Below, piece by piece: positions 1-64,000 of a stretch of DNA of 64,000 nucleotides. The first letter of the stretch is position 1. Each line of letters begins with the position of its first letter. Below the pieces are notes generated by a model. The model searched no databases. It saw only the letters and a program-made list of their open reading frames with translations, and was not told the origin of the DNA. A program made the translations under genes and the position numbers. Source of the DNA: Leptolyngbya sp. BL0902 (GTDB lineage: Bacteria > Cyanobacteriota > Cyanobacteriia > Phormidesmidales > Phormidesmidaceae); the NCBI RefSeq assembly GCF_016403105.1, contig NZ_CP046155.1:4087501-4151500 (forward strand), written 5' to 3'.

Positions 1-1679
1 AAGCGACGGGCGATGGAGAGGGCGTTGGAACGGCCCGGAATGCCCCACAACAGGCGATAGGTGGGGGAGAGGCTGACATCATCAAATTCCACCGAGGCGT
101 TTTCAAAGCGGGAATCCTGGTATTTCAGGGCTTTGAGTTCGCCATAGTGGGTGGTGGCCACGGTGAGGCAGGCATGATCAGCCAAGTATTTCAGCAAGGC
201 AATGGCGAGGGCAGTGCCTTCGGTGGGGTCGGTGCCTGCGCCCACTTCGTCGAGGAGGATGAGGGCGTTGGTGAGGGAGTGGGGAGTCGGGAGTCGGGAG
301 TGGGGAGTCGGGAGTGGGGAGTCGGGAGATGGGGAGATGGGGAGATGGTCTACAGCAGAACTAGGGGAATCAAAGGAATCGAGGAAATCCGGGGAATCTG
401 ATGGCGGCAGAGACTCTGAATTTTGAACTTTGAATTTTGAATCATCCAGTGCCTCTAAAATGCGACCAATGCGTTTGATGTGGCCGGAGAAGGTGGAGAG
501 ACTTTGTTCGATGGATTGTTCGTCGCCGATGTCGGCCAGGACTTGCTCGAACCAGGGCAGTTCAACGGGTTCGCGGGCGGGGATAAAGAGGCCAACTTTG
601 GCCATCAGCACGGCGAGGCCCAGGGTTTTGAGCGTCACCGTTTTGCCTCCGGTGTTGGGGCCAGTGATGGCAATGACGCGCAGGTTGGGCTGCATCAATA
701 GGTCGATGGGCACCACCTCAGAACCCTGTTCGTGGCGCTGTTGCCAAAGCAAGAGGGGATGACGCAGTTGGCGCAGGGTGGTGGATTCGTTGGGTTCGGT
801 AAAGCGGGGTGGGTTGGCCTCTAGCCAGAGGGAGTAGCGGGCGCGGGCGTAGGCCAAATCGAGCCGGGTGACGGTGGCCAGCAGGTGTTCAAGATCGTTG
901 TAGACCTCAGCAACTTGTTCCGAGAGCTGGCGTAGAACAACCTCGATTTCGGTGCGTTCTTGGCGCAGGAGTTGGCGCAGTTGGTTGCCTAGCTCAACGA
1001 TGGCGTGGGGTTCTATATATAAAGTCGCGCCACTGGCGGAGGTATCGTGTACCAATCCTGGGATGGCGTCTTTTTGGGGCGCTTTGACGGGCAGCACAAA
1101 GCGGTCGCCCCGCTGGGTAATCAGGGCTTCTTGCAGGGCACCGGACTGGCGCTGCATGATCCGCTGGAGCCGTTGCTGGATGTCGCTGCGGGTGGCTTTG
1201 AGGCGGTCGCGGATGGAACTGAGCTTGCTGCTGGCGCGATCCGTCACATCGCCCCGGTCATCGATGCAGTGGTGGATTTGCTGCTCTAGTTCGGGATAGG
1301 TGCGGAGTTCGGCTACCATCTCCTGAAGCAGGGGCAGGTCTTCTGCGGATTGGGCCTCGATGGCGCGGCGCAGTTGGCGGGCACCGTTGAGGGTTGTCGC
1401 GATATCCAGCAGTTCCTCACCGCTGAGTATGCCCTGGCGGTTGGCCCGTTCTAGGGGGGCGGTGATGTCGCGGATGCCGCCAAAGCTAAGGCCCGTGGTG
1501 TGCTGATCGAGCCAGTAGACTTCACGGGTTTGGGTGAGCAGGGTTTCGCTTTCGGCTTGGGTGGCAGGGATCGCCAAATTCTGAACCGCGAGGGCACCTA
1601 ACTTGGTGGCGGCAAAGGTGGACAGGTGCTGGCACAGGCGGGGCCACTCTAGCAGGTTGAGGGTTTCTTGCTGAATCAA
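1..1679 (-). CDS. mutS2: MutS2 family DNA mismatch/recombination ATPase (3' end outside window)
   Basis: This is the N-terminal and ATPase part of MutS2, a homodimeric ATPase of the MutS family that acts on recombination intermediates or collided ribosomes. The reading frame is open from a TTG start at 1679 (IQQETLNLLEW follows, the usual family N-terminus) to the window edge. Seen: clamp/lever region with ALITQRGDRFVLPVK, Walker A GPNTGGKT at about residue 340, and Walker B LILLDEVGAGTDP at about residue 474. Between them, after RIGRILEAL, lies an extra stretch of roughly 57 residues (about 412-469) rich in Ser, Pro and Asp, absent from ordinary MutS2. I checked the codon phase on both sides and it is kept with no stop. 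The C-terminal Smr domain would lie outside the window. Identity is secure; activity with the insertion is unknown. Confidence 0.93.
   Translation of the reverse strand, partial: MIQQETLNLLEWPRLCQHLSTFAATKLGALAVQNLAIPATQAESETLLTQTREVYWLDQHTTGLSFGGIRDITAPLERANRQGILSGEELLDIATTLNGARQLRRAIEAQSAEDLPLLQEMVAELRTYPELEQQIHHCIDDRGDVTDRASSKLSSIRDRLKATRSDIQQRLQRIMQRQSGALQEALITQRGDRFVLPVKAPQKDAIPGLVHDTSASGATLYIEPHAIVELGNQLRQLLRQERTEIEVVLRQLSEQVAEVYNDLEHLLATVTRLDLAYARARYSLWLEANPPRFTEPNESTTLRQLRHPLLLWQQRHEQGSEVVPIDLLMQPNLRVIAITGPNTGGKTVTLKTLGLAVLMAKVGLFIPAREPVELPWFEQVLADIGDEQSIEQSLSTFSGHIKRIGRILEALDDSKFKVQNSESLPPSDSPDFLDSFDSPSSAVDHLPISPSPDSPLPTPHSRLPTPHSLTNALILLDEVGAGTDPTEGTALAIALLKYLADHACLTVATTHYGELKALKYQDSRFENASVEFDDVSLSPTYRLLWGIPGRSNALSIARR
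273..347. repeat. Short tandem repeat (7-bp units) inside mutS2
   Basis: Degenerate head-to-tail heptamers of the types GGGAGTC, GGGAGTG and GGAGATG. Such units usually sit in cyanobacterial intergenic DNA. Here they are read in frame by mutS2 on the minus strand as Ser/Pro/Leu/Thr/His-rich sequence. A related cluster lies at 54448-54487, upstream of nadE. Confidence 0.85.
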
Positions 1680-1897
1680 GGCAGGCAGGCTTGGGTGAAG
1701 GGATCTAACGTTGCATCACGGATTTCTTAATTCTTAAAGTATAGGAAACTCCTGCCTATCGGGGCGAAGATGGAAGAGTGGGACGCTTCGATGGGCGATT
1801 CGCAAACAGGTTGATCCAGAGGTGCATCGTTTCCGTGGAGTCTCCCATACACTGAAGGCATAGCGTTTGGCTCTTCCCGACCCGGTTTGTCGTTGTG

Positions 1898-3979
1898 ATG
1901 ATATGCTGCCTTAACCCAAACTGCCCCCAGCCCAATCACGCAACCTTGGCGAGGACTTGCCCAAGCTGTGGAAGCCCTTTGATTCCAAAGTTGAGAGGGC
2001 GCTATCGCCCCCTGAAACTAATAGGTCGGGGCGGGTTTGGCCGTACCTACTTTGCGCTGGATACGGATCGCCTGAATCAACGCTGCGTCATTAAGCAATT
2101 TGCCCCCCAAAACCAGGGCACCAAGTCATTCCTGAAAGCTGTCCAGCTTTTTGAGCAGGAAGCGGTGCGGCTCAACGAACTGGGGGAACATCCCCAAATT
2201 CCTCACCTCCTCGCCTACTTTGAACAGAATAAGTATCTGTACTTAGTACAGCAAATGATTGCGGGCCGCACCCTATTCCAGGAGGTCGCCGTCAAAGGGC
2301 CGTACGAAGACCAGGACGTTCGCAACCTCCTAGAGGATTTACTGCCTGTCCTGACCTTCATCCATAGCCGAGGCGTCATCCATCGCGATATTACACCCGC
2401 CAACATCATGCGCCGCAAGGCCGATGGAGTGCCAATTTTAATTGACTTTGGTGTAGCCAAACAATTTAGCGAGGCGGTGATGTATGAACCGGGCACCCGC
2501 ATCGGCACGGAAGGCTATGCGCCCATGGAGCAATTACGCAGCGGCCAAGCCTACCCATCTAGCGACCTCTATAGTTTGGGGGTTACTTGCCTTCATGGGC
2601 TGACGGGGTGCAGACCTGAGGATCTCTACAGCCCCCTAGAAGGGCGCTGGGTTTGGCAAGAGCGGCTTCAGCAGATGGGCCGTACCCTTAGTCCTGGACT
2701 GGTGGATATTCTCAACGGCATGACTAAGGACTTGGTCAGTGAGCGATACCAAACAGCCCAAGATGTGCTGAGCGACCTGCAACGTCTGCCCAAGCTGTCT
2801 GGCTCAGTGCCGGGATGGCGCAGTACCGCTAGCCCAGACAGCCTCTTTACCGGGTTGCCCAAACCGCCGATGAGCGGGCCAGGAGAACGGGCAGGGCTAT
2901 CGTTACCCACAACAGTGCTGCCCTCTCCGTTGGGATTGCCTGGGGCAGAGGTATCCCCTCCAATGCCCCCCCCATCCAACCCTATCCAACCCCATCCAAC
3001 CCATTCAGAGCGTTCGACTCCTCTCATACCTTCCCCCCAATCGCCCCAGTTGCCGCCGCCGATCCCCACCTCCGCGCCTCCCAGCGGCCCTGGTTGGCAA
3101 GAGGTTAGGCGGCTGACGGAACACCAGTCTTGGGTGGTGACAGTAGCCTTTAACGCCAAGCGGCCTCTGTTGGTCAGCGGCAGCCTCGATAAAACGGTAC
3201 GAATTTGGGACTGGCAAACAGGTCAAGTTCTCCACACCCTGACCGCCCACGACCGAGGGGTAAACGGCGTTGCCATGGGCAGCGGCGGGCAGGTACTCGC
3301 TAGCTGTGGTGATGATGCCACAGTCAAGGTTTGGAATCTAAGTAATTGCGCCCTGTTACACGTCCTCAAAGGCCACCTGCGAGATGTAACCACCGTGGCG
3401 ATTGGTAGCCAAGGCTTTCTCTTGGCTAGCGGCAGCGAGGATCGCACGATTCGGCTATGGACGCTAGATCGAGGCAATTTAGTCAAAACCCTGGTGGGCT
3501 CAGCCGGGATGGTTAAATCCGTAGCCTGGGCGCTAGATGACAGCCTCCTCATTAGCGGCGGATTAGATAATACGGTGCGACTGTGGAACCCACAAACAGC
3601 CGTGAGCAGCCACACTCTCAGCGGCCATGCCAACACCGTTAACCAAGTTGCCGTAAGCCCTAACCACCAATGGATTGCCAGTGCCAGCAAAGACCGTACC
3701 GTAAGGCTTTGGCACCTGCCCAACGGAGATCCAGGGCCAATTCTTCAGGGCCATACCCAGGAAGTCAATACCGTCGCCTTCTTTCCCGACAGCCAGCGAC
3801 TAGTGAGCGGCGGCAGCGATGGCACCCTGCGAATTTGGCGGATTGACGGCACCCTACAGCACGTTATTCACGCCCACACCAACCCCATTCATAGCTTGGC
3901 GGTACACAGCCACGGCGAACTATTAGCTAGCTCCAGTTCCGACAAAACCATCAAACTATGGCAATGGTGCCCACAATAG
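1898..3979 (+). CDS. Serine/threonine protein kinase with zinc ribbon and WD40 propeller
   Basis: A cyanobacterial multidomain kinase. Residue numbers count from GTG 1895; ATG 1898 directly follows and is the likelier start. Residues about 4-30 hold a four-cysteine zinc ribbon (CLNPNC and CPSCG). The kinase domain, about 37-296, shows glycine loop GRGGFG (44-49), the VIK lysine (about 67), catalytic loop HRDITPAN (163-170) and DFG (184-186), so it should be active. A Pro-rich linker of about 100 residues follows. From about 408 to the end there are seven WD40 repeats, each ending in a motif such as VRIWDW, VKVWNL or IKLWQW, probably one propeller for docking substrates. No membrane segment is seen. 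It stands alone, divergent from mutS2, so targets cannot be inferred. Confidence 0.92.
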   Translation: MICCLNPNCPQPNHATLARTCPSCGSPLIPKLRGRYRPLKLIGRGGFGRTYFALDTDRLNQRCVIKQFAPQNQGTKSFLKAVQLFEQEAVRLNELGEHPQIPHLLAYFEQNKYLYLVQQMIAGRTLFQEVAVKGPYEDQDVRNLLEDLLPVLTFIHSRGVIHRDITPANIMRRKADGVPILIDFGVAKQFSEAVMYEPGTRIGTEGYAPMEQLRSGQAYPSSDLYSLGVTCLHGLTGCRPEDLYSPLEGRWVWQERLQQMGRTLSPGLVDILNGMTKDLVSERYQTAQDVLSDLQRLPKLSGSVPGWRSTASPDSLFTGLPKPPMSGPGERAGLSLPTTVLPSPLGLPGAEVSPPMPPPSNPIQPHPTHSERSTPLIPSPQSPQLPPPIPTSAPPSGPGWQEVRRLTEHQSWVVTVAFNAKRPLLVSGSLDKTVRIWDWQTGQVLHTLTAHDRGVNGVAMGSGGQVLASCGDDATVKVWNLSNCALLHVLKGHLRDVTTVAIGSQGFLLASGSEDRTIRLWTLDRGNLVKTLVGSAGMVKSVAWALDDSLLISGGLDNTVRLWNPQTAVSSHTLSGHANTVNQVAVSPNHQWIASASKDRTVRLWHLPNGDPGPILQGHTQEVNTVAFFPDSQRLVSGGSDGTLRIWRIDGTLQHVIHAHTNPIHSLAVHSHGELLASSSSDKTIKLWQWCPQ

Positions 3980-4014
3980 CGATTCAACGCGCAAGGGTTC
4001 AAGCCACCATACCC

Positions 4015-4082
4015 AGTATTTGCAATAGCCTTTTGATTAGCTTTAACGACCCTAGCAATCTGATGGAGGAAGATGGCCATAC
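4015..4082 (-). pseudogene. Possible DUF4160 remnant
   Basis: The minus strand reads IFLHQIARVVKANQKAI, which resembles the C-terminal helix of the better preserved DUF4160 remnant at 4405-4500 (LNQIAKIISANQEDI). No conserved start or upstream part is present. It is probably a decayed copy left by an earlier duplication of the same small gene pair. Confidence 0.35.
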
Positions 4083-4124
4083 AGCACCAGCAGAAATAAC
4101 CCATGGACAATTGTAGCCTTGGCT

Positions 4125-4424
4125 TTATCTTCCCTGACGAGTGAATAGCCAGCAGTCAAGGGAGCGTTGGCTTTCGCTGCTGCGGCGACCTGCCAGTAAG
4201 CCTTCAATGCCAATATGCTCATCGAGATCAGGCCATTCGATGGCATATCCTTCACCCAACAACTGCCAGTTGGCTCTTTCCTGCCTAGAGCCATGCATGA
4301 GGCGGGGATACCATACCAAAGGCACGACTAGACTGCGACCATCGGCGAGTTCAACGATGAGTTTGTCAGCTTCAAAGGAGATTGCCACCGCAAGGGGTTC
4401 TGTTTCAAGGGTCAAAGTAGTCAT
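4125..4424 (-). CDS. DUF2442 domain protein
   Basis: A 99-residue protein with the DUF2442 pattern: ADGRSLVVPLVWYPRL, then the WPDLDEHIGIEGLLAG block near the C-terminus. DUF2442 genes typically sit next to DUF4160 genes and are thought to form TA-like pairs, but the function is unproven. The usual partner immediately upstream is only a fragment here (4405-4500), and this start overlaps its end, so this gene is probably an orphan of a broken pair. The C-terminal residues after the conserved block look ordinary for the family. Confidence 0.8.
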   Translation of the reverse strand: MTTLTLETEPLAVAISFEADKLIVELADGRSLVVPLVWYPRLMHGSRQERANWQLLGEGYAIEWPDLDEHIGIEGLLAGRRSSESQRSLDCWLFTRQGR

Positions 4425-4500
4425 GCCAAGCCTCCAGAATGTCCTCTTGATTGGCTGAAATGATCTTAGCGATCTGGTTGAGTTCGTGATCTTTGAAGCC
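4405..4500 (-). pseudogene. Truncated DUF4160 gene (3' fragment)
   Basis: The minus strand encodes GFKDHELNQIAKIISANQ, continues to AWHDYFDP and stops at 4405-4407, overlapping the start of the DUF2442 gene as in intact pairs. The conserved N-terminal half of DUF4160 is not found upstream; the reading frame is lost just beyond 4500. Confidence 0.6.
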
Positions 4501-4528
4501 TCGGTTTGTCTTTAACCTAACGGAGTTA

Positions 4529-4629
4529 AGTCAAAGTTTGGCGATTATCGTCTACGCTACAAAATTGGCGATGAGAACCAAGTGGTTATTTTGGGCCGAT
4601 GTCAGCACTTAAAAAGTGTTTACGACTAA
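4529..4629 (+). pseudogene. RelE-type toxin 3' fragment, copy 1
   Basis: Plus strand reads FGDYRLRYKIGDENQVVILG and ends HLKSVYD before TAA. This is the last strand and C-terminus of a RelE/ParE-fold toxin. No start and no N-terminal half are present. It is nearly identical to the fragment at 5364-5455; together the two copies bracket the intact TA pair at 4805-5328. Confidence 0.7.
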
Positions 4630-4655
4630 CTTTAGAACCGCCGCAGGATAGATTT
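4541..4655 (+). repeat. Direct repeat, left copy
   Basis: About 115 bp matching 5370-5485 with scattered changes; the match covers the toxin fragment and continues past its stop codon (shared aggatagatt). The repeats flank the addiction module and could come from recombination or a tandem duplication. Confidence 0.7.
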
Positions 4656-4804
4656 GCGTAGTATAATTTAGTCGTCGAGGAGAACTTATGAGGGAAAAAT
4701 TAAATAGGGGTGATGCGCTACGCTACCGCTAGCCTATCCTACGAACTAAGACAATCCACAAGTAATAGGGTTAGTATAGGTACATTGTTCTGGTGGGCTT
4801 AGTG

Positions 4805-5032
4805 ATGAGTAACCATCCGCTGCTGAAAATGGATATCTCTCAGCTTAGTGTGGCTGAACGGATTCAGTTGGCTGAGGATCTTTGGGATAGTATTCTGGCG
4901 ATGCCGGATGAGCTGCCGTTGACTGATGGCCAAACCCAGGAGCTTGATCGACGGTTAGAGCAATATCAACAAGACCCCACTTTAGGTTCTTCTTGGGAAG
5001 TGGTTAAAGGACGGTTAGGGTTGTCTCAATGA
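4805..5032 (+). CDS. Addiction-module antitoxin (ParD/RelB-like)
   Basis: About 75 residues from ATG 4805 (MSNHPLLKMDISQL); an in-frame GTG at 4793 would add four residues. The sequence matches the small 'putative addiction module component' family: ISQLSVAERIQLAEDLWDS, then an acidic, Gln-rich helix that should bind the toxin. Its stop overlaps the start of the downstream ParE-like toxin (ATGA), the standard coupling for this module. It should neutralise that toxin and autoregulate the pair. Such modules are common in cyanobacteria. Confidence 0.85.
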   Translation: MSNHPLLKMDISQLSVAERIQLAEDLWDSILAMPDELPLTDGQTQELDRRLEQYQQDPTLGSSWEVVKGRLGLSQ

Positions 5033-5328
5033 GCAACTATCGTCTGATAATTCGCCCGGAAGCTGAGTCTGATATTCAGGATGCCTTTGAATATTACGAA
5101 GCTCAAAGTTCTGGTCTAGGTTCTGAGTTTGTTCGAGCAATTGATGCTTGCTTGTCTGGTATTGGGCGCAATCCGCAGGCTTATCCGGTTGTTTATAAGC
5201 AAGCTAGACGAGCTTTGATTAGACGATTTCCCTACGGAATTTTATACGTAGTAGATCAAGATGTGATTGTTGTCTTGGCATGTTTTCACGGTAGGCGGAA
5301 CCCAAAAACATGGCAGGATCGGCTCTAG
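5029..5328 (+). CDS. ParE/RelE-family toxin
   Basis: A 99-residue toxin of the ParE/RelE superfamily. Seen: start IIRPEAESDIQDAFEYYE, central FVRAIDACLSGIGRNPQAYP, and the typical RRALIRRFPYGILYVV strand pair. Targets in this superfamily are either gyrase (ParE) or ribosome-bound mRNA (RelE); the sequence does not decide which, though the context fits ParE-like. It overlaps its antitoxin by 4 bp. The similar pair at 59356-59888 is a related but distinct module. Confidence 0.88.
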   Translation: MSNYRLIIRPEAESDIQDAFEYYEAQSSGLGSEFVRAIDACLSGIGRNPQAYPVVYKQARRALIRRFPYGILYVVDQDVIVVLACFHGRRNPKTWQDRL

Positions 5329-5363
5329 GCATAGCATAATCCATGCTGAGTATCGTATTCGTA

Positions 5364-5455
5364 TTGGTGATTACCGTCTACGCTACAAAATTGACGATGA
5401 AAACCAAGTGGTTATTTTGGGCCGATGTCAGCACCGCAAGAATGTTTACGACTAA
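5364..5455 (+). pseudogene. RelE-type toxin 3' fragment, copy 2
   Basis: Reads RIGDYRLRYKIDDENQVVIL and ends HRKNVYD, then TAA. This is the C-terminal strand of a RelE toxin without its N-terminal half. It lies just after the intact toxin but belongs to another RelE lineage, so it is not a duplicate of that gene. It is the right-hand partner of the fragment at 4529-4629. Confidence 0.7.
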
Positions 5456-5485
5456 CCCCGGAACTACCGTAGGATAGATTAGCTC
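5370..5485 (+). repeat. Direct repeat, right copy
   Basis: Matches 4541-4655. The core gattaycgtctacgctacaa through to the stop codon is almost unchanged, and similarity continues about 30 bp into non-coding DNA. Confidence 0.7.
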
Positions 5486-5517
5486 AACGTAATTCACATA
5501 GCGAGAAAAGTTTCGGG

Positions 5518-5796
5518 ATGCAACATATAGGATTCTTACACTACTATGATATTAAGAAGTCTCATGAATTGCACCAAGCCATGACTATAGTTACCTATCA
5601 AATCTTAATATCTCTAACTATTATATTTTCTGGCATTTTTGCTGGCGAAAAAATGTTGACGACGATTACTGAAGGTTGGGCTGTCTGGACATTGACTCAC
5701 GTCTTTATACCTTGGCTTATGTTTTTGCAGTTTGCGACAATTGGGTTGTCATGGCTTATTGCCAGTAGCTACATTAAAGGAGGATCTTCGGAATGA
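5518..5796 (+). CDS. Small membrane protein of unknown function
   Basis: 92 residues, not recognised. Two hydrophobic segments are clear, about 23-42 (VTYQILISLTIIFSGIFAG) and about 63-83 (VFIPWLMFLQFATIGLSWLI). An internal ATG at 5581 would remove the first 21 residues and is an equally good start, since neither has a strong ribosome binding site. It lies in the low-GC islet after the TA relics. Short membrane proteins in such places may be toxins or phage-related, but nothing here proves that. Confidence 0.5.
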   Translation: MQHIGFLHYYDIKKSHELHQAMTIVTYQILISLTIIFSGIFAGEKMLTTITEGWAVWTLTHVFIPWLMFLQFATIGLSWLIASSYIKGGSSE

Positions 5797-5924
5797 AAAA
5801 TTCTTTGATTAGTAGCTATAGTATGGATTAGCACAGCATGATCTATACTATGATGAAAAGACTTTTTAAGGAAAAGTTTAATAGATGCTGATGTGTTAAG
5901 CTATCGCTAACGTAGCTTATGCGC

Positions 5925-6533
5925 TTACATGAGTTTCCAGACAATTTTGATATGCAAAATTTCCTGCTTCAGGATATCTCGAAACCTAGTATCATTAGAA
6001 CAAAAAGACACCTGCCCAATAAGTTTTCCAGGAGGAATAACGCCTTCCCTTTCAAGGAGTGCGTACTTTATGAGAGGCTCTATTTCTTTTTTCCCTTTTT
6101 GAGACAAGAAAACTTCGAGGCTTGGATAGGTTGAGTGTTCAATAAAATCATTAATACCTAGACTTTTATCATTCAGTAGTTCTTCCCAAGTTTTAATTAA
6201 GTTTATTCTTTCAGTATTTCTTTGCCGCTGTTGCTCGAGTTTTGAGTCTACAATATATTTTCCCATAATACCTATCAAAGCAGCAACTATTGCGCTAAAA
6301 CCAATTGTGTTCAGTAATGGGGCTTCAAAAGTTAGCCATTTAGGCAAATCAGTTGATGGAACTGATATTTGACTTGATGCTGATGTTGAACTTTGCATTA
6401 AGAATTGATTTGGCAAGGTTTTACCAGCTAATTTCATGATGTTAATAAACTTAATTATTGATTTTCTGAAGAAGAGTATGGCATGATCTGCCCGATAGAT
6501 TGAAGGGGTTTCTCGATACAGAAATCTCATCAA
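5925..6533 (-). CDS. Unknown single-span membrane protein
   Basis: 202 residues, not recognised. One clear membrane segment lies at about residues 77-97 (IGFSAIVAALIGIMGKYIVD), followed by a charged coiled-coil stretch (SKLEQQRQRNTERINLIKTW) and a soluble C-terminal domain. An ATG at 6437 would shorten it to about 170 residues. It follows the next gene (6558-7382) by 24 bp on the same strand, so the two are probably cotranscribed. The base composition is AT-rich compared with the housekeeping genes, suggesting acquisition from elsewhere. Confidence 0.6.
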   Translation of the reverse strand: MMRFLYRETPSIYRADHAILFFRKSIIKFINIMKLAGKTLPNQFLMQSSTSASSQISVPSTDLPKWLTFEAPLLNTIGFSAIVAALIGIMGKYIVDSKLEQQRQRNTERINLIKTWEELLNDKSLGINDFIEHSTYPSLEVFLSQKGKKEIEPLIKYALLEREGVIPPGKLIGQVSFCSNDTRFRDILKQEILHIKIVWKLM

Positions 6534-6557
6534 TATTGATGTGTTATATTGTCACCA

Positions 6558-7382
6558 TCAATGCAGCCATGAGGGCATCAGTAAAATCACCTTATCTCGG
6601 TTACGATCACTAAAAAATGCCACAGGACGACTTAAGTCTTGCATCCTAATTTCCAATATATCCTTTTCGTTTAGGTGGCTAGTAGCAACATTAAGTAGCC
6701 AAGAGGCAATTGTAAAATTCTCCATCTTCCCCGTTGTTCGACCACCTAAGCAATAGATTGAATTAGTCATTCCTAAAGGAGTGATACACATTCCTAGATT
6801 CAGAAACTCAATTTTCAGTTGATTTGATATAACACCTTTCTTGGAGTCGTCATAAATTATGCCTATCATATCTCTATCGACTACACTTTCTATCTCAATA
6901 GTGCAAATATTCTGATATTTTTCTATCTCATCAAATCTTTTTTTGATGTCGTTAAATTCAGGGATGAAATCAATAAAGAGTGTAGAATTACGCATAGGAA
7001 TTAAGATTCCAGATTCTCTGCCTATCATCCTCAGATACGAAAGAAATGGAACAGGATTAGATCGAAGAAGATCCTGTATCGCACGTATGTGGCCACTCTT
7101 GAGCGTAAACTTTGCAGCTTCCCCTGAAGAATAAAAGCATTTAAGGCCAGAGTCAGGAACGTAGTCTGAATTAATTTCTTTAGTATATAGAGAAGCATGA
7201 CTGCCGCAATATGACGCTACTGATAAGCAGTTTTCATCTACGTAGATTGAGATCTCTTCAGGAGGCGAAGGAACTTTCCAGTACAAATCTCGAGTATTTT
7301 GAATATCTTGAAACCATGTGCGACTTTCAACGAAAGAAAAGATTTCATACAAAACAGGTTGTAAGATTTGAAGTTCAAACAT
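6558..7382 (-). CDS. Unknown soluble protein, first gene of an accessory pair
   Basis: 274 residues with no family I recognise. It has no signal peptide or membrane span and looks globular, with alternating hydrophobic strands and a few Cys residues. It starts at 7382 and is followed 24 bp later by the membrane protein at 5925-6533. Low GC and the position between two TA-like loci mark it as accessory. The pair could be a sensor/effector system, but this is only inferred from the soluble-plus-membrane arrangement. Confidence 0.6.
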   Translation of the reverse strand: MFELQILQPVLYEIFSFVESRTWFQDIQNTRDLYWKVPSPPEEISIYVDENCLSVASYCGSHASLYTKEINSDYVPDSGLKCFYSSGEAAKFTLKSGHIRAIQDLLRSNPVPFLSYLRMIGRESGILIPMRNSTLFIDFIPEFNDIKKRFDEIEKYQNICTIEIESVVDRDMIGIIYDDSKKGVISNQLKIEFLNLGMCITPLGMTNSIYCLGGRTTGKMENFTIASWLLNVATSHLNEKDILEIRMQDLSRPVAFFSDRNRDKVILLMPSWLH

Positions 7383-7417
7383 TGTATATCCTCAAATCAG
7401 CATGATAGCTCTATCAG

Positions 7418-7624
7418 CTAAGCAGTCATAAATTCAATTTTAGGGCTTTCACCTTCAGCCAGTTCGTAGTTCAGACGTTCAAAACCAATGACAACACCAG
7501 CCTGATTTTTGATCAACAAAACTTCTTCTCCGGTTTCTTCCGCAATAAATTCGTCCGATGGATCGCCAAACCAGACAGTCAGGGTTTTGCCAAGTTCGTC
7601 GTAGTAGATCTTTAGGGTGTCCAT
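7418..7624 (-). CDS. DUF2283 protein
   Basis: 68 residues with the DUF2283 signature: starts LKIYYDELGKTLTVWFGDP, then LIKNQAGVVIGFERLNYEL. DUF2283 genes usually lie next to DUF4258 genes, as here: it overlaps the upstream gene (7612-7926) by 13 bp. Pairs of this kind behave like TA modules, with this protein the likely antitoxin; that assignment is inference. Confidence 0.82.
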   Translation of the reverse strand: MDTLKIYYDELGKTLTVWFGDPSDEFIAEETGEEVLLIKNQAGVVIGFERLNYELAEGESPKIEFMTA

Positions 7625-7926
7625 AGAAGAGTACCTTCTTTGATTTTGTTGGTACGGTAGGCTGTAATCAAGAAACCATCACCATTGAGATAGCGGGCTA
7701 CCGCGCAAATGATGTAGGGCGGCTCAGCGGCATAGTGTAGGTAAACATCAGGGTCACTTCTACTTTGCCGAATTTCTATCGGTGATTGCAAGGCTTGCTG
7801 CACCAAACCTTCTTTGCCTTGCATGATGGGATGCTTGATCGTGACGATGACTTCCCAATAGGCCACCGTCACTCTAATGCACCGCCCCAATGGTGTTGTT
7901 ACGTCAAAGTATAAGGAATCTTCCAC
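7612..7926 (-). CDS. DUF4258-like protein, possible RNase toxin of a TA-like pair
   Basis: 104 residues, first gene of the DUF2283 pair. Seen: WEVIVTIKHPIMQGKEGLVQ, a helix with IEIRQSRSDPDVYLHYAAE, and PPYIICAVARYLNGDGFLIT ending in TAYRTNKIKEG. This matches the fold of the DUF4258 / RelE-like nuclease group, where the H and the late YRT/K residues are thought to be catalytic. Function is inferred from family and pairing only. Confidence 0.7.
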   Translation of the reverse strand: MEDSLYFDVTTPLGRCIRVTVAYWEVIVTIKHPIMQGKEGLVQQALQSPIEIRQSRSDPDVYLHYAAEPPYIICAVARYLNGDGFLITAYRTNKIKEGTLLWTP

Positions 7927-7944
7927 AACGATTGTTCAGGTGAA

Positions 7945-7978
7945 AGGGGCGGGCATGATTTTCACCACACCCACCCCT
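7945..7978 (-). terminator. Terminator after ppsA
   Basis: Minus-strand RNA folds AGGGGUGGGU with GCCCGCCCCU (10 pairs, two of them G-U) and a 14-nt loop, then a short U run. The wobble pairs work only on the minus strand, which supports its use downstream of ppsA. Confidence 0.6.
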
Positions 7979-8011
7979 ATAGTTTAGCTATTCAGCCTAG
8001 GCAGAGCAGCC

Positions 8012-10537
8012 CTAGCCCACCCGGTCTTCGGTTTTGGCGATTTCCAGCATGGTTTTCAACACCGTGTCGGGGTTGAGGCTGATGGAATCGATCCCCAGTT
8101 CCACCAGGAAGGCGGCGAACTCAGGGTAATCGCTGGGGGCTTGGCCGCAGATGCCGATCTTGCGTCCGGTGGCCTTGGCGCGGGTGATGACTTGGCGCAC
8201 CAGTTCCTTCACCCCTTCGTTGCGTTCATCGAAGATGTGGGCCACCAGGGCGGAGTCGCGATCCAGGCCCAGGGTGAGCTGGGTGAGATCGTTGGAGCCG
8301 ATGGAGAAGCCATCGAAGACTTCCGCAAATTGATCCGCCAGGATGACGTTGCTGGGAATCTCGCACATGACGTAGACTTCCAGGCCATTTTCGCCGCGCT
8401 TGAGGCCGTATTTTTCCATGGTTTCCAGGACGCGCTTGCCCTCTTCGGGGGTGCGGCAGAAGGGAATCATGGGGATGACATTGGTGAGGCCCATGTCATC
8501 GCGGACACGCTTGATCGCCTTACACTCTAGGCCGTAGGCTTCGGTGTAGTTGGGATCGTAGTAGCGGGACGCGCCGCGCCAGCCGATCATCGGGTTTTCT
8601 TCGTGGGGTTCAAACTCACGACCGCCGATGAGGTTGGCGTACTCGTTGCTCTTGAAGTCCGACATGCGGACGACAACGGGGTTGGGATAGAACGCCGCCG
8701 CAATCATGCCGACCCCCGTGGCCAGTTTGTCCACGAAGAATTCGGGCTTGTTGTCGTAGTTGGCGGTGAGCTGGGAGATTTCCCACTTGGCGGCCTTGTC
8801 TTCGAGCTTATCGAAGTTCATGAGGGCGAGGGGGTGGGCCTTAATTTGGTTGGCGATGATAAATTCCAACCGGGCCAGACCAACGCCATCGCAGGGAATG
8901 GCGGACAGGCCAAAGGCTTCTTCCGGGTTGCCCACGTTCATCAGGATCTTGGTGCGGGTGCGGGGCAGGTTATCCAGGGGCGTTTCCACCACCTCGAAGG
9001 GCACCAGACCGGAATAGACCCGACCTTCTTCCCCTTCGGCACAGGAGACCGTCACTTCCTGTCCCGGCTTGATCACCTCCGTGGCATCGCCGCAGCCGAC
9101 GATGGCCGGGATGCCCATTTCCCGCGCAATGATGGCGGCGTGGCAGGTGCGTCCCCCCTGGTTGGTGATGATGGCGCTGGATTTTTTCATGATCGGTTCC
9201 CAGTCGGGGTCGGTGCGGTTCGTGACCAGCACTTCCCCTTCTTGGAACTCGGCGATGCGGTGCACATCCATGATCACGCGGGCCTTGCCTGCGCCGATCA
9301 TCTCGCCCACGGCCCGCCCGGTGGTGACTACATCGCTGGTGCCTTGCAGCTTGTAGTTTTTGATCACATTGCCGGATTTCTGGGACTGCACCGTTTCGGG
9401 CCGCGCCTGCACAATGTACAGTTCCCCGGTCATGCCGTCCTTGGCCCACTCAATGTCCATCGGGGTTTCTTTGCCCCGGTGAGCGCTGTAGTGATCTTCG
9501 ATGATGCAGGCCCACTTGGCCAGGGTGAGGGCTTCATCGTCGGTGATGCAGAACTTCTTGCGATCCGGTTCGGCCACGGGCACGTTCTTGGTTTCCTTGC
9601 CGCCGCCGATGTCGTAGATCATTTTGATCTCTTTGCTGCCCAGGCGCTTGTTGAGGATGGGGCGCTTGCCATCCTTGAGGGTGGGCTTAAAGACAAAGTA
9701 TTCATCGGGGTTGACGGCCCCCTGCACCACGTTTTCGCCCAGGCCGTAGGCGGCGGTAATCAACGCGGCATTCTTGAACCCGGTTTCCGTATCGATGGAG
9801 AACATGACGCCGGAGGTGGCCAGGTCAGACCGCACCATCTTTTGCACACCGACAGACAAGGCGACGGAAAATTCGTCGAAGCCGTCAATCCGTTCGGCGT
9901 ACTGGTGGCGATAGGAAATGGCCCGGTCGGTGAACAGCGACGCAAAGCACTTGTGACAGGCTTCCACCACGCCTTTGACGCCGTGGACATTCAGGTAGGT
10001 TTCCTGCTGTCCGGCAAAGCTGGCATCGGGCAGGTCTTCAGCGGTGGCGGAGGAACGCACGGCCACGTCCAGATCGCTGGAGAACTTGCGGCACTCATCG
10101 GCATATTCGCCCTCAAACCGCTCACAAAATTCCTGATCCTGACCATAGCGTTCACACAGCCGCAGGTAGGCGCTACTAATCGCCGCCTCCAGTTCGGGAG
10201 GGAAGGGGGTGTTCATCACCATGGAGCGGGCCTGCTTACCCCGCGCCCGCAGATCCAGCACATCATCGAGATCCAGTTCGGCAAACAGTTCCCGCAGTTG
10301 GGCTTCCAGTCCGGCCTTTTCAATAAAGTAGCGATAGGCGAAGGCGGTGGTGGCAAAGCCCGTGGGCACGTTCACGCCTTGGGAGCCGAGCTGCTGAATC
10401 ATTTCCCCTAGGGAAGCGTTTTTGCCGCCCACCAAAGGAATATCATCAATGCCGACTTCCTCAAACCAGAGAATAAAGGAGTTTTCCTTTGCTTGTTGAC
10501 CGGAGAGGTTGCCTTCTGGACGATGAGATAGCACCAT
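8012..10537 (-). CDS. ppsA: Phosphoenolpyruvate synthase
   Basis: 841 residues, full length. It converts pyruvate, ATP and water to PEP, AMP and phosphate for gluconeogenesis. Seen: N-terminal nucleotide domain with VGGKNASLGEM (about 37-47) and VAVRSSATAEDLPDASFAGQ (about 159), the swivelling phosphohistidine domain with GGRTCHAAI (His about 466), and a C-terminal PEP/pyruvate barrel with GLARLEFI, MCEIPSNV, SIGSNDLTQL and GICGQAPSD. It stands alone, with a terminator at 7945-7978 and a 617-bp upstream gap. The homologue PPDK is distinguished by length and by the MVLSHRPEG-type start. Confidence 0.96.
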   Translation of the reverse strand: MVLSHRPEGNLSGQQAKENSFILWFEEVGIDDIPLVGGKNASLGEMIQQLGSQGVNVPTGFATTAFAYRYFIEKAGLEAQLRELFAELDLDDVLDLRARGKQARSMVMNTPFPPELEAAISSAYLRLCERYGQDQEFCERFEGEYADECRKFSSDLDVAVRSSATAEDLPDASFAGQQETYLNVHGVKGVVEACHKCFASLFTDRAISYRHQYAERIDGFDEFSVALSVGVQKMVRSDLATSGVMFSIDTETGFKNAALITAAYGLGENVVQGAVNPDEYFVFKPTLKDGKRPILNKRLGSKEIKMIYDIGGGKETKNVPVAEPDRKKFCITDDEALTLAKWACIIEDHYSAHRGKETPMDIEWAKDGMTGELYIVQARPETVQSQKSGNVIKNYKLQGTSDVVTTGRAVGEMIGAGKARVIMDVHRIAEFQEGEVLVTNRTDPDWEPIMKKSSAIITNQGGRTCHAAIIAREMGIPAIVGCGDATEVIKPGQEVTVSCAEGEEGRVYSGLVPFEVVETPLDNLPRTRTKILMNVGNPEEAFGLSAIPCDGVGLARLEFIIANQIKAHPLALMNFDKLEDKAAKWEISQLTANYDNKPEFFVDKLATGVGMIAAAFYPNPVVVRMSDFKSNEYANLIGGREFEPHEENPMIGWRGASRYYDPNYTEAYGLECKAIKRVRDDMGLTNVIPMIPFCRTPEEGKRVLETMEKYGLKRGENGLEVYVMCEIPSNVILADQFAEVFDGFSIGSNDLTQLTLGLDRDSALVAHIFDERNEGVKELVRQVITRAKATGRKIGICGQAPSDYPEFAAFLVELGIDSISLNPDTVLKTMLEIAKTEDRVG

Positions 10538-11154
10538 AATAAGTCTCCAAATGCAATAGGATTTGATCTGCGACGCCTAAGCCTCGCAAATCCACGAAAA
10601 CACAGTCAAAGCGTAGCCGATGGCGTAGCCATGGAAGGCTGAAAAGATGTTGAGACAGCCTGGACAACGACACTGAATAACGACACCAAAAACCAGCCCA
10701 AAAGCTGTTTCCAATAGCTCTTAAGCGCCTTCGCTGGGAGGTAAAGCCATAAAATTTGCTTTACCTTCCTATCGTAGAATTTGAATTGGTCAATGTCGCT
10801 ACAATGACATGGTTATTTAAGGTCTTTGTTTCAAGTCTTAATCTTTTAGAAAAGCAAATTGTTTTAGCAAAAATTATAGAAATACATCATGGCATTACAG
10901 TGAAAAACTGTGACGATGCTAGGGGGATTACGGTGGCCATGGCCAAACCTATGGGTTAAATCGGATTCCCTAGCACTCCTTCAGCGAGGCCTCCCGAAAC
11001 GGCTTTGGCGAATCATGGCGCTTTTCCGTGCCGCGAATTCCTATGGGACAAACGGCGGCAGGGGTTCTTTATAATGGGGTCTCGATGGCTAGGGTGAGTT
11101 GTCCACTCTCGCCCTTAATTTGCCTTCGCCGTTCCCGTTTATCCCCGTGTCCCT
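10538..11154. other. Intergenic region between ppsA and lepB
   Basis: 617 bp separating divergent genes. It contains a 9-bp inverted repeat (10739-10747 with 10758-10766, GGTAAAGC type) about 200 bp upstream of ppsA, which could be a protein-binding site, and the lepB -10 box at 11070. A weak 67-codon frame at 10756-10959 is not convincing. The stretch 10780-10920 is AT-rich. Confidence 0.5.
11070..11075 (+). promoter_or_regulatory. Putative -10 box of lepB
   Basis: A perfect TATAAT, 80 bp before the lepB start. The best -35 candidate is GGGACA with a 19-bp spacer, which is poor, so the promoter call rests on the -10 box. Confidence 0.4.
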
Positions 11155-11748
11155 ATGCCCTCTCAACCGTCTGGCTCCAAACTGTCCCCCAGTGACTCCC
11201 CAATGCCAGACGCCCCGCCCCGCCAAGATAGCCTGTGGGGCAATGTGCGGGTGTTGCTAATTGCGCTGGTGGTGGCGCTGGTAGTGCGCGTGGCCATTGC
11301 CGAGCCCCGCTATATTCCCTCCAATTCTATGGATCCAACCCTGCACATTGGGGATCGATTGCTGGTGGACAAGATCAGCTATCGCTGGCAATCGCCCCAC
11401 CGGGGCGACATTGTGGTGTTCAACCCGCCCGCCCAACTGGTAAAGCTGGGCTATACCCGTGATCAAGCCTTCATCAAGCGCATCATCGGTGAACCGGGCG
11501 ACACCATTCAGGTGCAGGGCGGACGGGTGATTCTCAACGGTCAGCCCCTGCCGGAAACCTACATTGCCGAAGCGCCCCAGTATGAGATGCCAGCGGTAAA
11601 GATTCCCCCCGGCTATGTGTTTGTGCTGGGCGATAACCGCAACGACAGCAACGATTCCCACGTTTGGGGGCCGCTGCCCCAGCAGAATCTCATCGGCAAA
11701 GCTCGCCTGCGATTTTGGCCCTTTGACCGCCTGGGTAGCCTTGCCTAG
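11155..11748 (+). CDS. lepB: Signal peptidase I
   Basis: 197 residues. It cleaves signal peptides from exported proteins at the cytoplasmic or thylakoid membrane. Seen: a Pro/Ser-rich cytosolic tail, one membrane anchor (VRVLLIALVVALVVRVAIA, about 31-49), catalytic Ser in SNSMDPTL (about 58), the general-base Lys in FIKRIIGEPGD (about 108) and the GDNRNDSNDSHVWGP box near the end. All key residues are present. Size fits the short cyanobacterial enzymes. Start ATG 11155 follows a TATAAT by 80 bp. Confidence 0.95.
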   Translation: MPSQPSGSKLSPSDSPMPDAPPRQDSLWGNVRVLLIALVVALVVRVAIAEPRYIPSNSMDPTLHIGDRLLVDKISYRWQSPHRGDIVVFNPPAQLVKLGYTRDQAFIKRIIGEPGDTIQVQGGRVILNGQPLPETYIAEAPQYEMPAVKIPPGYVFVLGDNRNDSNDSHVWGPLPQQNLIGKARLRFWPFDRLGSLA

Positions 11749-11754
11749 GCGCTG

Positions 11755-11845
11755 CCCTCACCCTAAATCCCTCTCCCGCTGGGAGAGGGACTTTGAGCCT
11801 TTCTAGCTCCCCTCTCCAAAATTGGGAGAGGGGCTGGGGGTGTAG
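11755..11845 (+). repeat. Dispersed palindromic repeat, GGGAGAGG family
   Basis: Two joined palindromes: CCCTCACCCTAAATCC then CTCTCCC/GGGAGAG, and GCTCCCCTCTCC/GGAGAGGGGCTGGGGG. Other copies lie at 11927, 28927, 33725, 44167 and 45937. It immediately follows lepB. Confidence 0.8.
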
Positions 11846-11926
11846 CTGGCTTCCCGTCAGGGTGGGCCAAAGGGACTCTGCCATCTGGCAAATTTCCATA
11901 AATCCAAGGCTTCTCCTACAGATCTC

Positions 11927-11966
11927 GCTCCCCTCTCCCAGGGAGGAGAGGCGCTGGGGGGGAGGG
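11927..11966 (+). repeat. Half copy of the GGGAGAGG repeat
   Basis: Only the second palindrome of the family (GCTCCCCTCTCCC, then GGAGAGGCGCTGGGGG), ending at the stop of the FecR gene. Confidence 0.7.
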
Positions 11967-11968
11967 GC

Positions 11969-12760
11969 TTACTCCAGAGTTTCTCCCACGGCCTCAATTT
12001 GGGGCAGGGTGGGCAGGGGTTGGCCAAAATTGTTGATCAGGGGGCTGGCCTCTAGGCGCTGGCGAAATTCCTCCGCCCCAAACCGCCGCACCCGCTGTTG
12101 CAGCACTGCTATATCGACCTCACCGGGACGCACCAGCAACTGTTCCCCATCGCGAATCACCACCACTCCGGTGGCTCCGGTGGGCTGAAAGGTGACTTCT
12201 CCCTCCCAGGCAAAGATTTCTACGGGGGCTTGGGGATCCTCATCGATATTGACAAACACCGTGGTGCCGCGAATACCCGCAGCGCCCACCGGGGTTTGAA
12301 TCGTCACCGGGCCGGGAGGTGTACCCTCCAGCCAGGTAATCATTTGCCCCGCCGCCAACTGAAGGGTTTGGTTGGGCCGCAGGGTCAGCGTGGCATTGCC
12401 CCCTAGCCGAAACACCAGCGTACCTAAGCCAATCTCCACCAAGGCCGGAGCTTCGGTGCGAACGGTGTCTTCATGTTGCAGGGTGGTGCCCACCTGGGCC
12501 GGGGCTTCGTCGCTCTGGGCAGGGCGCACCCACACAGGCTGATCAATAATGTCGCGGATCACAGCCGTGACGACTTGAGGGGCAGGCGCTAGCGTCTGGG
12601 TCGGCGAGGCATTGGGCGCTTCCGTCGAGGTGGGAGGCGCTACGGGGCCACGACATCCCACCAAGGCCAGCCCTAGAAAGCCGCAGCACAGCCCCCAGCG
12701 CAACGGTTGCAGCAGGCGAGTTGGGCGTTGTTGAAGGGAAGGCAAAACCCTATGGTTCAT
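11969..12760 (-). CDS. FecR-domain lipoprotein
   Basis: 263 residues. The N-terminus has a signal peptide ending in LALVGC, a lipobox, so it is probably membrane-anchored. The central part is a FecR domain: DTVRTEAPALVEIGLGTLVF, TLRPNQTLQLAAGQMITW and TPVGAAGIRGTTVFVNIDE. In cyanobacteria such proteins occur without a TonB/sigma system and their role is unknown. Its start overlaps the stop of the upstream EEP gene by 4 bp, so the two are coupled. Confidence 0.85.
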   Translation of the reverse strand: MNHRVLPSLQQRPTRLLQPLRWGLCCGFLGLALVGCRGPVAPPTSTEAPNASPTQTLAPAPQVVTAVIRDIIDQPVWVRPAQSDEAPAQVGTTLQHEDTVRTEAPALVEIGLGTLVFRLGGNATLTLRPNQTLQLAAGQMITWLEGTPPGPVTIQTPVGAAGIRGTTVFVNIDEDPQAPVEIFAWEGEVTFQPTGATGVVVIRDGEQLLVRPGEVDIAVLQQRVRRFGAEEFRQRLEASPLINNFGQPLPTLPQIEAVGETLE

Positions 12761-13878
12761 GGTCGATGGTTGTCCTGGGTGGGCAGTGGTGGATTGGGAG
12801 ATGTCTTCACCTGCGTTGGTTGACTTTCCGAATGAGCCCCATCCGGCAATCGCTCTAGGGTAGCCATCATGGGCAGATGGTCAGAGGCTTGGGCGGCGGT
12901 GGTGATGATCTGCCAATCCCGGACGGCGAGGGTGGCGGGGGTGTAGAAAATATAGTCCAAGCTGTACTGGGGCTGATCCGACGGAAACGTGGCGGATTGG
13001 GCCTCAACGGGACTGGCGCTAGCCAAGACCGGAGAATCCAGCAGGGTTTGAATGGAGGGCATTTCCCCCGTCGCCCTTTCCTCCGCCCGGTCTAGGTCGC
13101 TGTTGAAATCCCCTAGCAGCACTACGGGCATGGTTTCGGCGTACTGTTCGGCCAGTTGCCGCACAACGGCGGTTTGGCGAAGGCGGGTGGGGGCGTCAAA
13201 GGCTTCGAGGTGAACGTTCATCACCATCAATGGCTGGCCCGATAGATCCAGCTCCATCATCTGGGCCACCCGGTCGAGGTAGAGAGCATTGTAGTAAAAG
13301 GGATTCGTCGGCACCCGTTCCAACACCAGGCGATGGTTACGGCGGATGGGGTAACGGCTCAGTACCGCCTGCCCGGAGGTCACGGCTCGGTAATGGGCCT
13401 GGGGGGGCCAGTAGGGGAAGGGTACATAGCGCTTGTCCCAGTTCACGGCCAGGGCGGCAAAGGGCAGGGCGAGGGCACTGGATAGGGCATACTGCTGATT
13501 CAGATGAAAGGAGCGGTAGGCGTCAAAATCTACCTCTTGTAGGGCCAACACGTCGAGATTCTGCGGCTGTAGAGCAGCAATAGCTTTTCCTTGGTTGGTT
13601 TCCAGCCGTCCTCGATCCCGCACTACTGCTTGCTGGTTGGTCATTCCCGATAGATAGCCCAGGTTGTAGGTTGCTACCCGCAGGATGTCTGGGTTGTCGG
13701 GGCCGGGGGGATGGTTGTAGGTGATGGTGTTGTCGTAGTCGGCCTCGTCCCAGCGGGGGCTGCTGATGTAGAAAAAGGTAGCGATTAAGATCACCAAGGG
13801 CAGGTCAAAGGCGAAGGTGCTAATCCAAAGGATTTTTCCCAGCCGATGACGGCTAGTCGTTGGGTGTTGGTGGGTCAT
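12757..13878 (-). CDS. Endonuclease/exonuclease/phosphatase family protein
   Basis: 373 residues of the EEP (DNase I-like) superfamily. A membrane segment lies near the N-terminus (ILWISTFAFDLPLVILIATF), so the catalytic domain is probably outside the membrane. Motifs: RVATYNLGYLSG, LDVLALQEVDFDAY, VMNVHLEAFDAP, VVLLGDFNSDLDRAE and the final SDHLPMMATL, giving the usual Asn, Glu, Asp/Asn and Asp-His metal and catalytic residues. The substrate could be DNA, a phosphoinositide or sphingomyelin-like lipid. It is cotranscribed with the FecR lipoprotein. Confidence 0.88.
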   Translation of the reverse strand: MTHQHPTTSRHRLGKILWISTFAFDLPLVILIATFFYISSPRWDEADYDNTITYNHPPGPDNPDILRVATYNLGYLSGMTNQQAVVRDRGRLETNQGKAIAALQPQNLDVLALQEVDFDAYRSFHLNQQYALSSALALPFAALAVNWDKRYVPFPYWPPQAHYRAVTSGQAVLSRYPIRRNHRLVLERVPTNPFYYNALYLDRVAQMMELDLSGQPLMVMNVHLEAFDAPTRLRQTAVVRQLAEQYAETMPVVLLGDFNSDLDRAEERATGEMPSIQTLLDSPVLASASPVEAQSATFPSDQPQYSLDYIFYTPATLAVRDWQIITTAAQASDHLPMMATLERLPDGAHSESQPTQVKTSPNPPLPTQDNHRP

Positions 13879-13992
13879 CTCTAATCTGCTCCTTTCCCTG
13901 GGTAGCCTCCACCTTGCGGCACACTCTGGGGGAATCCCATGAACGGGCCTTAATCAGTGGATGGATGGTGAATGGTTGGCGGTTCCCTCGCC

Positions 13993-14904
13993 CTAGGTTT
14001 GCTGTGCCTTTTGTCGCCAAGCAGTGGCGGTGTAGAGGGTGAGGGCTATCCAGATGCAGCCGAAGGTAATCAGGTGAGTCGGGGTGAAGGGTTCGCCATA
14101 GACTAGCACCCCCAGCAGCAGCGCAATGGAAGGAGCCAGGTATTGAAAAAAGCCCAGAGTAGCTAGGGGCAAGCGTTTGGCGGCGGTGTTAAACCACAGC
14201 AGCGGCATCGAAGTGGCCACCCCGGCCCCCATAAACAGCAGCGTGAGCGGCAGCGACTGGCCAAAATGCCCCTGCCCGGTGACGCCCAGATAGCCGACAA
14301 AGGCCAGGGTGAAGGGGGTAATCAGCAGAGTTTCCACCGCCAGCCCTACCAACGGGGCCACGGGGGTCGTCTTGCGCAGCAGCCCATAAAACGCAAAGCT
14401 AACGGCTAGACTCAGGGCTATCCATGGCACTGTGCCGAGCTGAAGTACAAAATAGCCCACGCCCACCGTTGCCAGCGCCACCGCCAGCCATTGCAGCGGA
14501 TGCAGTCGCTCCCTCAGAAAGACAAACCCCAGCAGCACCGTCACCAGCGGGTTGATGTAATAGCCCAGGCTGGCTTCTACCACCTGATCACTGTTCACGC
14601 CATAGATGTAGATTCCCCAGTTAAAGCTGAGCAAACTGGCGGTAATCAGCAACACGCCAACCCGTCGCGGCTGACGCAGCAGGGCCACCAGGTCAGATAG
14701 CCGCTGCTGAACCAGCAAAATCAGGCTCAAAAATACCGCCGACCAAATCATGCGATGGCTCAACACCTCCACCGCTGGGCTAATACCAAGCCATTTCCAG
14801 TAGACAGGCAGCAACCCCCAGGCCCCATAGGCCAGCAGGGCATAGAGGGCACCCTGTTTGGGGTCGGGCTGAAGGGAAGAAGCAGCAGGAGAGGATGGAG
14901 CCAA
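13993..14904 (-). CDS. rarD: EamA-family transporter, RarD type
   Basis: 303 residues with about ten hydrophobic helices, in the drug/metabolite transporter superfamily. The opening GALYALLAYGAWGLLPVYWK and LSFNWGIYIYGVNSDQVVEASLGYYINPL are the RarD signature. RarD was named in enterics for chloramphenicol resistance; real substrates are unknown. No partner gene is nearby. Confidence 0.9.
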   Translation of the reverse strand: MAPSSPAASSLQPDPKQGALYALLAYGAWGLLPVYWKWLGISPAVEVLSHRMIWSAVFLSLILLVQQRLSDLVALLRQPRRVGVLLITASLLSFNWGIYIYGVNSDQVVEASLGYYINPLVTVLLGFVFLRERLHPLQWLAVALATVGVGYFVLQLGTVPWIALSLAVSFAFYGLLRKTTPVAPLVGLAVETLLITPFTLAFVGYLGVTGQGHFGQSLPLTLLFMGAGVATSMPLLWFNTAAKRLPLATLGFFQYLAPSIALLLGVLVYGEPFTPTHLITFGCIWIALTLYTATAWRQKAQQT

Positions 14905-15042
14905 GGGTCTACACTAAACGAATCAAGGGTATGAATTGAGGGCAGAAGGTCTATTCTACGCCGACGGCTTCACGGTCGAATTGCCCCTAATGACAAACCC
15001 AATGATGAGTCCGGTGTCGTCGGATGGCCCTTGCCGCCTTCG

Positions 15043-16560
15043 TTATCCTGGAAGGGCTAGCCCAACCTGCCAATCCTTACCCTTCCGTTGCAGGCGGATG
15101 GAGGTACATTTTGCCAAGAACTTTGGCAGCCCCTTGGGTTCACCAATGCTCTGAAGCGTTTGATTCATGGGCTGTTGATAGACCTGGGCAAAGGTACTGC
15201 TAAGGACAGAGAGCGACACCAGCCCCCCCGGCTGAGCAATCAAGCTAGGCAACACCGAAAGTATGGCCTGCTCTAGGCTTTGAGCATCCGTGATAGGGCC
15301 AGCAAAGGGTTGATCAGGCTTGGGCAAGAGCGCGGTGAGTCCTTCTGGGCTGGGCAACTTGAGGGCAACGTAAACCCCGTTCCCCTCGGCGGCTGGAGTG
15401 AGGACGAAAGTATCATCGGCTTCCAAGAGCTGGGTCAGGGTTGCATAGTCACCGCTGGTTTGCAAAATTTGATTGGGGCCAATGTGGTTGCGCTCCCGAA
15501 ATAGTGCCCCCAGTCGCCCAACGGTGACGGGCTGGCCGGGGTTCGCCTGCTGTTCTTGCAGGATGAGAATTCGCAGCCAGTGTTTCATCTGCGCGGGAGA
15601 AGTAGGAATATGGGGGGTAGCCTTTGCGGCGCTAGGGCTGCGAACCTCTCCACTCTCGGACGGCAAGGCGATGGTATGGGTCGTTTGCTGGGCCAGGTTA
15701 AACACCTTAAACCCCTGGGGATTGTGGCTCACCTGGTAGGGAATCATCCCCTGGCGCAGCAGCGCATGGCCGAGGTGCAGTAGGTCAGAATCGGCGGAAC
15801 AAATGAAGACTTCCCGAATGGAAGGATGGTGCAGCGAAATCAGCGATGCATCCAGAGACATCTTGATATCGGCGCTATTTTTCCCAGACGGAACGTGGAT
15901 CATCTGGTAGCCCCGCCGATAAAACTCCTGGTCGCGATTGCCCAGGGTGCGCCAATTGCCAAAGGCCAGCCGATAGCGCAGCGGATAGTGCGCCAAAGAC
16001 TGGAGATGGGCTTCGAGGGCGGCGGGTGGGTTCATGTTCTCGGCATCCACCAGCAACAGCCCAGACCAAGGCACTGTCGGATCTATCCTGACAGCCAGGG
16101 ATGGGTTAGGGCCATCTTGGGGCAGGGAGGCTGTCGGGGCATCGGCTACCACCTCGGCGGATGCAGTCCCTAGGGCAGCGGACGGCTCACCTTCCGCAGG
16201 GATGGGCGTTGTATCAGAGGGTGGCGGCGGCGCAGGATCTAGGGGCAACGGGGTCAAGATCTGCTGCACCCGCTGGATCACCTGACCATAGGCTTTGGTC
16301 GATGGAAAGCGTGGCCCAAAGAGCTGATCCAAAAGATGATCCACCGCCCGACGGAGGCTTTCTGTATCGGTGTGGTGCGCCAACAGGGCAGCAATAACCG
16401 TGGGCTGAGCTTCCACCGGATCAGACTGCAACCAAACCAGTCCACTTTTTGTTAGCAAATGAGGATACTGCTGGCGGGCAGCGACGGCAGTAGCGTGAAT
16501 CAAACGGGCAATGGCTTCACATTGATCAAGCCTAGGCGGCGCATCGGGCACAGAAGTCAT
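15043..16560 (-). CDS. NYN-domain protein (PIN-like RNase fold) with C-terminal OST-HTH-like region
   Basis: About 505 residues from ATG 16560 (MTSVPDAPPRLDQ); an upstream ATG at 16611 adds a hydrophobic lead I consider untranslated. The N-terminal 170 residues are helical, then Pro/Ala-rich. The NYN core follows: LLVDAENMNP with metal-binding Asp, KNSADIKMSLDA, and VFICSADSDLLHLGHALL. The C-terminal part has MKHWLRILILQEQQ and VTVGRLGALFRERN, typical winged-helix OST-HTH/LOTUS features. The family probably cleaves or binds RNA; the target is unknown. Confidence 0.82.
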   Translation of the reverse strand: MTSVPDAPPRLDQCEAIARLIHATAVAARQQYPHLLTKSGLVWLQSDPVEAQPTVIAALLAHHTDTESLRRAVDHLLDQLFGPRFPSTKAYGQVIQRVQQILTPLPLDPAPPPPSDTTPIPAEGEPSAALGTASAEVVADAPTASLPQDGPNPSLAVRIDPTVPWSGLLLVDAENMNPPAALEAHLQSLAHYPLRYRLAFGNWRTLGNRDQEFYRRGYQMIHVPSGKNSADIKMSLDASLISLHHPSIREVFICSADSDLLHLGHALLRQGMIPYQVSHNPQGFKVFNLAQQTTHTIALPSESGEVRSPSAAKATPHIPTSPAQMKHWLRILILQEQQANPGQPVTVGRLGALFRERNHIGPNQILQTSGDYATLTQLLEADDTFVLTPAAEGNGVYVALKLPSPEGLTALLPKPDQPFAGPITDAQSLEQAILSVLPSLIAQPGGLVSLSVLSSTFAQVYQQPMNQTLQSIGEPKGLPKFLAKCTSIRLQRKGKDWQVGLALPG

Positions 16561-16981
16561 GGGCCAAGTCAACAAGAGGACTGGGGAAACAATACCAACG
16601 CTACCCAGCATTTTCCACCGGAGGGGCGAGGTTCTTCCCCTAGACTACCCATTTTCCAGGCATGCTACCGTCGAACAGAGGAAAAGCAGGCGTGCTTTGG
16701 GTCTGTGCCCATCACCTGATGCGATGCGACATGGGCAGAAACCCGTTTCTAAAAAGGTTCCTAAAAAGTAGAATGGGCAGCCTTGTATCTAGTTTTGTAA
16801 TCTATCCTTTTTCTTTTCTTCACTCATCAAGTTCGTTGGCATTCTGTGGCGCGATGCAAATTATTTCTAGCAACGCAAGAACCCACGGAATACCCTAATC
16901 TTCCCGACTTGTCTTCCCGTCGCCACTCGGCATTATCATGGTCTAGAGTTCGCAACCCGTGCAGCAGTAGGAGTTAGGGAC
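16561..16981. other. Intergenic region between the NYN gene and leuS
   Basis: About 420 bp between divergent genes. No clear gene, repeat family or hairpin is seen apart from the leuS ribosome binding site AGGAG at 16969-16973. The 16750-16880 part is AT-rich and should hold promoters. Confidence 0.5.
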
Positions 16982-19564
16982 GTGGAGTCCAGATATACCC
17001 CCGCCGAGATTGAGCCAAAGTGGCAGCAGGTTTGGGCCGATCAGCGGCTAGACCAGGCATCGGACGAGGCCGACAAGCCCAAGTTCTATGCCCTGTCGAT
17101 GTTCCCGTATCCGTCGGGCAATTTGCACATGGGCCACGTTCGCAACTACACCATTACCGACGTGGTGGCGCGGGTGCGGCGAATGCAGGGCTATCGGGTG
17201 CTGCACCCCATGGGCTGGGACGCCTTTGGCCTGCCTGCGGAAAATGCGGCCATTGATCGCGGCATTCACCCCGCCCAGTGGACGTACCAAAATATTGACC
17301 AAATGCGGGCGCAGCTCCAGGAATTGGGCCTCTCCTACGACTGGGATCGGGAGGTGGCCACCTGTGCGCCGGATTATTACCGCTGGACGCAGTGGATTTT
17401 CATCCAAATGCTGACCATGGGTCTCGCCTACCAAAAAGAGGCGGCGGTGAACTGGGACCCCATCGACCAAACGGTGCTGGCTAACGAGCAGGTGGATAGC
17501 GAAGGGCGTTCCTGGCGTTCCGGTGCCCTGGTGGAGAAAAAGCTGCTGCGCCAGTGGTTTTTGAAAATTACCGACTACGCCGAAGAACTGCTGCAAGACC
17601 TGGATAAACTCCCCGGCTGGCCGGAGCGGGTGCGGACGATGCAGGCCAACTGGATCGGCAAATCCACCGGGGCACGGGTGGTCTTCACCACGGAGGGCGG
17701 CGACGAGTTGCCCGTGTTCACCACGCGGCCCGATACCCTGTGGGGGGCCACCTTTATGGTGTTATCGCCGGAGCATCCCCTGGTGGAGAAGCTGACCGCA
17801 CCGGATCGCGTGGCCACGGTGGAGGACTACCGCAAGGAATCCGCCGCTAAGAGCGAAATCGACCGCACCGCCGAAGACCGCGAAAAAACCGGGGTGTGGA
17901 CGGGCAGCTATGCGGTGAACCCCGTCAACGGCGCAAAGATTCCCATCTGGATTGCGGACTATGTGCTGATGGGCTACGGCACCGGGGCCATTATGGCCGT
18001 CCCTGCCCACGACCAGCGGGACTTTGAGTTTGCCCGCAAGTTTAGCCTCCCGGTCAAAGTCGTCGTCCAACCGGAGGGGGACACCCTGGATGGCGATACT
18101 CTGACCGAGGCATGGCCGGGGGATGGGGTAATGGTGAACTCCGGCCCCTTGGATGGCACCCCGGCAGGCAAGGGTGAAGGCCAAAGCGTGGCGGCGGCAA
18201 TTCAGTGGCTAGAGGCCAACGACAAGGGCAACGGCGAAGCCAACTATCGTCTACGGGATTGGCTGATTTCGCGCCAGCGCTACTGGGGTGTGCCGATTCC
18301 CGTGGTGCATTGCCCCTCCTGCGGCATTGTGCCCGTCCCCGATGACCAGCTTCCGGTGACGCTGCCGGAGGATGTGGAATTTTCCGGTCGCGGAGCCTCG
18401 CCCCTAGCGCAGTTAGAGCATTGGGTAAACGTGCCCTGCCCCACCTGCGGCACTCCCGCCAAGCGCGAAACCGACACCATGGACACCTTCATCGACTCGT
18501 CCTGGTACTTCCTACGCTATTCCGATGCCAAGAATCCTGAGCAAGCCTTTGAGGCCGCTAAGGTGAACGGCTGGATGCCTGTGGATCAGTACGTGGGCGG
18601 CATTGAACACGCCATTCTGCACCTGCTGTATTCGCGATTTTTGACCAAGGTGCTGCGGGATCGCGGTCTGCTGAACTTCGATGAACCCTTCCAGCGGCTG
18701 CTGACCCAGGGCATGGTGCAAAACCTCACCTACAAAAATCCCAAAACGGGCAAATACGTCCCCACCGACCAAGTGGCAGATACCGCTAACCCCGTCGATC
18801 CCGATACCGGAGATACCCTGGAAGTCTTCTACGAGAAGATGTCGAAATCCAAGTACAACGGTGTCGATCCCAAAGCCGTCCTCGCCAAGTATGGGGCGGA
18901 TACGGCGCGGATGTTCATCCTGTTCAAAGCGCCCCCGGAGAAGGATCTGGAGTGGGACGATGCCGACGTGGAAGGGCAATACCGCTTCCTCAACCGCGTG
19001 TGGCGACTGGTGACGGAATTTGCCGCCCGTGAGGGAGACGCCATCAACGCCGCCCTGCCCGACAGCCTCTCTAAGGACGAGAAAACCCTGCGTCGCGCCA
19101 TCCACAGCGCCATTAAGGACATCACGGAGGACATCGAAGGCGACTACCAGTTCAATACCGCCATCTCGGAACTGATGAAGCTCAACAACGCCCTGGGGGA
19201 TTTTGCCACCAAGGATTCCCCGATCTACGCCGAAGGGGTACGCGCCTTGGTGCTGCTGTTGGCCCCCTTTGCCCCCCACATGGCCGATGAACTCTGGCAC
19301 CAACTGGGGCAGACCGATTCTGTCCACCTCGCCCCCTGGCCCAGCCTTGACCCCGCCGCCCTAGTCGCCGACGAAATCACCCTAGTGATTCAGGTGATGG
19401 GCAAAACTCGCGGCACCCTAGAAGTCCCCGCCGATTCCGACAAAGCGGCCTTGGAACAGTACGCCCGCGACTCCGAAATCGCCCAGCGCTATCTGGAAGG
19501 CAAGGACATCAAAAAGGTGATTGTGGTGCCCGGAAAGCTGGTGAACTTTGTGGTGGCGGGATAA
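16982..19564 (+). CDS. leuS: Leucyl-tRNA synthetase
   Basis: 860 residues, full length. It charges tRNA-Leu and edits mischarged products. The class I HIGH motif appears as [16 protein letters not shown] (about 38) and KMSKS as [14 protein letters not shown] near residue 620. The CP1 editing domain is present ([20 protein letters not shown] and [19 protein letters not shown]). Start is GTG at 16982, supported by AGGAG 9 bp upstream and by the [15 protein letters not shown] family N-terminus. Confidence 0.97.
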
Positions 19565-19590
19565 GTCGCTAGAATGCCCCTGAATCGCCC

Positions 19591-19622
19591 TGTAGGGTGC
19601 CATTCGCGAAGCAATGCACCCC
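19591..19622 (+). repeat. REP-like palindrome
   Basis: TGTAGGGTGC, then a short loop, then GCAATGCACC: a copy of the dispersed GTAGGGTGCATT family, also at 26204, 30914, 31899, 51108, 51787 and 54488. It follows leuS. Confidence 0.7.
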
Positions 19623-19739
19623 GCCATCCAGGCATCCCGCAGAGCCGCTAATATCAACACAATTTGCAACGACCCTGGACAATTTCGGCTAAGCTGGGCA
19701 AGCTAGAGCTACGGAGTTTTTAGCCCCCAGGAGAGAGCC

Positions 19740-20102
19740 ATGATGAGCCAGCGTCCTCCCAGCAAAATTCATCCCAAGGTCAGCACCCTGCCCCGCCAGC
19801 GCACCGAGGCCGCCCACTACCTCGACCTGTACAAGCTGACAGTGGAGAAAAAGCGCATTCAGCAGGAAATCGAAAACCTGGAAAAGCGCCGGGAACGCCT
19901 CTACACCCGACTGGCGGAGATTGACCAGGAGGCGGATCGCCTGAATGGTCTAGCGGGCTCTATTCGGATCCAAGATAGCCAACGCCTTGGCACCAATGGC
20001 CCTCGTCCCGATGCAACTGCAACGCCGAGCAGCAATGTCTTTGTGCCCGAACGGCCCAGCACCACCCAGGGCGACTTCAACACCGTGCTACTGGAGTATT
20101 AA
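19740..20102 (+). CDS. Small coiled-coil protein (possibly GvpV-like)
   Basis: 120 residues. After a basic Pro-rich start (SKIHPKVSTLPRQRTEAAHY), residues about 30-70 form one long coiled coil (VEKKRIQQEIENLEKRRERL). The tail is Pro/Thr-rich and disordered. The N-terminal pattern recalls gas vesicle protein V, but no other gvp gene is in the window, so I treat it as an unassigned cyanobacterial protein. The start is one of two adjacent ATGs after AGGAGAGAGCC. Confidence 0.6.
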   Translation: MMSQRPPSKIHPKVSTLPRQRTEAAHYLDLYKLTVEKKRIQQEIENLEKRRERLYTRLAEIDQEADRLNGLAGSIRIQDSQRLGTNGPRPDATATPSSNVFVPERPSTTQGDFNTVLLEY

Positions 20103-20155
20103 GGGTATAGCGATCTCTGAAAGCGAGATACCGAAGTTTTTGAAAAATCCTGATA

Positions 20156-20177
20156 TCTAGGTATCGCCCTAGATTTT
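20156..20177 (+). terminator. Weak terminator before yidD
   Basis: TCTAGG and CCTAGA pair around a 6-nt loop and are followed by TTTT. The stem is only 6 bp, so the call is tentative. Confidence 0.35.
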
Positions 20178-20206
20178 CCTGCGGGAGAGGCCGCTAAAAT
20201 AGAGCC

Positions 20207-20452
20207 ATGAAAGCTGTTTTATTGCTGCTCATTCAGGGCTATCGGCGGTTCATTTCGCCGCTGTTTCCGCCCACTTGTCGGTTCACACCCACCTGTTCGC
20301 AGTATGCGTTGACGGCGATTGAACGGTTTGGGCCACTCAAGGGAACCTGGCTGGCGGTGCGGCGCATCACTCGTTGCCATCCGTTCCATCCCGGTGGTTA
20401 CGACCCGGTGCCTGAGGCAGGGACTTGCAATCATCACACCTCAGATATATAG
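20207..20452 (+). CDS. yidD: Membrane protein insertion efficiency factor YidD
   Basis: 81 residues, full length. YidD assists the YidC insertase in placing proteins in the membrane. The full signature is present: [34 protein letters not shown], and [17 protein letters not shown], with the three conserved Cys. In many bacteria it lies in the rnpA-yidC operon; here it is alone. A TAAAAT box 6 bp before the ATG suggests a very short leader. Confidence 0.93.
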
Positions 20453-20673
20453 GTCAAGCGTACTATATTAACTGTATTCTTGAAAACCCCAGTTTCTTGA
20501 TTTTCAGTGCTGTCCGGCTGTCACTCGGGGAGGTAGAAATCGGGGTTATGGGCTGTTTTTAGGGCAGATTACGGCATATTGCCAGAACAGTCTTCGCTTT
20601 GGGAAAGATTCTGAAATCTAGCCAGCATCCACCAAACTTGACCTAGGCTAGAGACACTGATAGGTCTCTCCCG

Positions 20674-22179
20674 ATGGCGGATACAACCGATATTGTGATT
20701 ATTGGGGCAGGGGTTGCGGGGCTGGCAGCAGGCTGCTACGCCCAAATGAATGGCTACCACAGCCGCATCATCGAAGCCCAGGCGGGGCCGGGGGGATCCT
20801 GTTGGGCCGATTGGCAGCAGGGCTATTGCCTGGAGGGTGGCCTGCACTACATCTTTGGCAACGGGCCAGGGCAGCCGTTTCATAGCACCTGGGAAGAGTT
20901 GGGCGTGGTGCCCCAGATCCCCTTTTTGCATGAAGATTACCTGGCCCAACTATACGGCCCCAATGGGGAAGTGCTCACCGTCCACAGCGACACGGAGATT
21001 TTGGCCGAGCACATGAAATCTCTTGCGCCCCAGGATGGCAAGCTGATCGATCAGTTTTGCAAAGGGGTTCGCAACTTTAAGGATTTTGACCTGTCGATTC
21101 TGCAACAGAAGCCCAAATCAATGATGACCGCAGCCGACTGGGCCAGAATTGGGCGGCAGGTGTTGCCCTTTGTGAATTCCCTCGGCAAGTGGGGCAGCCT
21201 GTCGCTGCAAGATTTGGGCACCAAGTTCAAAAATCCGTTTTTGCAGCGGGCCGTTCCCCATATGTTTTCCTGGCCAGAGGTGCCCGTGATGGTGGGGATG
21301 TCGCTGCTGGCCTACCTCGACAATGGTAACGCGGGCTTTCCCCAGGGCGGTTCCCTCGCCTTTGTGAAGGCCATCGAGCAACGCTACCTAGCCCTCGGTG
21401 GCGAAATTTATTATTCCACCCCTGTGGAACAAATTTTATTGGAGGGCGACCAAGCCGTGGGGGTGCGCCTCATCGACCAGCGCGAGTACCGGGCCAAGCG
21501 GGTAATTTCCGCCTGTGATGGTCGCCAGACCCTCTTCCACCTGCTGCAAGGGGATTATCTCCACCACCGCCTGGAGAAAATCTACAAGAGCGATCTCCCC
21601 ATGTACTCCCAGTTTCAGGTGTGCCTCGGCGTCAATCGCGACCTCTCCGCCGAGCCCCACTGGACCACCTACCTCCTAGAAGAACCCCTCACCATCGCCG
21701 GAGCCCCCCAGGGCGAGATCGGCCTCAAGCACTACAACATCGACCCGTCCCTGGCTCCTCCGGGCAAATCGGTCCTCATGGCCCTGATGACCACCCCCTA
21801 CCGCCACTGGCAAGCCGCCTATGGCGAGGGTCATCCCCCCGCAGACGAACTGCCGGAAGTAGAAACCGTTCTAGACTGGCTCAACCAGCGCTACCCCGGC
21901 CTTCGCAACGACATTGAAGTGATGCAGGTACGCACCCCCCTCAGCCACGAGCGCACCACCGGAAACTGGCAGGGGTCGAGCTGCGGCTGGCTGCTCACCA
22001 AAGACACCCTGCCGATGATGGTGCAGGGCATCCCCAAACGCCTGCCGGGGCTGAAAAACTTTGCCATGATCGGCCACTGGACAGAACCGGGGGGCAGCGT
22101 CCCTATCGCTGCTATGTCTGGGCGTAACCTGGTGTACGAACTCTGCCACGAAGACAGCAAAGCCTTCACCCTTATCTGA
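20674..22179 (+). CDS. FAD-dependent oxidoreductase of the phytoene desaturase/carotene isomerase type
   Basis: 501 residues. The N-terminal dinucleotide fold IVIIGAGVAGLAAGCYAQ (about 7-24) is followed by the ARGGAGGS-like AQAGPGGSCW. A substrate-entry region (PEVPVMVGMSLLAYLDNG with FPQGGSLAFVKAIEQRY) and the C-terminal FAD loop (IGHWTEPGGSVPIAAMSGRN) are all as in CrtI/CrtISO relatives. It probably acts on a carotenoid or another isoprenoid at the membrane. It is not a clear CrtISO or CrtO, and no other crt gene is nearby, so no symbol is given. Confidence 0.85.
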   Translation: MADTTDIVIIGAGVAGLAAGCYAQMNGYHSRIIEAQAGPGGSCWADWQQGYCLEGGLHYIFGNGPGQPFHSTWEELGVVPQIPFLHEDYLAQLYGPNGEVLTVHSDTEILAEHMKSLAPQDGKLIDQFCKGVRNFKDFDLSILQQKPKSMMTAADWARIGRQVLPFVNSLGKWGSLSLQDLGTKFKNPFLQRAVPHMFSWPEVPVMVGMSLLAYLDNGNAGFPQGGSLAFVKAIEQRYLALGGEIYYSTPVEQILLEGDQAVGVRLIDQREYRAKRVISACDGRQTLFHLLQGDYLHHRLEKIYKSDLPMYSQFQVCLGVNRDLSAEPHWTTYLLEEPLTIAGAPQGEIGLKHYNIDPSLAPPGKSVLMALMTTPYRHWQAAYGEGHPPADELPEVETVLDWLNQRYPGLRNDIEVMQVRTPLSHERTTGNWQGSSCGWLLTKDTLPMMVQGIPKRLPGLKNFAMIGHWTEPGGSVPIAAMSGRNLVYELCHEDSKAFTLI

Positions 22180-22427
22180 GGCTCATCCCCTCGTACCAAC
22201 CTTCCAGTCCCTTCACCCGCCCCACAATAGGGGAACAGTCTCCGTATCCGCTACGGTCAAGAACAATTCACCAGAATTTGCTCTCCCCAGGGAATGTAAT
22301 TCTTTGTAAGGGCCGTTAACACTTCATTGCAAAACCCCAAAATTTAGGAAATCCCTCAGACAATGAGGATAAGGGCAAGTTCAGTTCAGCGGCACTTCAT
22401 CGCTCATCGTCTTTGGAGGGTTACTCC

Positions 22428-22556
22428 ATGCTGTCCTTCATTTTTACCTACCAAGACATTCTTTACCTAGCGACCAAGCTGGGAGCTTTAGGGGTAGTCG
22501 TCTTAGCCTACTGGCTCATCAGTCGGCACGACCATAAAGCCACCCATCACGGATAA
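22428..22556 (+). CDS. 42-residue single-span membrane peptide
   Basis: The frame begins MLSFIFTYQDILYLATKLGA, continues through a hydrophobic stretch to AYWLISRHD, and ends in a His-rich tail (HKATHHG). A good ribosome binding site, GGAGGG, lies 7 bp before the ATG, which is the main reason to believe it. One membrane helix covers about residues 13-33. It precedes the universal stress gene by 85 bp on the same strand, so both may be transcribed together. No family is recognised. Confidence 0.55.
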   Translation: MLSFIFTYQDILYLATKLGALGVVVLAYWLISRHDHKATHHG

Positions 22557-22641
22557 TTGGCCCCTTCCTTCAACATCTTGGCCGTTGCTATTGCCCTTAA
22601 CTCTTCCAGCGAGTTATCCCATTGTTTAGAGGGCTCAAGCT

Positions 22642-23148
22642 ATGCATCCAAAAATTCTGGTTGCCATTGATAACAGTGCCTTTAGTCGCGATATTTTCCA
22701 GGAAGCGCTTGATCTTGCTAAAGCTAGTCAAGGTTGCTTGTTTTTGGTTCATAGTCTTTCTGGGGAAGAAGAAAGTAGTCCCTTACCCATGCAACGGAGG
22801 CTGGACAGTATCTACTGGGCTCCAGGTACCGAAATTAACTTAGACGCCTGGAAAGATGAATGGCATCGCTACGAGGGCGATAGCCTAGATCATCTCAGGC
22901 ATTTAGCTGGAAAAGCAAATGCCATGGGGATAAAAACAGAATTTAGGCAACTCATCGGCAGTCCTGGCCGAGTCATTTGCAAAGCGGCTCAGCAATGGGG
23001 CGCAACGATGATTGTGATGGGCCACCGTGGCCGTAGCGGCCTGTCAGAACTAGTGATGGGCAGTGTCAGCAACTATGTGATGCACCACGCGCTCTGCTCT
23101 GTGCTAGTTCTTAAGCCAGAGGAAGTGATTCGTTCCTCGCTTGCCTAA
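22642..23148 (+). CDS. Universal stress protein (UspA family)
   Basis: 168 residues with a single Usp domain. Seen: KILVAIDNSAFSRDIFQEAL at the start, IIVMGHRGRSGLSELVMGS (the G-2x-G-9x-GS ATP-binding pattern) near the end, and the final HHALCSVLVLKP. The ATP loop is intact, so it is likely an ATP-binding member that forms dimers under stress. It is followed by a strong hairpin at 23165-23208. The signal it responds to cannot be read from the sequence. Confidence 0.92.
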   Translation: MHPKILVAIDNSAFSRDIFQEALDLAKASQGCLFLVHSLSGEEESSPLPMQRRLDSIYWAPGTEINLDAWKDEWHRYEGDSLDHLRHLAGKANAMGIKTEFRQLIGSPGRVICKAAQQWGATMIVMGHRGRSGLSELVMGSVSNYVMHHALCSVLVLKPEEVIRSSLA

Positions 23149-23164
23149 GAGATTTTTTCCTAGT

Positions 23165-23208
23165 GCAAATTGCCCCTGATCTAGGCCATCTAGTCAGGGG
23201 TAATTTGC
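23165..23208 (+). terminator. Hairpin after the universal stress gene
   Basis: A 15-bp stem (23165-23179 with 23194-23208) with one G-U pair that forms only in plus-strand RNA. It ends 60 bp after the stop codon. There is no U run, so it may be a Rho-type or processing structure. Confidence 0.55.
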
Positions 23209-23439
23209 GTGGGTACCGTCTTCACTAGCTAATCTAGCCGCGCCCTGAGATGAGCACGACAGCAAGGCATAGATCTCTCTATCTTCAGCCCAGTCAGTCA
23301 ATGCTAGCCCATTGATTTTTCCTCAGAGGCGGATCAAAGCGTGCGACGAAGGCATACTCAAATCAGTTATCAAGCTTTAGCTTTTCCAGAAAGCATCTGT
23401 TCTTTTCAAGAAAAGCATCTACTATTCCTTAAAAATCAC

Positions 23440-23900
23440 CCATAAAATCTGTGGAAAACCAGCTTTTTTCTGGGGAAAACCCGTGGAAAACCCGTGGAAA
23501 AAAGTGACTTAATTGGTGTTTTAAATAAATTTTCCAAGCCCCTGTGGAAAACTACGTTTTTCCTCCACATCTTTTCCACAGGGGCTTGAATAATCAAGGC
23601 CAAGCACCATGGGCGATCCCAGAGTTTTCCTCAGTTTCCACAGGCCCTACTACTACTACTATTCTTTTAAAAAAATTCTAGATAAGAAGCTCAATGCCAT
23701 CAACCTAAAAAACAGGAAGTGCCATTGAAGATTGGGGAAAATAGTGTTAGATTGATGCAGCTTCACCCAAGAATCAGTAAAGTTTCCATCCTAAAGGCGT
23801 TTCGCTTAGGATTCCAGCTTTTTCCAGATCAGCACTCAATGTGTTATTTCACAGACATTCCACCTGTGGAGTAGGATGCTGGATTAAAAAATGAGATACT
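23440..23900. other. oriC: Chromosomal replication origin (oriC) upstream of dnaN
   Basis: This non-coding stretch before dnaN carries DnaA boxes of the TTTTCCACA/TGTGGAAAA type at 23450-23458, 23482-23490, 23493-23501, 23543-23551, 23572-23580 and 23634-23642 (last one GTTTCCACA). Two of them lie in a perfect 17-bp inverted repeat (23535-23551 with 23572-23588). The final box is directly followed by GGCCC, four TAC trinucleotides and TAT (23648-23662), then A/T-rich DNA to about 23685. That order matches the box, GC cluster, DnaA-trio and unwinding element known from Bacillus. In Synechococcus elongatus the origin also lies beside dnaN. Function here is inferred. Confidence 0.82.
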
Positions 23901-23999
23901 GCTACAGCTAGCCCAGTTCCACAACGGTGGAAGTTGGTTGGTTGCCTCTCTCCATCGCTAGTTGTCATCCTCCTGTCATTCGACGTCAGTAAACCCACC

Positions 24000-25130
24000 A
24001 TGAAGTTTGTCTGTTCTCAAAGCGAGCTGAATAATCAACTCTCATCGGTAAGTCGGGCTGTGGCCTCCCGACCCAGTCGCCCGGTTTTGGGCAATATCCT
24101 GGTGACGGCAGATGCAGGCCAGCAAACGGTCACGCTAGTGGGTTTTGACGAGGTGTTAGGGATTGAGAGCTGCTTCCCGGCCCAGGTAGAAGCATCTGGT
24201 GTGCTGACGCTGCCCGCTAAGCTGTGGGGCGATATTGTGTCTCGGCTGCCCAATGACGACGTTCGGCTCGAAACTGATACCGATGGCACCACCGTGACGA
24301 TCACCAGCGCCTCTGGCCGCTATGAGGTGCGTGGCCTGAGCGCGGAGGACTACCCCTCCCTGCCCGCCGTTGAGGAAGGTGACACCGTTGCGCTCTCTGC
24401 TGAGTCGTTGCTCCACGGTCTAGAGGGCTCGCTGTTTGCCACTAGTGGCGATGAAACCAAGCAGGTATTGACTGGGGTACACCTGCTGTCAGATGCGGAC
24501 TGTTTAGAATTTGCGGCTACCGATGGGCACCGCCTTGCCGTGGTTCAGACTGTAGATGAGACGGGCACTCCCACCCCTCAGATGGATGTGACTGTCCCCG
24601 CCAAAGCCCTGCGCGAACTGGAGCGCATGATTAAGGGGCATCCGTCCAATGAACCCGTACAGGTGCGGCTGGATGAAACCCAGGTATTGTTTGACCTCGG
24701 CAACCAAAAGCTCACGACTCGCCTGCTGGAAGGGCAGTACCCAAACTATCGCCAACTCTTGCCGAAACAGTTTGCCCGCCAAATCACCGTAGATCGCGAT
24801 GGCCTGATCAAAAGCCTGGAACGCATTGCGGTGCTGGCCAGCCAAAAAAACGATATCGTCAAGCTCTCCCTCGATGCAGCCCAACAGTGCGTGGCTCTAT
24901 CCGTGGAGGCCCAGGAAGTGGGCAGTGGCCGCGAGGAACTGGCAGCTCAAATCAGCGGCGATGATCTGGATATTGCCTTTAATGTGCGCTATCTGCTAGA
25001 CGGTTTGAAAGCCTTTGACAGTAGCCAGGTTCAAATGCAGTGCAATGCAGCTACCAGTCCAGCGGTGCTGAGCCCCCTGGGAGAGGCCAAAATTACCTAC
25101 CTGGTCATGCCTGTGCAAATCCGCAGCTAG
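24000..25130 (+). CDS. dnaN: DNA polymerase III sliding clamp (beta subunit)
   Basis: 376 residues from ATG 24000 (MKFVCSQSELNNQLSSVSRA). An upstream in-frame start would add a hydrophobic lead not seen in the family. The three clamp repeats are visible, with SRPVLGNILVTAD at the front, DGHRLAVVQT in the middle (the TDGHRL motif) and the LGEAKITYLVMPVQI ending. It encircles DNA and tethers polymerase and repair proteins. Its position between two DnaA-box clusters marks the origin region, and a terminator follows at 25274. Confidence 0.97.
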   Translation: MKFVCSQSELNNQLSSVSRAVASRPSRPVLGNILVTADAGQQTVTLVGFDEVLGIESCFPAQVEASGVLTLPAKLWGDIVSRLPNDDVRLETDTDGTTVTITSASGRYEVRGLSAEDYPSLPAVEEGDTVALSAESLLHGLEGSLFATSGDETKQVLTGVHLLSDADCLEFAATDGHRLAVVQTVDETGTPTPQMDVTVPAKALRELERMIKGHPSNEPVQVRLDETQVLFDLGNQKLTTRLLEGQYPNYRQLLPKQFARQITVDRDGLIKSLERIAVLASQKNDIVKLSLDAAQQCVALSVEAQEVGSGREELAAQISGDDLDIAFNVRYLLDGLKAFDSSQVQMQCNAATSPAVLSPLGEAKITYLVMPVQIRS

Positions 25131-25131
25131 C

Positions 25132-25277
25132 TGTGGAAAACTCCCCACCCTGTTGAAAAGTCAGCCCCTCTGTGGAAAACTTGTCAAACAGTTGAAAAAG
25201 CTAGGGTTCTAGGGATTGGCGATCCCCCTGTGGAAAACCTACCCGTGCTGTTGAAAACTTTAGAATCTTGTTGAAAA
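25132..25277 (+). repeat. Phased DnaA-box array downstream of dnaN
   Basis: Seven 9-mers in one orientation start at 25132, 25151, 25171, 25190, 25229, 25249 and 25269. They read TGTGGAAAA (25132, 25171, 25229), TGTTGAAAA (25151, 25249, 25269) and AGTTGAAAA (25190). Spacing is 19, 20, 19, 39 (one missing unit), 20 and 20 bp, nearly two helical turns, so all sites face one side of the DNA. Confidence 0.85.
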
Positions 25278-25301
25278 CCCTGTCCCCGTGGCAGGGTTTT
25301 T
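25274..25301 (+). terminator. Rho-independent terminator after dnaN
   Basis: Perfect 9-bp stem AAAACCCTG/CAGGGTTTT (25274-25282 with 25292-25300), 9-nt loop, followed by T. It overlaps the last weak DnaA box. Confidence 0.75.
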
Positions 25302-25365
25302 GCTTGGCTCCAGGCTTCCGACCTTGGTTAGGATAAAGACGTTCTGACCTTGGTTTCTCATTCCT

Positions 25366-26154
25366 ATGGCAAGGCTTGTTCTGATTACGGGTGCCTCTAG
25401 CGGCATTGGCTACGAAATGGCGAAGGTGTGTGCCACCCAGGGCCATGATGTGATTGCGGTCGCTCGTCGCGAAGATCGTTTGACCACCCTAAAACAGGAA
25501 ATCGAACAGACCTATGGTGTCACAGTGTGGCCCTATGCTGCCGATTTGACCGATGCCCAGACCCGTCAAGATCTCTTTGATTGGACACAAACCCTCGGCC
25601 AACCCCTCTATGCCCTGGTGAACAATGCTGGGTTTGGCCTGTTAGAACCCTTTGCCGAAACGAATTGGGAACAGCAAAACGCCATGCTCCAGCTCAACAT
25701 CGTGGCGCTCACCCACCTCACCCACCTGGTTTTGCCGGGAATGATTGCCCAAGGCCAGGGCCGCATTCTGAACGTGGCCTCCACCGCCGCCTTTTTGCCG
25801 GGGCCATACATGGCCTGTTACTACGCCTCCAAAGCCTTTGTGCAATCCTTCACCGAAGCCATCGCCAGCGAACTGGAGGGCACAGGCGTCACCGCTACCA
25901 CCCTTTGCCCTGGCCCCACAGAGTCCGAATTTCAGGACGTGGCGGGCATGGGAGAACTGGAATTTTTCAGCGGCAAACTGCCCACCTCGGCAGATGTCGC
26001 CACCTTTGGCTATCGCGCCATGGAAAAGGGCGAACGCACCGTGGTGCATGGGCTGGTCAATAACCTGCTGGCCTTCGCCACCCGCCTGCAATCCGACAAA
26101 GCCCTCGCCACCATGATGAAAGGGTTTCAGCAGCCCAAAGGCTCACCGAATTAG
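25366..26154 (+). CDS. Short-chain dehydrogenase/reductase
   Basis: 262 residues, classical SDR. Cofactor loop ITGASSGIGYEMAK (about 7-20, TGxxxGIG), NNAGFGLLEP (86-89 is NNAG), catalytic Ser about 139, and YxxxK as YYASK (Tyr 152, Lys 156). The basic residues after the second strand (ARREDRLTTL) favour NADPH. The substrate is not predictable. It follows dnaN on the same strand after a terminator, so it probably has its own promoter. Confidence 0.93.
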   Translation: MARLVLITGASSGIGYEMAKVCATQGHDVIAVARREDRLTTLKQEIEQTYGVTVWPYAADLTDAQTRQDLFDWTQTLGQPLYALVNNAGFGLLEPFAETNWEQQNAMLQLNIVALTHLTHLVLPGMIAQGQGRILNVASTAAFLPGPYMACYYASKAFVQSFTEAIASELEGTGVTATTLCPGPTESEFQDVAGMGELEFFSGKLPTSADVATFGYRAMEKGERTVVHGLVNNLLAFATRLQSDKALATMMKGFQQPKGSPN

Positions 26155-26203
26155 GGTTTATACCAAATCCGAATTCCACAACTCCGATTCTCAAAAGGCA
26201 AGC

Positions 26204-26276
26204 TGTAGGGTGCATTCGCGGCTAGATTCTAATCCGGTAACGCCCTAATCTCCGTGTTTAGCCGCAATGCACCACC
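26204..26276 (+). repeat. REP-like element
   Basis: GTAGGGTGCATTCGCGGCTA at the left and GCCGCAATGCACCACC at the right, inverted ends around about 40 bp. It lies between the SDR and DUF29 genes. Confidence 0.65.
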
Positions 26277-26309
26277 GGGAAATCAGTGGTGGCCAAGTAG
26301 GATTTGGCA

Positions 26310-26777
26310 TTACCCCGGCAACCAATCGGTGTTGAGCACATTCTCCAGAGGGAAGGGCGGCTGGATGGGGAACATCTCCCCCGGTAGTCCAGATTTCTGG
26401 AGGATGTGTTGTCTAGCCTTGGCGTAGGAGTCCACAAAAATCTCGGCTAACCAGGGCTTGAGGCTAGGGCTATCTTCCAAAATGAGATCCACCTGATTGC
26501 GCTGTTCAATCACCGTATTGCGCCAACCTCTGGCGTTTTGAGGCTTTTCGCTGTCCCAAAATATCAGCTTGAGGAGGTGTTCGAGGATGACCAGCAATCG
26601 GCTTTTGAGTTCCCGTTTTTCGCTGCGGCCCATGCTCTCCACTTCTTCTATTAAATTGTCCCAATCGACCTGATCAAAATTTCGGTGTTTGATGGCCTCA
26701 ACGGTGTGCTGAAGCCACTCATAAAAATCGACCTCATACAGGGTTGAAACCGCAGATGTAGGCGTCGTAAACGGCAT
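26310..26777 (-). CDS. DUF29 family protein
   Basis: 155 residues from ATG 26777 (MPFTTPTSAVSTLYEVDFYE); longer frames into the dnaB 3' end are not supported. The DUF29 hallmarks are LYEVDFYEWLQHTVEAIKHR, DNLIEEVESMGRSEKRELKS and ILEHLLKLIFWDS. DUF29 is abundant in cyanobacteria and its function is unknown. It lies downstream of dnaB on the same strand. Confidence 0.87.
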   Translation of the reverse strand: MPFTTPTSAVSTLYEVDFYEWLQHTVEAIKHRNFDQVDWDNLIEEVESMGRSEKRELKSRLLVILEHLLKLIFWDSEKPQNARGWRNTVIEQRNQVDLILEDSPSLKPWLAEIFVDSYAKARQHILQKSGLPGEMFPIQPPFPLENVLNTDWLPG

Positions 26778-26847
26778 GGTAGCCTCACGGGATGAGGGGA
26801 CTATGGCTATTGTAGGCAATAGGCTAACTTGGTGACGAAGGGCATCT

Positions 26848-28620
26848 CTACATCCCAGGGCTGGCCAGGTTGCGGAAACGGGTAAACTGCGGCTCAAACA
26901 ACAGCTTGACGGTGCCCGTGGGGCCATTGCGATGCTTGGTAATAATCACCTCAGCAATGCCGCGATCTGGCGTATCAGGATCGTAATACTCCTCACGGTA
27001 GAGCATCATAATCAAGTCAGCGTCTTGCTCGATGGCTCCAGAGTTATGGGATACAATGCCGTCCGCCAACCAAGATGCTGGCCCTGGAACCGTCAAGTCA
27101 TACACAGCCTCTTCCCCAGCAGGTTCAATCGAAATCACCTCATCCCAGAAAATATCAGCGGTTTCCTGGGCATCCTGGGCATCCTGGGCAACTGCGAGAT
27201 AACTTCCTGCGCTCAATTCCTTAAGCCATTGCCAGCCGTCGAGGGTATATAAACGATGCTCTGCGGTAGCCCGAATTTTACGTCCGCTGGCGGTGGTCAA
27301 GGTATAAACGGGGCGGATGCCTACTTCCCAAACCATCTCCGCCTGGGCTTGAATGAGCTTGCCGTGGCTATCTAGACTGACAACCTCAGGGGTGTGACCG
27401 ACTAAGTCGCGAATAGGAACTCGACGACCATCGGCCAGGATCACTAAGGTGTCTCCGGTAACGCACTCGCGCAAATCGCTCATCATAGGGCGCTTGTTGG
27501 TGCGAGATTCGACCCCCCGGCTGAGCTGCGAGAGGGCAATGATGGGGACGTTTAACTCACGGGCCAGACCCTTGAGGGAGCGGGTCATTTTGGAAAGTTC
27601 CTGCACCCGGTTATCGCCGCCGCCTTCCATCAGTTGCAGATAGTCGATTAGCACCAGACCCAAGGCACCGCCCTGTTCGGCCTGTAAGCGACGGCAGCGA
27701 GACCGAATTTCGGTGACGGAAATGTTCGGCGTATCGTCAATAAAAATCGGCATTTGTGACAACACACTGATAGCATGGCCCAGTTTTTCCCACTCATTTT
27801 GGGCAATGCGTCCGGTGCGGAGGCGGCTGCTTTCCATTTCCACTTCGCTGGAGAGCAAGCGATAGACCAGTTGCAGCTTCGACATTTCTAGGCTGTAGAT
27901 GGCCACGGGCAGCTTTTGCAAAGCGGCAATGTTGCGGGCAATGTTCAACACGAATGACGTCTTGCCCATTGACGGCCTCGCCGCCGTAATGATCAGGTCA
28001 GAGCGCTGGAAGCCCTGGGTCATGGCATCGAGGTCGTAGAAGCCGCAGGGCACACCGGGCAGCACCACGCCGAGGGAGCGCTGCTCGATTTCGGCGAAGG
28101 TGTCGATCAAAATATCCGACGTTGCCGTGAGGCCCGCCTGGGGGCGCACCTGGGTAATGCCAAACAGCTTTTGCTCCGACTGATCTAACACCTTTTCTAG
28201 GGGAACCGTCGTATCGTAGCCGAGCTGGGAAATTTCGCCCCCGGTTTGGATCAGCATCCGCCGAGTGTACTTGTCCATCACCAGGGTGGCGTACTGGTCG
28301 ATGTTGGCGGCGCTAACGGTGCGGTCAATCAGTTGGGCGATGCGGGCTTGACCCCCCACTTTCTCCAGCTTGTCGTGATCCTTCAGCCACACGGTAATGG
28401 TGAGCAAATCCGTGGGCTGTCCCTTGGCGTGGAGTTCGAGGGCGGCGCGGTAAATTTCCTTGTGGGCACCGATGTAAAAGGCGTCGGGGGTGAGAATTTC
28501 CATCACCCGACCAATGGCCTCCGGGTCGAGCAGTACGCCGCCAAGAATAGCTTCTTCGGCCTCAATATTTTGGGGCGGCAGTCGGTCGTTGACCGCATCA
28601 AACTGCAAGTTTTGTACCAT
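26848..28620 (-). CDS. dnaB: Replicative DNA helicase DnaB containing an in-frame mini-intein
   Basis: 590 codons from ATG 28620 (MVQNLQFDAVNDRLPPQNI). The N-terminal domain is followed by the RecA-type core with Walker A ARPSMGKTSFVLNIARN and Walker B LVLIDYLQLM. The chain is interrupted after MSDLRE by a 141-residue intein (27043-27465) and resumes SGAIEQDADLIMMLYREEYY. Removing it gives a normal DnaB of 449 residues. The protein unwinds the replication fork. It lies downstream of rplI on the same strand, as in many bacteria, and is close to the origin. Because splicing is needed, helicase activity depends on the intein. Confidence 0.96.
   Translation of the reverse strand: MVQNLQFDAVNDRLPPQNIEAEEAILGGVLLDPEAIGRVMEILTPDAFYIGAHKEIYRAALELHAKGQPTDLLTITVWLKDHDKLEKVGGQARIAQLIDRTVSAANIDQYATLVMDKYTRRMLIQTGGEISQLGYDTTVPLEKVLDQSEQKLFGITQVRPQAGLTATSDILIDTFAEIEQRSLGVVLPGVPCGFYDLDAMTQGFQRSDLIITAARPSMGKTSFVLNIARNIAALQKLPVAIYSLEMSKLQLVYRLLSSEVEMESSRLRTGRIAQNEWEKLGHAISVLSQMPIFIDDTPNISVTEIRSRCRRLQAEQGGALGLVLIDYLQLMEGGGDNRVQELSKMTRSLKGLARELNVPIIALSQLSRGVESRTNKRPMMSDLRECVTGDTLVILADGRRVPIRDLVGHTPEVVSLDSHGKLIQAQAEMVWEVGIRPVYTLTTASGRKIRATAEHRLYTLDGWQWLKELSAGSYLAVAQDAQDAQETADIFWDEVISIEPAGEEAVYDLTVPGPASWLADGIVSHNSGAIEQDADLIMMLYREEYYDPDTPDRGIAEVIITKHRNGPTGTVKLLFEPQFTRFRNLASPGM
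27043..27465 (-). other. DnaB mini-intein (141 residues)
   Basis: Starts with Cys in CVTGDTLVILADGRRVPI (block A), has the block B histidine in IRATAEHRLYT, block F VYDLTVPGPASWLADG, and ends IVSHN, with Ser as the first following residue. All catalytic residues for protein splicing are there: Cys1, His, penultimate His, final Asn, Ser+1. There is no room for a homing endonuclease. A 9-bp tandem repeat (27165-27191, three CCTGGGCAT-type units encoding AQD repeats) sits where the endonuclease would be in a full intein. Confidence 0.93.
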
Positions 28621-29090
28621 GGCAAGTCCGGGGCGGAAGGGGGCCAATATTTAGAGCCCTAGTGTATCAGGCTGGAGAATTTCGGGGCGGTTTGCCTCAC
28701 CCTGTCTGGGCGATGGCGTGATCTGGGCGTGCTGAGTTGGGAAGTGATGGACTTCCACAACTGTGGAACTTTGAAATTCTGATGAATGGATGTCCACAGG
28801 TTGGGGATGATCATCGTCATTGGTACGGGAAATGAATAAAAGGTGAATCCGTAATCAAGTTTGACTGAGTTCGGATTGAGCCAGGGACTGCAAGCGTGAA
28901 GATATCTTCTTCCATGCGTGTCTTTGGCCCTCACCCCCAACCCCTCTCCTTGTGGGAGAGGGGAGCTAGAAAGATTCAAAGTCCCTCTCCCCATGGGAGA
29001 GGGATTTAGGGTGAGGGCTTTCAGGGCATCGGGCTATTGAGGTTATCCCGAACCCAAGCAAGTTTAGTTCAATTGTACTATAAATATTCC
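28621..29090. other. Intergenic region between rplI and dnaB
   Basis: About 470 bp with the dnaB upstream DNA and a complete GGGAGAGG repeat (28927-29018). Two short TGTGGA-like words near 28760-28800 recall DnaA boxes but are imperfect. No gene is seen. Confidence 0.5.
28927..29018 (-). repeat. GGGAGAGG dispersed repeat, minus orientation
   Basis: Same two-palindrome structure as the copy at 11755-11845 but inverted, ending CCCTCTCC and GGGTGAGGG. Confidence 0.8.
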
Positions 29091-29122
29091 GAAAAAGAAC
29101 CCCGGTAAAGGGCCGGGGTTCT
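29091..29122 (-). terminator. Rho-independent terminator after rplI
   Basis: Perfect 10-bp stem AGAACCCCGG/CCGGGGTTCT with a 7-nt loop, then five T on the minus strand. It lies just after the rplI stop, so dnaB must use its own promoter. Confidence 0.9.
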
Positions 29123-29141
29123 CTATTGTGTGACCCGGAGG

Positions 29142-29600
29142 TTATTCTGCGATGATGCGCAGGTTGACCGTTGCGGTCACTTCGGCATGAAGTTTGATTT
29201 GGGCTTGGTACTCACCGAGCTTGTTGATGTCGGGAACGGTGATGTCGCGGCGATCCACGTCTTTGCCCGACAGAGACTTGATCACATCGGCCACATCGGA
29301 GGAGGTGACGGTACCAAAGATGGCATCGTTTTCGCCCACGGGCTTTTGAATGGTGAACATACCAATGGTGGCCAGGGCTTTTTGGGTAGCCTCGGCTTCT
29401 TGCTTGATTTCGAGCTGACGTTGACGCTCTGCCTCACGACGACGCTCCACCTGCTTCAACACGCCAGGGGTGGTGCGGACGGCTTTGCCATTCGGCAGGA
29501 GATAATTACGTGCGTAGCCCGGTGCTACTTCCACCAGGTCGCCATTTTGGCCCAGTTTGCGAATGTCTTCGGTGAGAACTACCTGTACCCGTTTTGCCAT
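29142..29600 (-). CDS. rplI: Ribosomal protein L9
   Basis: 152 residues. Seen: [20 protein letters not shown] and the [14 protein letters not shown] segment, the L9 N-terminal rRNA-binding domain, followed by the long central helix and C-terminal domain ending [12 protein letters not shown]. It stabilises the large subunit. It is followed by a strong terminator and then dnaB. Confidence 0.97.
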
Positions 29601-29701
29601 GATCTTTCTCGTATAGCCCAGTTGACTATACTACTCAAAGAGGCTGCCCTCTGGCAACCCCCACTTTTTCTAAGATCTGTCCTGATTCTGGGTAATGTCC
29701 T

Positions 29702-29929
29702 ATGGCAAGACCGTTATTGGCGTTGATTCCGGCCCTGTGGGTGGTGGCCATAGCCATTGTGGCGGTGCAAAATGCCACTCCGGTTTCGCTTCGGCTGCTG
29801 ATGCTGCAATCCATCGAAATTCCCTTTGGGGTGCTGCTAGCCTTTGGCGCGGCGGGGGGCATGGTGGTGGCAGCTCTGGGATTGTGGCTGTTGGGGTTGT
29901 CCTCTGGGAAGCGCCAACCCCAGCGCTGA
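29702..29929 (+). CDS. LapA-domain (DUF1049) membrane protein
   Basis: 75 residues with two membrane helices (LIPALWVVAIAIVAVQNATP and PFGVLLAFGAAGGMVVAALG) and the QNATPVSLRLL motif typical of LapA/DUF1049. In enterics LapA joins LapB in lipopolysaccharide control; in cyanobacteria the role is untested. It starts 101 bp from the divergent rplI gene. Confidence 0.85.
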   Translation: MARPLLALIPALWVVAIAIVAVQNATPVSLRLLMLQSIEIPFGVLLAFGAAGGMVVAALGLWLLGLSSGKRQPQR

Positions 29930-29974
29930 TGGGGGCAGGGAGATTGCGGTAGCGTTGACGTTGGGACTGGACGA

Positions 29975-30382
29975 ATGGCGTGTGTTTTTGGGCAATATGG
30001 TGGCCGCTTGGCTAGGTTGGGGCTGGTGGGTCTGCTAACCTTGGCCTGCCAACCCATGACCGATGGGGATCAGCCCATGGCTGTCGATAAAATTACCTTT
30101 GATTTGGAACAGCTCGACGACAACGGCCTTTATGGGCCACCGGATGGCAAGCGCTCTTTAGATTACGAGTTTTGCGTGCCTGGGGAGCCTGTCCTGGTGG
30201 AGACCGTGCAGGCTATTGATCCGTCACTGACGCTGTATCCCGAAAGTCCGGGCCGGATAGGTTGCACCGCAGAGCAGGTGTTGGCGATTGGCCATACCCA
30301 CCAGCCCAATGCCGTCCTGATTTTGATGGAATTGGCGAATTTGGACTTCATCGAGCGCATTGACCGTGTGGATTGGGAATAA
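29975..30382 (+). CDS. Unknown lipoprotein
   Basis: 135 residues. Signal region with LGLVGLLTLAC is a lipobox, so the mature chain would begin at Cys about 25. The rest is acidic and soluble with two Cys (FCVPGEPV and GRIGCTAEQV), perhaps a disulfide. No family recognised. It lies 45 bp after the LapA-like gene and may share its transcript. An upstream frame with a GTG could slightly change the start. Confidence 0.65.
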   Translation: MACVFGQYGGRLARLGLVGLLTLACQPMTDGDQPMAVDKITFDLEQLDDNGLYGPPDGKRSLDYEFCVPGEPVLVETVQAIDPSLTLYPESPGRIGCTAEQVLAIGHTHQPNAVLILMELANLDFIERIDRVDWE

Positions 30383-30474
30383 ATGAAGATGACCCACGTC
30401 CATAGACAGCGGAGTATTCGCCTTTAAGGGTAAGTTAAATAGACGTTGACTCCACCCTTGTATAAGCATTTTCT

Positions 30475-30909
30475 ATGGCGAACTTTTTTGTGATTTTTCT
30501 GGCCATGATGGGCGGCATTGCTACAGCGCTGCAAGGCCAGTTTATGGGTCTGCTGTCGGTGGCCATGGGACCTTTGGAGAGCGTATTTATCACCTATTCC
30601 GGTGGGGCCGTGGTGGTGGCCATGGTAATGCTGGTGGCCAAGGGCGGCAACCTCAAGGCTTGGGACACGGTGCCCTGGTATGCCTTTACCTCTGGGCTGA
30701 TGGGGTTGATGATTATTGGGGCGATTGGCTATGTGGTGCCTCGGCTGGGGGTAGCGGCGGGATTTACGGTGATGGTGGCAACTCAGTTTTTGGCAGGGGC
30801 CATCATCGACCACTACGGCCTCTTTGGGGCCATGGTGCGCCCCATGGATTTGACCAAGGCGCTGGGCTTGGGGCTGTTGATGACCGGGGTGACGCTGCTG
30901 GTCCGGTAG
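30475..30909 (+). CDS. DMT-family transporter, DUF606/YdcZ type
   Basis: 144 residues, about five membrane helices (FFVIFLAMMGGIATALQGQF and so on). The GGIATALQGQFMGLL start and the later DHYGLFGAMVRPMDLTKALG match the short half-size members of the drug/metabolite transporter group, which act as dimers. Substrate unknown. Confidence 0.85.
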   Translation: MANFFVIFLAMMGGIATALQGQFMGLLSVAMGPLESVFITYSGGAVVVAMVMLVAKGGNLKAWDTVPWYAFTSGLMGLMIIGAIGYVVPRLGVAAGFTVMVATQFLAGAIIDHYGLFGAMVRPMDLTKALGLGLLMTGVTLLVR

Positions 30910-30913
30910 CTCA

Positions 30914-31000
30914 GCGGTGCATTGCTTTGCGTTGACGCAGTCTCGCCTCGGCGTTATGAAACCCTACGGATGGCGGTAGGGGCGAGGTTTCCTCGCCCTT
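30914..31000 (+). repeat. Composite dispersed element, copy right of the DMT gene
   Basis: GCGGTGCATTGC, then CCCTACGG, then a hairpin GGGGCGAGG/CCTCGCCCTT (30980-30998). The same order appears inverted at 31899-32018, across tpiA. The hairpin may also end the DMT transcript. Confidence 0.65.
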
Positions 31001-31023
31001 GTGGAATATGGCTCCTTACCGAC

Positions 31024-31758
31024 CTAGACCATGGGTTGATAGTTGACGATGCGGGCGAAGCTGTCGGGTTCTAGGCTGGCCCCGCCCACCAGGGCACCAT
31101 CGATTTCGGGCTGGGCCATCAGTTCATCGACGTTGTTGGGTTTGACGGAACCGCCGTACTGGATGGTGACGTTGGGATTGATCAACAGCTTGCGAATTGC
31201 GCCGATGACGCGGTTGGCTTCTTCGGCTTCGCAGGTGTCGCCCGTGCCGATGGCCCAGATCGGTTCGTAGGCAATCACCAGGTTGTTCTGATCTACGTCC
31301 ACCAGGTCTTTTTCAATTTGGGCGGCGATCACCGCTTCGGTTTCCCCGGCATCCCGCTGCTGCTTGGTTTCGCCCACGCAGAGGATGGGGGTGAAGCCGC
31401 ATTTTTGGGCCTGCTTGAGGCGGAGGTTAACGGTTTCATCGGTTTCGCCAAAATACTGGCGGCGTTCGCTGTGGCCCACGATCACGTAGCGCACCCCCAG
31501 TTCCCGCAGCATATCGCCGGAAATTTCTCCGGTGTAGGCTCCTTCGTCTTCCCAGTGGATATTCTGGGCACCCACCTTAATTCTGGCTCCGTGCAGGCTC
31601 TTGGACAGGGCGCTGAGGGCGGTGAAGGGCGCACACAGCACAATGCCGCGATCCTCGGGGGTTTCGTTGAGCTGTCCTAAAAATTGTTTCAGAAAATCCA
31701 GGGTTTCCGCCTGGGTTTTGTACATTTTCCAGTTGCCAGCAAGAATAATTTTTCGCAC
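31024..31758 (-). CDS. tpiA: Triosephosphate isomerase
   Basis: 244 residues, full length. It interconverts dihydroxyacetone phosphate and glyceraldehyde 3-phosphate in glycolysis and the Calvin cycle. Seen: GNWKMYKT (Lys), [13 protein letters not shown] (catalytic His), [11 protein letters not shown] (catalytic Glu) and the final [10 protein letters not shown] and ALVGGASL. It stands alone, flanked by inverted copies of a composite repeat (30914-31000 and 31899-32018). Confidence 0.97.
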
Positions 31759-31898
31759 GGTGTCTCAGGATTAAGGGGTTTGTCTATGAACTCGCGTCAT
31801 TGCATCCTACTAAGAAAGGCACCCTAGATCAAATCCCTAAACGCCCCAGGGGTAGGGAACCTGTGGGACTAAATCCCGCTTGATGGCCCCGCGTGAAA

Positions 31899-32018
31899 AG
31901 GGCGAGGAGACCTCTCCCCTACCGATTAACGCCTTGATCAGGGCGGCAAGCGTAGGGTATTCGCGGCTACGGGCCGACTAGGCTACCTCTTCCCCATCCT
32001 TTGCTGCAATGCACCCCT
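31899..32018 (-). repeat. Composite dispersed element, inverted copy
   Basis: Read on the minus strand it has GGTGCATTGC, CCCTAC, GGCGTTAA and GGTAGGGGAGAGGTCTCCTC in the same order as 30914-31000. It includes a GTAGGGT...GCAATGCACC REP-like part (31951-32018). Confidence 0.65.
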
Positions 32019-32039
32019 AGAATCGCGGTTATAAGCTGA

Positions 32040-32609
32040 CTAATCGACCTCTCGAAGGAACAACTTATAGGCTCCCCCGGTTTCCCGCGATTGGTGATTG
32101 ATCATAATGATGTAGGAGCCTGTATCGGTCAGGGTGACAACATCTTGGGCTTCATAGCCGCATTCTGAATCTCCGCCGCCAATCATGGCGCTGAGCCATC
32201 TTTCTTCGTCAACGGTCAACACCGTTAGCGTGGGCGCGAAGTCTTGGCTCCGCAGGCGAATCTCAACGCGCTGCCCAGCCACCCCTTCAATGGCATGGAG
32301 GTGGTAAAAGGTGCCATCATACAGCGTGGAACCGCCATCCTGAAGATTTCCCTGGATTTCGTTGTTGAGGGCCAGGGTGCAGATCACTTCATCTCTCTGG
32401 GACGAGCGCAGAAACATTTCAAAGCAGTTCTGGCTTTCGTTGGCATTGTCGCCAGTTTCAGCATCCTCACCGACTTCAGTACTCTCGCTGACTTCAAGAT
32501 TCTCGCCAATGGCCAGCACCAACTGGGCCGATGCAGGAAGGGCCAGACTACCAACAAGGCCAAGGCTGGCGGCGAAAAGAGCGAGAGACTGAGCAACGTT
32601 AATCGTCAT
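32040..32609 (-). CDS. Secreted protein of unknown function
   Basis: About 189 residues from ATG 32609 (MTINVAQSLALFAASLGLVG), an apparent signal peptide ending near PASAQ. A 48-codon upstream extension is unlikely. The mature part has an acidic patch (SESTEVGEDAETGDN) and then a beta-rich domain with HLHAIEGVAGQRVEIRLR, similar to bacterial pre-peptidase C-terminal domains found in secreted proteins. Two Cys pairs (NCFEMF, ICTLAL, ECGYEA) may form disulfides. The role is not known; adhesion or carbohydrate binding is only a guess. Confidence 0.68.
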   Translation of the reverse strand: MTINVAQSLALFAASLGLVGSLALPASAQLVLAIGENLEVSESTEVGEDAETGDNANESQNCFEMFLRSSQRDEVICTLALNNEIQGNLQDGGSTLYDGTFYHLHAIEGVAGQRVEIRLRSQDFAPTLTVLTVDEERWLSAMIGGGDSECGYEAQDVVTLTDTGSYIIMINHQSRETGGAYKLFLREVD

Positions 32610-32882
32610 GGATTTTTGAGGTCTATGAGTACAACATAGGGCCAAGGACAAGCAGGGGCGACTGGATTTCCCTGCTTGGAAGTTTCCGCTATCAATCATG
32701 TCCGCCCTTAGCCTACAGAACCCAACAGCTCTACGGTTTGTAATTACGGACATTCCGGTTATCCCCCGTGCAAAGTTTGGGTAAAGCTTCGCTAGGAAAA
32801 CCGCCTGTCCATCGCCCTTGCCAGAGAGGCAAACTATCGGAGTCAGTCGCCTCCTTCGCTGATACTGAAGACTTGGCCGGGG

Positions 32883-33659
32883 CTAACGACGATTCTCTAG
32901 CCCCAACGTTTCGGAGGCCATTTGCTGCAAAAAGAGGGCATCCTCCGCTGACATTTCGGCGGGGCGATAGACCAGGCCAACGGGGCTGACCTGCATCAAA
33001 AAGCCGTAAATCACACAGGCGGCGAGGTAGGTGCCGTAGAGGGTGGGGTGGGCGTCGCTTTCCGCCAGCACCAAATCCGGGCGGTTCTGCTGGGCACGCT
33101 CAAAGGCCAGACCCACCGGGGCGACGTAGACCCCCAAGGTTTGACCAAGGGCGGCATAGGCTTTCCACAGGTTGTCGGTGGTGACGCCTTTATCCAGGCT
33201 GTCCCGCCGTTCCCAGGTCATCATCAGGATCGGTTCTGCGCCGCTTTGTCGCACTTCGGCGCTGAGTTTTTCGGCAAAGTCTTCTGAAAAGGACGGATTG
33301 ATCACCGGGAGCTGGCTTTGCTCTTGCAACACAATATGCGTCCAGCCGCCGGATTGGATGGATTGCCGGGTGTCGGGGCTGTTCCAGTGGTCTTGCCAAG
33401 CATAGTTGGGCTGGCTAACGCTACCCGCTTGGAAGGTGCGAGTAAAGCCGTTGAGGTGATAGTTGATGCCGTTGTTGTAGAAGGTGAGGCTGTTGCCCAC
33501 AAACAGCACCCGAATCGGGCCTTCGGTGGGGGGCGGCAGGGTGATGGTGGGTTCGGCCTGGGGACGCTGAAACTGACAGGCTACGGTGAACAGGGCCACC
33601 AGGATCGCCAGAATGCAAAACTGGGCTATTGCCCTACCGTGGTGATGTCGGTCATCCAT
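32883..33659 (-). CDS. SGNH/GDSL-hydrolase-like lipoprotein
   Basis: 258 residues. The N-terminal hydrophobic stretch ends in ALFTVAC, a lipobox. The core starts IRVLFVGNSLTFYNNGINYH, where the Ser of GNSLT is the SGNH nucleophile, followed by WTHIVLQEQSQLPVINP and near the end ESDAHPTLYGTYLAACVIYG with the catalytic Asp-x-x-His. An esterase or acyl hydrolase acting on envelope glycans is likely. It stands beside pnp on the same strand. Confidence 0.83.
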   Translation of the reverse strand: MDDRHHHGRAIAQFCILAILVALFTVACQFQRPQAEPTITLPPPTEGPIRVLFVGNSLTFYNNGINYHLNGFTRTFQAGSVSQPNYAWQDHWNSPDTRQSIQSGGWTHIVLQEQSQLPVINPSFSEDFAEKLSAEVRQSGAEPILMMTWERRDSLDKGVTTDNLWKAYAALGQTLGVYVAPVGLAFERAQQNRPDLVLAESDAHPTLYGTYLAACVIYGFLMQVSPVGLVYRPAEMSAEDALFLQQMASETLGLENRR

Positions 33660-33724
33660 AGCCCAGTCCTGGTTGAGTTGTTGATGAGTTGAGGGTTAAA
33701 AGCCGTCTAAGCTACAAACCTTTT

Positions 33725-33773
33725 GCCCTCCCCCTAAATCCCTCTCCCAGGGCGGGAGAGGGACTTTGAGATG
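33725..33773 (+). repeat. GGGAGAGG repeat, half copy
   Basis: First palindrome only: CCCTAAATCCCTCTCCC...GGGAGAGGGACTTTGA, between the SGNH gene and pnp stop. Confidence 0.75.
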
Positions 33774-33781
33774 GACGATGC

Positions 33782-35932
33782 CTAACGAGCCGCCGCCGCT
33801 GCCCGTGCTGCTGCGGCTTCGTCGGGGTGGATGTTGAGACGGGTGAGGTTGACGCGGCCCCGACCGTCGATTTCGCGGACTTTGACGATCACCTCGTCGC
33901 CCACGTTCACCTCATCCTCCACCTTGGCCACGCGGTAGTCGGCCAGTTGGGAGATGTGGATCATGCCCTCTTGACCGGGCATAAATTCCACGAAGGCACC
34001 GATGGGAATTACCCGCATCACCGTGCCCACAAACACATCCCCAGCGGAGGGCTTGAAGACGATGGCTTCGATCATGGCCTTGGCCTGCCGCGCCTTTTCC
34101 CCAGACAGGCAGGACACGGTGACGGTACCGTCGTCGTTGATGTCCACCTTGGCTCCGGTTTGCTCGGTGATGGCCTTGATCTTCTTGCCGCCGGGGCCGA
34201 TCACCATCCCGATCATTTCGGGGTCGATCTTGAAGGTGATCAACTGCGGCGCATACTTCGACATGGTGGTGCGGGGGGTGTCGATGGTGGCCATCATTTT
34301 CTCCAGGATGTGGAGACGAGCGGGCTTGGCCTGGTTGATGGCCTCGGCGATCACCTTGATGGGCAGTCCGGTGATTTTCATGTCCATTTGCAGGGCGGTG
34401 ATGCCGCTGTCGGTGCCCGCCACCTTAAAGTCCATGTCGCCCAGGAAGTCTTCGATGCCCTGGATGTCGGTGAGGATGCGGACTTCGTCGCCTTCCTTAA
34501 TCAGACCCATGGCCGCACCGCTAACGGGCTTGGTGATGGGCACCCCGGCATCCATCAGGGACAGGGTAGACCCGCAGACGGAACCCATGGAGGTGGAGCC
34601 GTTGGAGGACAGCACCTCAGACACCACCCGGATCACGTAGGGGAAGTCTTCTTTGGGGGGCAACACGGGCACTAGGGCGCGTTCGGCCAGGGCACCGTGG
34701 CCAATTTCCCGCCGACCGGGGGAGCGCATGGGCCGCGTTTCACCCACGGAGTAGGGGGGGAAGTTGTAGTGGTGCAGGTAGCGCTTTTCTTCGTCGGGGT
34801 GGAGGTCGTCCATCATTTGGGCGTCGCCCGGAGTCCCTAGCGTCACCACCGACATCACCTGGGTCAGCCCCCGCTGGAACAGCCCCGTGCCGTGGACGCG
34901 CTCTGGCAAGAGGCCCACCTGGCAGTAGATGGGGCGCACTTCGTCCAGCTTGCGGCCATCAACGCGCACCTTTTCCTCAACGATTTGCTGACGCATCAGC
35001 TTTTTGGTGACGGATTTGTAGGTGTTGCCCAGGGCTTTGCCGTTGGCCGCTACGGCAGCTTTGACGGGATGATCGTCTTCCAGCGCTTCGATGGTGGTGA
35101 CAAGCTCGGCCTTGATGGCGTCCAGCTTTTCGTCCCGCTCCGGCTTGGTGAGGGTGAATTGCTTCAGCACCTCTTTAATAGACGCGCTGGTCTTTTCTTC
35201 GATGAAGGTGGCCAGGGTGGGATCGGTTTCCGGCTCGGCTTCCTTGACGATCTCGATGCCCAGTTCCTTAATCAGATCGAGCTGAGCCTTGATCAGGTCT
35301 TGCACCACCTCATAGCCAAAGTCGATGGCTTCGATCATGTCGGCTTCGGGCAGTTGGTTGGCCCCGGCTTCCACCATGATCACGCCGTCGGGGGAACCCG
35401 CCACGATTAGATCCAGGTCGCCGTTTTCCACTTCTTTATAGGTGGGGTTGATGACAAAATCGTCGCCCACCAGGCCCACACGCACCGCCGCCATGGGGCC
35501 ATTGAAGGGAATTTTGGCCAGCAGCACCGCCACGGAAGCGCCCGTCGCCGCCAGCACATCGGGGGGCACTTGCTCATCCATCGACAGGGTGGTGGCCACA
35601 ATTTGAATATCGTCCCGCAGCCATTGGGGGAATAGGGGCCGCATGGGGCGGTCAATCAAACGGCTGATCAGCGTGGCCCGTTCTGGGGGCCGACCCTCCC
35701 GACGCAAAAAGCCACCGGGGATGCGTCCGGCGGCGTAGAGGCGTTCTTCGTAGTCCACCAACAGGGGCAAAAAGTCGATTCCTTCGCGGCCCGTGGATCG
35801 GGTGGCCGTCACCAAAACGGCGGTCTCCCCCGACTGCACCAGCACCGCACCCCCCGCTTGGGGAGCTAACAGGCCGACCCGCAGCTTAATGTCCCGGCCA
35901 TCAAAGGATATTGATTTTTCAATTTCTTGCAT
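33782..35932 (-). CDS. pnp: Polynucleotide phosphorylase
   Basis: 716 residues. A 3'-5' exoribonuclease of RNA turnover that uses phosphate. Seen: two RNase PH domains ([26 protein letters not shown]-like and [12 protein letters not shown]), a KH domain ([20 protein letters not shown]) and an S1 domain ([23 protein letters not shown]). The C-terminus ends in an Ala/Arg-rich tail. The start [15 protein letters not shown] is the family N-terminus. No rpsO precedes it here. Confidence 0.97.
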
Positions 35933-36559
35933 TGACTTCCTTCGTCCTTCTCGCTAGTTTCAGCGTCTTTGTACGTTCTTTTGCCTGATCCTAGCACTGA
36001 TGGCCCTTTTGGCCCTCGACGACGCCCCTCAGAAGCCTAATTCTGGCCAAGACTTAAGGTTTGCTCAACAGTTCCAGAGGAGAGGGGCGTACCCTTCGGC
36101 CCCTCATCCCCGACAGTGTTGTGCCTTGCCCCCCCATGTCCGGCAGCACTGCGTCCCGTGCCTTAAATTCTGGCCTCCGGTGAAGACCCAGCCAACGAAT
36201 TTGGCTTCTATGACCAATGCTCCTGACTCAAAACATCGGCACCAAGTTCAGCGTCTTTTTTCTCTGGTGCCCATGAAAAACATGAATTATTTGTGTTTTG
36301 CAGTCTCCACAAAACTAGGTATAAACTACTTCTTCATCTTGTATAAGATTTATGTTCTTCACAAGTTCCTCACAAGTCTTGGGAATAATTTGAATCTAGA
36401 TTCAGGATTCATATTTGTGAGTTCTAAATCTTGCTTTGCTTTGAATTTATGATCAATCAAATAAAACGTTTCAGCGGAGACTAAATCTATCTAGTCTCAG
36501 TGTCAATTTTGTGTGTTTATCTTTCGCAGAATTTTCTTTTTCATTCAATCAAATCATCA
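35933..36559. other. Intergenic region before the glycosyltransferase gene
   Basis: About 630 bp. The first 250 bp are GC-rich and the rest AT-rich, a clear compositional step at about 36230. A 150-codon frame here is unconvincing (odd composition, no conserved motif). A GT2 promoter probably lies in the AT-rich half. Confidence 0.45.
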
Positions 36560-37486
36560 ATGCAAACCATGAATACGCCATTACTGGTCTCCATTTGTAT
36601 TTCCACTTACAAACGTCCTGAGAAGCTAGCGACTCTGCTGATGAGCCTTAATAGCCTGACCTTTGATGAGTTAGATCCTCCCAACATCGAGATTATTGTG
36701 GTGGATAACGATGGCTATGGGTCAGCTGCTGCCGTCTGTGAAAATATGGCCTCATACCTAAGATGGCCATTGAAGTATGATATCGAACCTGTCCAGGGAG
36801 TTTCTTATGCTCGTAACAGATCAATCAATAATGCATCTGATTTTTCCGACTTTATCGCAATGATTGATGACGATGAAGTTCCTCATCCTGCGTGGCTAGA
36901 ACGCCTCTTGATAGTACAAAATCAGTATTGTGCAGATGTCGTAACGGGGCCTGTCTTTCCTATTTTTGAAGCGAGTGTTCCTAAATGGATTAAGAAAGGT
37001 AATTTTTTCGCTCCAAAATCTTATCAAACTGGTCAAACTTTGGAGACTGCTTTTACAGGCAATGTTTTAGTAAGAACGAGAGAATTGAAGAAGCTTGACA
37101 GGGTCTTTGATGAGCGTTTTGCAATTAAGGGGGCAGAAGATACTCATTTGTTTATGCGATTAAAAGCTGATGGATGTAAAATTGTATGGGCTAATGAAGC
37201 CGTTGCTGATGAGTGGATTCCATCTTCCCGTACAAACTTGAAATGGATTTTGAGACGTGGCTATTGGGGGTGGAGTTCGTATAGTTTGTTTGAAAAAGAA
37301 ATCTATCCCTCGCTTAAGATCCAGTTAATTCGACTTTTGAAGGGTTTTGCTCTGATGGTTTCTGGAGTGGTACTCATTATTCCTTCACTGTTCCAAGAGA
37401 GAGATAAGTTAGCCGCTGCATTGCTGAATATCTCCAGGGGCTTTGGCACCGTATCAGGTTTGCTAGGATTCCAGGGAGACTGGTAG
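36560..37486 (+). CDS. Family 2 glycosyltransferase
   Basis: About 308 residues from ATG 36560, or 305 from 36569. GT-A fold features: VSICISTYKRPEKLATLLMS, IEIIVVDNDG, GVSYARNRSINNA, and FIAMIDDDEVPHPAWLERLL (the DxD-like metal site). The RVFDERFAIKGAEDTHLFMR stretch holds the likely base. A hydrophobic segment near the end (LLKGFALMVSGVVLIIPSLF) may anchor it. It probably builds a surface polysaccharide; it is alone, AT-rich, and seems acquired. Confidence 0.88.
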   Translation: MQTMNTPLLVSICISTYKRPEKLATLLMSLNSLTFDELDPPNIEIIVVDNDGYGSAAAVCENMASYLRWPLKYDIEPVQGVSYARNRSINNASDFSDFIAMIDDDEVPHPAWLERLLIVQNQYCADVVTGPVFPIFEASVPKWIKKGNFFAPKSYQTGQTLETAFTGNVLVRTRELKKLDRVFDERFAIKGAEDTHLFMRLKADGCKIVWANEAVADEWIPSSRTNLKWILRRGYWGWSSYSLFEKEIYPSLKIQLIRLLKGFALMVSGVVLIIPSLFQERDKLAAALLNISRGFGTVSGLLGFQGDW

Positions 37487-37700
37487 TCAAAAAGAAGAGT
37501 ATCTTGTTTTTCTTTTTCTCTCTCGGTGCTGATCCTTCTGTAAGGGAAGATTCCCCTCATTCAAAGAAAATGAAAAATAGAGGAGCATAATTTATTTCCT
37601 GTGAGATGGGCAATGAATATTTAAAGTAATCATTGCCTATCTCTCTCTTGCTTCGATCCATAAGTAGAATGGCTAAATTAAAATCAAGTTTGGCTCCGGG

Positions 37701-37758
37701 TTTCGACTGCGCTCAACTCTCCTGCTGCCTTGCGTGGGGGCATTGAGCGAAGTCGAAA
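37701..37758. repeat. Inverted repeat TTTCGACTGCGCTCAA
   Basis: 37701-37716 pairs with 37743-37758 with one mismatch over 16 bp. This motif is a common dispersed element in cyanobacterial genomes; only one copy is present here. Confidence 0.65.
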
Positions 37759-37832
37759 TGCATTCGACCCATAATTATGACCCCTTACTTAGAATATGAA
37801 AATACGTGATTGAATTGAAAAATTAGAGATAT

Positions 37833-37940
37833 ATGAAAATTATATTTATTGCTGTTATTGTAGCGATTGTGGCAGCTTTCTTGCTCTATAAGATAATACG
37901 AAAAATAATCATCACTCCAAAACTTCAGAAAATAAGCTAG
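37833..37940 (+). CDS. Possible 35-residue membrane peptide
   Basis: MKIIFIAVIVAIVAAFLLYK, then a Lys/Ile-rich tail, ends at TAG 37940. One strong membrane helix. No good ribosome binding site, and the stop sits in a hairpin, so this is tentative. Confidence 0.35.
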   Translation: MKIIFIAVIVAIVAAFLLYKIIRKIIITPKLQKIS

Positions 37941-37962
37941 ACCTGGATCCCAGGTCTAGCTT
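37934..37962. terminator. Perfect 13-bp hairpin between convergent genes
   Basis: AAGCTAGACCTGG and its complement around a 3-nt loop. It lies between the small peptide and the minus-strand gene at 37983; on the minus strand it is followed by TATTTTC, so it may end both transcripts. Confidence 0.55.
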
Positions 37963-37982
37963 GGGTTGGCCTCAGTTCATTC

Positions 37983-38987
37983 CTACAGCGTATCCGGGAA
38001 GAACTCTGGAGAAAACATATCGAAAAGCACCTGGGTATAGGGCTCAAAGTGCTGCATGTTCATCCGGCCCACACAACGACTAATTTCTTGATGCAACAAA
38101 CTCACCATCAGGCGCACCAGTTCCCAACTCACACGCAGGGCGGGGTAGAGCATGACGCAGAGGGGAAATAGCTCCTGGGCAATCGCGCCCACGTTATCTT
38201 CTAGCACACAGGTCAACAGATAGATCTGAAACATCTCCACATCCCGCACGCTAGAGGTGCGTACCACATCGCTACTTAGGGAGCCCGTGTAGGTGGCGTA
38301 GCGGGGGTAGGCTTGGGCTACGCGGTCTACGATGGTGTGGGCAATGCCAGTAATGGCGGGTAGCGCTAGGCGTACCGCCTTGAGCCGGGGATGGTCGTAG
38401 TCGTAGTTGGCGGCGGCTTCATAGGCCCGATGCAGCGGCATGTATAACTGATCATCGACCACCTTAAAGAAATCATGCAAAACGGGTCGCTCTGAGGGTG
38501 GGGCGGCTTCAGACAGCATTTGGCCGCAGTAGTGGAACTGCATACTCACAAAGCCAATCACTCGCGGATCCATGGCGGTGTGGCCTTGCCGAATTGCGCC
38601 TAGCTTTTTAGAGGCCACAACCGAGAACCGTTGAGGAGAGACGTCGTTGGCATAGGCGTCTAGCGCCAATTCGTACACGTGGTGGGCGTCCTTTGCAATC
38701 GTCCAGGGATCAACTAGGTCACGAGAAATTTGGTGCCGCCGAATCTCATGGCCAATTAGGGTTTCCGTCTTATTCCAGGCATTCGCGCTGATGGAGCGCA
38801 GACTCTCCAGCAGGTTTTGGGCCACATCTGCCTTGGACTGGGATTGATTGAGGCCAGCTAATGCTTGGTCTTGGCGGTGCAGGCTCTCGACATACTTCCT
38901 GGCCCAAACTTCGGGTAAGGAGGAAGTTTTGCTGCTGGACTGTGCCGTGAGCCTGGGGTTAGTGTAGGTTTGGAAGTTGGCTAGCAT
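37983..38987 (-). CDS. Conserved helical protein of unknown function
   Basis: 334 residues, all-alpha and soluble. I recognise no named family. Seen: N-terminal disordered part, VYELALDAYANDVSPQRFSV, the HYCGQMLSEAAPP region, and a hydrophobic C-terminal helix bundle (ELFPLCVMLYPALRVSWELV). No catalytic motif is obvious. It is alone, read toward the hairpin at 37934. Confidence 0.7.
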   Translation of the reverse strand: MLANFQTYTNPRLTAQSSSKTSSLPEVWARKYVESLHRQDQALAGLNQSQSKADVAQNLLESLRSISANAWNKTETLIGHEIRRHQISRDLVDPWTIAKDAHHVYELALDAYANDVSPQRFSVVASKKLGAIRQGHTAMDPRVIGFVSMQFHYCGQMLSEAAPPSERPVLHDFFKVVDDQLYMPLHRAYEAAANYDYDHPRLKAVRLALPAITGIAHTIVDRVAQAYPRYATYTGSLSSDVVRTSSVRDVEMFQIYLLTCVLEDNVGAIAQELFPLCVMLYPALRVSWELVRLMVSLLHQEISRCVGRMNMQHFEPYTQVLFDMFSPEFFPDTL

Positions 38988-39229
38988 AAGACAGTCCGCC
39001 TAGATCTACTGCATAGAGAAAAACCACTTTTGAAACAAGAGTTGTACCTATGTTACGTAATGTTAACGTGACCTCCAAAGGGCGTCAATCTATCCGGCGG
39101 GTGATGTCTCCACCCCCATGACGACGGCTCAGAGCTAGCCCATGGTGCGAGGCAGCAGGCAATCCTTGGTCTGCACCCCATTTCCAGGGCAATCGCTATA
39201 GACTGCAAGGGTGTTACTGCGAGTGTGTT

Positions 39230-40069
39230 ATGGGGTCTTCCTTTGCAACGGAGGCGGGTCGTGTCCAGATTTTGTCAGCCCTAGAGCGATTGGTGGCAGT
39301 GGTGGCCGATCTGCGCCATCCCGAAACGGGCTGTCCGTGGGATTTGGAGCAAACCGCCGAAAGCCTGATTCCCTATGTGATTGAAGAAGCCTATGAGGTG
39401 GTGGACGCCATCCACAGCGGCGATTCTGTGGCGATTGCGGAGGAATTGGGCGATCTGTTGTTGCAGGTTGTCCTACAGGCCCAGGTGGCGAGTGATGCCG
39501 GGAATTTTGACTTGGCGACGGTGGCGAACGGCATTGCCGATAAGCTAATTCGCCGTCATCCCCATGTGTTTGGCGACGTGACCGTGGCCGATACGGACGA
39601 AGTGCATCGCACCTGGGATCGGATCAAGGCCGAGGAGAAGGGCGTCCCCCATGAGCCAGATCGACTGTCGCCCAAACTGGTCAAATATAACCGCACCCTG
39701 CCGCCGCTGATGGCCGCTAGTAAAATTTCCGCCAAAGCGGCCAAGGCCGGGCTTGAGTGGGACGATGTGGAGGGCGTGTGGGCCAAGTTCCACGAGGAAC
39801 TGGAGGAATTTCATCAGGCCGTGGCCCACGAACCGAAGGAAAACCAGGAGGCTGAACTAGGGGACTTGCTCTTTACCCTGGTCAACATCGCCCGCTGGCA
39901 TGGGTTGGATCCCTCGGCAGCGCTGCACGGCACCAACCAACGGTTTATTCGCCGTTTTGCCATGGTGGAAGCGGCTGCGAAGAGACCCCTAGTAGATTGC
40001 TCCCTGGAGGAAATAGAAGCGTTTTGGCAACAGGCCAAGGCTAAGCTTGCGAAGGAATCAAACCAGTAA
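39230..40069 (+). CDS. mazG: Nucleoside triphosphate pyrophosphohydrolase MazG
   Basis: 279 residues with two MazG domains. Seen: ETGCPWDLEQTAESLIPYVI, EEAYEVVDAIHSGD and EELGDLLLQVVLQAQ (the EExxE...ExxD metal sites), then a second set EELEEFHQAVAHE and AELGDLLFTLVNIARW. It hydrolyses NTPs to NMPs and clears noncanonical nucleotides. The ATG at 39230 is preceded by an AT-rich promoter region. Confidence 0.95.
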   Translation: MGSSFATEAGRVQILSALERLVAVVADLRHPETGCPWDLEQTAESLIPYVIEEAYEVVDAIHSGDSVAIAEELGDLLLQVVLQAQVASDAGNFDLATVANGIADKLIRRHPHVFGDVTVADTDEVHRTWDRIKAEEKGVPHEPDRLSPKLVKYNRTLPPLMAASKISAKAAKAGLEWDDVEGVWAKFHEELEEFHQAVAHEPKENQEAELGDLLFTLVNIARWHGLDPSAALHGTNQRFIRRFAMVEAAAKRPLVDCSLEEIEAFWQQAKAKLAKESNQ

Positions 40070-40123
40070 CTTGGCCTTGGCCCCATCACCGCTTGACGCT
40101 GCCGACGGACGATCTCAGGCTGA

Positions 40124-41692
40124 CTAGGGCAATGGCACAAAGTCAAACCCAGTGCCAGAGCGGGTGCCGGGTTGCACTTGGACGAGTAGCACCGTGGTGT
40201 TGCGGTCGCCGGAGGGTAGGAAACTCACGGCCCCGGTAGACCCCGTAGCTGAGAACCCTTGGCCACCTAGGGCGGTAGCCAGGGCCGTGCGTCCGGTTGC
40301 GCCGCTGCCCGGAGCCACGTTGCCCACGGTGCGGGCCGCTTTTAGGGCTTGGAAGGCGTCATAGCTGAGGGCGGTGCGCCAGTTGACATCGCCGCCCCAC
40401 AGGCTGGAGGCATTTTGGGCGAAGGGGGGCGTAGATCGCAGGGGGTGCCAGGGCACGGTAAGGATGGCACCGTTTAGGCTGTTGCCGCCTTTTTCCAGGG
40501 TTTCAATGCGGTAGAAGGCGTCTCCGGCAAAGACGGGGAGCTGGCCTTGGTTGGCTTGGGCCACGGCAATGGCGGCATCAAAGGTAGCGGAATCGGGCAT
40601 CAGCACCACCGCATCGGCCCCGCTGCCCTGGAGGGACGCCGATGGGTTGCCCTGGGACAAATCCACCAGGCTGGCCACCTGTCCGCCTTCTAGGCCGAGG
40701 GTCGTGGAAAAGGCCGTTTGCAACGACTGGCTGTAGGAGCTTTGGGAGTTGTAGAAGACGATGGGGCGGCTTTTCCCGGTGGAGAGCATATGACGGGCCA
40801 GGGTGGTGCCCGTAAATTGGTCGCTGGGGATGACCCGGAAGAGCATATTGCTGCCCTGGCGGGTGAGGGTTGTGAGTTCTGTGGTGGTGCTGGTGGGGGC
40901 AATCATCGGCAGTTGCCCCTGCTGATAAATGGGCGCAGCGGCCAGGGTGGCGGTGCTGGTGCCGTGGCCTACTACGGCAACGATGTCGGCATTTTGCACC
41001 AGGGCATTGGCAATGGCAGCGGCCTGGTTGGGGTCGTTGCGGTCGTCGGCAATCATCACTTTGATCGGCACCCCCGCCTGGATCGATTCATCCTGGGCCT
41101 GGGCCACGCCGCGCAGCAGTTCGCGGGCGGCGTTAGGGGTGTCGTTGGCGGGCACCACCACAGCAATGCCGAGGGCTGTGGTGGTGCCCAGTTTGGCGTT
41201 GTTGAGGTAAATCAGGGGTTCCGGGTCGTTCCGCAGGGCTTGGCGAGCGGCCTGAAAGCGGGTGACGGCGGTCGCGAAGTCCCCAGCGGCAAAGGCGGCA
41301 ACCCCAGCCTGGAGGTCGGCGTTGGTGTTGTCGGCAAAGATAACCTTGTCGCCCCAACTAAGGGCACTAGCGGCGTTCCCTGGTTGTGCGGGGGGAGTGG
41401 GCGTGGTGGGATTCGTTGGTGTGGTGGGTGGCGTTGTCGCCGTGCCGCCACCAGGAACAACCACTTGGCCCGGTGGGGTTTGGGCCTGGGGCTTAACAAA
41501 GGCGTTGTAGCCCAGCACCCCCAGCCCTGCCAAACCGCCCAAAAAGGCCAGTGCCCCCGCTCCGACCAAAATCGGCGCAAGGGATCCACCCTTTTTCAGG
41601 GCTTGACCGCAGATTTCACACTTCTTGGCGGTGTTGGAGTTTTGTTCGTAACCGCACTTGGGGCAGGTGACGTGGTTAAAACTGTCTGTCAT
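40124..41692 (-). CDS. Zinc-ribbon, membrane-anchored, type 1 periplasmic ligand-binding protein
   Basis: 522 residues. N-terminal four-Cys ribbon CPKCG...CEICG (Cys 10, 13, 25, 28), then a membrane helix (about 40-65), a Pro/Thr-rich linker, and an ABC-type branched-chain amino-acid receptor fold: VVPANDTPNAARELLRGVAQ, IVAVVGHGTSTATLAAAPIY, APTSTTTELTTLTRQGSNM and RPIVFYNSQSSYSQSLQTAF. Unusually for a substrate-binding protein the ribbon is inside the cell, so it looks like a sensor with an external ligand. No transporter genes are nearby. Confidence 0.82.
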   Translation of the reverse strand: MTDSFNHVTCPKCGYEQNSNTAKKCEICGQALKKGGSLAPILVGAGALAFLGGLAGLGVLGYNAFVKPQAQTPPGQVVVPGGGTATTPPTTPTNPTTPTPPAQPGNAASALSWGDKVIFADNTNADLQAGVAAFAAGDFATAVTRFQAARQALRNDPEPLIYLNNAKLGTTTALGIAVVVPANDTPNAARELLRGVAQAQDESIQAGVPIKVMIADDRNDPNQAAAIANALVQNADIVAVVGHGTSTATLAAAPIYQQGQLPMIAPTSTTTELTTLTRQGSNMLFRVIPSDQFTGTTLARHMLSTGKSRPIVFYNSQSSYSQSLQTAFSTTLGLEGGQVASLVDLSQGNPSASLQGSGADAVVLMPDSATFDAAIAVAQANQGQLPVFAGDAFYRIETLEKGGNSLNGAILTVPWHPLRSTPPFAQNASSLWGGDVNWRTALSYDAFQALKAARTVGNVAPGSGATGRTALATALGGQGFSATGSTGAVSFLPSGDRNTTVLLVQVQPGTRSGTGFDFVPLP

Positions 41693-41838
41693 GGCAGGAG
41701 GATGGGGTGCAAGGGTTTGAGGGGGCAGCGGCGAGTCTAAAACCCGCCGCCAGCCCTTAGGGGAGTTTTCCCCGAATATAAACCCTGTCTCTCGTTTTGA
41801 CGGAAAACTTAATCTCTGGTCAACGGACGATCAGAGCC

Positions 41839-42723
41839 TTAGATTTCCGCGACGGCGCGTTCAATCAGGCGGCGGGCTAGGGTTTGCACGCCCGTGTGCT
41901 CGTAGTATTTCACTGAGACATCCAGGAACGCCCCCAGGTAGTCCAGCTTGGTTTTGGATCCTTCAATGAAGCCCCCTAGGTTATCGAGCAGACGGCTTTG
42001 GGTAATACCCTTATCCGCCACAAATCGATCCATCCATCCCTGGGTTGATTCAAAGCTTTCGGTGATGAAGGCGAGTTTACCCTTGCTGTCTTTGCCGGGA
42101 ATTTCGTTTTTGATGCCTTTAAAGGTGGGGTTGTCGTCAATGTCCGATGGCCCCATGCCCTTGATGGCGTTGAGGGCCTTGAGGGAAAAGTCTGGCCCTA
42201 GGGGGATGATGCCATCGAAGCACACCAGCGCCGCCATCCGAATCAGGGACTCGCCGCCATAGTCGCCTAGGGCGGTGAGAAAGTCGCCCAGGCTGTCGCC
42301 GGGGATGCCGCTAATTTTGCAAAAGGCCACCACTTCCGTGACCAGCTTCACCGCCAGGTCAATGGTTTGGGCCTTTTCGGGCTTGGGGGTCATGCCCTTG
42401 AGGAACCCTAGAAACGTGTCTTGGCCCAGACGGTTGGCCATCGCTGCCGCCCCCAGCAAGCCAGAGGCCGAATCCACGGTTTCGTAGAGCCAGAGGGCGG
42501 TTTGGTAGCCTTCCCGCTTGTCGTTAAACAGCGTGATGGCCCGCTCTCCGATGGCCTGAATCATGGCCTCATCGGTTTCGCCCGTTACAGTGCGGATGGT
42601 GTTGTCAAACCCCACCAGGTTGTTCCACTGACCGGGGGCAAAGGTGTCTAGGGTTTTTAGAGCGCGGACGGTCAGACCTCCCGTGGGTAGGTCGTCAACG
42701 ATTTTTTGGATTTTTTTACTCAC
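41839..42723 (-). CDS. Conserved cytoplasmic protein of unknown function
   Basis: 294 residues, mostly helical, no signal peptide or membrane span, no recognised family. Repeated phrases such as GWMDRFVADKG and IKGMGPSDIDDN. Start MSKKIQKIVDDLPTGGLTVR has AGGAGAG upstream. It may be cotranscribed with the lipoprotein gene 84 bp upstream. Confidence 0.68.
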   Translation of the reverse strand: MSKKIQKIVDDLPTGGLTVRALKTLDTFAPGQWNNLVGFDNTIRTVTGETDEAMIQAIGERAITLFNDKREGYQTALWLYETVDSASGLLGAAAMANRLGQDTFLGFLKGMTPKPEKAQTIDLAVKLVTEVVAFCKISGIPGDSLGDFLTALGDYGGESLIRMAALVCFDGIIPLGPDFSLKALNAIKGMGPSDIDDNPTFKGIKNEIPGKDSKGKLAFITESFESTQGWMDRFVADKGITQSRLLDNLGGFIEGSKTKLDYLGAFLDVSVKYYEHTGVQTLARRLIERAVAEI

Positions 42724-42807
42724 AATTCTCTCCTGAAAAAAGTATCGGTTAGGGGGCGATGGCCCGAATCATCAGGACAACGTTTACTTAGACAATCAGA
42801 ACTCAGG

Positions 42808-43434
42808 CTAGGACGCCGGAACGGGGACAAGTTCAGGGCTACGGGCAGCGGGGGGCAGCAGGGGCGAGGTGGGCGTTGCCGGAGCCGCCGGAGCCTTCGC
42901 CGCCTTGGTGGAGGGTTTGATGGCACTCTTCAACTGGGCCAGCCCTTGCAGGTCAAACCTTTGCAGCCACTCCACCCGATTGGCCTCGGTAAAGGCAGCA
43001 TCCCGCGACAGCACCTTCACCTGGTAGCGCCCATTGACGAGGAGCCCGGTGCCCGTGCTGCCCTGGTTCATGGCAGGAAAGCCCGCAACAGTGTCCGTGG
43101 CATCGTTATATTTCTCGGCGGCGGCGGGCAGGCTGATGGTGTCGCTAATGCTTAACATCGCCAGGGTTTGATCCCCCCGTTGCAGTTTGTATTCCGCAAA
43201 CCCTTTCTTCTCTTGGTAGGGAATCACCTGATAATCCCCCTGGCTATTGGGGAAAAATTGGTTAAAGGTGCTGCCCTGTTCTGCTCCGCGATCCACCGCC
43301 GAGGGCGCACCAAATCCGGTGGTATCTTGCTGCACTTGGTCATAGCGAGAGGGGGCCGAAGCACAGGCATTGACCATCAGCAAAAGGCCGAGCGCCAATG
43401 GGATCAATCCCTTGAGCCAGCGAGTTTGACGCAT
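42808..43434 (-). CDS. Unknown lipoprotein
   Basis: 208 residues from ATG 43434 (AAGGAG precedes it). Signal LIPLALGLLLMVNAC is a lipobox. The mature part has YQVIPYQEKKGFAEYKL, like a lipoprotein domain conserved in cyanobacteria, and a low-complexity Ala/Pro/Lys tail. The longer frame starting at 43614 is not supported. Function unknown. Confidence 0.75.
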   Translation of the reverse strand: MRQTRWLKGLIPLALGLLLMVNACASAPSRYDQVQQDTTGFGAPSAVDRGAEQGSTFNQFFPNSQGDYQVIPYQEKKGFAEYKLQRGDQTLAMLSISDTISLPAAAEKYNDATDTVAGFPAMNQGSTGTGLLVNGRYQVKVLSRDAAFTEANRVEWLQRFDLQGLAQLKSAIKPSTKAAKAPAAPATPTSPLLPPAARSPELVPVPAS

Positions 43435-43703
43435 AACTTTCTCCTTGTTAGGGGCAAACAAAGTTTTGGAGCAAAGCCAGGAATCCCGATGGAATCGGCT
43501 GGCCATCTCCTGACCATGCCATGGAACGATAAGGCTGAGATAAGCTGTAAAACACTTGTTAACAAACTGCCGTCCATCTAGCCCCTCAAGACAAAAAAAT
43601 CCCCTGATCACCATGGGGCTATCAAGGGAAACTGAACTGGAGATAAAACTTATGGGGTGCTGTGAGGGCGGACATCAGGCGACATCCGCCACCGAAGAAC
43701 GGC

Positions 43704-44033
43704 CTACCAGCCCTGCTCGGCTTGGCTCAGCACATAGGCCGCAACATCGGCAATATCCTCATCGGTGAGGCGACCCTTGAAGGCGGGCATCGCCGCTTTG
43801 CCGTTGGTGACTTGGCGCGTAATGGCTTCCACCGAGGCCATGTCGTACTGATCCAAGTCGGCCTGCTTCAGGGTTTTGGCCCCGTTCACCACATTGCCAC
43901 CCCCAATGTGACAGGCCACGCAGTTGGCTGAAAACACCTGCTGGCCATGGCCCAAATCTGCCGCTAGGGCGGGGGCCACCCACACTACTAGAGCCAATAG
44001 GGCAAAAGCTAAGGTTAAAACCGTCCGTCGCAT
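43704..44033 (-). CDS. petJ: Cytochrome c6
   Basis: 109 residues from ATG 44033 ([20 protein letters not shown]), a signal peptide ending APALA. The haem site CVACH and axial Met in [10 protein letters not shown], together with the [10 protein letters not shown] end, identify a mature 86-residue cytochrome c6 of the thylakoid lumen. It carries electrons from cytochrome b6f to photosystem I when copper is low. It is divergent from the petR/petP-like pair at 44287-45590, the known copper switch. Confidence 0.95.
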
Positions 44034-44044
44034 GACTGTTGTTA

Positions 44045-44067
44045 CCCACAAAAAACTGCGCTGTGGG
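44045..44067. promoter_or_regulatory. Possible petJ operator
   Basis: Inverted repeat CCCACA (44045-44050) and TGTGGG (44062-44067) with an 11-bp spacer, immediately after a CATAAT -10-like box (44069-44074 on minus). It could be a repressor site for the adjacent PetR-like protein. No experimental basis. Confidence 0.3.
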
Positions 44068-44166
44068 CATTATGAAGATGACTCCAGCCCGGATCAAACG
44101 ACACACCGTCAACTATTACGAACGGTTACAGGGCGAAAACAGCCTTGGCCATCCGCCTCATTCTGG

Positions 44167-44203
44167 CTCCCCTCTCCTTGCGGGAGAAGGGTTGGGGTGA
44201 GGG
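44167..44203. repeat. GGGAGAGG repeat, short copy
   Basis: GCTCCCCTCTCC, then GGGAGAAGGGTTGGGGTGAGGG. It sits in the petJ-petR spacer. Confidence 0.6.
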
Positions 44204-44286
44204 CGGCTCACATTCGCTAGACTGTTATCACCCGTTAGGGCAGAATCCTGATATCCTCCGCACCCAATCTCTTCACCCAAAACACC

Positions 44287-44730
44287 ATGGCTCCTCTGCC
44301 CCACCATCGTCCCCGTCAGCTTGCCCTTGGCCCCCTAGAGCAAGAAATTCTCGCGATTCTCTGGCAGCGAGAAGCGGCCACGGTGAAGGATATTTTAGAC
44401 ACCATTTTGGCCGACCCCGACCGGGATCTCAGTCAGGCCACGGTGACGACGATCTTGCAGCGCCTCGCCGCCAAGGGCTGGGTACGGCGAGAACCCGTGG
44501 TGGAATCGGGCCTAGGCAAGGGGCGCAAGGGCTATGTGTGGCATCCCCAGGTGAGCCAGCAGGAGGCCACCATGCTGCAATCCCATCGCCAGCTTGAGGA
44601 ATTTTTGGCCATTAGCAACCCCGATCTGGTGGCCGCCTTTGCCGATAGCCTGGATGCCAGCGCCCTAGATCGGCTCGATGCCATTGCCCGTCGTTTGCGA
44701 ACCCTGCGCGATACCCAGGAGGAAGCCTAG
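44287..44730 (+). CDS. petR: BlaI/CopY-family repressor, PetR-like
   Basis: 147 residues. The winged-helix pattern LGPLEQEILAILWQREAATV and SQATVTTILQRLAAKGWVRR is that of BlaI/MecI/CopY, followed by a helical C-terminal dimer part. In Synechocystis PetR is repressed or degraded with PetP to set plastocyanin or cytochrome c6 levels according to copper. The pair with the M56 protease gene (2 bp gap) and the position next to petJ make this assignment likely, but not tested. Confidence 0.85.
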   Translation: MAPLPHHRPRQLALGPLEQEILAILWQREAATVKDILDTILADPDRDLSQATVTTILQRLAAKGWVRREPVVESGLGKGRKGYVWHPQVSQQEATMLQSHRQLEEFLAISNPDLVAAFADSLDASALDRLDAIARRLRTLRDTQEEA

Positions 44731-44732
44731 CC

Positions 44733-45590
44733 ATGCACCTTGGTGTCTTGTTGTTGGCGATGATCCTCGCGGTGGGGTGGCGGTGGCGATGGCAACCCAC
44801 GGCGGAAGCTTGGTCGCAGCGGTGGTGGCGGGCGATCTTGGCTCTCTGTGGCCCGCTTGTGGTGTTAGGAACATCGGCCTGGGCGGTGCTGTGGATGGGG
44901 CACCACGGCACCATGCTGGGCTGGGCGGTTGGGCCACTGGGCTGTCGCATTAGCCAGGTGGGGCTGGGCTTGGGAGCGGCGGGAATGCTGTGGAGCCTCA
45001 TTCAGGCCGGGTGGACAACCTGGCACTGGCGGCGCTATGCCCTGGTGCCGCTTCCCCAAGGAATGTCGGCGCGTCTGGTAGAAACGGCGGTGCCCCTCGC
45101 GGCCCAGGTGGGGTTTTGGCAATCTCGCCTTGTCGTGAGCCGGGGCTGGCTGGACGCCCTATCCCCCGAAGAACAGGGGATGATTTTGGCCCACGAACAG
45201 GCCCACGCCCACCACCGCGATCCCCTCGTCTTTTGGCTGTTGGGGCTGGTGAGACGGCTCACGATTTGGCTACCCAACACCCAGGCCCTTTGGCAAGAAC
45301 TGCTGCTGCTGCGAGAAATTCGGGCGGATCGGTGGGCGGTTCAACAGGCCCATCCCTTGGCAGTGGCGGAACTGCTCGTCAAACTCTCTCGCCCTACGTG
45401 TTTAGACGAGGGCATCCCCACCCCCGCCCTGATTGGCTTTAGCGCCGCCGAGGATCTGGATCGCCTAGAGCAACGGGTCAACGCTCTGCTAGATCCCATC
45501 CCCGCCGGAGAGCCGATTTCCCTCACCCTGATCCTTTGGGGACTGGCCTCGGCCCTGCTGCCGCTGCTGGCCGTAACCCTGCACCACTAG
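44733..45590 (+). CDS. petP: M56-family membrane metallopeptidase, PetP-like
   Basis: 285 residues, BlaR1-like with three to four membrane helices (LLLAMILAVGWRWRW, WAVLWMGHHGTML, ILWGLASALLPLLAVTLHH). The zinc site is ILAHEQAHAHHRD (HExxH) with the downstream REIRADRWAVQQ (Glu-x-x-x-Asp). It lacks the external penicillin sensor domain. It is expected to cleave or release the adjacent PetR repressor in response to copper. Confidence 0.86.
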   Translation: MHLGVLLLAMILAVGWRWRWQPTAEAWSQRWWRAILALCGPLVVLGTSAWAVLWMGHHGTMLGWAVGPLGCRISQVGLGLGAAGMLWSLIQAGWTTWHWRRYALVPLPQGMSARLVETAVPLAAQVGFWQSRLVVSRGWLDALSPEEQGMILAHEQAHAHHRDPLVFWLLGLVRRLTIWLPNTQALWQELLLLREIRADRWAVQQAHPLAVAELLVKLSRPTCLDEGIPTPALIGFSAAEDLDRLEQRVNALLDPIPAGEPISLTLILWGLASALLPLLAVTLHH

Positions 45591-45600
45591 GCGACGGTTC

Positions 45601-45816
45601 CTAATCCACCAAGCTCCACCAGCCGAGGCTAGGGCCGATGAACCGCAGGGTAATCCAAAAGGCGATGACGACAATAATCATGGCCCAGGTGCCCCGGCTC
45701 GTCCATTTCATGAAGTCCTGAGATTGCTGTTTGGTGATGGGCAACCAGGGCAAAATCGGCTCCGCTTGGCCATACTTTTCGCCCAGTTGTTCGCGACGAC
45801 GTTTCGACTCTCCCAT
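45601..45816 (-). CDS. DUF2839 family membrane protein
   Basis: 71 residues. Charged N-terminus GESKRRREQLGEKYGQAEP and one membrane helix (WAMIIVVIAFWITLRFIGPS). This matches the DUF2839 family of cyanobacteria and plastids; function unknown. It converges on petP. Confidence 0.78.
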   Translation of the reverse strand: MGESKRRREQLGEKYGQAEPILPWLPITKQQSQDFMKWTSRGTWAMIIVVIAFWITLRFIGPSLGWWSLVD

Positions 45817-45936
45817 TAGCGTTCTCCTTATCTCAATAGCCGAGTGCTGCCTGGATCATACCAACTGGACGGCGATGGAGCGGATCTCGCAGGTTGGGGT
45901 CGGTGAACTAGCCTCAGTTCGGGATAACCTCAGTAG

Positions 45937-46028
45937 CCCTCACCCTAAATCCCTCTCCCATAGGGAGAGGGACTTTGAACCTTTCTAGCTCCCCTCTCCC
46001 CATGGGAGAGGGGCTGGGGGTGAGGGCC
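45937..46028 (+). repeat. GGGAGAGG dispersed repeat
   Basis: Full two-palindrome copy, almost identical to 11755-11845 (CCCTCACCCTAAATCC start, GGGGCTGGGGGTGAGGG end). Confidence 0.8.
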
Positions 46029-46094
46029 AACAATGCGGCTTGAGGCAGATATCTTCACGCTTGCAGCCCTTGCTTAACCCGAACTGAGGTTGAA

Positions 46095-47636
46095 CTAGCG
46101 AGGGGAGGGGGAGGAGTTGGGGCTTAGATCCCAATCGGGGCGCAGGGAGCGGGTTGTCGCTGAGGGGCTGAGGGCCTCCAGAATTTGCTGGCCGTAGCTG
46201 CGGTAGTGGACGCGGGTATCCAGCAGCGCTACGAGTCCCTGATTGGCCCGCAAAGGCGCAATGGCCCGCTGAATTTCGGCCATGGCGGTGGGAAACAGGT
46301 ACAGCCGAAACCAATCCTGGCGGCGACGTTTGTGGAAAGCCACCCTGCCCGCCACCAGGGGATGCTCTAGGGAGGGCAGGGGCAGCGTGGCCATAATCAG
46401 CAGGGCGGGGGCGGGCAAACGGTGGCGATGCTGGTGCCAAAACTCCCAACCGCTGACGAGGATGCTATTTTCCGTGATATCCAGACTTTCTACCTGCACC
46501 CGTGAGCCAAATTCTCCGGCCAGCGCCGCCGCCAATTGGCCCTTGAGGGGCAGGTCATTCACCAAAATCAACGCAGGGCCAGGACGATTGGCGCAAACCA
46601 GCAACCGCCGAATTTCTTGATGCACCCGACCCTGAAACTGCGGCGTATTGGGCAGGGGCAAATGATCCGGCAGGTAGAGATTCACCACGTCATTGTGGCG
46701 GTCGGGGGCAAACTTGAGGCAGGTCAAGTCTTCTAGGCCAAACCGCTGACAAAAAATGTCCGCCTTAGCATCGTGATCCAACGACGCCCCAATCAACACC
46801 ACGGGCTGCGGTTCCCAGAGCTTTTCGCGATGCACCGCCAAATCCACCGGGGTGCAGTGCAGCGTAATGTGGCCCGATTGACGGTCGGTGACAAACCAGC
46901 GCAGATGATCGGCCTCGGCAAAGGACGGCCAAAACCGCTGCCAGGATGGGGGCATGGCTTCGGCCCGTCCGTCGGTGGTGAGCACCTGGTAGAGGCGGTG
47001 CAGGCGGTCACGGTCGCTCTCTTCTAATAGATGACAGTGGTAGGGGTTGGGCGGATGCTGAAAGGCCGCAAAGGTCAGCGCCACGCGGGTATCGCGGATC
47101 AAATCCCGGTGCTGGGGATAGGCCAGCCCTAGGGCTTCCCAATCGGCATGGGTAAGCGTCGCGGTGAGCAACGTTCCCAGCCAGGTTTCTAGATGATCCA
47201 CATCATCAATTAACGTCGGAATGCTGATGGGAAACTGGTTGGCCTCGCCCAAGCGGTCGGCCAGCCACGCCTCCGGGCTGGTAATCAACACCCCGGTAAA
47301 GTCCGATTCGGGCCAACGGTCGCCCACCTGTACGGGTTTCGTCAGGCCCAAACGCTCCTGGAGCCGGGGCAGATCCCCCAATAACAGCCGTTGTCGCGTC
47401 TCATCGGGCACCACCAACACCGCTGGCCCCGGCCACAGCAGCAACGCCACCAGATAGCTCAGCCGATAATCCCCCTGGTAGGCCGACAAGCCCCCCACCT
47501 GCAACAGCGCACTGCGCCCCAGCCGCAAGGCCCGCGCCACCAACCGCGCCAGGGTCAGATGATGGGGCCAGCTCGAATCGCCGCAGTCCCGCAGAAACTC
47601 GCGCAGTTGTTGATGGACTTGGGCTTCAATCACCAT
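46095..47636 (-). CDS. DinG/XPD-type helicase-like protein
   Basis: About 513 residues from ATG 47636 (MVIEAQVHQQLREFLRDCGD). The C-terminal half resembles the helicase C2 domain: ALILVNDLPLKGQLAAALAG, and a final GLVALLDTRVHYRSYGQQIL (motif VI-like). The N-terminal half keeps only a loose ATPase and DDVDHLE (DEAH-like) box. The Walker A is unclear (VGGLSAYQGDYRLSY), so ATPase activity is doubtful. The protein could be a diverged DinG with lost Fe-S cysteines. Confidence 0.68.
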   Translation of the reverse strand: MVIEAQVHQQLREFLRDCGDSSWPHHLTLARLVARALRLGRSALLQVGGLSAYQGDYRLSYLVALLLWPGPAVLVVPDETRQRLLLGDLPRLQERLGLTKPVQVGDRWPESDFTGVLITSPEAWLADRLGEANQFPISIPTLIDDVDHLETWLGTLLTATLTHADWEALGLAYPQHRDLIRDTRVALTFAAFQHPPNPYHCHLLEESDRDRLHRLYQVLTTDGRAEAMPPSWQRFWPSFAEADHLRWFVTDRQSGHITLHCTPVDLAVHREKLWEPQPVVLIGASLDHDAKADIFCQRFGLEDLTCLKFAPDRHNDVVNLYLPDHLPLPNTPQFQGRVHQEIRRLLVCANRPGPALILVNDLPLKGQLAAALAGEFGSRVQVESLDITENSILVSGWEFWHQHRHRLPAPALLIMATLPLPSLEHPLVAGRVAFHKRRRQDWFRLYLFPTAMAEIQRAIAPLRANQGLVALLDTRVHYRSYGQQILEALSPSATTRSLRPDWDLSPNSSPSPR

Positions 47637-48040
47637 AATCCGCCACCACGGCAGAAAAACGACAACGGGACGAGGGTAAGCCTCCATTGTTGCACACCTG
47701 TTTTGGCACCGAGTCGCCAGAGATACGGGGGCCATCTGCAAGCCAGCGTAAACTTGGGGCATCCAAAGCCTCCGTTAGAATAGGACTATTCACTTCGCCC
47801 CCACCGACGACCACCGACGAGAACTAGCCTTTACCTTGGCCCAGCTTGAGGAGTATCAGCAAGTGTTGGATCGGGAAGCGGTGGAAGCAGTAGATCTAGT
47901 TGGTTAGAGAGAGCAGACATCCTTAATTTTCGTAACTCTCCTTAGCTTCAATCGAAGAGTTTGCTAGAACAGTATGGGCACTAGCTGCTGAATTACCGTA
48001 GCTAAGTGTTGCCATCTCTCAACCATCTAGGAGTACACCC
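47637..48040. other. Intergenic region between the DinG-like and helicase-HNH genes
   Basis: About 400 bp. A decayed frame at about 47794-47907 reads ELAFTLAQLEEYQQVLDREA and stops, without an ATG; it looks like the end of a lost gene. The remainder is AT-rich and probably carries the helicase promoter. Confidence 0.45.
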
Positions 48041-50632
48041 ATGGGATACATATCGCTCAATCTAGATGAGTTGAGAGAACAAAATGCCAATCGCTCACCT
48101 AAGCAACCCTTTCAACATCAAATTGAATCCTTTGCAGCGTTAAATAAAACGTTTCGGTCTAATTTAGGTAAGACGGGTAGTGGAATCTTAGCTTTGCCGA
48201 CCGGAGCCGGGAAAACCTTCACATCTGTGAAGTGGCTAATGGATTATGTGATTGCCAAAAATATAAGAATCCTCTGGCTAGCTCCTTCCTTTTATCTGTT
48301 AGATCAAGCCTTTGCGGAATTCTGCCATAACGCACACGGAATCAGCGCATCGAGGCATCATCTCAATATTAGGCGTGTCTCTAGCAGCCCCCATCACGCC
48401 CAGGCATCATCGATTGAGTTGACCGATGACGTCATTATCATGACCATTCCAACGGCTATCAGCAATCTCAATACTAATTCTCTCGATGGCCGTGGAAAAA
48501 CTCGCAAAACTGCCTTCAGAGAATATGTAGAACATTATCAAGACTCAGAATTCTTTGTGGTCATTGATGAAGCCCATCACTCGCCAGCCTATGGGTGTCG
48601 AAATTTATTGATTGGCGACGAAGAAATCAAGCCCGGACTCCGTAGACTCCTCCCAAAGTCGCAATTTTTGGGGCTAACAGCTACTCCTACTCATAACAAC
48701 CAGTATATTCGGGGTTGGCTGTGGGAGATTTTCAAAGATAAAGTGATCTACGAAGCCGAAAAAGCTACGTTGATTACTCAGGGCATCTTAGCCAGACCTA
48801 ACTATATAGAGGTTCCTACAGGGAAGAAGGTAGGTGTTGACGATAATCTATACTCACGCCTAACAAAACAACATAAGGATTTGCCAGAGTCGATTATTGA
48901 AATCTTGGCTAGAGACCAAGATCGGAATAACTTGATTGTCAACGCCTATGTGAAGAACAAAGAAAAATATGGAAAAACCATCATTTTTGCTGACCGATGG
49001 TTTCAGTGCGTATATTTGAAGGAAAAGCTACAAGAAAAAGGCATTCAAGCGGATGCTATTTATTCCCATATTGATGCTGATCCTGATGCTGGTGTCGGCT
49101 CTAATCAACGCGATGCCAACAAAAATCAGATAATTCTACAACGCTTCAAGACTGGAAAAGATGAGCATGGCAATGATGCCCCACTAGATGTTTTGATTAA
49201 CGTCAGAATGCTAACTGAAGGGGCAGACGTGCCCTCGGTACGGACGGTATTTTTGACCCGACAAACCACCAGCACTATTTTAATGGCTCAAATGATAGGT
49301 CGAGCCTTGAGAGGAGAGAAGGCCGGGGGTGAAAGTGAAGCCAATATTGTGCTGTTCTTTGATGAATGGGAACGATTGATCGATTGGGCTGTTCCAGACG
49401 GAGGTGATAAGGTTGAAGGTAAACCTTCAGTCAAAGGCTACTTCCCTCTCGAATATATTTCCATTCGATTAGTAGAAGAAATTACAAAGCATATCGAAAA
49501 TCCTGGTGATCCCTTACCCCCATTTTCTACGATCTTTCCTGTAGGTTGGTATCAAACGGAAGTCGTCTATGCCAATACAGACGGACAAGATGATTCGATG
49601 GAAGGCTTTTCTGAGTTTGTTATGGCCTATGAGCATAATAAAGAAAAGTTTGACGCTTTCATGAATTTTATTGTTAATAATGAAAATCTTGATGACGAGT
49701 GGGCAAGAGAAGATCTAGTTAACGACTGGGGACAACACCAAATTGAGAAATGGGCTAAACAGTATTTTGATTTGGAATCAGACAACTTTGGCAACAAGCT
49801 TTATGCAGATCTAACTCGTCTTGTCCGACATATTGCTCAAAATCAAGAAAAGCCCTCCTACTATTCTTTTGATGATCGAGGGCGATATAACTTAGACAAA
49901 CTGGCACGGAACTGGCTTAGCTTGACACCTTATGAATTGAGGCAAGAACTTCACAAAAGGTTCTCAGATGACGGACTCCTGTGGAAAGCTTTTTACAAAA
50001 CCTATCATCGACTTGAAACAGCAGCTTATCTGTCAATCAGTCGAGTTCTGGATGGAGAGATGCCCCCGACACCCCTGACTTCACCCGTTGATGTAGAAGA
50101 TACAGAAAAATTTGACGTATATCAAAGGCAACAAATCATAGAAAGGGATGGTTGTCAGTGCCTCTGTTGTGGTATCAGGAATCCAAAAATCTTACAGGTT
50201 GACCATATCATGCCTCGCAAGTATGGTGGTAAAACTGTTATTGAAAATGGGCAAATGCTATGTCGTACTTGTAATAGTATGAAATATAAAGGCACTGATG
50301 AGATTAACTTTAGAGAGGTAGGTTCTCCACTAGAAATATCGAAGGGTCAATCCAAACTAAAAGCTCTCCTAGATACTCCAAATCAGGATGATGACTCTAT
50401 TCGTAGTCTGACTAGGGCTATCAATATCTTTTACCACTGTCGAGCAGTAAAGGTAATTGACTGCGATTTCGACAATAGGAAGAGTCCTCACTACTACAAG
50501 TGGACTATTCACCTCCATGAAGGCAACGATCCTGACTGGTTATCAGACTGCAAAGACATCTTGATGGCTGGCATTCACCAAAAACTCGGCTGTGCCTATC
50601 TGCAAGGTATTCAGATCTTTGGATCTAAGTAA
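48041..50632 (+). CDS. SF2 DEAD/DEAH helicase with C-terminal HNH nuclease
   Basis: 863 residues. SF2 motifs in order: Q motif FQHQ (24-27), Walker A GAGKT (55-59), DEAH (176-179), TATP (213-216), LTEGADVP (391-398), QMIGRALR (417-424). All are intact. Residues about 430-690 are an unknown, partly acidic linker. An HNH domain follows: CLCC (707-710), DH (721-722), N736, CRTC (741-744), N745; so both zinc knuckle and catalytic His are present. The arrangement is that of restriction or defence enzymes, where a helicase moves on DNA and the nuclease cuts. The gene is low-GC, stands at the head of hicAB (12 bp gap) and has no methylase beside it. Confidence 0.9.
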   Translation: MGYISLNLDELREQNANRSPKQPFQHQIESFAALNKTFRSNLGKTGSGILALPTGAGKTFTSVKWLMDYVIAKNIRILWLAPSFYLLDQAFAEFCHNAHGISASRHHLNIRRVSSSPHHAQASSIELTDDVIIMTIPTAISNLNTNSLDGRGKTRKTAFREYVEHYQDSEFFVVIDEAHHSPAYGCRNLLIGDEEIKPGLRRLLPKSQFLGLTATPTHNNQYIRGWLWEIFKDKVIYEAEKATLITQGILARPNYIEVPTGKKVGVDDNLYSRLTKQHKDLPESIIEILARDQDRNNLIVNAYVKNKEKYGKTIIFADRWFQCVYLKEKLQEKGIQADAIYSHIDADPDAGVGSNQRDANKNQIILQRFKTGKDEHGNDAPLDVLINVRMLTEGADVPSVRTVFLTRQTTSTILMAQMIGRALRGEKAGGESEANIVLFFDEWERLIDWAVPDGGDKVEGKPSVKGYFPLEYISIRLVEEITKHIENPGDPLPPFSTIFPVGWYQTEVVYANTDGQDDSMEGFSEFVMAYEHNKEKFDAFMNFIVNNENLDDEWAREDLVNDWGQHQIEKWAKQYFDLESDNFGNKLYADLTRLVRHIAQNQEKPSYYSFDDRGRYNLDKLARNWLSLTPYELRQELHKRFSDDGLLWKAFYKTYHRLETAAYLSISRVLDGEMPPTPLTSPVDVEDTEKFDVYQRQQIIERDGCQCLCCGIRNPKILQVDHIMPRKYGGKTVIENGQMLCRTCNSMKYKGTDEINFREVGSPLEISKGQSKLKALLDTPNQDDDSIRSLTRAINIFYHCRAVKVIDCDFDNRKSPHYYKWTIHLHEGNDPDWLSDCKDILMAGIHQKLGCAYLQGIQIFGSK

Positions 50633-50644
50633 GCTAGGAATCAC

Positions 50645-50893
50645 ATGACCCAACAAGATAAACTCCTAGCCAAGATTCTTAGAGGGACATCGGATGCTAA
50701 TATTTCCTTCGATGCACTGTGCCAACTTCTTCAATCCTTAGGCTTTGAACAGCGCATACGAGGAAGTCACCACATTTTCTCTAAGGATGGCATAGAGGAA
50801 ATTATTAACATTCAGCCAAAACAGGGGAAAGCAAAAGCTTACCAAGTGAAGCAAATAAGAAGCATGATCGTGAAATATAAGTTGGGCAATTAG
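50645..50893 (+). CDS. hicA: HicA-like mRNA interferase
   Basis: 82 residues. DALCQLLQSLGFEQRIRGSH carries the HicA double-stranded RNA-binding fold and its GSH catalytic His; the rest is HIFSKDGIEEIINIQPK. It cleaves mRNA during stress. Only 12 bp separate it from the helicase-HNH gene, so the three genes are one transcript. Confidence 0.9.
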   Translation: MTQQDKLLAKILRGTSDANISFDALCQLLQSLGFEQRIRGSHHIFSKDGIEEIINIQPKQGKAKAYQVKQIRSMIVKYKLGN

Positions 50894-50894
50894 T

Positions 50895-51107
50895 ATGACC
50901 TTTAAGTACGAACTCATTATCTATTGGAGTGAAGAGGATCAGTCCTTTATTGTGGAAGTGCCTGAACTGTCAGGTTGTGCAGCGGATGGAGAAACCTATC
51001 AAGCAGCAGTGGCTAATGCCGAGGTTGTCATTCAAGAATGGATTGAAATTGCCCAAGAATTAGGTCGGCCAATCCCGACGCCTAAAGGCCGTCTTCTATT
51101 TGCTTAG
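50895..51107 (+). CDS. hicB: HicB-like antitoxin
   Basis: 70 residues, the partner of HicA. Seen: YELIIYWSEEDQSFIVEVPE, LSGCAADGETYQAAVANAEV and the ELGRPIPTPKGRL end. This is the short, N-terminal type without an obvious DNA-binding domain, so operator control could be weak or by another route. Confidence 0.9.
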   Translation: MTFKYELIIYWSEEDQSFIVEVPELSGCAADGETYQAAVANAEVVIQEWIEIAQELGRPIPTPKGRLLFA

Positions 51108-51130
51108 CCCGTAGGTGCATTCGCAGCACC
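51108..51130 (+). repeat. REP-like palindrome
   Basis: GTAGGTGCATTCGCAGCACC immediately after hicB, another copy of the dispersed GTAGGGTGCATT family. Confidence 0.6.
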
Positions 51131-51169
51131 ACCATCTTTTGTTCCTGCGACATACCCTTTCTTTGCTGT

Positions 51170-51640
51170 AGTGCATCTCCATCTCGGCTACCCCAACCCT
51201 CAGTACGGGGACAAAAGTTGAAGCGCCTGGTCGAACTCGGCAGATCGTAGGGCCAGATCGCAGCAGGTACGGCGAAGAAAGTCGCAGCCATAGCGGAAGA
51301 GCTCCTTGGCCCTGCGGCCATGGGATTAGATGGCAATGGGGTGATGCTGATGGTGCCAGAGTCCGGTGAGCATGGCCCAATAGAAGCCCAAGGAAAGGAG
51401 ATCAACGAGTTTACTCAGACGCTTGCCATGGCAGACAGAAATTGCGTCAGACGTTTGTAACTCGACTCCGGTTTGGCCTGATTCGCAAACACCGAGGACA
51501 GTTTGTCCAAGTTCACCGTCTCGACCCGGAACAAGGCCACCAGAAACAGCGCTAGAAAGGTCAATCGAGCACCGGGCCACGGCAGATGAGCACGCAGGGC
51601 CGCTTGAAGTCGGTTAATCTGAGTTATGGGGAGGGTCAGG
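51170..51640 (-). pseudogene. IS4-family transposase relic
   Basis: Minus strand holds pieces FLVALFRVETVNLDKLSSVF then ANQAKPESSYKRLTQFL, and after a stop and a shift HGRRAKELFRYGCDFLRR and AEFDQALQLLSPY. These are the N- and C-terminal parts of an IS4-type transposase. The catalytic centre is deleted and the frame is broken, so it is inactive. I saw no clear terminal repeats. Confidence 0.72.
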
Positions 51641-51786
51641 CTAAGGTTGTGGTAATCCCTAGCTCACCTCCCTATTCCTGATTCTGTCAACCCCAGACGG
51701 GACAAGGTTTCAGCCCTCTTATCTCCTGTTTTGTCCCTGTACCGTGACCCCAACCCCATCCACCGAGGTTTTCTTTATGGATGAAG

Positions 51787-51818
51787 TTGGTGCATTGCTG
51801 CGCGAATGCACCCTACGG
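51787..51818 (+). repeat. REP-like palindrome beside the RAYT relic
   Basis: TTGGTGCATTGC, loop, GCGAATGCACCCTACGG: a near-perfect palindrome of the same family as at 19591. Confidence 0.7.
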
Positions 51819-51925
51819 TTCTGGATGGTACGCAGCAAAATTTCGCGGCACTCATCTCGAATCAGCTGAAACTCGCGATTATTACACCGCACCGTAACGT
51901 GGTAACAAAATCTCGCCTTGAAGAT
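51800..51925 (-). pseudogene. RAYT (REP-associated tyrosine transposase) 5' fragment
   Basis: The minus strand reads MTRPKRIFKARFCYHVTVRC, then NNREFQLIRDECREILLRTI, the N-terminus of the Y1/TnpA_REP transposase family. The catalytic HUH and Tyr part is missing because the frame runs into the palindrome at 51787-51818. It is a relic. Confidence 0.7.
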
Positions 51926-51999
51926 ACGTTTAGGTCTAGTCATACTATGCAGAATCAGAAACCCGGTTGCTTCAAGAAACTGGGTTTCTACATCCCACC

Positions 52000-52365
52000 C
52001 TAGCCACCAATAATCAGATTTAGCGTTGCCACTACTTGATCCACCACCACAGCGGGCAAACATTCCTTGGTGCTACGCCACCAGCGCTGACTGAGATCGA
52101 GGGTGCGTACTTGTTCAGCAATCACCGAACCCCTCACCCGAAACCCATCAGGAATGGGAATAAGCGTTTTAACATCGGGCCGTACCGTGCTGGTAATGGG
52201 CGACACCACCACGAGCCCACCCCTGGCCGCATTAAACGCCGCTTGGCTCAACACCAGGCAAGGGCGAGCCTCCCCCATTTGTTCTCTCCCTTGGGTTGGG
52301 TTCAGATTTACGCGAATCACCTCACCTCGATGCAGTGCGCTCACGGTCTTCTCTGTTACAGCCAT
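52000..52365 (-). CDS. mazF: MazF/PemK-family mRNA interferase toxin
   Basis: 121 residues. RGEVIRVNLNPTQGREQMGE and ARPCLVLSQAAFNAARGGLV are the MazF/PemK N-terminal motif with the conserved Arg, and VIAEQVRTLDLSQRW is the typical interface strand. It cleaves mRNA when free. It overlaps mazE (52356-52607) by 10 bp. Confidence 0.92.
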   Translation of the reverse strand: MAVTEKTVSALHRGEVIRVNLNPTQGREQMGEARPCLVLSQAAFNAARGGLVVVSPITSTVRPDVKTLIPIPDGFRVRGSVIAEQVRTLDLSQRWWRSTKECLPAVVVDQVVATLNLIIGG

Positions 52366-52607
52366 TCTTGCCCCTGAGGATGGCTTTGCACAAAATCAGC
52401 GACATCTTCGGGGTAGGTAAAATCATCAGGGATGCTGGCTAATAATTCCTCTAGGGAAGTTACAGCGGCCTTTTTGCGAATCATCAGCGCCCCATCCTGC
52501 TCTAACAGTTCCACCGTCGAATTTTCATCCCAACCGAAGCTCTCCGCTAATTGATAGGGAATGCGTAGACCCAAACTATTGCCCCATTTTTTCAGTTGAA
52601 CATCCAT
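52356..52607 (-). CDS. mazE: MazE-type antitoxin
   Basis: 83 residues. The AbrB/MazE swapped-hairpin DNA-binding part is QLKKWGNSLGLRIPYQLAES, followed by a flexible acidic tail (PDDFTYPEDVADFV) that would bind MazF. It precedes mazF with a 10-bp overlap, the normal order, and should autoregulate the operon. Confidence 0.9.
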   Translation of the reverse strand: MDVQLKKWGNSLGLRIPYQLAESFGWDENSTVELLEQDGALMIRKKAAVTSLEELLASIPDDFTYPEDVADFVQSHPQGQEWL

Positions 52608-52698
52608 AATTCTGGCCAGAATTATACGTTGTATAACATTCTAATTCTTCTAGGCCAAACTGATAGCCAGAGAAAATCTTCAAAGGTTTTCACAGCCC

Positions 52699-54447
52699 TC
52701 AGGGCCAGCGGGAGGCAATCGGCATTCGCCAGCCCATGCCAAAGGCGCGGTCGGTGACTTTGAGGACGGGGGGCGCTTGGCGGCGTTTGAATTCGGCCCT
52801 GGCGACCAGGCGCGTGACTCGATCCACCACGGCAGCATCGTGACCAGCGGCGACGATATCGGCGATGGATTCGTGGCGCTGTACCAAGCGTTCCAGGATG
52901 TCGTCCAGCACCTCGTAGGGCGGCAGGGAATCTTGATCCACCTGGCCCGGTTTTAGTTCGGCGCTGGGGGGTTTGGTGAGAATGTGGCTGGGAATAAAGC
53001 CCTGGGGAGCCTGACCTCGGAGATAGGCGAGGGCACCGAGGGGATCGTGATTGGGGTCAACAGATGGGGCACCTTGGCCCTGTTGATTTAGCCAGTGGCA
53101 GAGGGCATAGACGCGGGTTTTGGGCACATCGGCAATCACCGCTAGGCCACCGTTCATGTCGCCGTAGAGGGTGCAGTAGCCCACCGCCATTTCGGATTTA
53201 TTGCCCGTAGACAGCAGCAGATGGCCAAATTTGTTGGAAATCCCCATCAGCAAATTGCCCCGAATGCGGGACTGGATATTTTCCTCGGCAATGCCGGATT
53301 CGGTGTCGGCAAACAGCGGCTCTAGCACCTGGTCGTAGTCAGCCATCAGGGGGCCAATGGCCAGGGTGTGGTGAGGAAGGCCCAGGGTTTCGCAGAGGGC
53401 GAGGGCATCCGTCACCGAATGGTCGGAGCTGTAGGGGGAGGGCATCAGCACCGCCAACACCTGTTCTGGGCCGAGGGCCGCTGCCGCAATCGCCGCCACC
53501 AGGGCCGAATCTACCCCGCCGCTGAGACCGACGACCACCCGCCGAAAACCACACTTGCGGGCATAGTCTTGCACCCCCAGCACCAGGGCCAGCCAGAGGG
53601 CTTCGTTGTCATCGGCAGGCAAAGGGGCAACGGTTCCCGGCAGCAGGTCGGCCTTGGCGAGGTCATACTCCACCACCATCAGCCCCGGTTGGCAGGAGGA
53701 CAGCCGCGCCACCAGTTCCCCCTGGCGGTTCAGGGCCATGCTGGTGCCGTCAAAAATCAGGTCATCGTTGGCCCCCACCTGGTTGGCGTAGAGGATGGGG
53801 CAGCGGAACCGCGTGGCGCTGTGGGCCAGCATGGCGGCTCGTAGCTGGGGCTTTTGCACCGAAAAGGGCGAGGCCGACAGGTTAATCACCACGTCCACCC
53901 CCGCCTCGGCCAAATCCGCGATGGGGTTGCGGGGATAGCTGCGTCCGCCCCAAAATTCTTCGTCGTTCCACAGGTCTTCGCAGATGGTGACGCCGAGGTT
54001 CACGTCGCCTTCGGGGGTGCTCAGGGTAAAGCGGCTCGGCCCTGTTCCTGGCGCGAAATAGCGGTCTTCGTCGAACACATCGTAGGTGGGCAAAAGCTGC
54101 TTATGGAACACCTGCTGCACCCGCCCCCCTTGCAAAAGCGCCGTGCTGTTGAACAGGGGCTTTTCCCCCCGCTGGCGAGCCTTGGGGTTCTCCGCCGCAT
54201 AGCCCACCAGCACCGCCAATTCTGGGGGCAGTTCCGTGGCCAACGCCTCCAACCGCTGGGCCATCGCCGCAATGAAACCGGGCCGCAACAGCAAATCCCG
54301 GGGCGGATAGCCACAGAGCGCCAGTTCCGTTGTCACCAAGACCTGTGCCCCTTGCGCGTGGGCTTCCTGGGCGGCAGACACAATTTGCTGAGCATTGTGG
54401 GACAGGTCGCCGATGGTGGGATTGAGTTGGGCAATGGCGATTTTCAT
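52699..54447 (-). CDS. nadE: Glutamine-dependent NAD+ synthetase
   Basis: 582 residues, two domains. N-terminal nitrilase-like amidase: TTELALCGYPPRDL (Glu), FHKQLLPTYDVFDE (Lys), GVTICEDLWND (Cys). C-terminal synthetase: VVVGLSGGVDSALVAAIAA (P-loop of the ATP-pyrophosphatase) and SNKFGHLLLSTGNKSEMAVG. It makes NAD+ from deamido-NAD+, glutamine and ATP, the last step of NAD synthesis. Start MKIAIAQLNPTIGD. Confidence 0.96.
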   Translation of the reverse strand: MKIAIAQLNPTIGDLSHNAQQIVSAAQEAHAQGAQVLVTTELALCGYPPRDLLLRPGFIAAMAQRLEALATELPPELAVLVGYAAENPKARQRGEKPLFNSTALLQGGRVQQVFHKQLLPTYDVFDEDRYFAPGTGPSRFTLSTPEGDVNLGVTICEDLWNDEEFWGGRSYPRNPIADLAEAGVDVVINLSASPFSVQKPQLRAAMLAHSATRFRCPILYANQVGANDDLIFDGTSMALNRQGELVARLSSCQPGLMVVEYDLAKADLLPGTVAPLPADDNEALWLALVLGVQDYARKCGFRRVVVGLSGGVDSALVAAIAAAALGPEQVLAVLMPSPYSSDHSVTDALALCETLGLPHHTLAIGPLMADYDQVLEPLFADTESGIAEENIQSRIRGNLLMGISNKFGHLLLSTGNKSEMAVGYCTLYGDMNGGLAVIADVPKTRVYALCHWLNQQGQGAPSVDPNHDPLGALAYLRGQAPQGFIPSHILTKPPSAELKPGQVDQDSLPPYEVLDDILERLVQRHESIADIVAAGHDAAVVDRVTRLVARAEFKRRQAPPVLKVTDRAFGMGWRMPIASRWP

Positions 54448-54487
54448 GGGGGGATGGGGAGTTGGGAGTCGGGAGTGGGGAATCGGG
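54448..54487. repeat. Heptamer repeat upstream of nadE
   Basis: GGGGAGT, GGGAGTC, GGGAGTG and GGGAATC units in tandem, the same type that invades mutS2 at 273-347. Confidence 0.75.
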
Positions 54488-54566
54488 CGTAGGGTGCATA
54501 ACGCAAGGCGAGGCTAGCGCCCTAGCGTCAGCCATGCCTGAAAGGCTATACGCGAAGCCATGCACC
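54488..54566 (+). repeat. REP-like element between nadE and yjbQ
   Basis: GTAGGGTGCATAACGC at the left and GCCATGCACCAAC at the right, inverted ends of the dispersed family. Confidence 0.6.
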
Positions 54567-54740
54567 AACGGATCAATGGGGTCAATTCAAGGTTGAAGGG
54601 CATCATCCACCAATCGCCAACTTCTTTCAATCGCCGACTTCTTTTGGCATCAAGGGGCATGGCTTCACGCAGGAACCCTACAACTCTACGCCTCCAATGC
54701 CCTGAGGTTAGCCTGCTCCATCGACCTAGTTTCCATCGGC

Positions 54741-55178
54741 CTAGTACCCTGTGACATGAACGACAACCTCGCGGGTCGAGCCTCGTGCCCGGTGCTCCCA
54801 GAGGTAGAGCCCTTGCCAGGTGCCTAGGGCCAGCCGCCCCTGCATAATGGGGATGGTTTCGGAGGTATGGGTCAGCACCGTGCGAATGTGGGCGGGCATA
54901 TCGTCTGGGCCTTCGGTGCTGTGGCGATAGCCGTTGCCCTCCGGCACCAGGCGCGACAGAAAGGTTTCCAAATCCGCCAGCACATCGGGGTCGGCGTTTT
55001 CTTGAATAATCAAACTGGCCGAGGTGTGGCGCAAAAACACCGTACATAGGCCCGTCGTTATCCCCGAAGCCCGCACCACCTCCTGCACCTGGGACGTAAA
55101 CCGTAGGAGCGTTTTGCCCTGGCTGCGTAGGGTGAGCATCTGTTGATGGTGTCGAGTGATGGCGGTGTCAGCGGTCAT
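54741..55178 (-). CDS. yjbQ: YjbQ-family protein
   Basis: 145 residues, family UPF0047. Seen: QVQEVVRASGITTGLCTVFL, RHTSASLIIQENADPDVLAD and the HIRTVLTHTSETIPI zinc site. E. coli YjbQ has thiamine-phosphate synthase-like side activity; its physiological role is uncertain. It lies alone. Confidence 0.9.
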   Translation of the reverse strand: MTADTAITRHHQQMLTLRSQGKTLLRFTSQVQEVVRASGITTGLCTVFLRHTSASLIIQENADPDVLADLETFLSRLVPEGNGYRHSTEGPDDMPAHIRTVLTHTSETIPIMQGRLALGTWQGLYLWEHRARGSTREVVVHVTGY

Positions 55179-55237
55179 GGGTGGCCCTCCTGGTTGTCGC
55201 GGTATGGCTCTCGTCTATCTGGCTGGGCGAGGATCGA

Positions 55238-56059
55238 CTAGGAGGCGACCACATAGGAACTCACCTCACTAAAATCAGCCTGACTGAGTTTAGCGGGATC
55301 AATGAAAAAGTAGAAGAAGACCCCATCATCATCGGGGTGATCTAACTCTAGCAAAAGTTGTCCTTCGGCATTTTCCAAGGTTTCTGGCACATAGGAATGA
55401 ACTTCGGGATATCCTCCTACCTTCCCTCTGCCTTTCAGGGCCATGTGTTCAGATTGCTCATAGAACCACTCATAGTAGAATTCCTCCCATAGCGCCTCTA
55501 ATTCCGGGGGCTCATCCAGGGGGTGAAAGGTTGGAAATGTGGAGGTGCGATAATCAAAGAAAACATCCTGTTCAATGGAAAAACTCAGGCGATAAACCTG
55601 ATCATACCAATTATTGAAGCTACGCTCTTCGGCCAAGAAGCTAAAGTCGGTAATCAGAGTTTCTGGATCTTTAGAAAATTCAGGAAAGTATCGAATGTGG
55701 TGTTGCGTTTCCCCCCATTCCCCCATGGGGACAATGTATCCTGTGTAGAATTGCAGCAACCCTTGTTTGGGGAAATTAAACCCCTGAAGGTCGGGTACGT
55801 CTGCACAATCTATTTGCCCCAGGAACATGAGGAATCGATCCGTTTCGGGATCTTTGGGATAGTCCATCGTTTTGGGCAAATAGGGATATCCGCCTAGTTT
55901 GGTTGCCCAAGGAGGTAAAAGGTCTGAATCGGTGGCGCTATCAATCCAGCCTTCCGATTCGCAATCGAAGGCAATGTAGGGTAGAAGATTTTGTTCTAGG
56001 AAAGGCTTAACGGCGGAAAATTCGTCGGGGATTTTCGCGATCAATGGGGGGTCAATCAT
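55238..56059 (-). CDS. DUF1963 (YwqG-family) protein
   Basis: 273 residues from ATG 56059 (MIDPPLIAKIPDEFSAVKPF). Hallmarks: ATKLGGYPYLPKTMDYPKDP, FLMFLGQIDCADVPD and the GYPEVHSYVPETLENAEGQL ending with ELDHPDDDGVFFYFFIDPAK. The YwqG family is of unknown function, related to SMI1/KNR4-type proteins in toxin-immunity settings; no toxin gene is near it here. Confidence 0.87.
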   Translation of the reverse strand: MIDPPLIAKIPDEFSAVKPFLEQNLLPYIAFDCESEGWIDSATDSDLLPPWATKLGGYPYLPKTMDYPKDPETDRFLMFLGQIDCADVPDLQGFNFPKQGLLQFYTGYIVPMGEWGETQHHIRYFPEFSKDPETLITDFSFLAEERSFNNWYDQVYRLSFSIEQDVFFDYRTSTFPTFHPLDEPPELEALWEEFYYEWFYEQSEHMALKGRGKVGGYPEVHSYVPETLENAEGQLLLELDHPDDDGVFFYFFIDPAKLSQADFSEVSSYVVAS

Positions 56060-56196
56060 GGTTTCCTGCCCAGCGTTATTCTTTATGGTACCGATGATAG
56101 CCAATCTGAGGAAAACCTACCGTGTCCTATTCCGGCCAACGAGAGGGGCCGAGGGCGGTGACATAGTGGCTCACCCAGTGATCGATTCCGGCCATT

Positions 56197-57027
56197 TTAG
56201 GCCGTAGGAACCGATGGAGGAAGCCATTGGCTGAGAGTCGTCAGTTCTGGGATGGCGGTGAGGTTGTATTGCAGAGGCGTCATCGAAATGTAGCCGTCTT
56301 GGATGGCTTGGACATCCGTGGAGATGGCCAGAAGGTCGTCCCGTAGATGGGGCGGATAGGGCAACTGGGCGGCGGGGTCTTCGACGTCCTCTATAGCTTC
56401 TCCGGCCAGCCAGTAGTAGGTTTTGCCCCGTGGGTCGGTGCGTTTCGCGAATTGCTCGTGGTAGCGGCGGATGCCCTGGCGGGTGATTTTGGCCCCTTTG
56501 ATGTCGGTGGCGGGCAGATTGGGGACGTTGATATTCAGCAGCAGCGCCGGAGACAGGGGCAGATGGCCATCGGGGCCGAGCAAATCCCGCACAAAGGCGG
56601 CGGCCAGGTCGAAGTTGCCGCCGCTGTAGCTGGTGAGGCTGACGGCAATGGCGGGCATTCCTTCCAGCGTGCCTTCCATGGCGGCGGAGACGGTGCCGGA
56701 ATAGAGCACGTCCGTCCCTAGGTTGGCCCCGTGGTTAATGCCGGAGACCACCACATCGGGCGGGGTGTCCATCAGTGCCCCTAGGGCCAGCTTCACGCAG
56801 TCTGAGGGCGTGCCCGAACAGGCCCAGGCGTCGATGTCGGCGGGGTAAATCTCGGTGACGGGTTCGGCCCGCAGGGGCTTGTGCATGGTGAGGCCGTGGC
56901 CCGTAGCGGATCGCTCTCGGTCGGGGCACACCACCGTGACCCGATGCCCAGCGGCGGCGAGGGTTGTGGCGAGGGTGCGCACCCCCAGCGACAAAATGCC
57001 GTCATCGTTACTGACTAGGATGTTCAT
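56197..57027 (-). CDS. surE: 5'-nucleotidase SurE
   Basis: 276 residues from ATG 57027 ([10 protein letters not shown], the metal-binding N-terminus). [20 protein letters not shown] and [20 protein letters not shown] are family motifs. It removes phosphate from nucleoside 5'-monophosphates. The longer frame from 57117 is ruled out by the strict N-terminal motif. It is divergent from pheS with 77 bp between. Confidence 0.96.
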
Positions 57028-57104
57028 GCAGTTGACCCATACCCCATTAAAATAGTCAAAGCTTAGCCATCTTTGTACTATAGTCCCGCACCGCGTAACC
57101 CAGG

Positions 57105-58106
57105 ATGACCACTGCACCCACCAGCCTAGAATCGGATTTGATGGCGCTAAAAGCCGCCGCCCAGGAGGCCATTGCCGCCGCCGCCACCCTCGACGACCTG
57201 GAGCAGTTGCGGGTGGGCTATTTGGGCAAAAAGGGGCAGTTGTCTAAGGTGTTGGGCGGCATGGGCAAACTGTCCGCCGAGGATCGCCCCCGCATTGGGG
57301 CCTTGGCCAACGAGGTGAAGGATCTGATTCAAGGCCAGCTAGAGCAGTCTAAAACCGCCCTGGAAATGGCGAAACTGGAAGCCCAACTGGCGACCGAAAC
57401 CCTGGATGTCACCATGCCGGGGGTGTTTTGGCCCCAGGGGCGGGTGCATCCCATCAACAGCATCATCGACCGCATTGTGGATATTTTTGTGGGACTGGGC
57501 TACACCGTCGCCGATGGCCCGGAAATTGAAAACGACTACTACAACTTCGAGGCGCTGAATTTTCTGCCCGACCACCCCGCCCGCGACATGCAGGACACCC
57601 TCTACCTGCCCAACGGCGACCTGATGCGGACGCACACCTCCAACACGCAAATTCGCTACATGCAAAGCCATGAACCGCCCCTGCGGGCCGTGGCTATTGG
57701 CCGCTGCTATCGCCGCGACACCGTAGACGCCACCCACGCTGCCGTCTTCCACCAGATCGAATTCTTCGCGGTAGACAAAAACATCACCTTCACCGACCTG
57801 CGCGGCACCATCAAAGTGTTTTTGGAAGCCCTCTATGGCGACCTGCCCGTGCGCTTCCGCCCCAGCTATTTCCCCTTTACGGAACCCTCCGCCGAGGTGG
57901 ATGTGCAGTGGCAGGGGCAATGGCTAGAGGTGCTGGGCTGCGGCATGATCGACCCCAACGTGCTCAAAGCCGTGGGCTACGACCCCGATGTCTACACGGG
58001 GTTTGCCGCTGGCCTAGGGGTCGAGCGCCTCGCCATGGTGCAGCACCAAATCGACGATATCCGCCGCCTGTATTCCAGCGATCTGCGCTTCCTGCGGCAG
58101 TTTTAA
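57105..58106 (+). CDS. pheS: Phenylalanyl-tRNA synthetase alpha subunit
   Basis: 333 residues. N-terminal coiled coil, then the class II core: [20 protein letters not shown] (motif 1), [20 protein letters not shown] and [20 protein letters not shown] (motif 2), and [20 protein letters not shown] (motif 3). It forms an alpha2beta2 enzyme with PheT, which is not in the window, so the two genes are separated as in other cyanobacteria. Confidence 0.96.
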
Positions 58107-58395
58107 GGGGGGGCAACTCAGGCGAGTTCCCGCCAACATTCGACCGAGCGAAAATAACCGTTCAATGGATATTAAAAATCCTGCGCTACGAGATGATATC
58201 TACCAAATCGTGCAGTCTCTTTTGGGTAACGTTTGATAAATTCTCCAACCGGGTTCAAGTCGCCCAAGCGTAACAAACTATGACGGCTTCGTTGCGGTCT
58301 ACAAACCTGTGCAACGTTTCTGGGCAGGGGGTTCCGTCTAGGGGAACTTACTGATAGAACAGGAACACCAGTCATTTTCGGCGGGTGGTCTTGCC

Positions 58396-59304
58396 ATGGT
58401 CAAGTCTTCGCTCAACCCGTTTCAGCAGCGGCGTCAGGGGGATGTTCCAACCCATCACACCGCCCAGTTGGCCCTAGCAGTCGCCGATGAGGTCTACCTG
58501 CGGGCGTTATTAACCGATAGCCTGCCCACCCTCGCCCAACCCTACGAAATTGGGGCGATCAGCATTCAGGTGGGGGTGCCACTACGGGATCATCCCCAGT
58601 ACAGCATCGATGGCGTCCTCACCTTCGAGCATATTCACTGCGTCCTAGCGGGGTCTGGGCCGGAGGTGCCGCCCCTGCCGGAATTTCACACCCACACCGA
58701 GTACCAGTCCGTTACCCACTGCCATTCCGACCTTGCCACCCTAGCCGAAAATGTCGCCCCCTCCGAGGCCGTGAACCTCTTGGCGCGGGCCGGATTCGAC
58801 GCTGACCACATCCGCCAAATTCTGCAACTTCCCTCCCAGGCTTGGCACCATTCCTGGTGGTATGCCCTTGGCCCAGAGGGCTTTTTGACCGTGCCCTTCC
58901 AGCGCCACATCCGCAGCCGTTGCTTTGCCGATGGCACCTTCACCCTGCAATTCAAGGACGACTACGCCCAGGATCGGCCCCACGGGTTCCGCAGCCAGTC
59001 CCAGGCGGTTCCGGTGATGGTACACCAAGACAGCCTCAGCTTTGGCGAAAACCTCACCCGCCTCAACCGCGCCCGCCGCGAACTGAACGGTTCCCAAGCA
59101 CTACTCATCGCCCCCGATCTGACAGAACTCGAAATTGAAGGCTACCTTCGCCAAAACGTCAGCCTCAGCAATCCACGCGGGTTGCAGCGATCCCTCACCG
59201 CCCACTGCCGCCTCTGCCACCGAGACCTCTGCCCCCTCCACGGCGTCGATTCTTCCCCGGTGATGGCCTGCCGATCCTTCCTCCCGGCAGAAGCGGTGAT
59301 TTGA
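58396..59304 (+). CDS. Unknown protein with C-terminal Cys/His cluster
   Basis: 302 residues, no family recognised. The C-terminus has a dense metal-binding pattern, CRLCHRDLCPLHG, plus nearby VMACRSF; N-terminal half has HTHTEYQSVTHCHSD. No signal peptide is seen. It could bind zinc or an Fe-S cluster. The gene is GC-rich like the chromosome core. Confidence 0.65.
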   Translation: MVKSSLNPFQQRRQGDVPTHHTAQLALAVADEVYLRALLTDSLPTLAQPYEIGAISIQVGVPLRDHPQYSIDGVLTFEHIHCVLAGSGPEVPPLPEFHTHTEYQSVTHCHSDLATLAENVAPSEAVNLLARAGFDADHIRQILQLPSQAWHHSWWYALGPEGFLTVPFQRHIRSRCFADGTFTLQFKDDYAQDRPHGFRSQSQAVPVMVHQDSLSFGENLTRLNRARRELNGSQALLIAPDLTELEIEGYLRQNVSLSNPRGLQRSLTAHCRLCHRDLCPLHGVDSSPVMACRSFLPAEAVI

Positions 59305-59355
59305 CCGCTTAGGAAAAGCCTAGAAAATGACAATCAACACGGTTCTTCTCAGATG

Positions 59356-59664
59356 CTAGGGCTCGTCCGTGGGTAGATTTTTGCGCCAAGCAGAAGGCTG
59401 TCGATGAAGATGCATAATCGAAATGATGATAACCATCTCACCGTCAAGGGTATAGATGATGCCGTAGGGAAACCGTCTCAATCGACAGCGACGAACGTCC
59501 TGATCCAGCACTTGCCACGCTTTTGGATTTGCCACAATGCGTTGAATTGTGGCCTCCAGTTCATCTAGAAATTCACGGCCTAGATCGGGGCGATTGGACT
59601 CGTAAAATCGAGACGCCATCTCTGCTTCCACGAGGGCAGGCGTCAAAAAGCGATAGGGCTTCAC
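59356..59664 (-). CDS. ParE/RelE-family toxin (second module)
   Basis: 102 residues. EAEMASRFYESNRPDLGREF, IQRIVANPKAWQVLDQDVRR and CRLRRFPYGIIYTLDGEMVI, ending HLHRQPSAWRKNL, show the ParE/RelE fold with the conserved basic residues. It overlaps its antitoxin by 4 bp. It is related to, but distinct from, the toxin at 5029-5328. Confidence 0.9.
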   Translation of the reverse strand: MKPYRFLTPALVEAEMASRFYESNRPDLGREFLDELEATIQRIVANPKAWQVLDQDVRRCRLRRFPYGIIYTLDGEMVIIISIMHLHRQPSAWRKNLPTDEP

Positions 59665-59888
59665 CGGGAGAGTCTTTCCTTTAAGTCTGACAGCGACCGC
59701 TCACCGTCCACCGCTTCGATGTCACCTTGGCGGTAGGCACGAAGCCGATCCTGAGACTCCTCTAACCAAGCTTGATCGATAGCCCCTTGATCCGAGGAAT
59801 CGAGACTTTGCCAGAGAGCATCAATCAACTGGGCTCGCTCAAAGGGAGAGAGCTTGAGGGCTTCTTCGATTAGCAAAATGCCGTCCAT
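59661..59888 (-). CDS. Addiction-module antitoxin (second module)
   Basis: 75 residues (MDGILLIEEALKLSPFERAQ...), same family as the antitoxin at 4805-5032, and it precedes its toxin with a 4-bp overlap. An upstream extension to 60158 crosses the tldD end and is not supported. Confidence 0.86.
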   Translation of the reverse strand: MDGILLIEEALKLSPFERAQLIDALWQSLDSSDQGAIDQAWLEESQDRLRAYRQGDIEAVDGERSLSDLKERLSR

Positions 59889-59973
59889 GTTGAAAAATGC
59901 GACTCCCAACAAAACTGTAGAGGTAAAAATGGGGGATTGCGTCAGCCCCAAGCGCGAGGATTGAACGCCAGCC

Positions 59974-61377
59974 TTACCACTCCTCCGCTTCGCCACCCAC
60001 GACCACGTTTTTGATGCGCAGACTGGGGCCACCGCAGCCCACGGGCAGACCATTTTGCCCTCCCTTGCCGCAGCCGCCGGATTCGTCCCAATAAAAGTCA
60101 TCGCCGATGGCCACAATATCCGCCAAGGTGCGAAACACATTGCCCGACAGGGTGACATCCCGCACGGGTTCCGCCAGTTCGCCGTTGCGAATCATCCAGG
60201 CTTCCCCGGCGGTGAAGGTGAACATTTCGCCGTTGGTCATCCCCTCCAGCCAGTTGCGGGCATAGACGCCTTCCTTGATGTCGGCAAACAGGTCGTTGAC
60301 GGGGGTGGTGCCGCGCTCAATCCAGGTGTTGGTCATCCGCACCAGGGGCGAGTAGTGGTAGTTGAGGCAGCGGGCGTTTCCGGTGGGTGCTTCGCCCAGT
60401 TTGCCAGCGGTTTCGCGGGAATGCAGCCGCCCCACCAACACACCGTCTTGGATCAGTTGGGTGGTGGTGGCGGGGGTGCCTTCGTCGTCGTAGAAATAGC
60501 TGCCCCGATGGCCTTGGGGGGAGGCTCCGTCAAAAATTTGCAGTGCCTCTGGGCCAAACCGACGGCCCATGCTCATGGCCTCCAGCAGGTCGGGGTTTTC
60601 GTAGGCCATGTCGGCCTCGGAGAGGTGGCCAAAGGCTTCGTGGACAAACAGCCCGCTCAAAATCGGGTCAATCACCACTTCGTAGGCGGCTCCGCGCACG
60701 GTGGGTAAATCCAGGGCATCCACGGCACGTTTGGCGGAGGCCATTACCTGTTGATCCAGCCCCTCCAAATCCTCGTAGGCGCGGCGAGATCCGGTGGTTT
60801 CGCGCCCGGTTTGCACCTGATCCCCATCGCGGGCGGTGGCGGCAAAACGCATTTCCATATCCGACCACGCCTGATCGATGTGGCTGCCCTCGGACGTGAC
60901 CAGCAGCACCCGCTGGGTAATGTCGCCGTAGCGAACGGAGGTGGTGGCAATGCGGTCGTCGATGCTCTGCAACAGGTCGGCGTAGTGGCGACAGAGGTCT
61001 TTTTTGCGGGCCAGGGAAATGTGGCGGGGGTCGGTGCCCGTCAGGGGGAGACGTTGCACCACCTGCACCGGATCCACCGGAGCCAGCAGAGTTTCGTCTT
61101 GGCCGACCATCCGCGCCGCCGACACCGCATCCTCCACCTGGGCCGCGAGTTCAGCTAAATCGTTAAAACTGGCAAAGCCCCAGCCGCCTTTGTAGCAGGC
61201 CCGCACATGGCCCCCAATCGCCAAGCCCTCGCTGAGGGTTTCGATGGTGCCGCCGCGCAGAAAAATATCGGTGCCCTCCGATTGCTCTAGGCGGATGGCC
61301 AGGTAATCGACCCGTTTGCCCCAGGTGGCGCAAAGCTCGTCTAGGCAGGTCTTAGCGTCATCGATGGAAAATGCCAT
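59974..61377 (-). CDS. tldD: TldD/PmbA-family metalloprotease, TldD type
   Basis: 467 residues. The HExxH-type site appears in LFVHEAFGHLSEADMAYENP, with the later GGCGKGGQNGLPVGCGGPSL cysteine-rich region characteristic of TldD. The family degrades modified peptides and CcdA-like antitoxins, usually with TldE/PmbA, which is not in this window. It is downstream of marC. Confidence 0.94.
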   Translation of the reverse strand: MAFSIDDAKTCLDELCATWGKRVDYLAIRLEQSEGTDIFLRGGTIETLSEGLAIGGHVRACYKGGWGFASFNDLAELAAQVEDAVSAARMVGQDETLLAPVDPVQVVQRLPLTGTDPRHISLARKKDLCRHYADLLQSIDDRIATTSVRYGDITQRVLLVTSEGSHIDQAWSDMEMRFAATARDGDQVQTGRETTGSRRAYEDLEGLDQQVMASAKRAVDALDLPTVRGAAYEVVIDPILSGLFVHEAFGHLSEADMAYENPDLLEAMSMGRRFGPEALQIFDGASPQGHRGSYFYDDEGTPATTTQLIQDGVLVGRLHSRETAGKLGEAPTGNARCLNYHYSPLVRMTNTWIERGTTPVNDLFADIKEGVYARNWLEGMTNGEMFTFTAGEAWMIRNGELAEPVRDVTLSGNVFRTLADIVAIGDDFYWDESGGCGKGGQNGLPVGCGGPSLRIKNVVVGGEAEEW

Positions 61378-61461
61378 GGCGTTAGGGAATCGAAAGCCTG
61401 CCTTACTGTAGCACTGGGCTGGCCTCTCCCAACCCTGGCTTACCGGGTTATTCGTCCCGAT

Positions 61462-62118
61462 TTAGCTATCCAATCCAAAGGCTTGGGCCGGGGGCAGTTG
61501 CAGCAGAATTAGCAGGCCATCCAGCATATATTGCACCGCCAAAGCTGCCAGCAAAACCCCCAAAACTCGCGTCACCACATTAATCCCAATTTGGCCTAAG
61601 ACCTTAGCAAGCGGTCGAGATAAAAGCAGAAAAATATAGCACAGCAAAATGACCACTGCCGCCGCCGCCAATACCACACTCAACCCTAGGTAATAGTTGG
61701 TGGATTCGCGTGAGAGCACTAAGATACTCGCCAAGCTGCCGGGGCCAGCAATCAGCGGAATGGCCAAAGGAAACACACTCACATCCTGGCGCGATTCGGC
61801 TTCCTTGGCTTCGGCCTGGGTTTCGCGTTCTTGGTGGACAAAAATCATATCTAAGGCAATTTTAAACAGCAGCACTCCTGCCGCAATTTGAAAGGCTTGC
61901 AGGCTGATGCCGAGGTTGTGCAGCACGTAGGCTCCTGCCAACCCAAAGGCGAGCAAAATGATTGCCGATACCACCACCGCCCGAATCGCAATTTGTGATT
62001 GCTCCTCCTCGGATCGGTCGTGCACAAGGGCTAGGTAGAGCGGCACTAGACCCACCGGATCAATCACAACAAAGAGGGTGAGAAATGCCTTGGCAAACAG
62101 CGGCAGAATAATCGGCAT
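61462..62118 (-). CDS. MarC-family membrane protein
   Basis: 218 residues with six membrane helices. Signature: FLTLFVVIDPVGLVPLYLAL and VSVFPLAIPLIAGPGSLASI. MarC proteins were once linked to multidrug resistance, but that role is disputed. It is followed by tldD (84 bp). Confidence 0.9.
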   Translation of the reverse strand: MPIILPLFAKAFLTLFVVIDPVGLVPLYLALVHDRSEEEQSQIAIRAVVVSAIILLAFGLAGAYVLHNLGISLQAFQIAAGVLLFKIALDMIFVHQERETQAEAKEAESRQDVSVFPLAIPLIAGPGSLASILVLSRESTNYYLGLSVVLAAAAVVILLCYIFLLLSRPLAKVLGQIGINVVTRVLGVLLAALAVQYMLDGLLILLQLPPAQAFGLDS

Positions 62119-62164
62119 GGTAGCAGCACAACAACTGCCTTAAATGTATAGCGAATTTGAGCTA

Positions 62165-62208
62165 AAAGACAAAAGAACAGCCCCAACCCTGAAATCAGAG
62201 TCGGAGCT
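62165..62208 (-). terminator. Terminator of a minus-strand transcript
   Basis: Minus-strand RNA pairs AGCUCCGACUCUG with CAGGGUUGGGGCU (about 13 bp, four G-U pairs) followed by UUCUUUUGUCUUUUA. The wobble pairs are possible only on the minus strand, so the DNA upstream (62210 to 63014) is probably transcribed from the minus strand. Confidence 0.65.
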
Positions 62209-62345
62209 ATTCTACAAACTAGACGGAAATCAAACGAAAATGAGTTGAACGAAATCGAAACAATGAAAGTGAACCACTGAGGATCTCAGCAGTGCCCAGA
62301 CCAGCTACTTAGGAATGCCTTCTCACATAGAGACTGATACTTTAG

Positions 62346-62524
62346 AGATGGGTCGATACCGTCGTGAAGAGATGGTTACGTTTCTAGGTATCTAATGCAG
62401 GGCTCTCTATCAGGCTAGGGGTAGAAACATCAGTAGCGTGAAGTAGGGCAGGGCTGACGTTGAAGCTATAGACTGAGATGTATCCGAAGTAACAACCTCC
62501 TGAAATCAAGAAGACTGAACTTTT
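62346..62524 (-). ncRNA. Candidate structured RNA, copy 1
   Basis: About 179 bp aligning with 62628-62801. Shared blocks: AGATGGGTCGATACCGTCGT, GGTATCTAATGCAG, ACAACCTCCT and GACTGAACT. In minus-strand RNA the 5' GUUAC/UUC and 3' GAA/GUAAC pieces can close a long-range stem. No convincing protein. The hairpin terminator at 62165-62208 follows. Confidence 0.5.
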
Positions 62525-62627
62525 CAACCATGAACAAAGGCGGTCTATCTCTTCAAGAGAAAAGATGTATCTACAGCCTTCCCAATGCCATGTGAGGGAT
62601 TTCCTCAAATAGGTTTCAACTAAGTAA

Positions 62628-62801
62628 AGATGGGTCGATACCGTCGTAAAGGTTGTTGCGTCTCTGGGTATCTAATGCAGAGCTCTCTAGGGATTAGGGG
62701 AGGAAATATCAGCCGAGAAACGGAAAGGCTGCGTTGTTGTGCGAGATAGATTCAGACGTTAACGAGATAACAACCTCCTATTTAACGGGGACTGAACTAT
62801 T
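62628..62801 (-). ncRNA. Candidate structured RNA, copy 2
   Basis: About 174 bp, tandem copy of 62346-62524 in the same orientation. AGGUUGUU (complement of 62769-62776) and AACAACCU (complement of 62650-62657) can pair across the element, with a further UCUC/GAGA. The interior differs from copy 1 while the ends and stem pieces are kept, a pattern expected of a structured RNA. Confidence 0.5.
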
Positions 62802-63014
62802 CGATGTGGGAGGGAGGCTTGCCTCACCTCTTGTTATTACCATAGCGCTTTCTAGAACCACTGCTAGGGAATGATACTAAAGTTTATCTTTCGGTTAAGG
62901 GTTACTCTCATGGAAGCTAAAGGATGTGTTTAGGATCCCAGAACCTTTGGCAGAGTTCCTTTGGCAGAGTTGGGCTCCACGCCGTTCCCCCTAACTGACT
63001 GGGACAAACAGGGA

Positions 63015-64000
63015 TCACGCCTCGGTTTGGGTGACATTGTAGATTTGGTAGCGCTCCTCAATTAGGCGATCCACGTCCTCGGAGGCTAGCCGTTTCACAT
63101 AGTTCAGTTTCACTTCTTCTAAAAAGTCCACTAGCAGGGTTTCCAGTTCCTCTAGGTTTTCGCTTTCTTGGATCTGCCGTTTGAAGGTATCGGTGAACTT
63201 CTTCACCAGCGATTGGGTGAGGGCAACGCCTTCCTGGTCTTCTAGGCCACCCTTCAGCACACCGTAGGCGTTGGTAGAGAGTTGGGCCACCACCCGCTGA
63301 GCAATTTGGTCGGGCAGGTTGCCGAGCCCCGGCAGTTGGCGAAATCCTTGATAACCGGGGGCCTGATCAAAGGCCGTGGTGACGGTGTGCTTCAGCAGCG
63401 CATCCAGTTCGGGCTTGAGTTGGGGCAATACGCTGTAGACCGTGAGGGTTCCGAGGCGCTGGGCCAGCACTTCCAAATCGTTGACGCCACTGACATCAAT
63501 GTAGCGGCGGTTGCCCTGGTCGCGCAGCAGCATTTGAGACAGGCTACCATCCCGAATCAGCGACTGCATTTGGTCGATGATGCGGAGCACCACAATTTCC
63601 GTGATTTCAACGGCCACATGGCTGATGGCAAAGCGGCTGATGCTGTGCTGGACAGGCTCTAGGTCAATCAGGTTGGACTGGTTGATGCGAATGACGACGG
63701 GGATCGCACGGGACAGGGCCAGCCAGGGCATCCGCAGGGCACTGAAGGGAATGATCAGCAGCAGATCGTACCAGCGCCAGAGCATGGCATCGCGCCAGGT
63801 GAAGTTTTTGTAGCGCCGCCCCAGGTAAAAACTACGGGCCAGGAGTTCTACCGCAAATAGGAGATTAAACCAAACATCAATGCGCCAAAACAGGTCAGTA
63901 AAGCCGCCATGTACCGCCAAACTGCGAAAAAAGTTGGTTTCAATCCGAGGCCGCACCTCGCTGTGGAAAAAGGCGATTTCCTGGGGAAAACCCGCCTCGC
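63015..64000 (-). CDS. Unknown membrane protein, voltage-sensor-like (5' end outside window)
   Basis: The frame runs open to the window edge (EAGFPQEIAFFHSEVRPRI at the border). Visible: at least three hydrophobic segments (FWRIDVWFNLLFAVELLARS, WYDLLLIIPFSALRMPWLAL) with basic residues, like the first four helices of a voltage-gated ion channel. A 220-residue soluble helical tail follows. I recognise no named family. Channel activity is not shown since there is no selectivity-filter motif in the visible part. Confidence 0.65.
   Translation of the reverse strand, partial: EAGFPQEIAFFHSEVRPRIETNFFRSLAVHGGFTDLFWRIDVWFNLLFAVELLARSFYLGRRYKNFTWRDAMLWRWYDLLLIIPFSALRMPWLALSRAIPVVIRINQSNLIDLEPVQHSISRFAISHVAVEITEIVVLRIIDQMQSLIRDGSLSQMLLRDQGNRRYIDVSGVNDLEVLAQRLGTLTVYSVLPQLKPELDALLKHTVTTAFDQAPGYQGFRQLPGLGNLPDQIAQRVVAQLSTNAYGVLKGGLEDQEGVALTQSLVKKFTDTFKRQIQESENLEELETLLVDFLEEVKLNYVKRLASEDVDRLIEERYQIYNVTQTEA

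Follow-up and report, generated by a model that had tools for sequence, protein, structure and literature searches.

Does the intergenic region upstream of dnaN in Leptolyngbya sp. BL0902 hold the chromosomal origin of replication, and would it be opened by the kind of basal unwinding element (BUS) known from Bacillus? In cyanobacteria the GC skew is often flat, so that origins are hard to place there. The locus lies in the window, i.e. the whole stretch of 64,000 nucleotides analysed here (C1 4087501-4151500; the genome comprises six contigs and 4.71 Mb). A preliminary description of this DNA had proposed an oriC with a Bacillus-type BUS. That proposal is well supported by the anatomy of the locus, its uniqueness, its phylogenetic footprint and the intact DnaA of the organism, and the locus is probably the oriC of the chromosome, in use at present and opened as a Bacillus-type BUS.

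Anatomy and uniqueness of the locus

The boxes and trios are contained in an intergenic span of 851 bases between a universal stress protein gene and dnaN (Table 1). Between positions 23440 and 23900, ten DnaA boxes with at most one mismatch to TTTTCCACA/TTATCCACA were found, three of them exact. The preliminary description had rightly seen DnaA-type boxes but had counted six. The perfect 17-bp inverted repeat with two boxes that it had reported was recovered, and forms the core of a 38-nt inverted repeat (76%). It had read the letters behind the last box as GGCCC, four TAC and TAT; the same letters in another register are GGCC followed by five CTA. Both the DnaA-trio form on the complementary strand and the A/T-rich DNA behind it are present as described.

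Table 1. Features of the dnaN-proximal region, in window positions.
Feature	Position	Strand	Remarks
Universal stress protein gene	22642-23148		other border of the intergenic region ending at dnaN
Minus-strand boxes	23450, 23471, 23482, 23493, 23543, 23733	-	at most one mismatch to TTTTCCACA/TTATCCACA
Plus-strand boxes	23572, 23625, 23634, 23820	+	at most one mismatch to TTTTCCACA/TTATCCACA
Upstream box cluster	23450-23501	-	23450 exact; 23471, 23482 and 23493 with one mismatch each
Inverted repeat, left arm	23535-23551	-	perfect 17-bp repeat; exact box 23543-23551 inside
Inverted repeat, right arm	23572-23588	+	perfect 17-bp repeat; exact box 23572-23580 inside
Tandem co-oriented DnaA boxes	23625-23642	+	TTTTCCTCA (23625-23633) and GTTTCCACA (23634-23642); putative BUS loading platform
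GGCC spacer, boxes to trios	23643-23646	+	read from sequence
Five DnaA-trios, 3'-GAT-5' x5	23647-23661	-	CTA x5 on the plus strand; read from sequence
A/T-rich tract past the trios	23662-23690	none	79% A+T; role in opening and helicase loading presumed from composition
dnaN, DNA polymerase III sliding clamp	24000-25130	+	Pfam PF00712, PF02767, PF02768; ATG at 24000

A BUS is recognised by at least three consecutive 3'-NAN-5' trios, of which 3'-GAT-5' is the commonest, next to boxes with at most two mismatches within 16 bp, which are often in tandem and share one orientation (PMC8287927). Here, five consecutive 3'-GAT-5' trios are present, and the tandem boxes lie 4 bp (second box) and 13 bp (first box) from them. 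The cluster of TTTTCCACA boxes adjoins dnaN, as expected for a cyanobacterial oriC, and the unwinding element is situated 375 bp upstream of this gene. By contrast, dnaA is remote from the locus (C1:1532421).

Counted in 500-bp bins, boxes averaged 0.40 per bin over the window, and the densest bin contained 11. Furthermore, a single run of at least four CTA was detected in 800 kb of sampled chromosome, and it was a run of five, as in the window. When the genome was searched with a strict pattern of 25 specified bases, allowing at most three mismatches, the window locus was the only match. The same pattern reversed, used as a control, matched none of 388 genomes.

The genome also carries a second dnaN (C1:3314136-3315935), about 71% identical to the window gene and fused to an HNH_2 nuclease domain, of which a similar long-frame copy occurs in genome G002; a third, distant DnaN homologue lies at C2:41698. 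The second dnaN (C1:3314190) was also weighed as the site of another origin, but this was rejected, since the strict pattern matched the window locus alone. Elsewhere in the window, the dnaB replicative helicase gene (26848-28647, minus strand) contains an intein (PF14890), and an Rfam search of the window at the gathering threshold gave no match. Directly past dnaN, the minus strand of 25132-25277 bears six exact boxes in which the TTTTCCACA and TTTTCAACA forms alternate, spaced by about 19-20 bp with a single gap of 58. Among 29 loci, this array was present only in those of the window, G002 and G021, with nearly identical spacing, and it may serve to titrate DnaA or as a second orisome site.

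Conservation in the genus and across the class

The window was aligned with 19 genus members, so that 20 of the 24 genus loci were included; G008, G011, G017 and G018 were left out as duplicated, distant or diverged copies. Over the 19 members, mean identity to the window reached 88.3% in the tandem boxes, 88.4% in the trios, and 88.9% (23543-23551) and 90.1% (23572-23580) in the paired boxes of the inverted repeat, with 72.4% in the GGCC spacer. Neighbouring stretches were at 46.8% (between the paired boxes) and 39.0% (23581-23624), those past the trios at 43.2% (23662-23680) and 36.8% (23690-23989), and single 25-bp bins of the flanks ranged from 17 to 58%. This footprint indicates that the boxes and trios are under selection. 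The element is kept in the same order in 24/24 genus loci, with at most 4 mismatches in 26 positions, and the trio was thus never absent from close relatives with the same dnaN locus, a check that had been proposed with the preliminary description.

Within this frame some features vary. The spacer measures four bases in most trio-positive relatives, the CTA copy number differs among relatives, and the distance from the element to dnaN runs from 88 to 1253 bp. In two members (G008:C9 and G011:C12), two copies of the element, about 0.9 kb apart, were found upstream of dnaN. An exact consensus box is missing from the 700 bp upstream of dnaN in 14 of 23 genus loci, in which the trios are nonetheless kept. 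The forms TTTTCCCCA and GTTTTCACA are frequent in genus loci, and the box preference of DnaA has perhaps shifted in this genus.

In addition, the upstream boxes occupy fixed places. Measured from the first BUS box, a plus-strand box was found at 53 bp in 22/24 genus loci, and at 51-56 bp in all 24 when two mismatches were allowed; a box within the latter interval is also seen in 35 of the 41 trio-positive loci from outside the genus. On the minus strand, a box stands at 82 bp in 23/24 genus loci, with a class-wide peak at 82-85 bp. In the window, the boxes at 53 and 82 bp are the exact ones in the right and left arms of the inverted repeat, respectively. Further peaks across the class lie about 155 and 177 bp before the BUS, and minus-strand boxes at about 154-155 and 175-176 bp recur in the genus. 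Two trio-less genomes (G147 and G273) still have plus-strand boxes at 54 and 65 bp. The distances deviate from multiples of 10.5 bp by no more than about a quarter turn, a spacing that may place the upstream boxes roughly on one face of the helix.

Across the class, the strict pattern was present in at least 199 of 388 genomes (completeness of at least 90%). The count is complete per genome and constitutes a lower bound, as the pattern misses real variants: in G042, G045, G048 and G051 the element is present although they are strict-negative. Variant trios occur in strict-negative genomes of family f2. Among 57 genomes, the organism's own included, a dnaN match was obtained in 55 (none in G003 and G014), and inspection by eye revealed, upstream of dnaN, tandem boxes with a CTA-rich run behind them in 53 of these 55 loci. 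The run is degenerate or otherwise spaced in G018, G026, G028, G030 and G033; G054 has no element upstream of dnaN, and in G050 the element stands directly behind dnaA instead.

In other families, the strict pattern disappears. It was found in 0/77 genomes of f28, f31, f32, f34-f37 and f39-f45 (counted by hand), in 0/4 of f22 g30, and it is missing from several genomes of f26 g40 (Thermosynechococcus-like, the name being presumed). Of 80 further genomes, 77 yielded dnaN, and the 1.5 kb upstream was examined in 70, all strict-negative (G078, G086, G137, G165, G230, G291 and G297 being left out). Tandem boxes without trios were present in several genomes of f32, f34 and f15 and in G084 of f24, other loci had scattered boxes, and f36, f37 and others showed no recognisable element; the cut-offs differed between these surveys. 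Among 63 loci of trio-lacking groups, three or more CTA after a box were never encountered and two CTA only twice (2/63), close to the rate in shuffled sequence (12/625); as these groups were picked as strict-negative, the comparison verifies absence and gives no frequency. This measure undercounts, since its box cut-off misses diverged boxes: 19/24 genus loci showed at least two CTA, against 24/24 by pattern comparison.

A set of named species was obtained as the best 80 of 545 loci from a DnaN scan headed by a Picosynechococcus-like protein. Trios were assigned to 6 of these 80, tandem boxes only to 18, scattered boxes to 27 and none of these to 28, one upstream region being too short; L272 ('none') has only 164 bases upstream and L342 ('boxes') is doubtful. 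By the box-then-CTA measure, Gloeocapsa L277 joins the trio group. Picosynechococcus PCC 7117, Synechocystis salina, Microcystis, Crocosphaera, three diatom endosymbionts and most Nostocales of the set are trio-less. Several of the named loci and G-numbered genomes are identical genomes, so that the two sets overlap. Some Nostocales have CTA repeats with a one-base spacer, Rhizonema among them, and two Nostoc/Komarekiella loci keep partial repeats; the erosion of the trios is therefore graded. In a DnaN tree with 68 rows, three changes account for the trio state, and at least two of them are forced by well supported branches; this was a quick tree, with 20 open forks, four long branches and negative rows picked as strict-negative. 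The flanks of dnaA were also searched in trio-lacking families (17 flanks, of which three measured only 400-500 bases): no tandem boxes were found there, and five single box-CTA coincidences were judged by eye to be due to chance. The preliminary description had supposed that cyanobacteria share the Bacillus unwinding grammar: this holds for the genus of the window and for many families, but trios are missing or degenerate in much of the class.

DnaA, GC skew and the probable use of the locus as an origin

The genome contains a single PF00308 match, in a DnaA of 496 aa whose domains I and III-IV match those of B. subtilis DnaA (8btg). I238, I241 and R312 align to I190, I193 and R264 of the latter protein, the residues being I, I and R. 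I193 is taken as a further functional residue. I190 is an ssDNA-binding residue and R264 the arginine finger (PMC8287927). By its sequence, the DnaA is intact and has the ssDNA-binding isoleucine and arginine finger that are looked for in the cognate protein of a BUS.

We infer from this arrangement how the locus would function at the present-day origin. DnaA would occupy the upstream boxes together with the tandem boxes, and its oligomer would grow across GGCC onto the minus strand, tracking the 3'-GAT-5' trios. This strand would be stretched by the oligomer, the A/T-rich DNA would open towards dnaN, and the helicase would be loaded there.

GC skew was sampled on C1 (4.31 Mb) in 40 stretches of 20 kb at even spacing, 0.8 Mb in all, and in 20 stretches over about ±200 kb. 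No significant switch was detected at dnaN, dnaA or the second dnaN in these stretches, a sample of low power: in the 40 samples the skew of the right replichore exceeded that of the left by 0.0035 (P 0.30), and over about ±200 kb the difference was 0.012 (one-sided P 0.12; t-test 0.43). The skew is regular in S. elongatus and irregular in most cyanobacteria (PMC7198777). In G044, a presumed S. elongatus relative that served as regular-skew control, 20 stretches yielded 0.0149, the best rotation falling on the sample beside dnaN; this result was marginal (P 0.045 and 0.06; 0.44 once the choice of rotation was allowed for). Since the control was only marginal, the skew was taken as uninformative and not as refuting. 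A gene-orientation switch at the locus was not significant either, and orientation was equally flat in G044. The skew switch near 23.7 kb named as a check in the preliminary description was therefore not found in the stretches sampled, at low power, and in the terms set there its absence counts against the oriC reading, as do the flat gene orientation and the distant dnaA.

Alternatively, the locus might be a one-time or secondary oriC to which DnaA still binds, in a chromosome that replicates from several DnaA-independent sites, as in some multi-copy cyanobacteria with flat skew, the box cluster now mainly regulating dnaN. The flat skew of the sampled stretches and the genus loci devoid of an exact box upstream of dnaN are in line with such a state, and DnaA-independent, multi-origin replication is established for Synechocystis 6803 and Nostoc 7120 (PMC7198777). 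A regulatory site would have no need of trios, which are nevertheless conserved like the boxes and retained throughout the genus; moreover, genomes that lack DnaA have lost them, as have families with DnaA-independent relatives. We consider this explanation unlikely. A further alternative, that chance or slippage produced the CTA run as a trinucleotide repeat next to a dnaN promoter under DnaA control, is suggested by its simple sequence and variable copy number, but is largely refuted, and is highly improbable, given the constant position of the run after the tandem boxes of many families, the empty reversed control, the genus footprint, the single such run in the sampled chromosome and a distance to dnaN that varies unlike that of a promoter element.

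According to Ohbayashi et al. (2020), replication is DnaA-oriC-dependent in S. elongatus and DnaA-independent in Synechocystis 6803, Nostoc 7120 and PCC 7002, and free-living species without dnaA exist (PMC7198777). Pelliciari et al. (2021) did not expect trios where initiation is DnaA-independent (PMC8287927), and the class-wide distribution agrees with this expectation, of which our comparison is a within-class check. Among the listed titles and abstract openings of open papers on trios or unwinding in cyanobacteria, no such check was found. In the families around Nostoc, Synechocystis, Microcystis and Picosynechococcus, trios are eroded or absent; the published strains were compared through members of the same genus or near relatives, the exact strains (PMC7198777) lying outside the locus set. 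DnaA (PF00308, E 1e-40) was not found in 17/388 genomes, all within the families in which the strict pattern was 0/77. The pattern was present in 0/17 genomes without DnaA against 199/371 with it (Fisher P 3e-6, uncorrected for kinship). The 60 DnaA-positive genomes of the same families also lack the pattern, so that loss of trios does not equal loss of dnaA, and the many DnaA-positive genomes of other families that lost their trios show the element to be dispensable in some lineages. Nor is there a simple match between skew and DnaA dependence, as the skew of Nostoc 7120 is V-shaped in one section of PMC7198777.

Tentatively, then, the trios, and not the boxes or the GC skew, might be the record of DnaA dependence in cyanobacteria: selected within a rigid, class-wide box scaffold in DnaA-dependent lineages, also in those with flat skew like the genus of the window, they would have been eroded more than once (the three changes on the tree), with tandem boxes outlasting them in several lineages and dnaA lost solely where they are gone, and the window genome would be DnaA-oriC dependent despite its flat skew. 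If this is true, an element of 31 bases, recognisable without any skew and worn away around the lineages known to be DnaA-independent, would be a direct and testable marker of species still using DnaA at oriC.

Comparison with known origins

The locus shares with the BUS of B. subtilis oriC the tandem co-oriented boxes, the short GC-rich spacer, the 3'-GAT-5' trios on one strand and the A/T-rich DNA, and the 13 bases from the first, better-placed box to the trios fall inside the published peak of 10-13 bp (PMC8287927). It differs by its five identical perfect trios, by a dnaA that is not adjacent and by the class-wide fixed distances of the flanking boxes. In cryo-EM, a co-oriented box pair directs DnaA onto the trios (PMC10721633), and the layout here suggests a similar, box-pair-directed loading.

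Two cyanobacterial origins can also be compared. The oriC of Cyanothece ATCC 51142 is likewise intergenic, adjoins dnaN and has TTTTCCACA boxes, which are protected by DnaA domain IV; it differs in having three boxes only (PMC4674748), and the Crocosphaera/Cyanothece loci of our set are trio-less. The BUS of S. elongatus also adjoins dnaN, and in the presumed relative G044 (2.7-Mb genome) tandem boxes, four bases and CTATTACTACTG are found 141 bp upstream of dnaN; the regular GC skew of S. elongatus (PMC7198777) differs from the window genome, where none was detected. In vitro, the DnaA of S. elongatus opens the BUS of its own origin, boxes and trios being required, and a BUS was predicted in 1755/2070 origins under a looser definition than the strict pattern used here (PMC8287927). 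A BUS mechanism in cyanobacteria is thus not new, the unwinding of the S. elongatus BUS having come first; the erosion of the trios and the fixed scaffold of boxes go further than that published mechanism.
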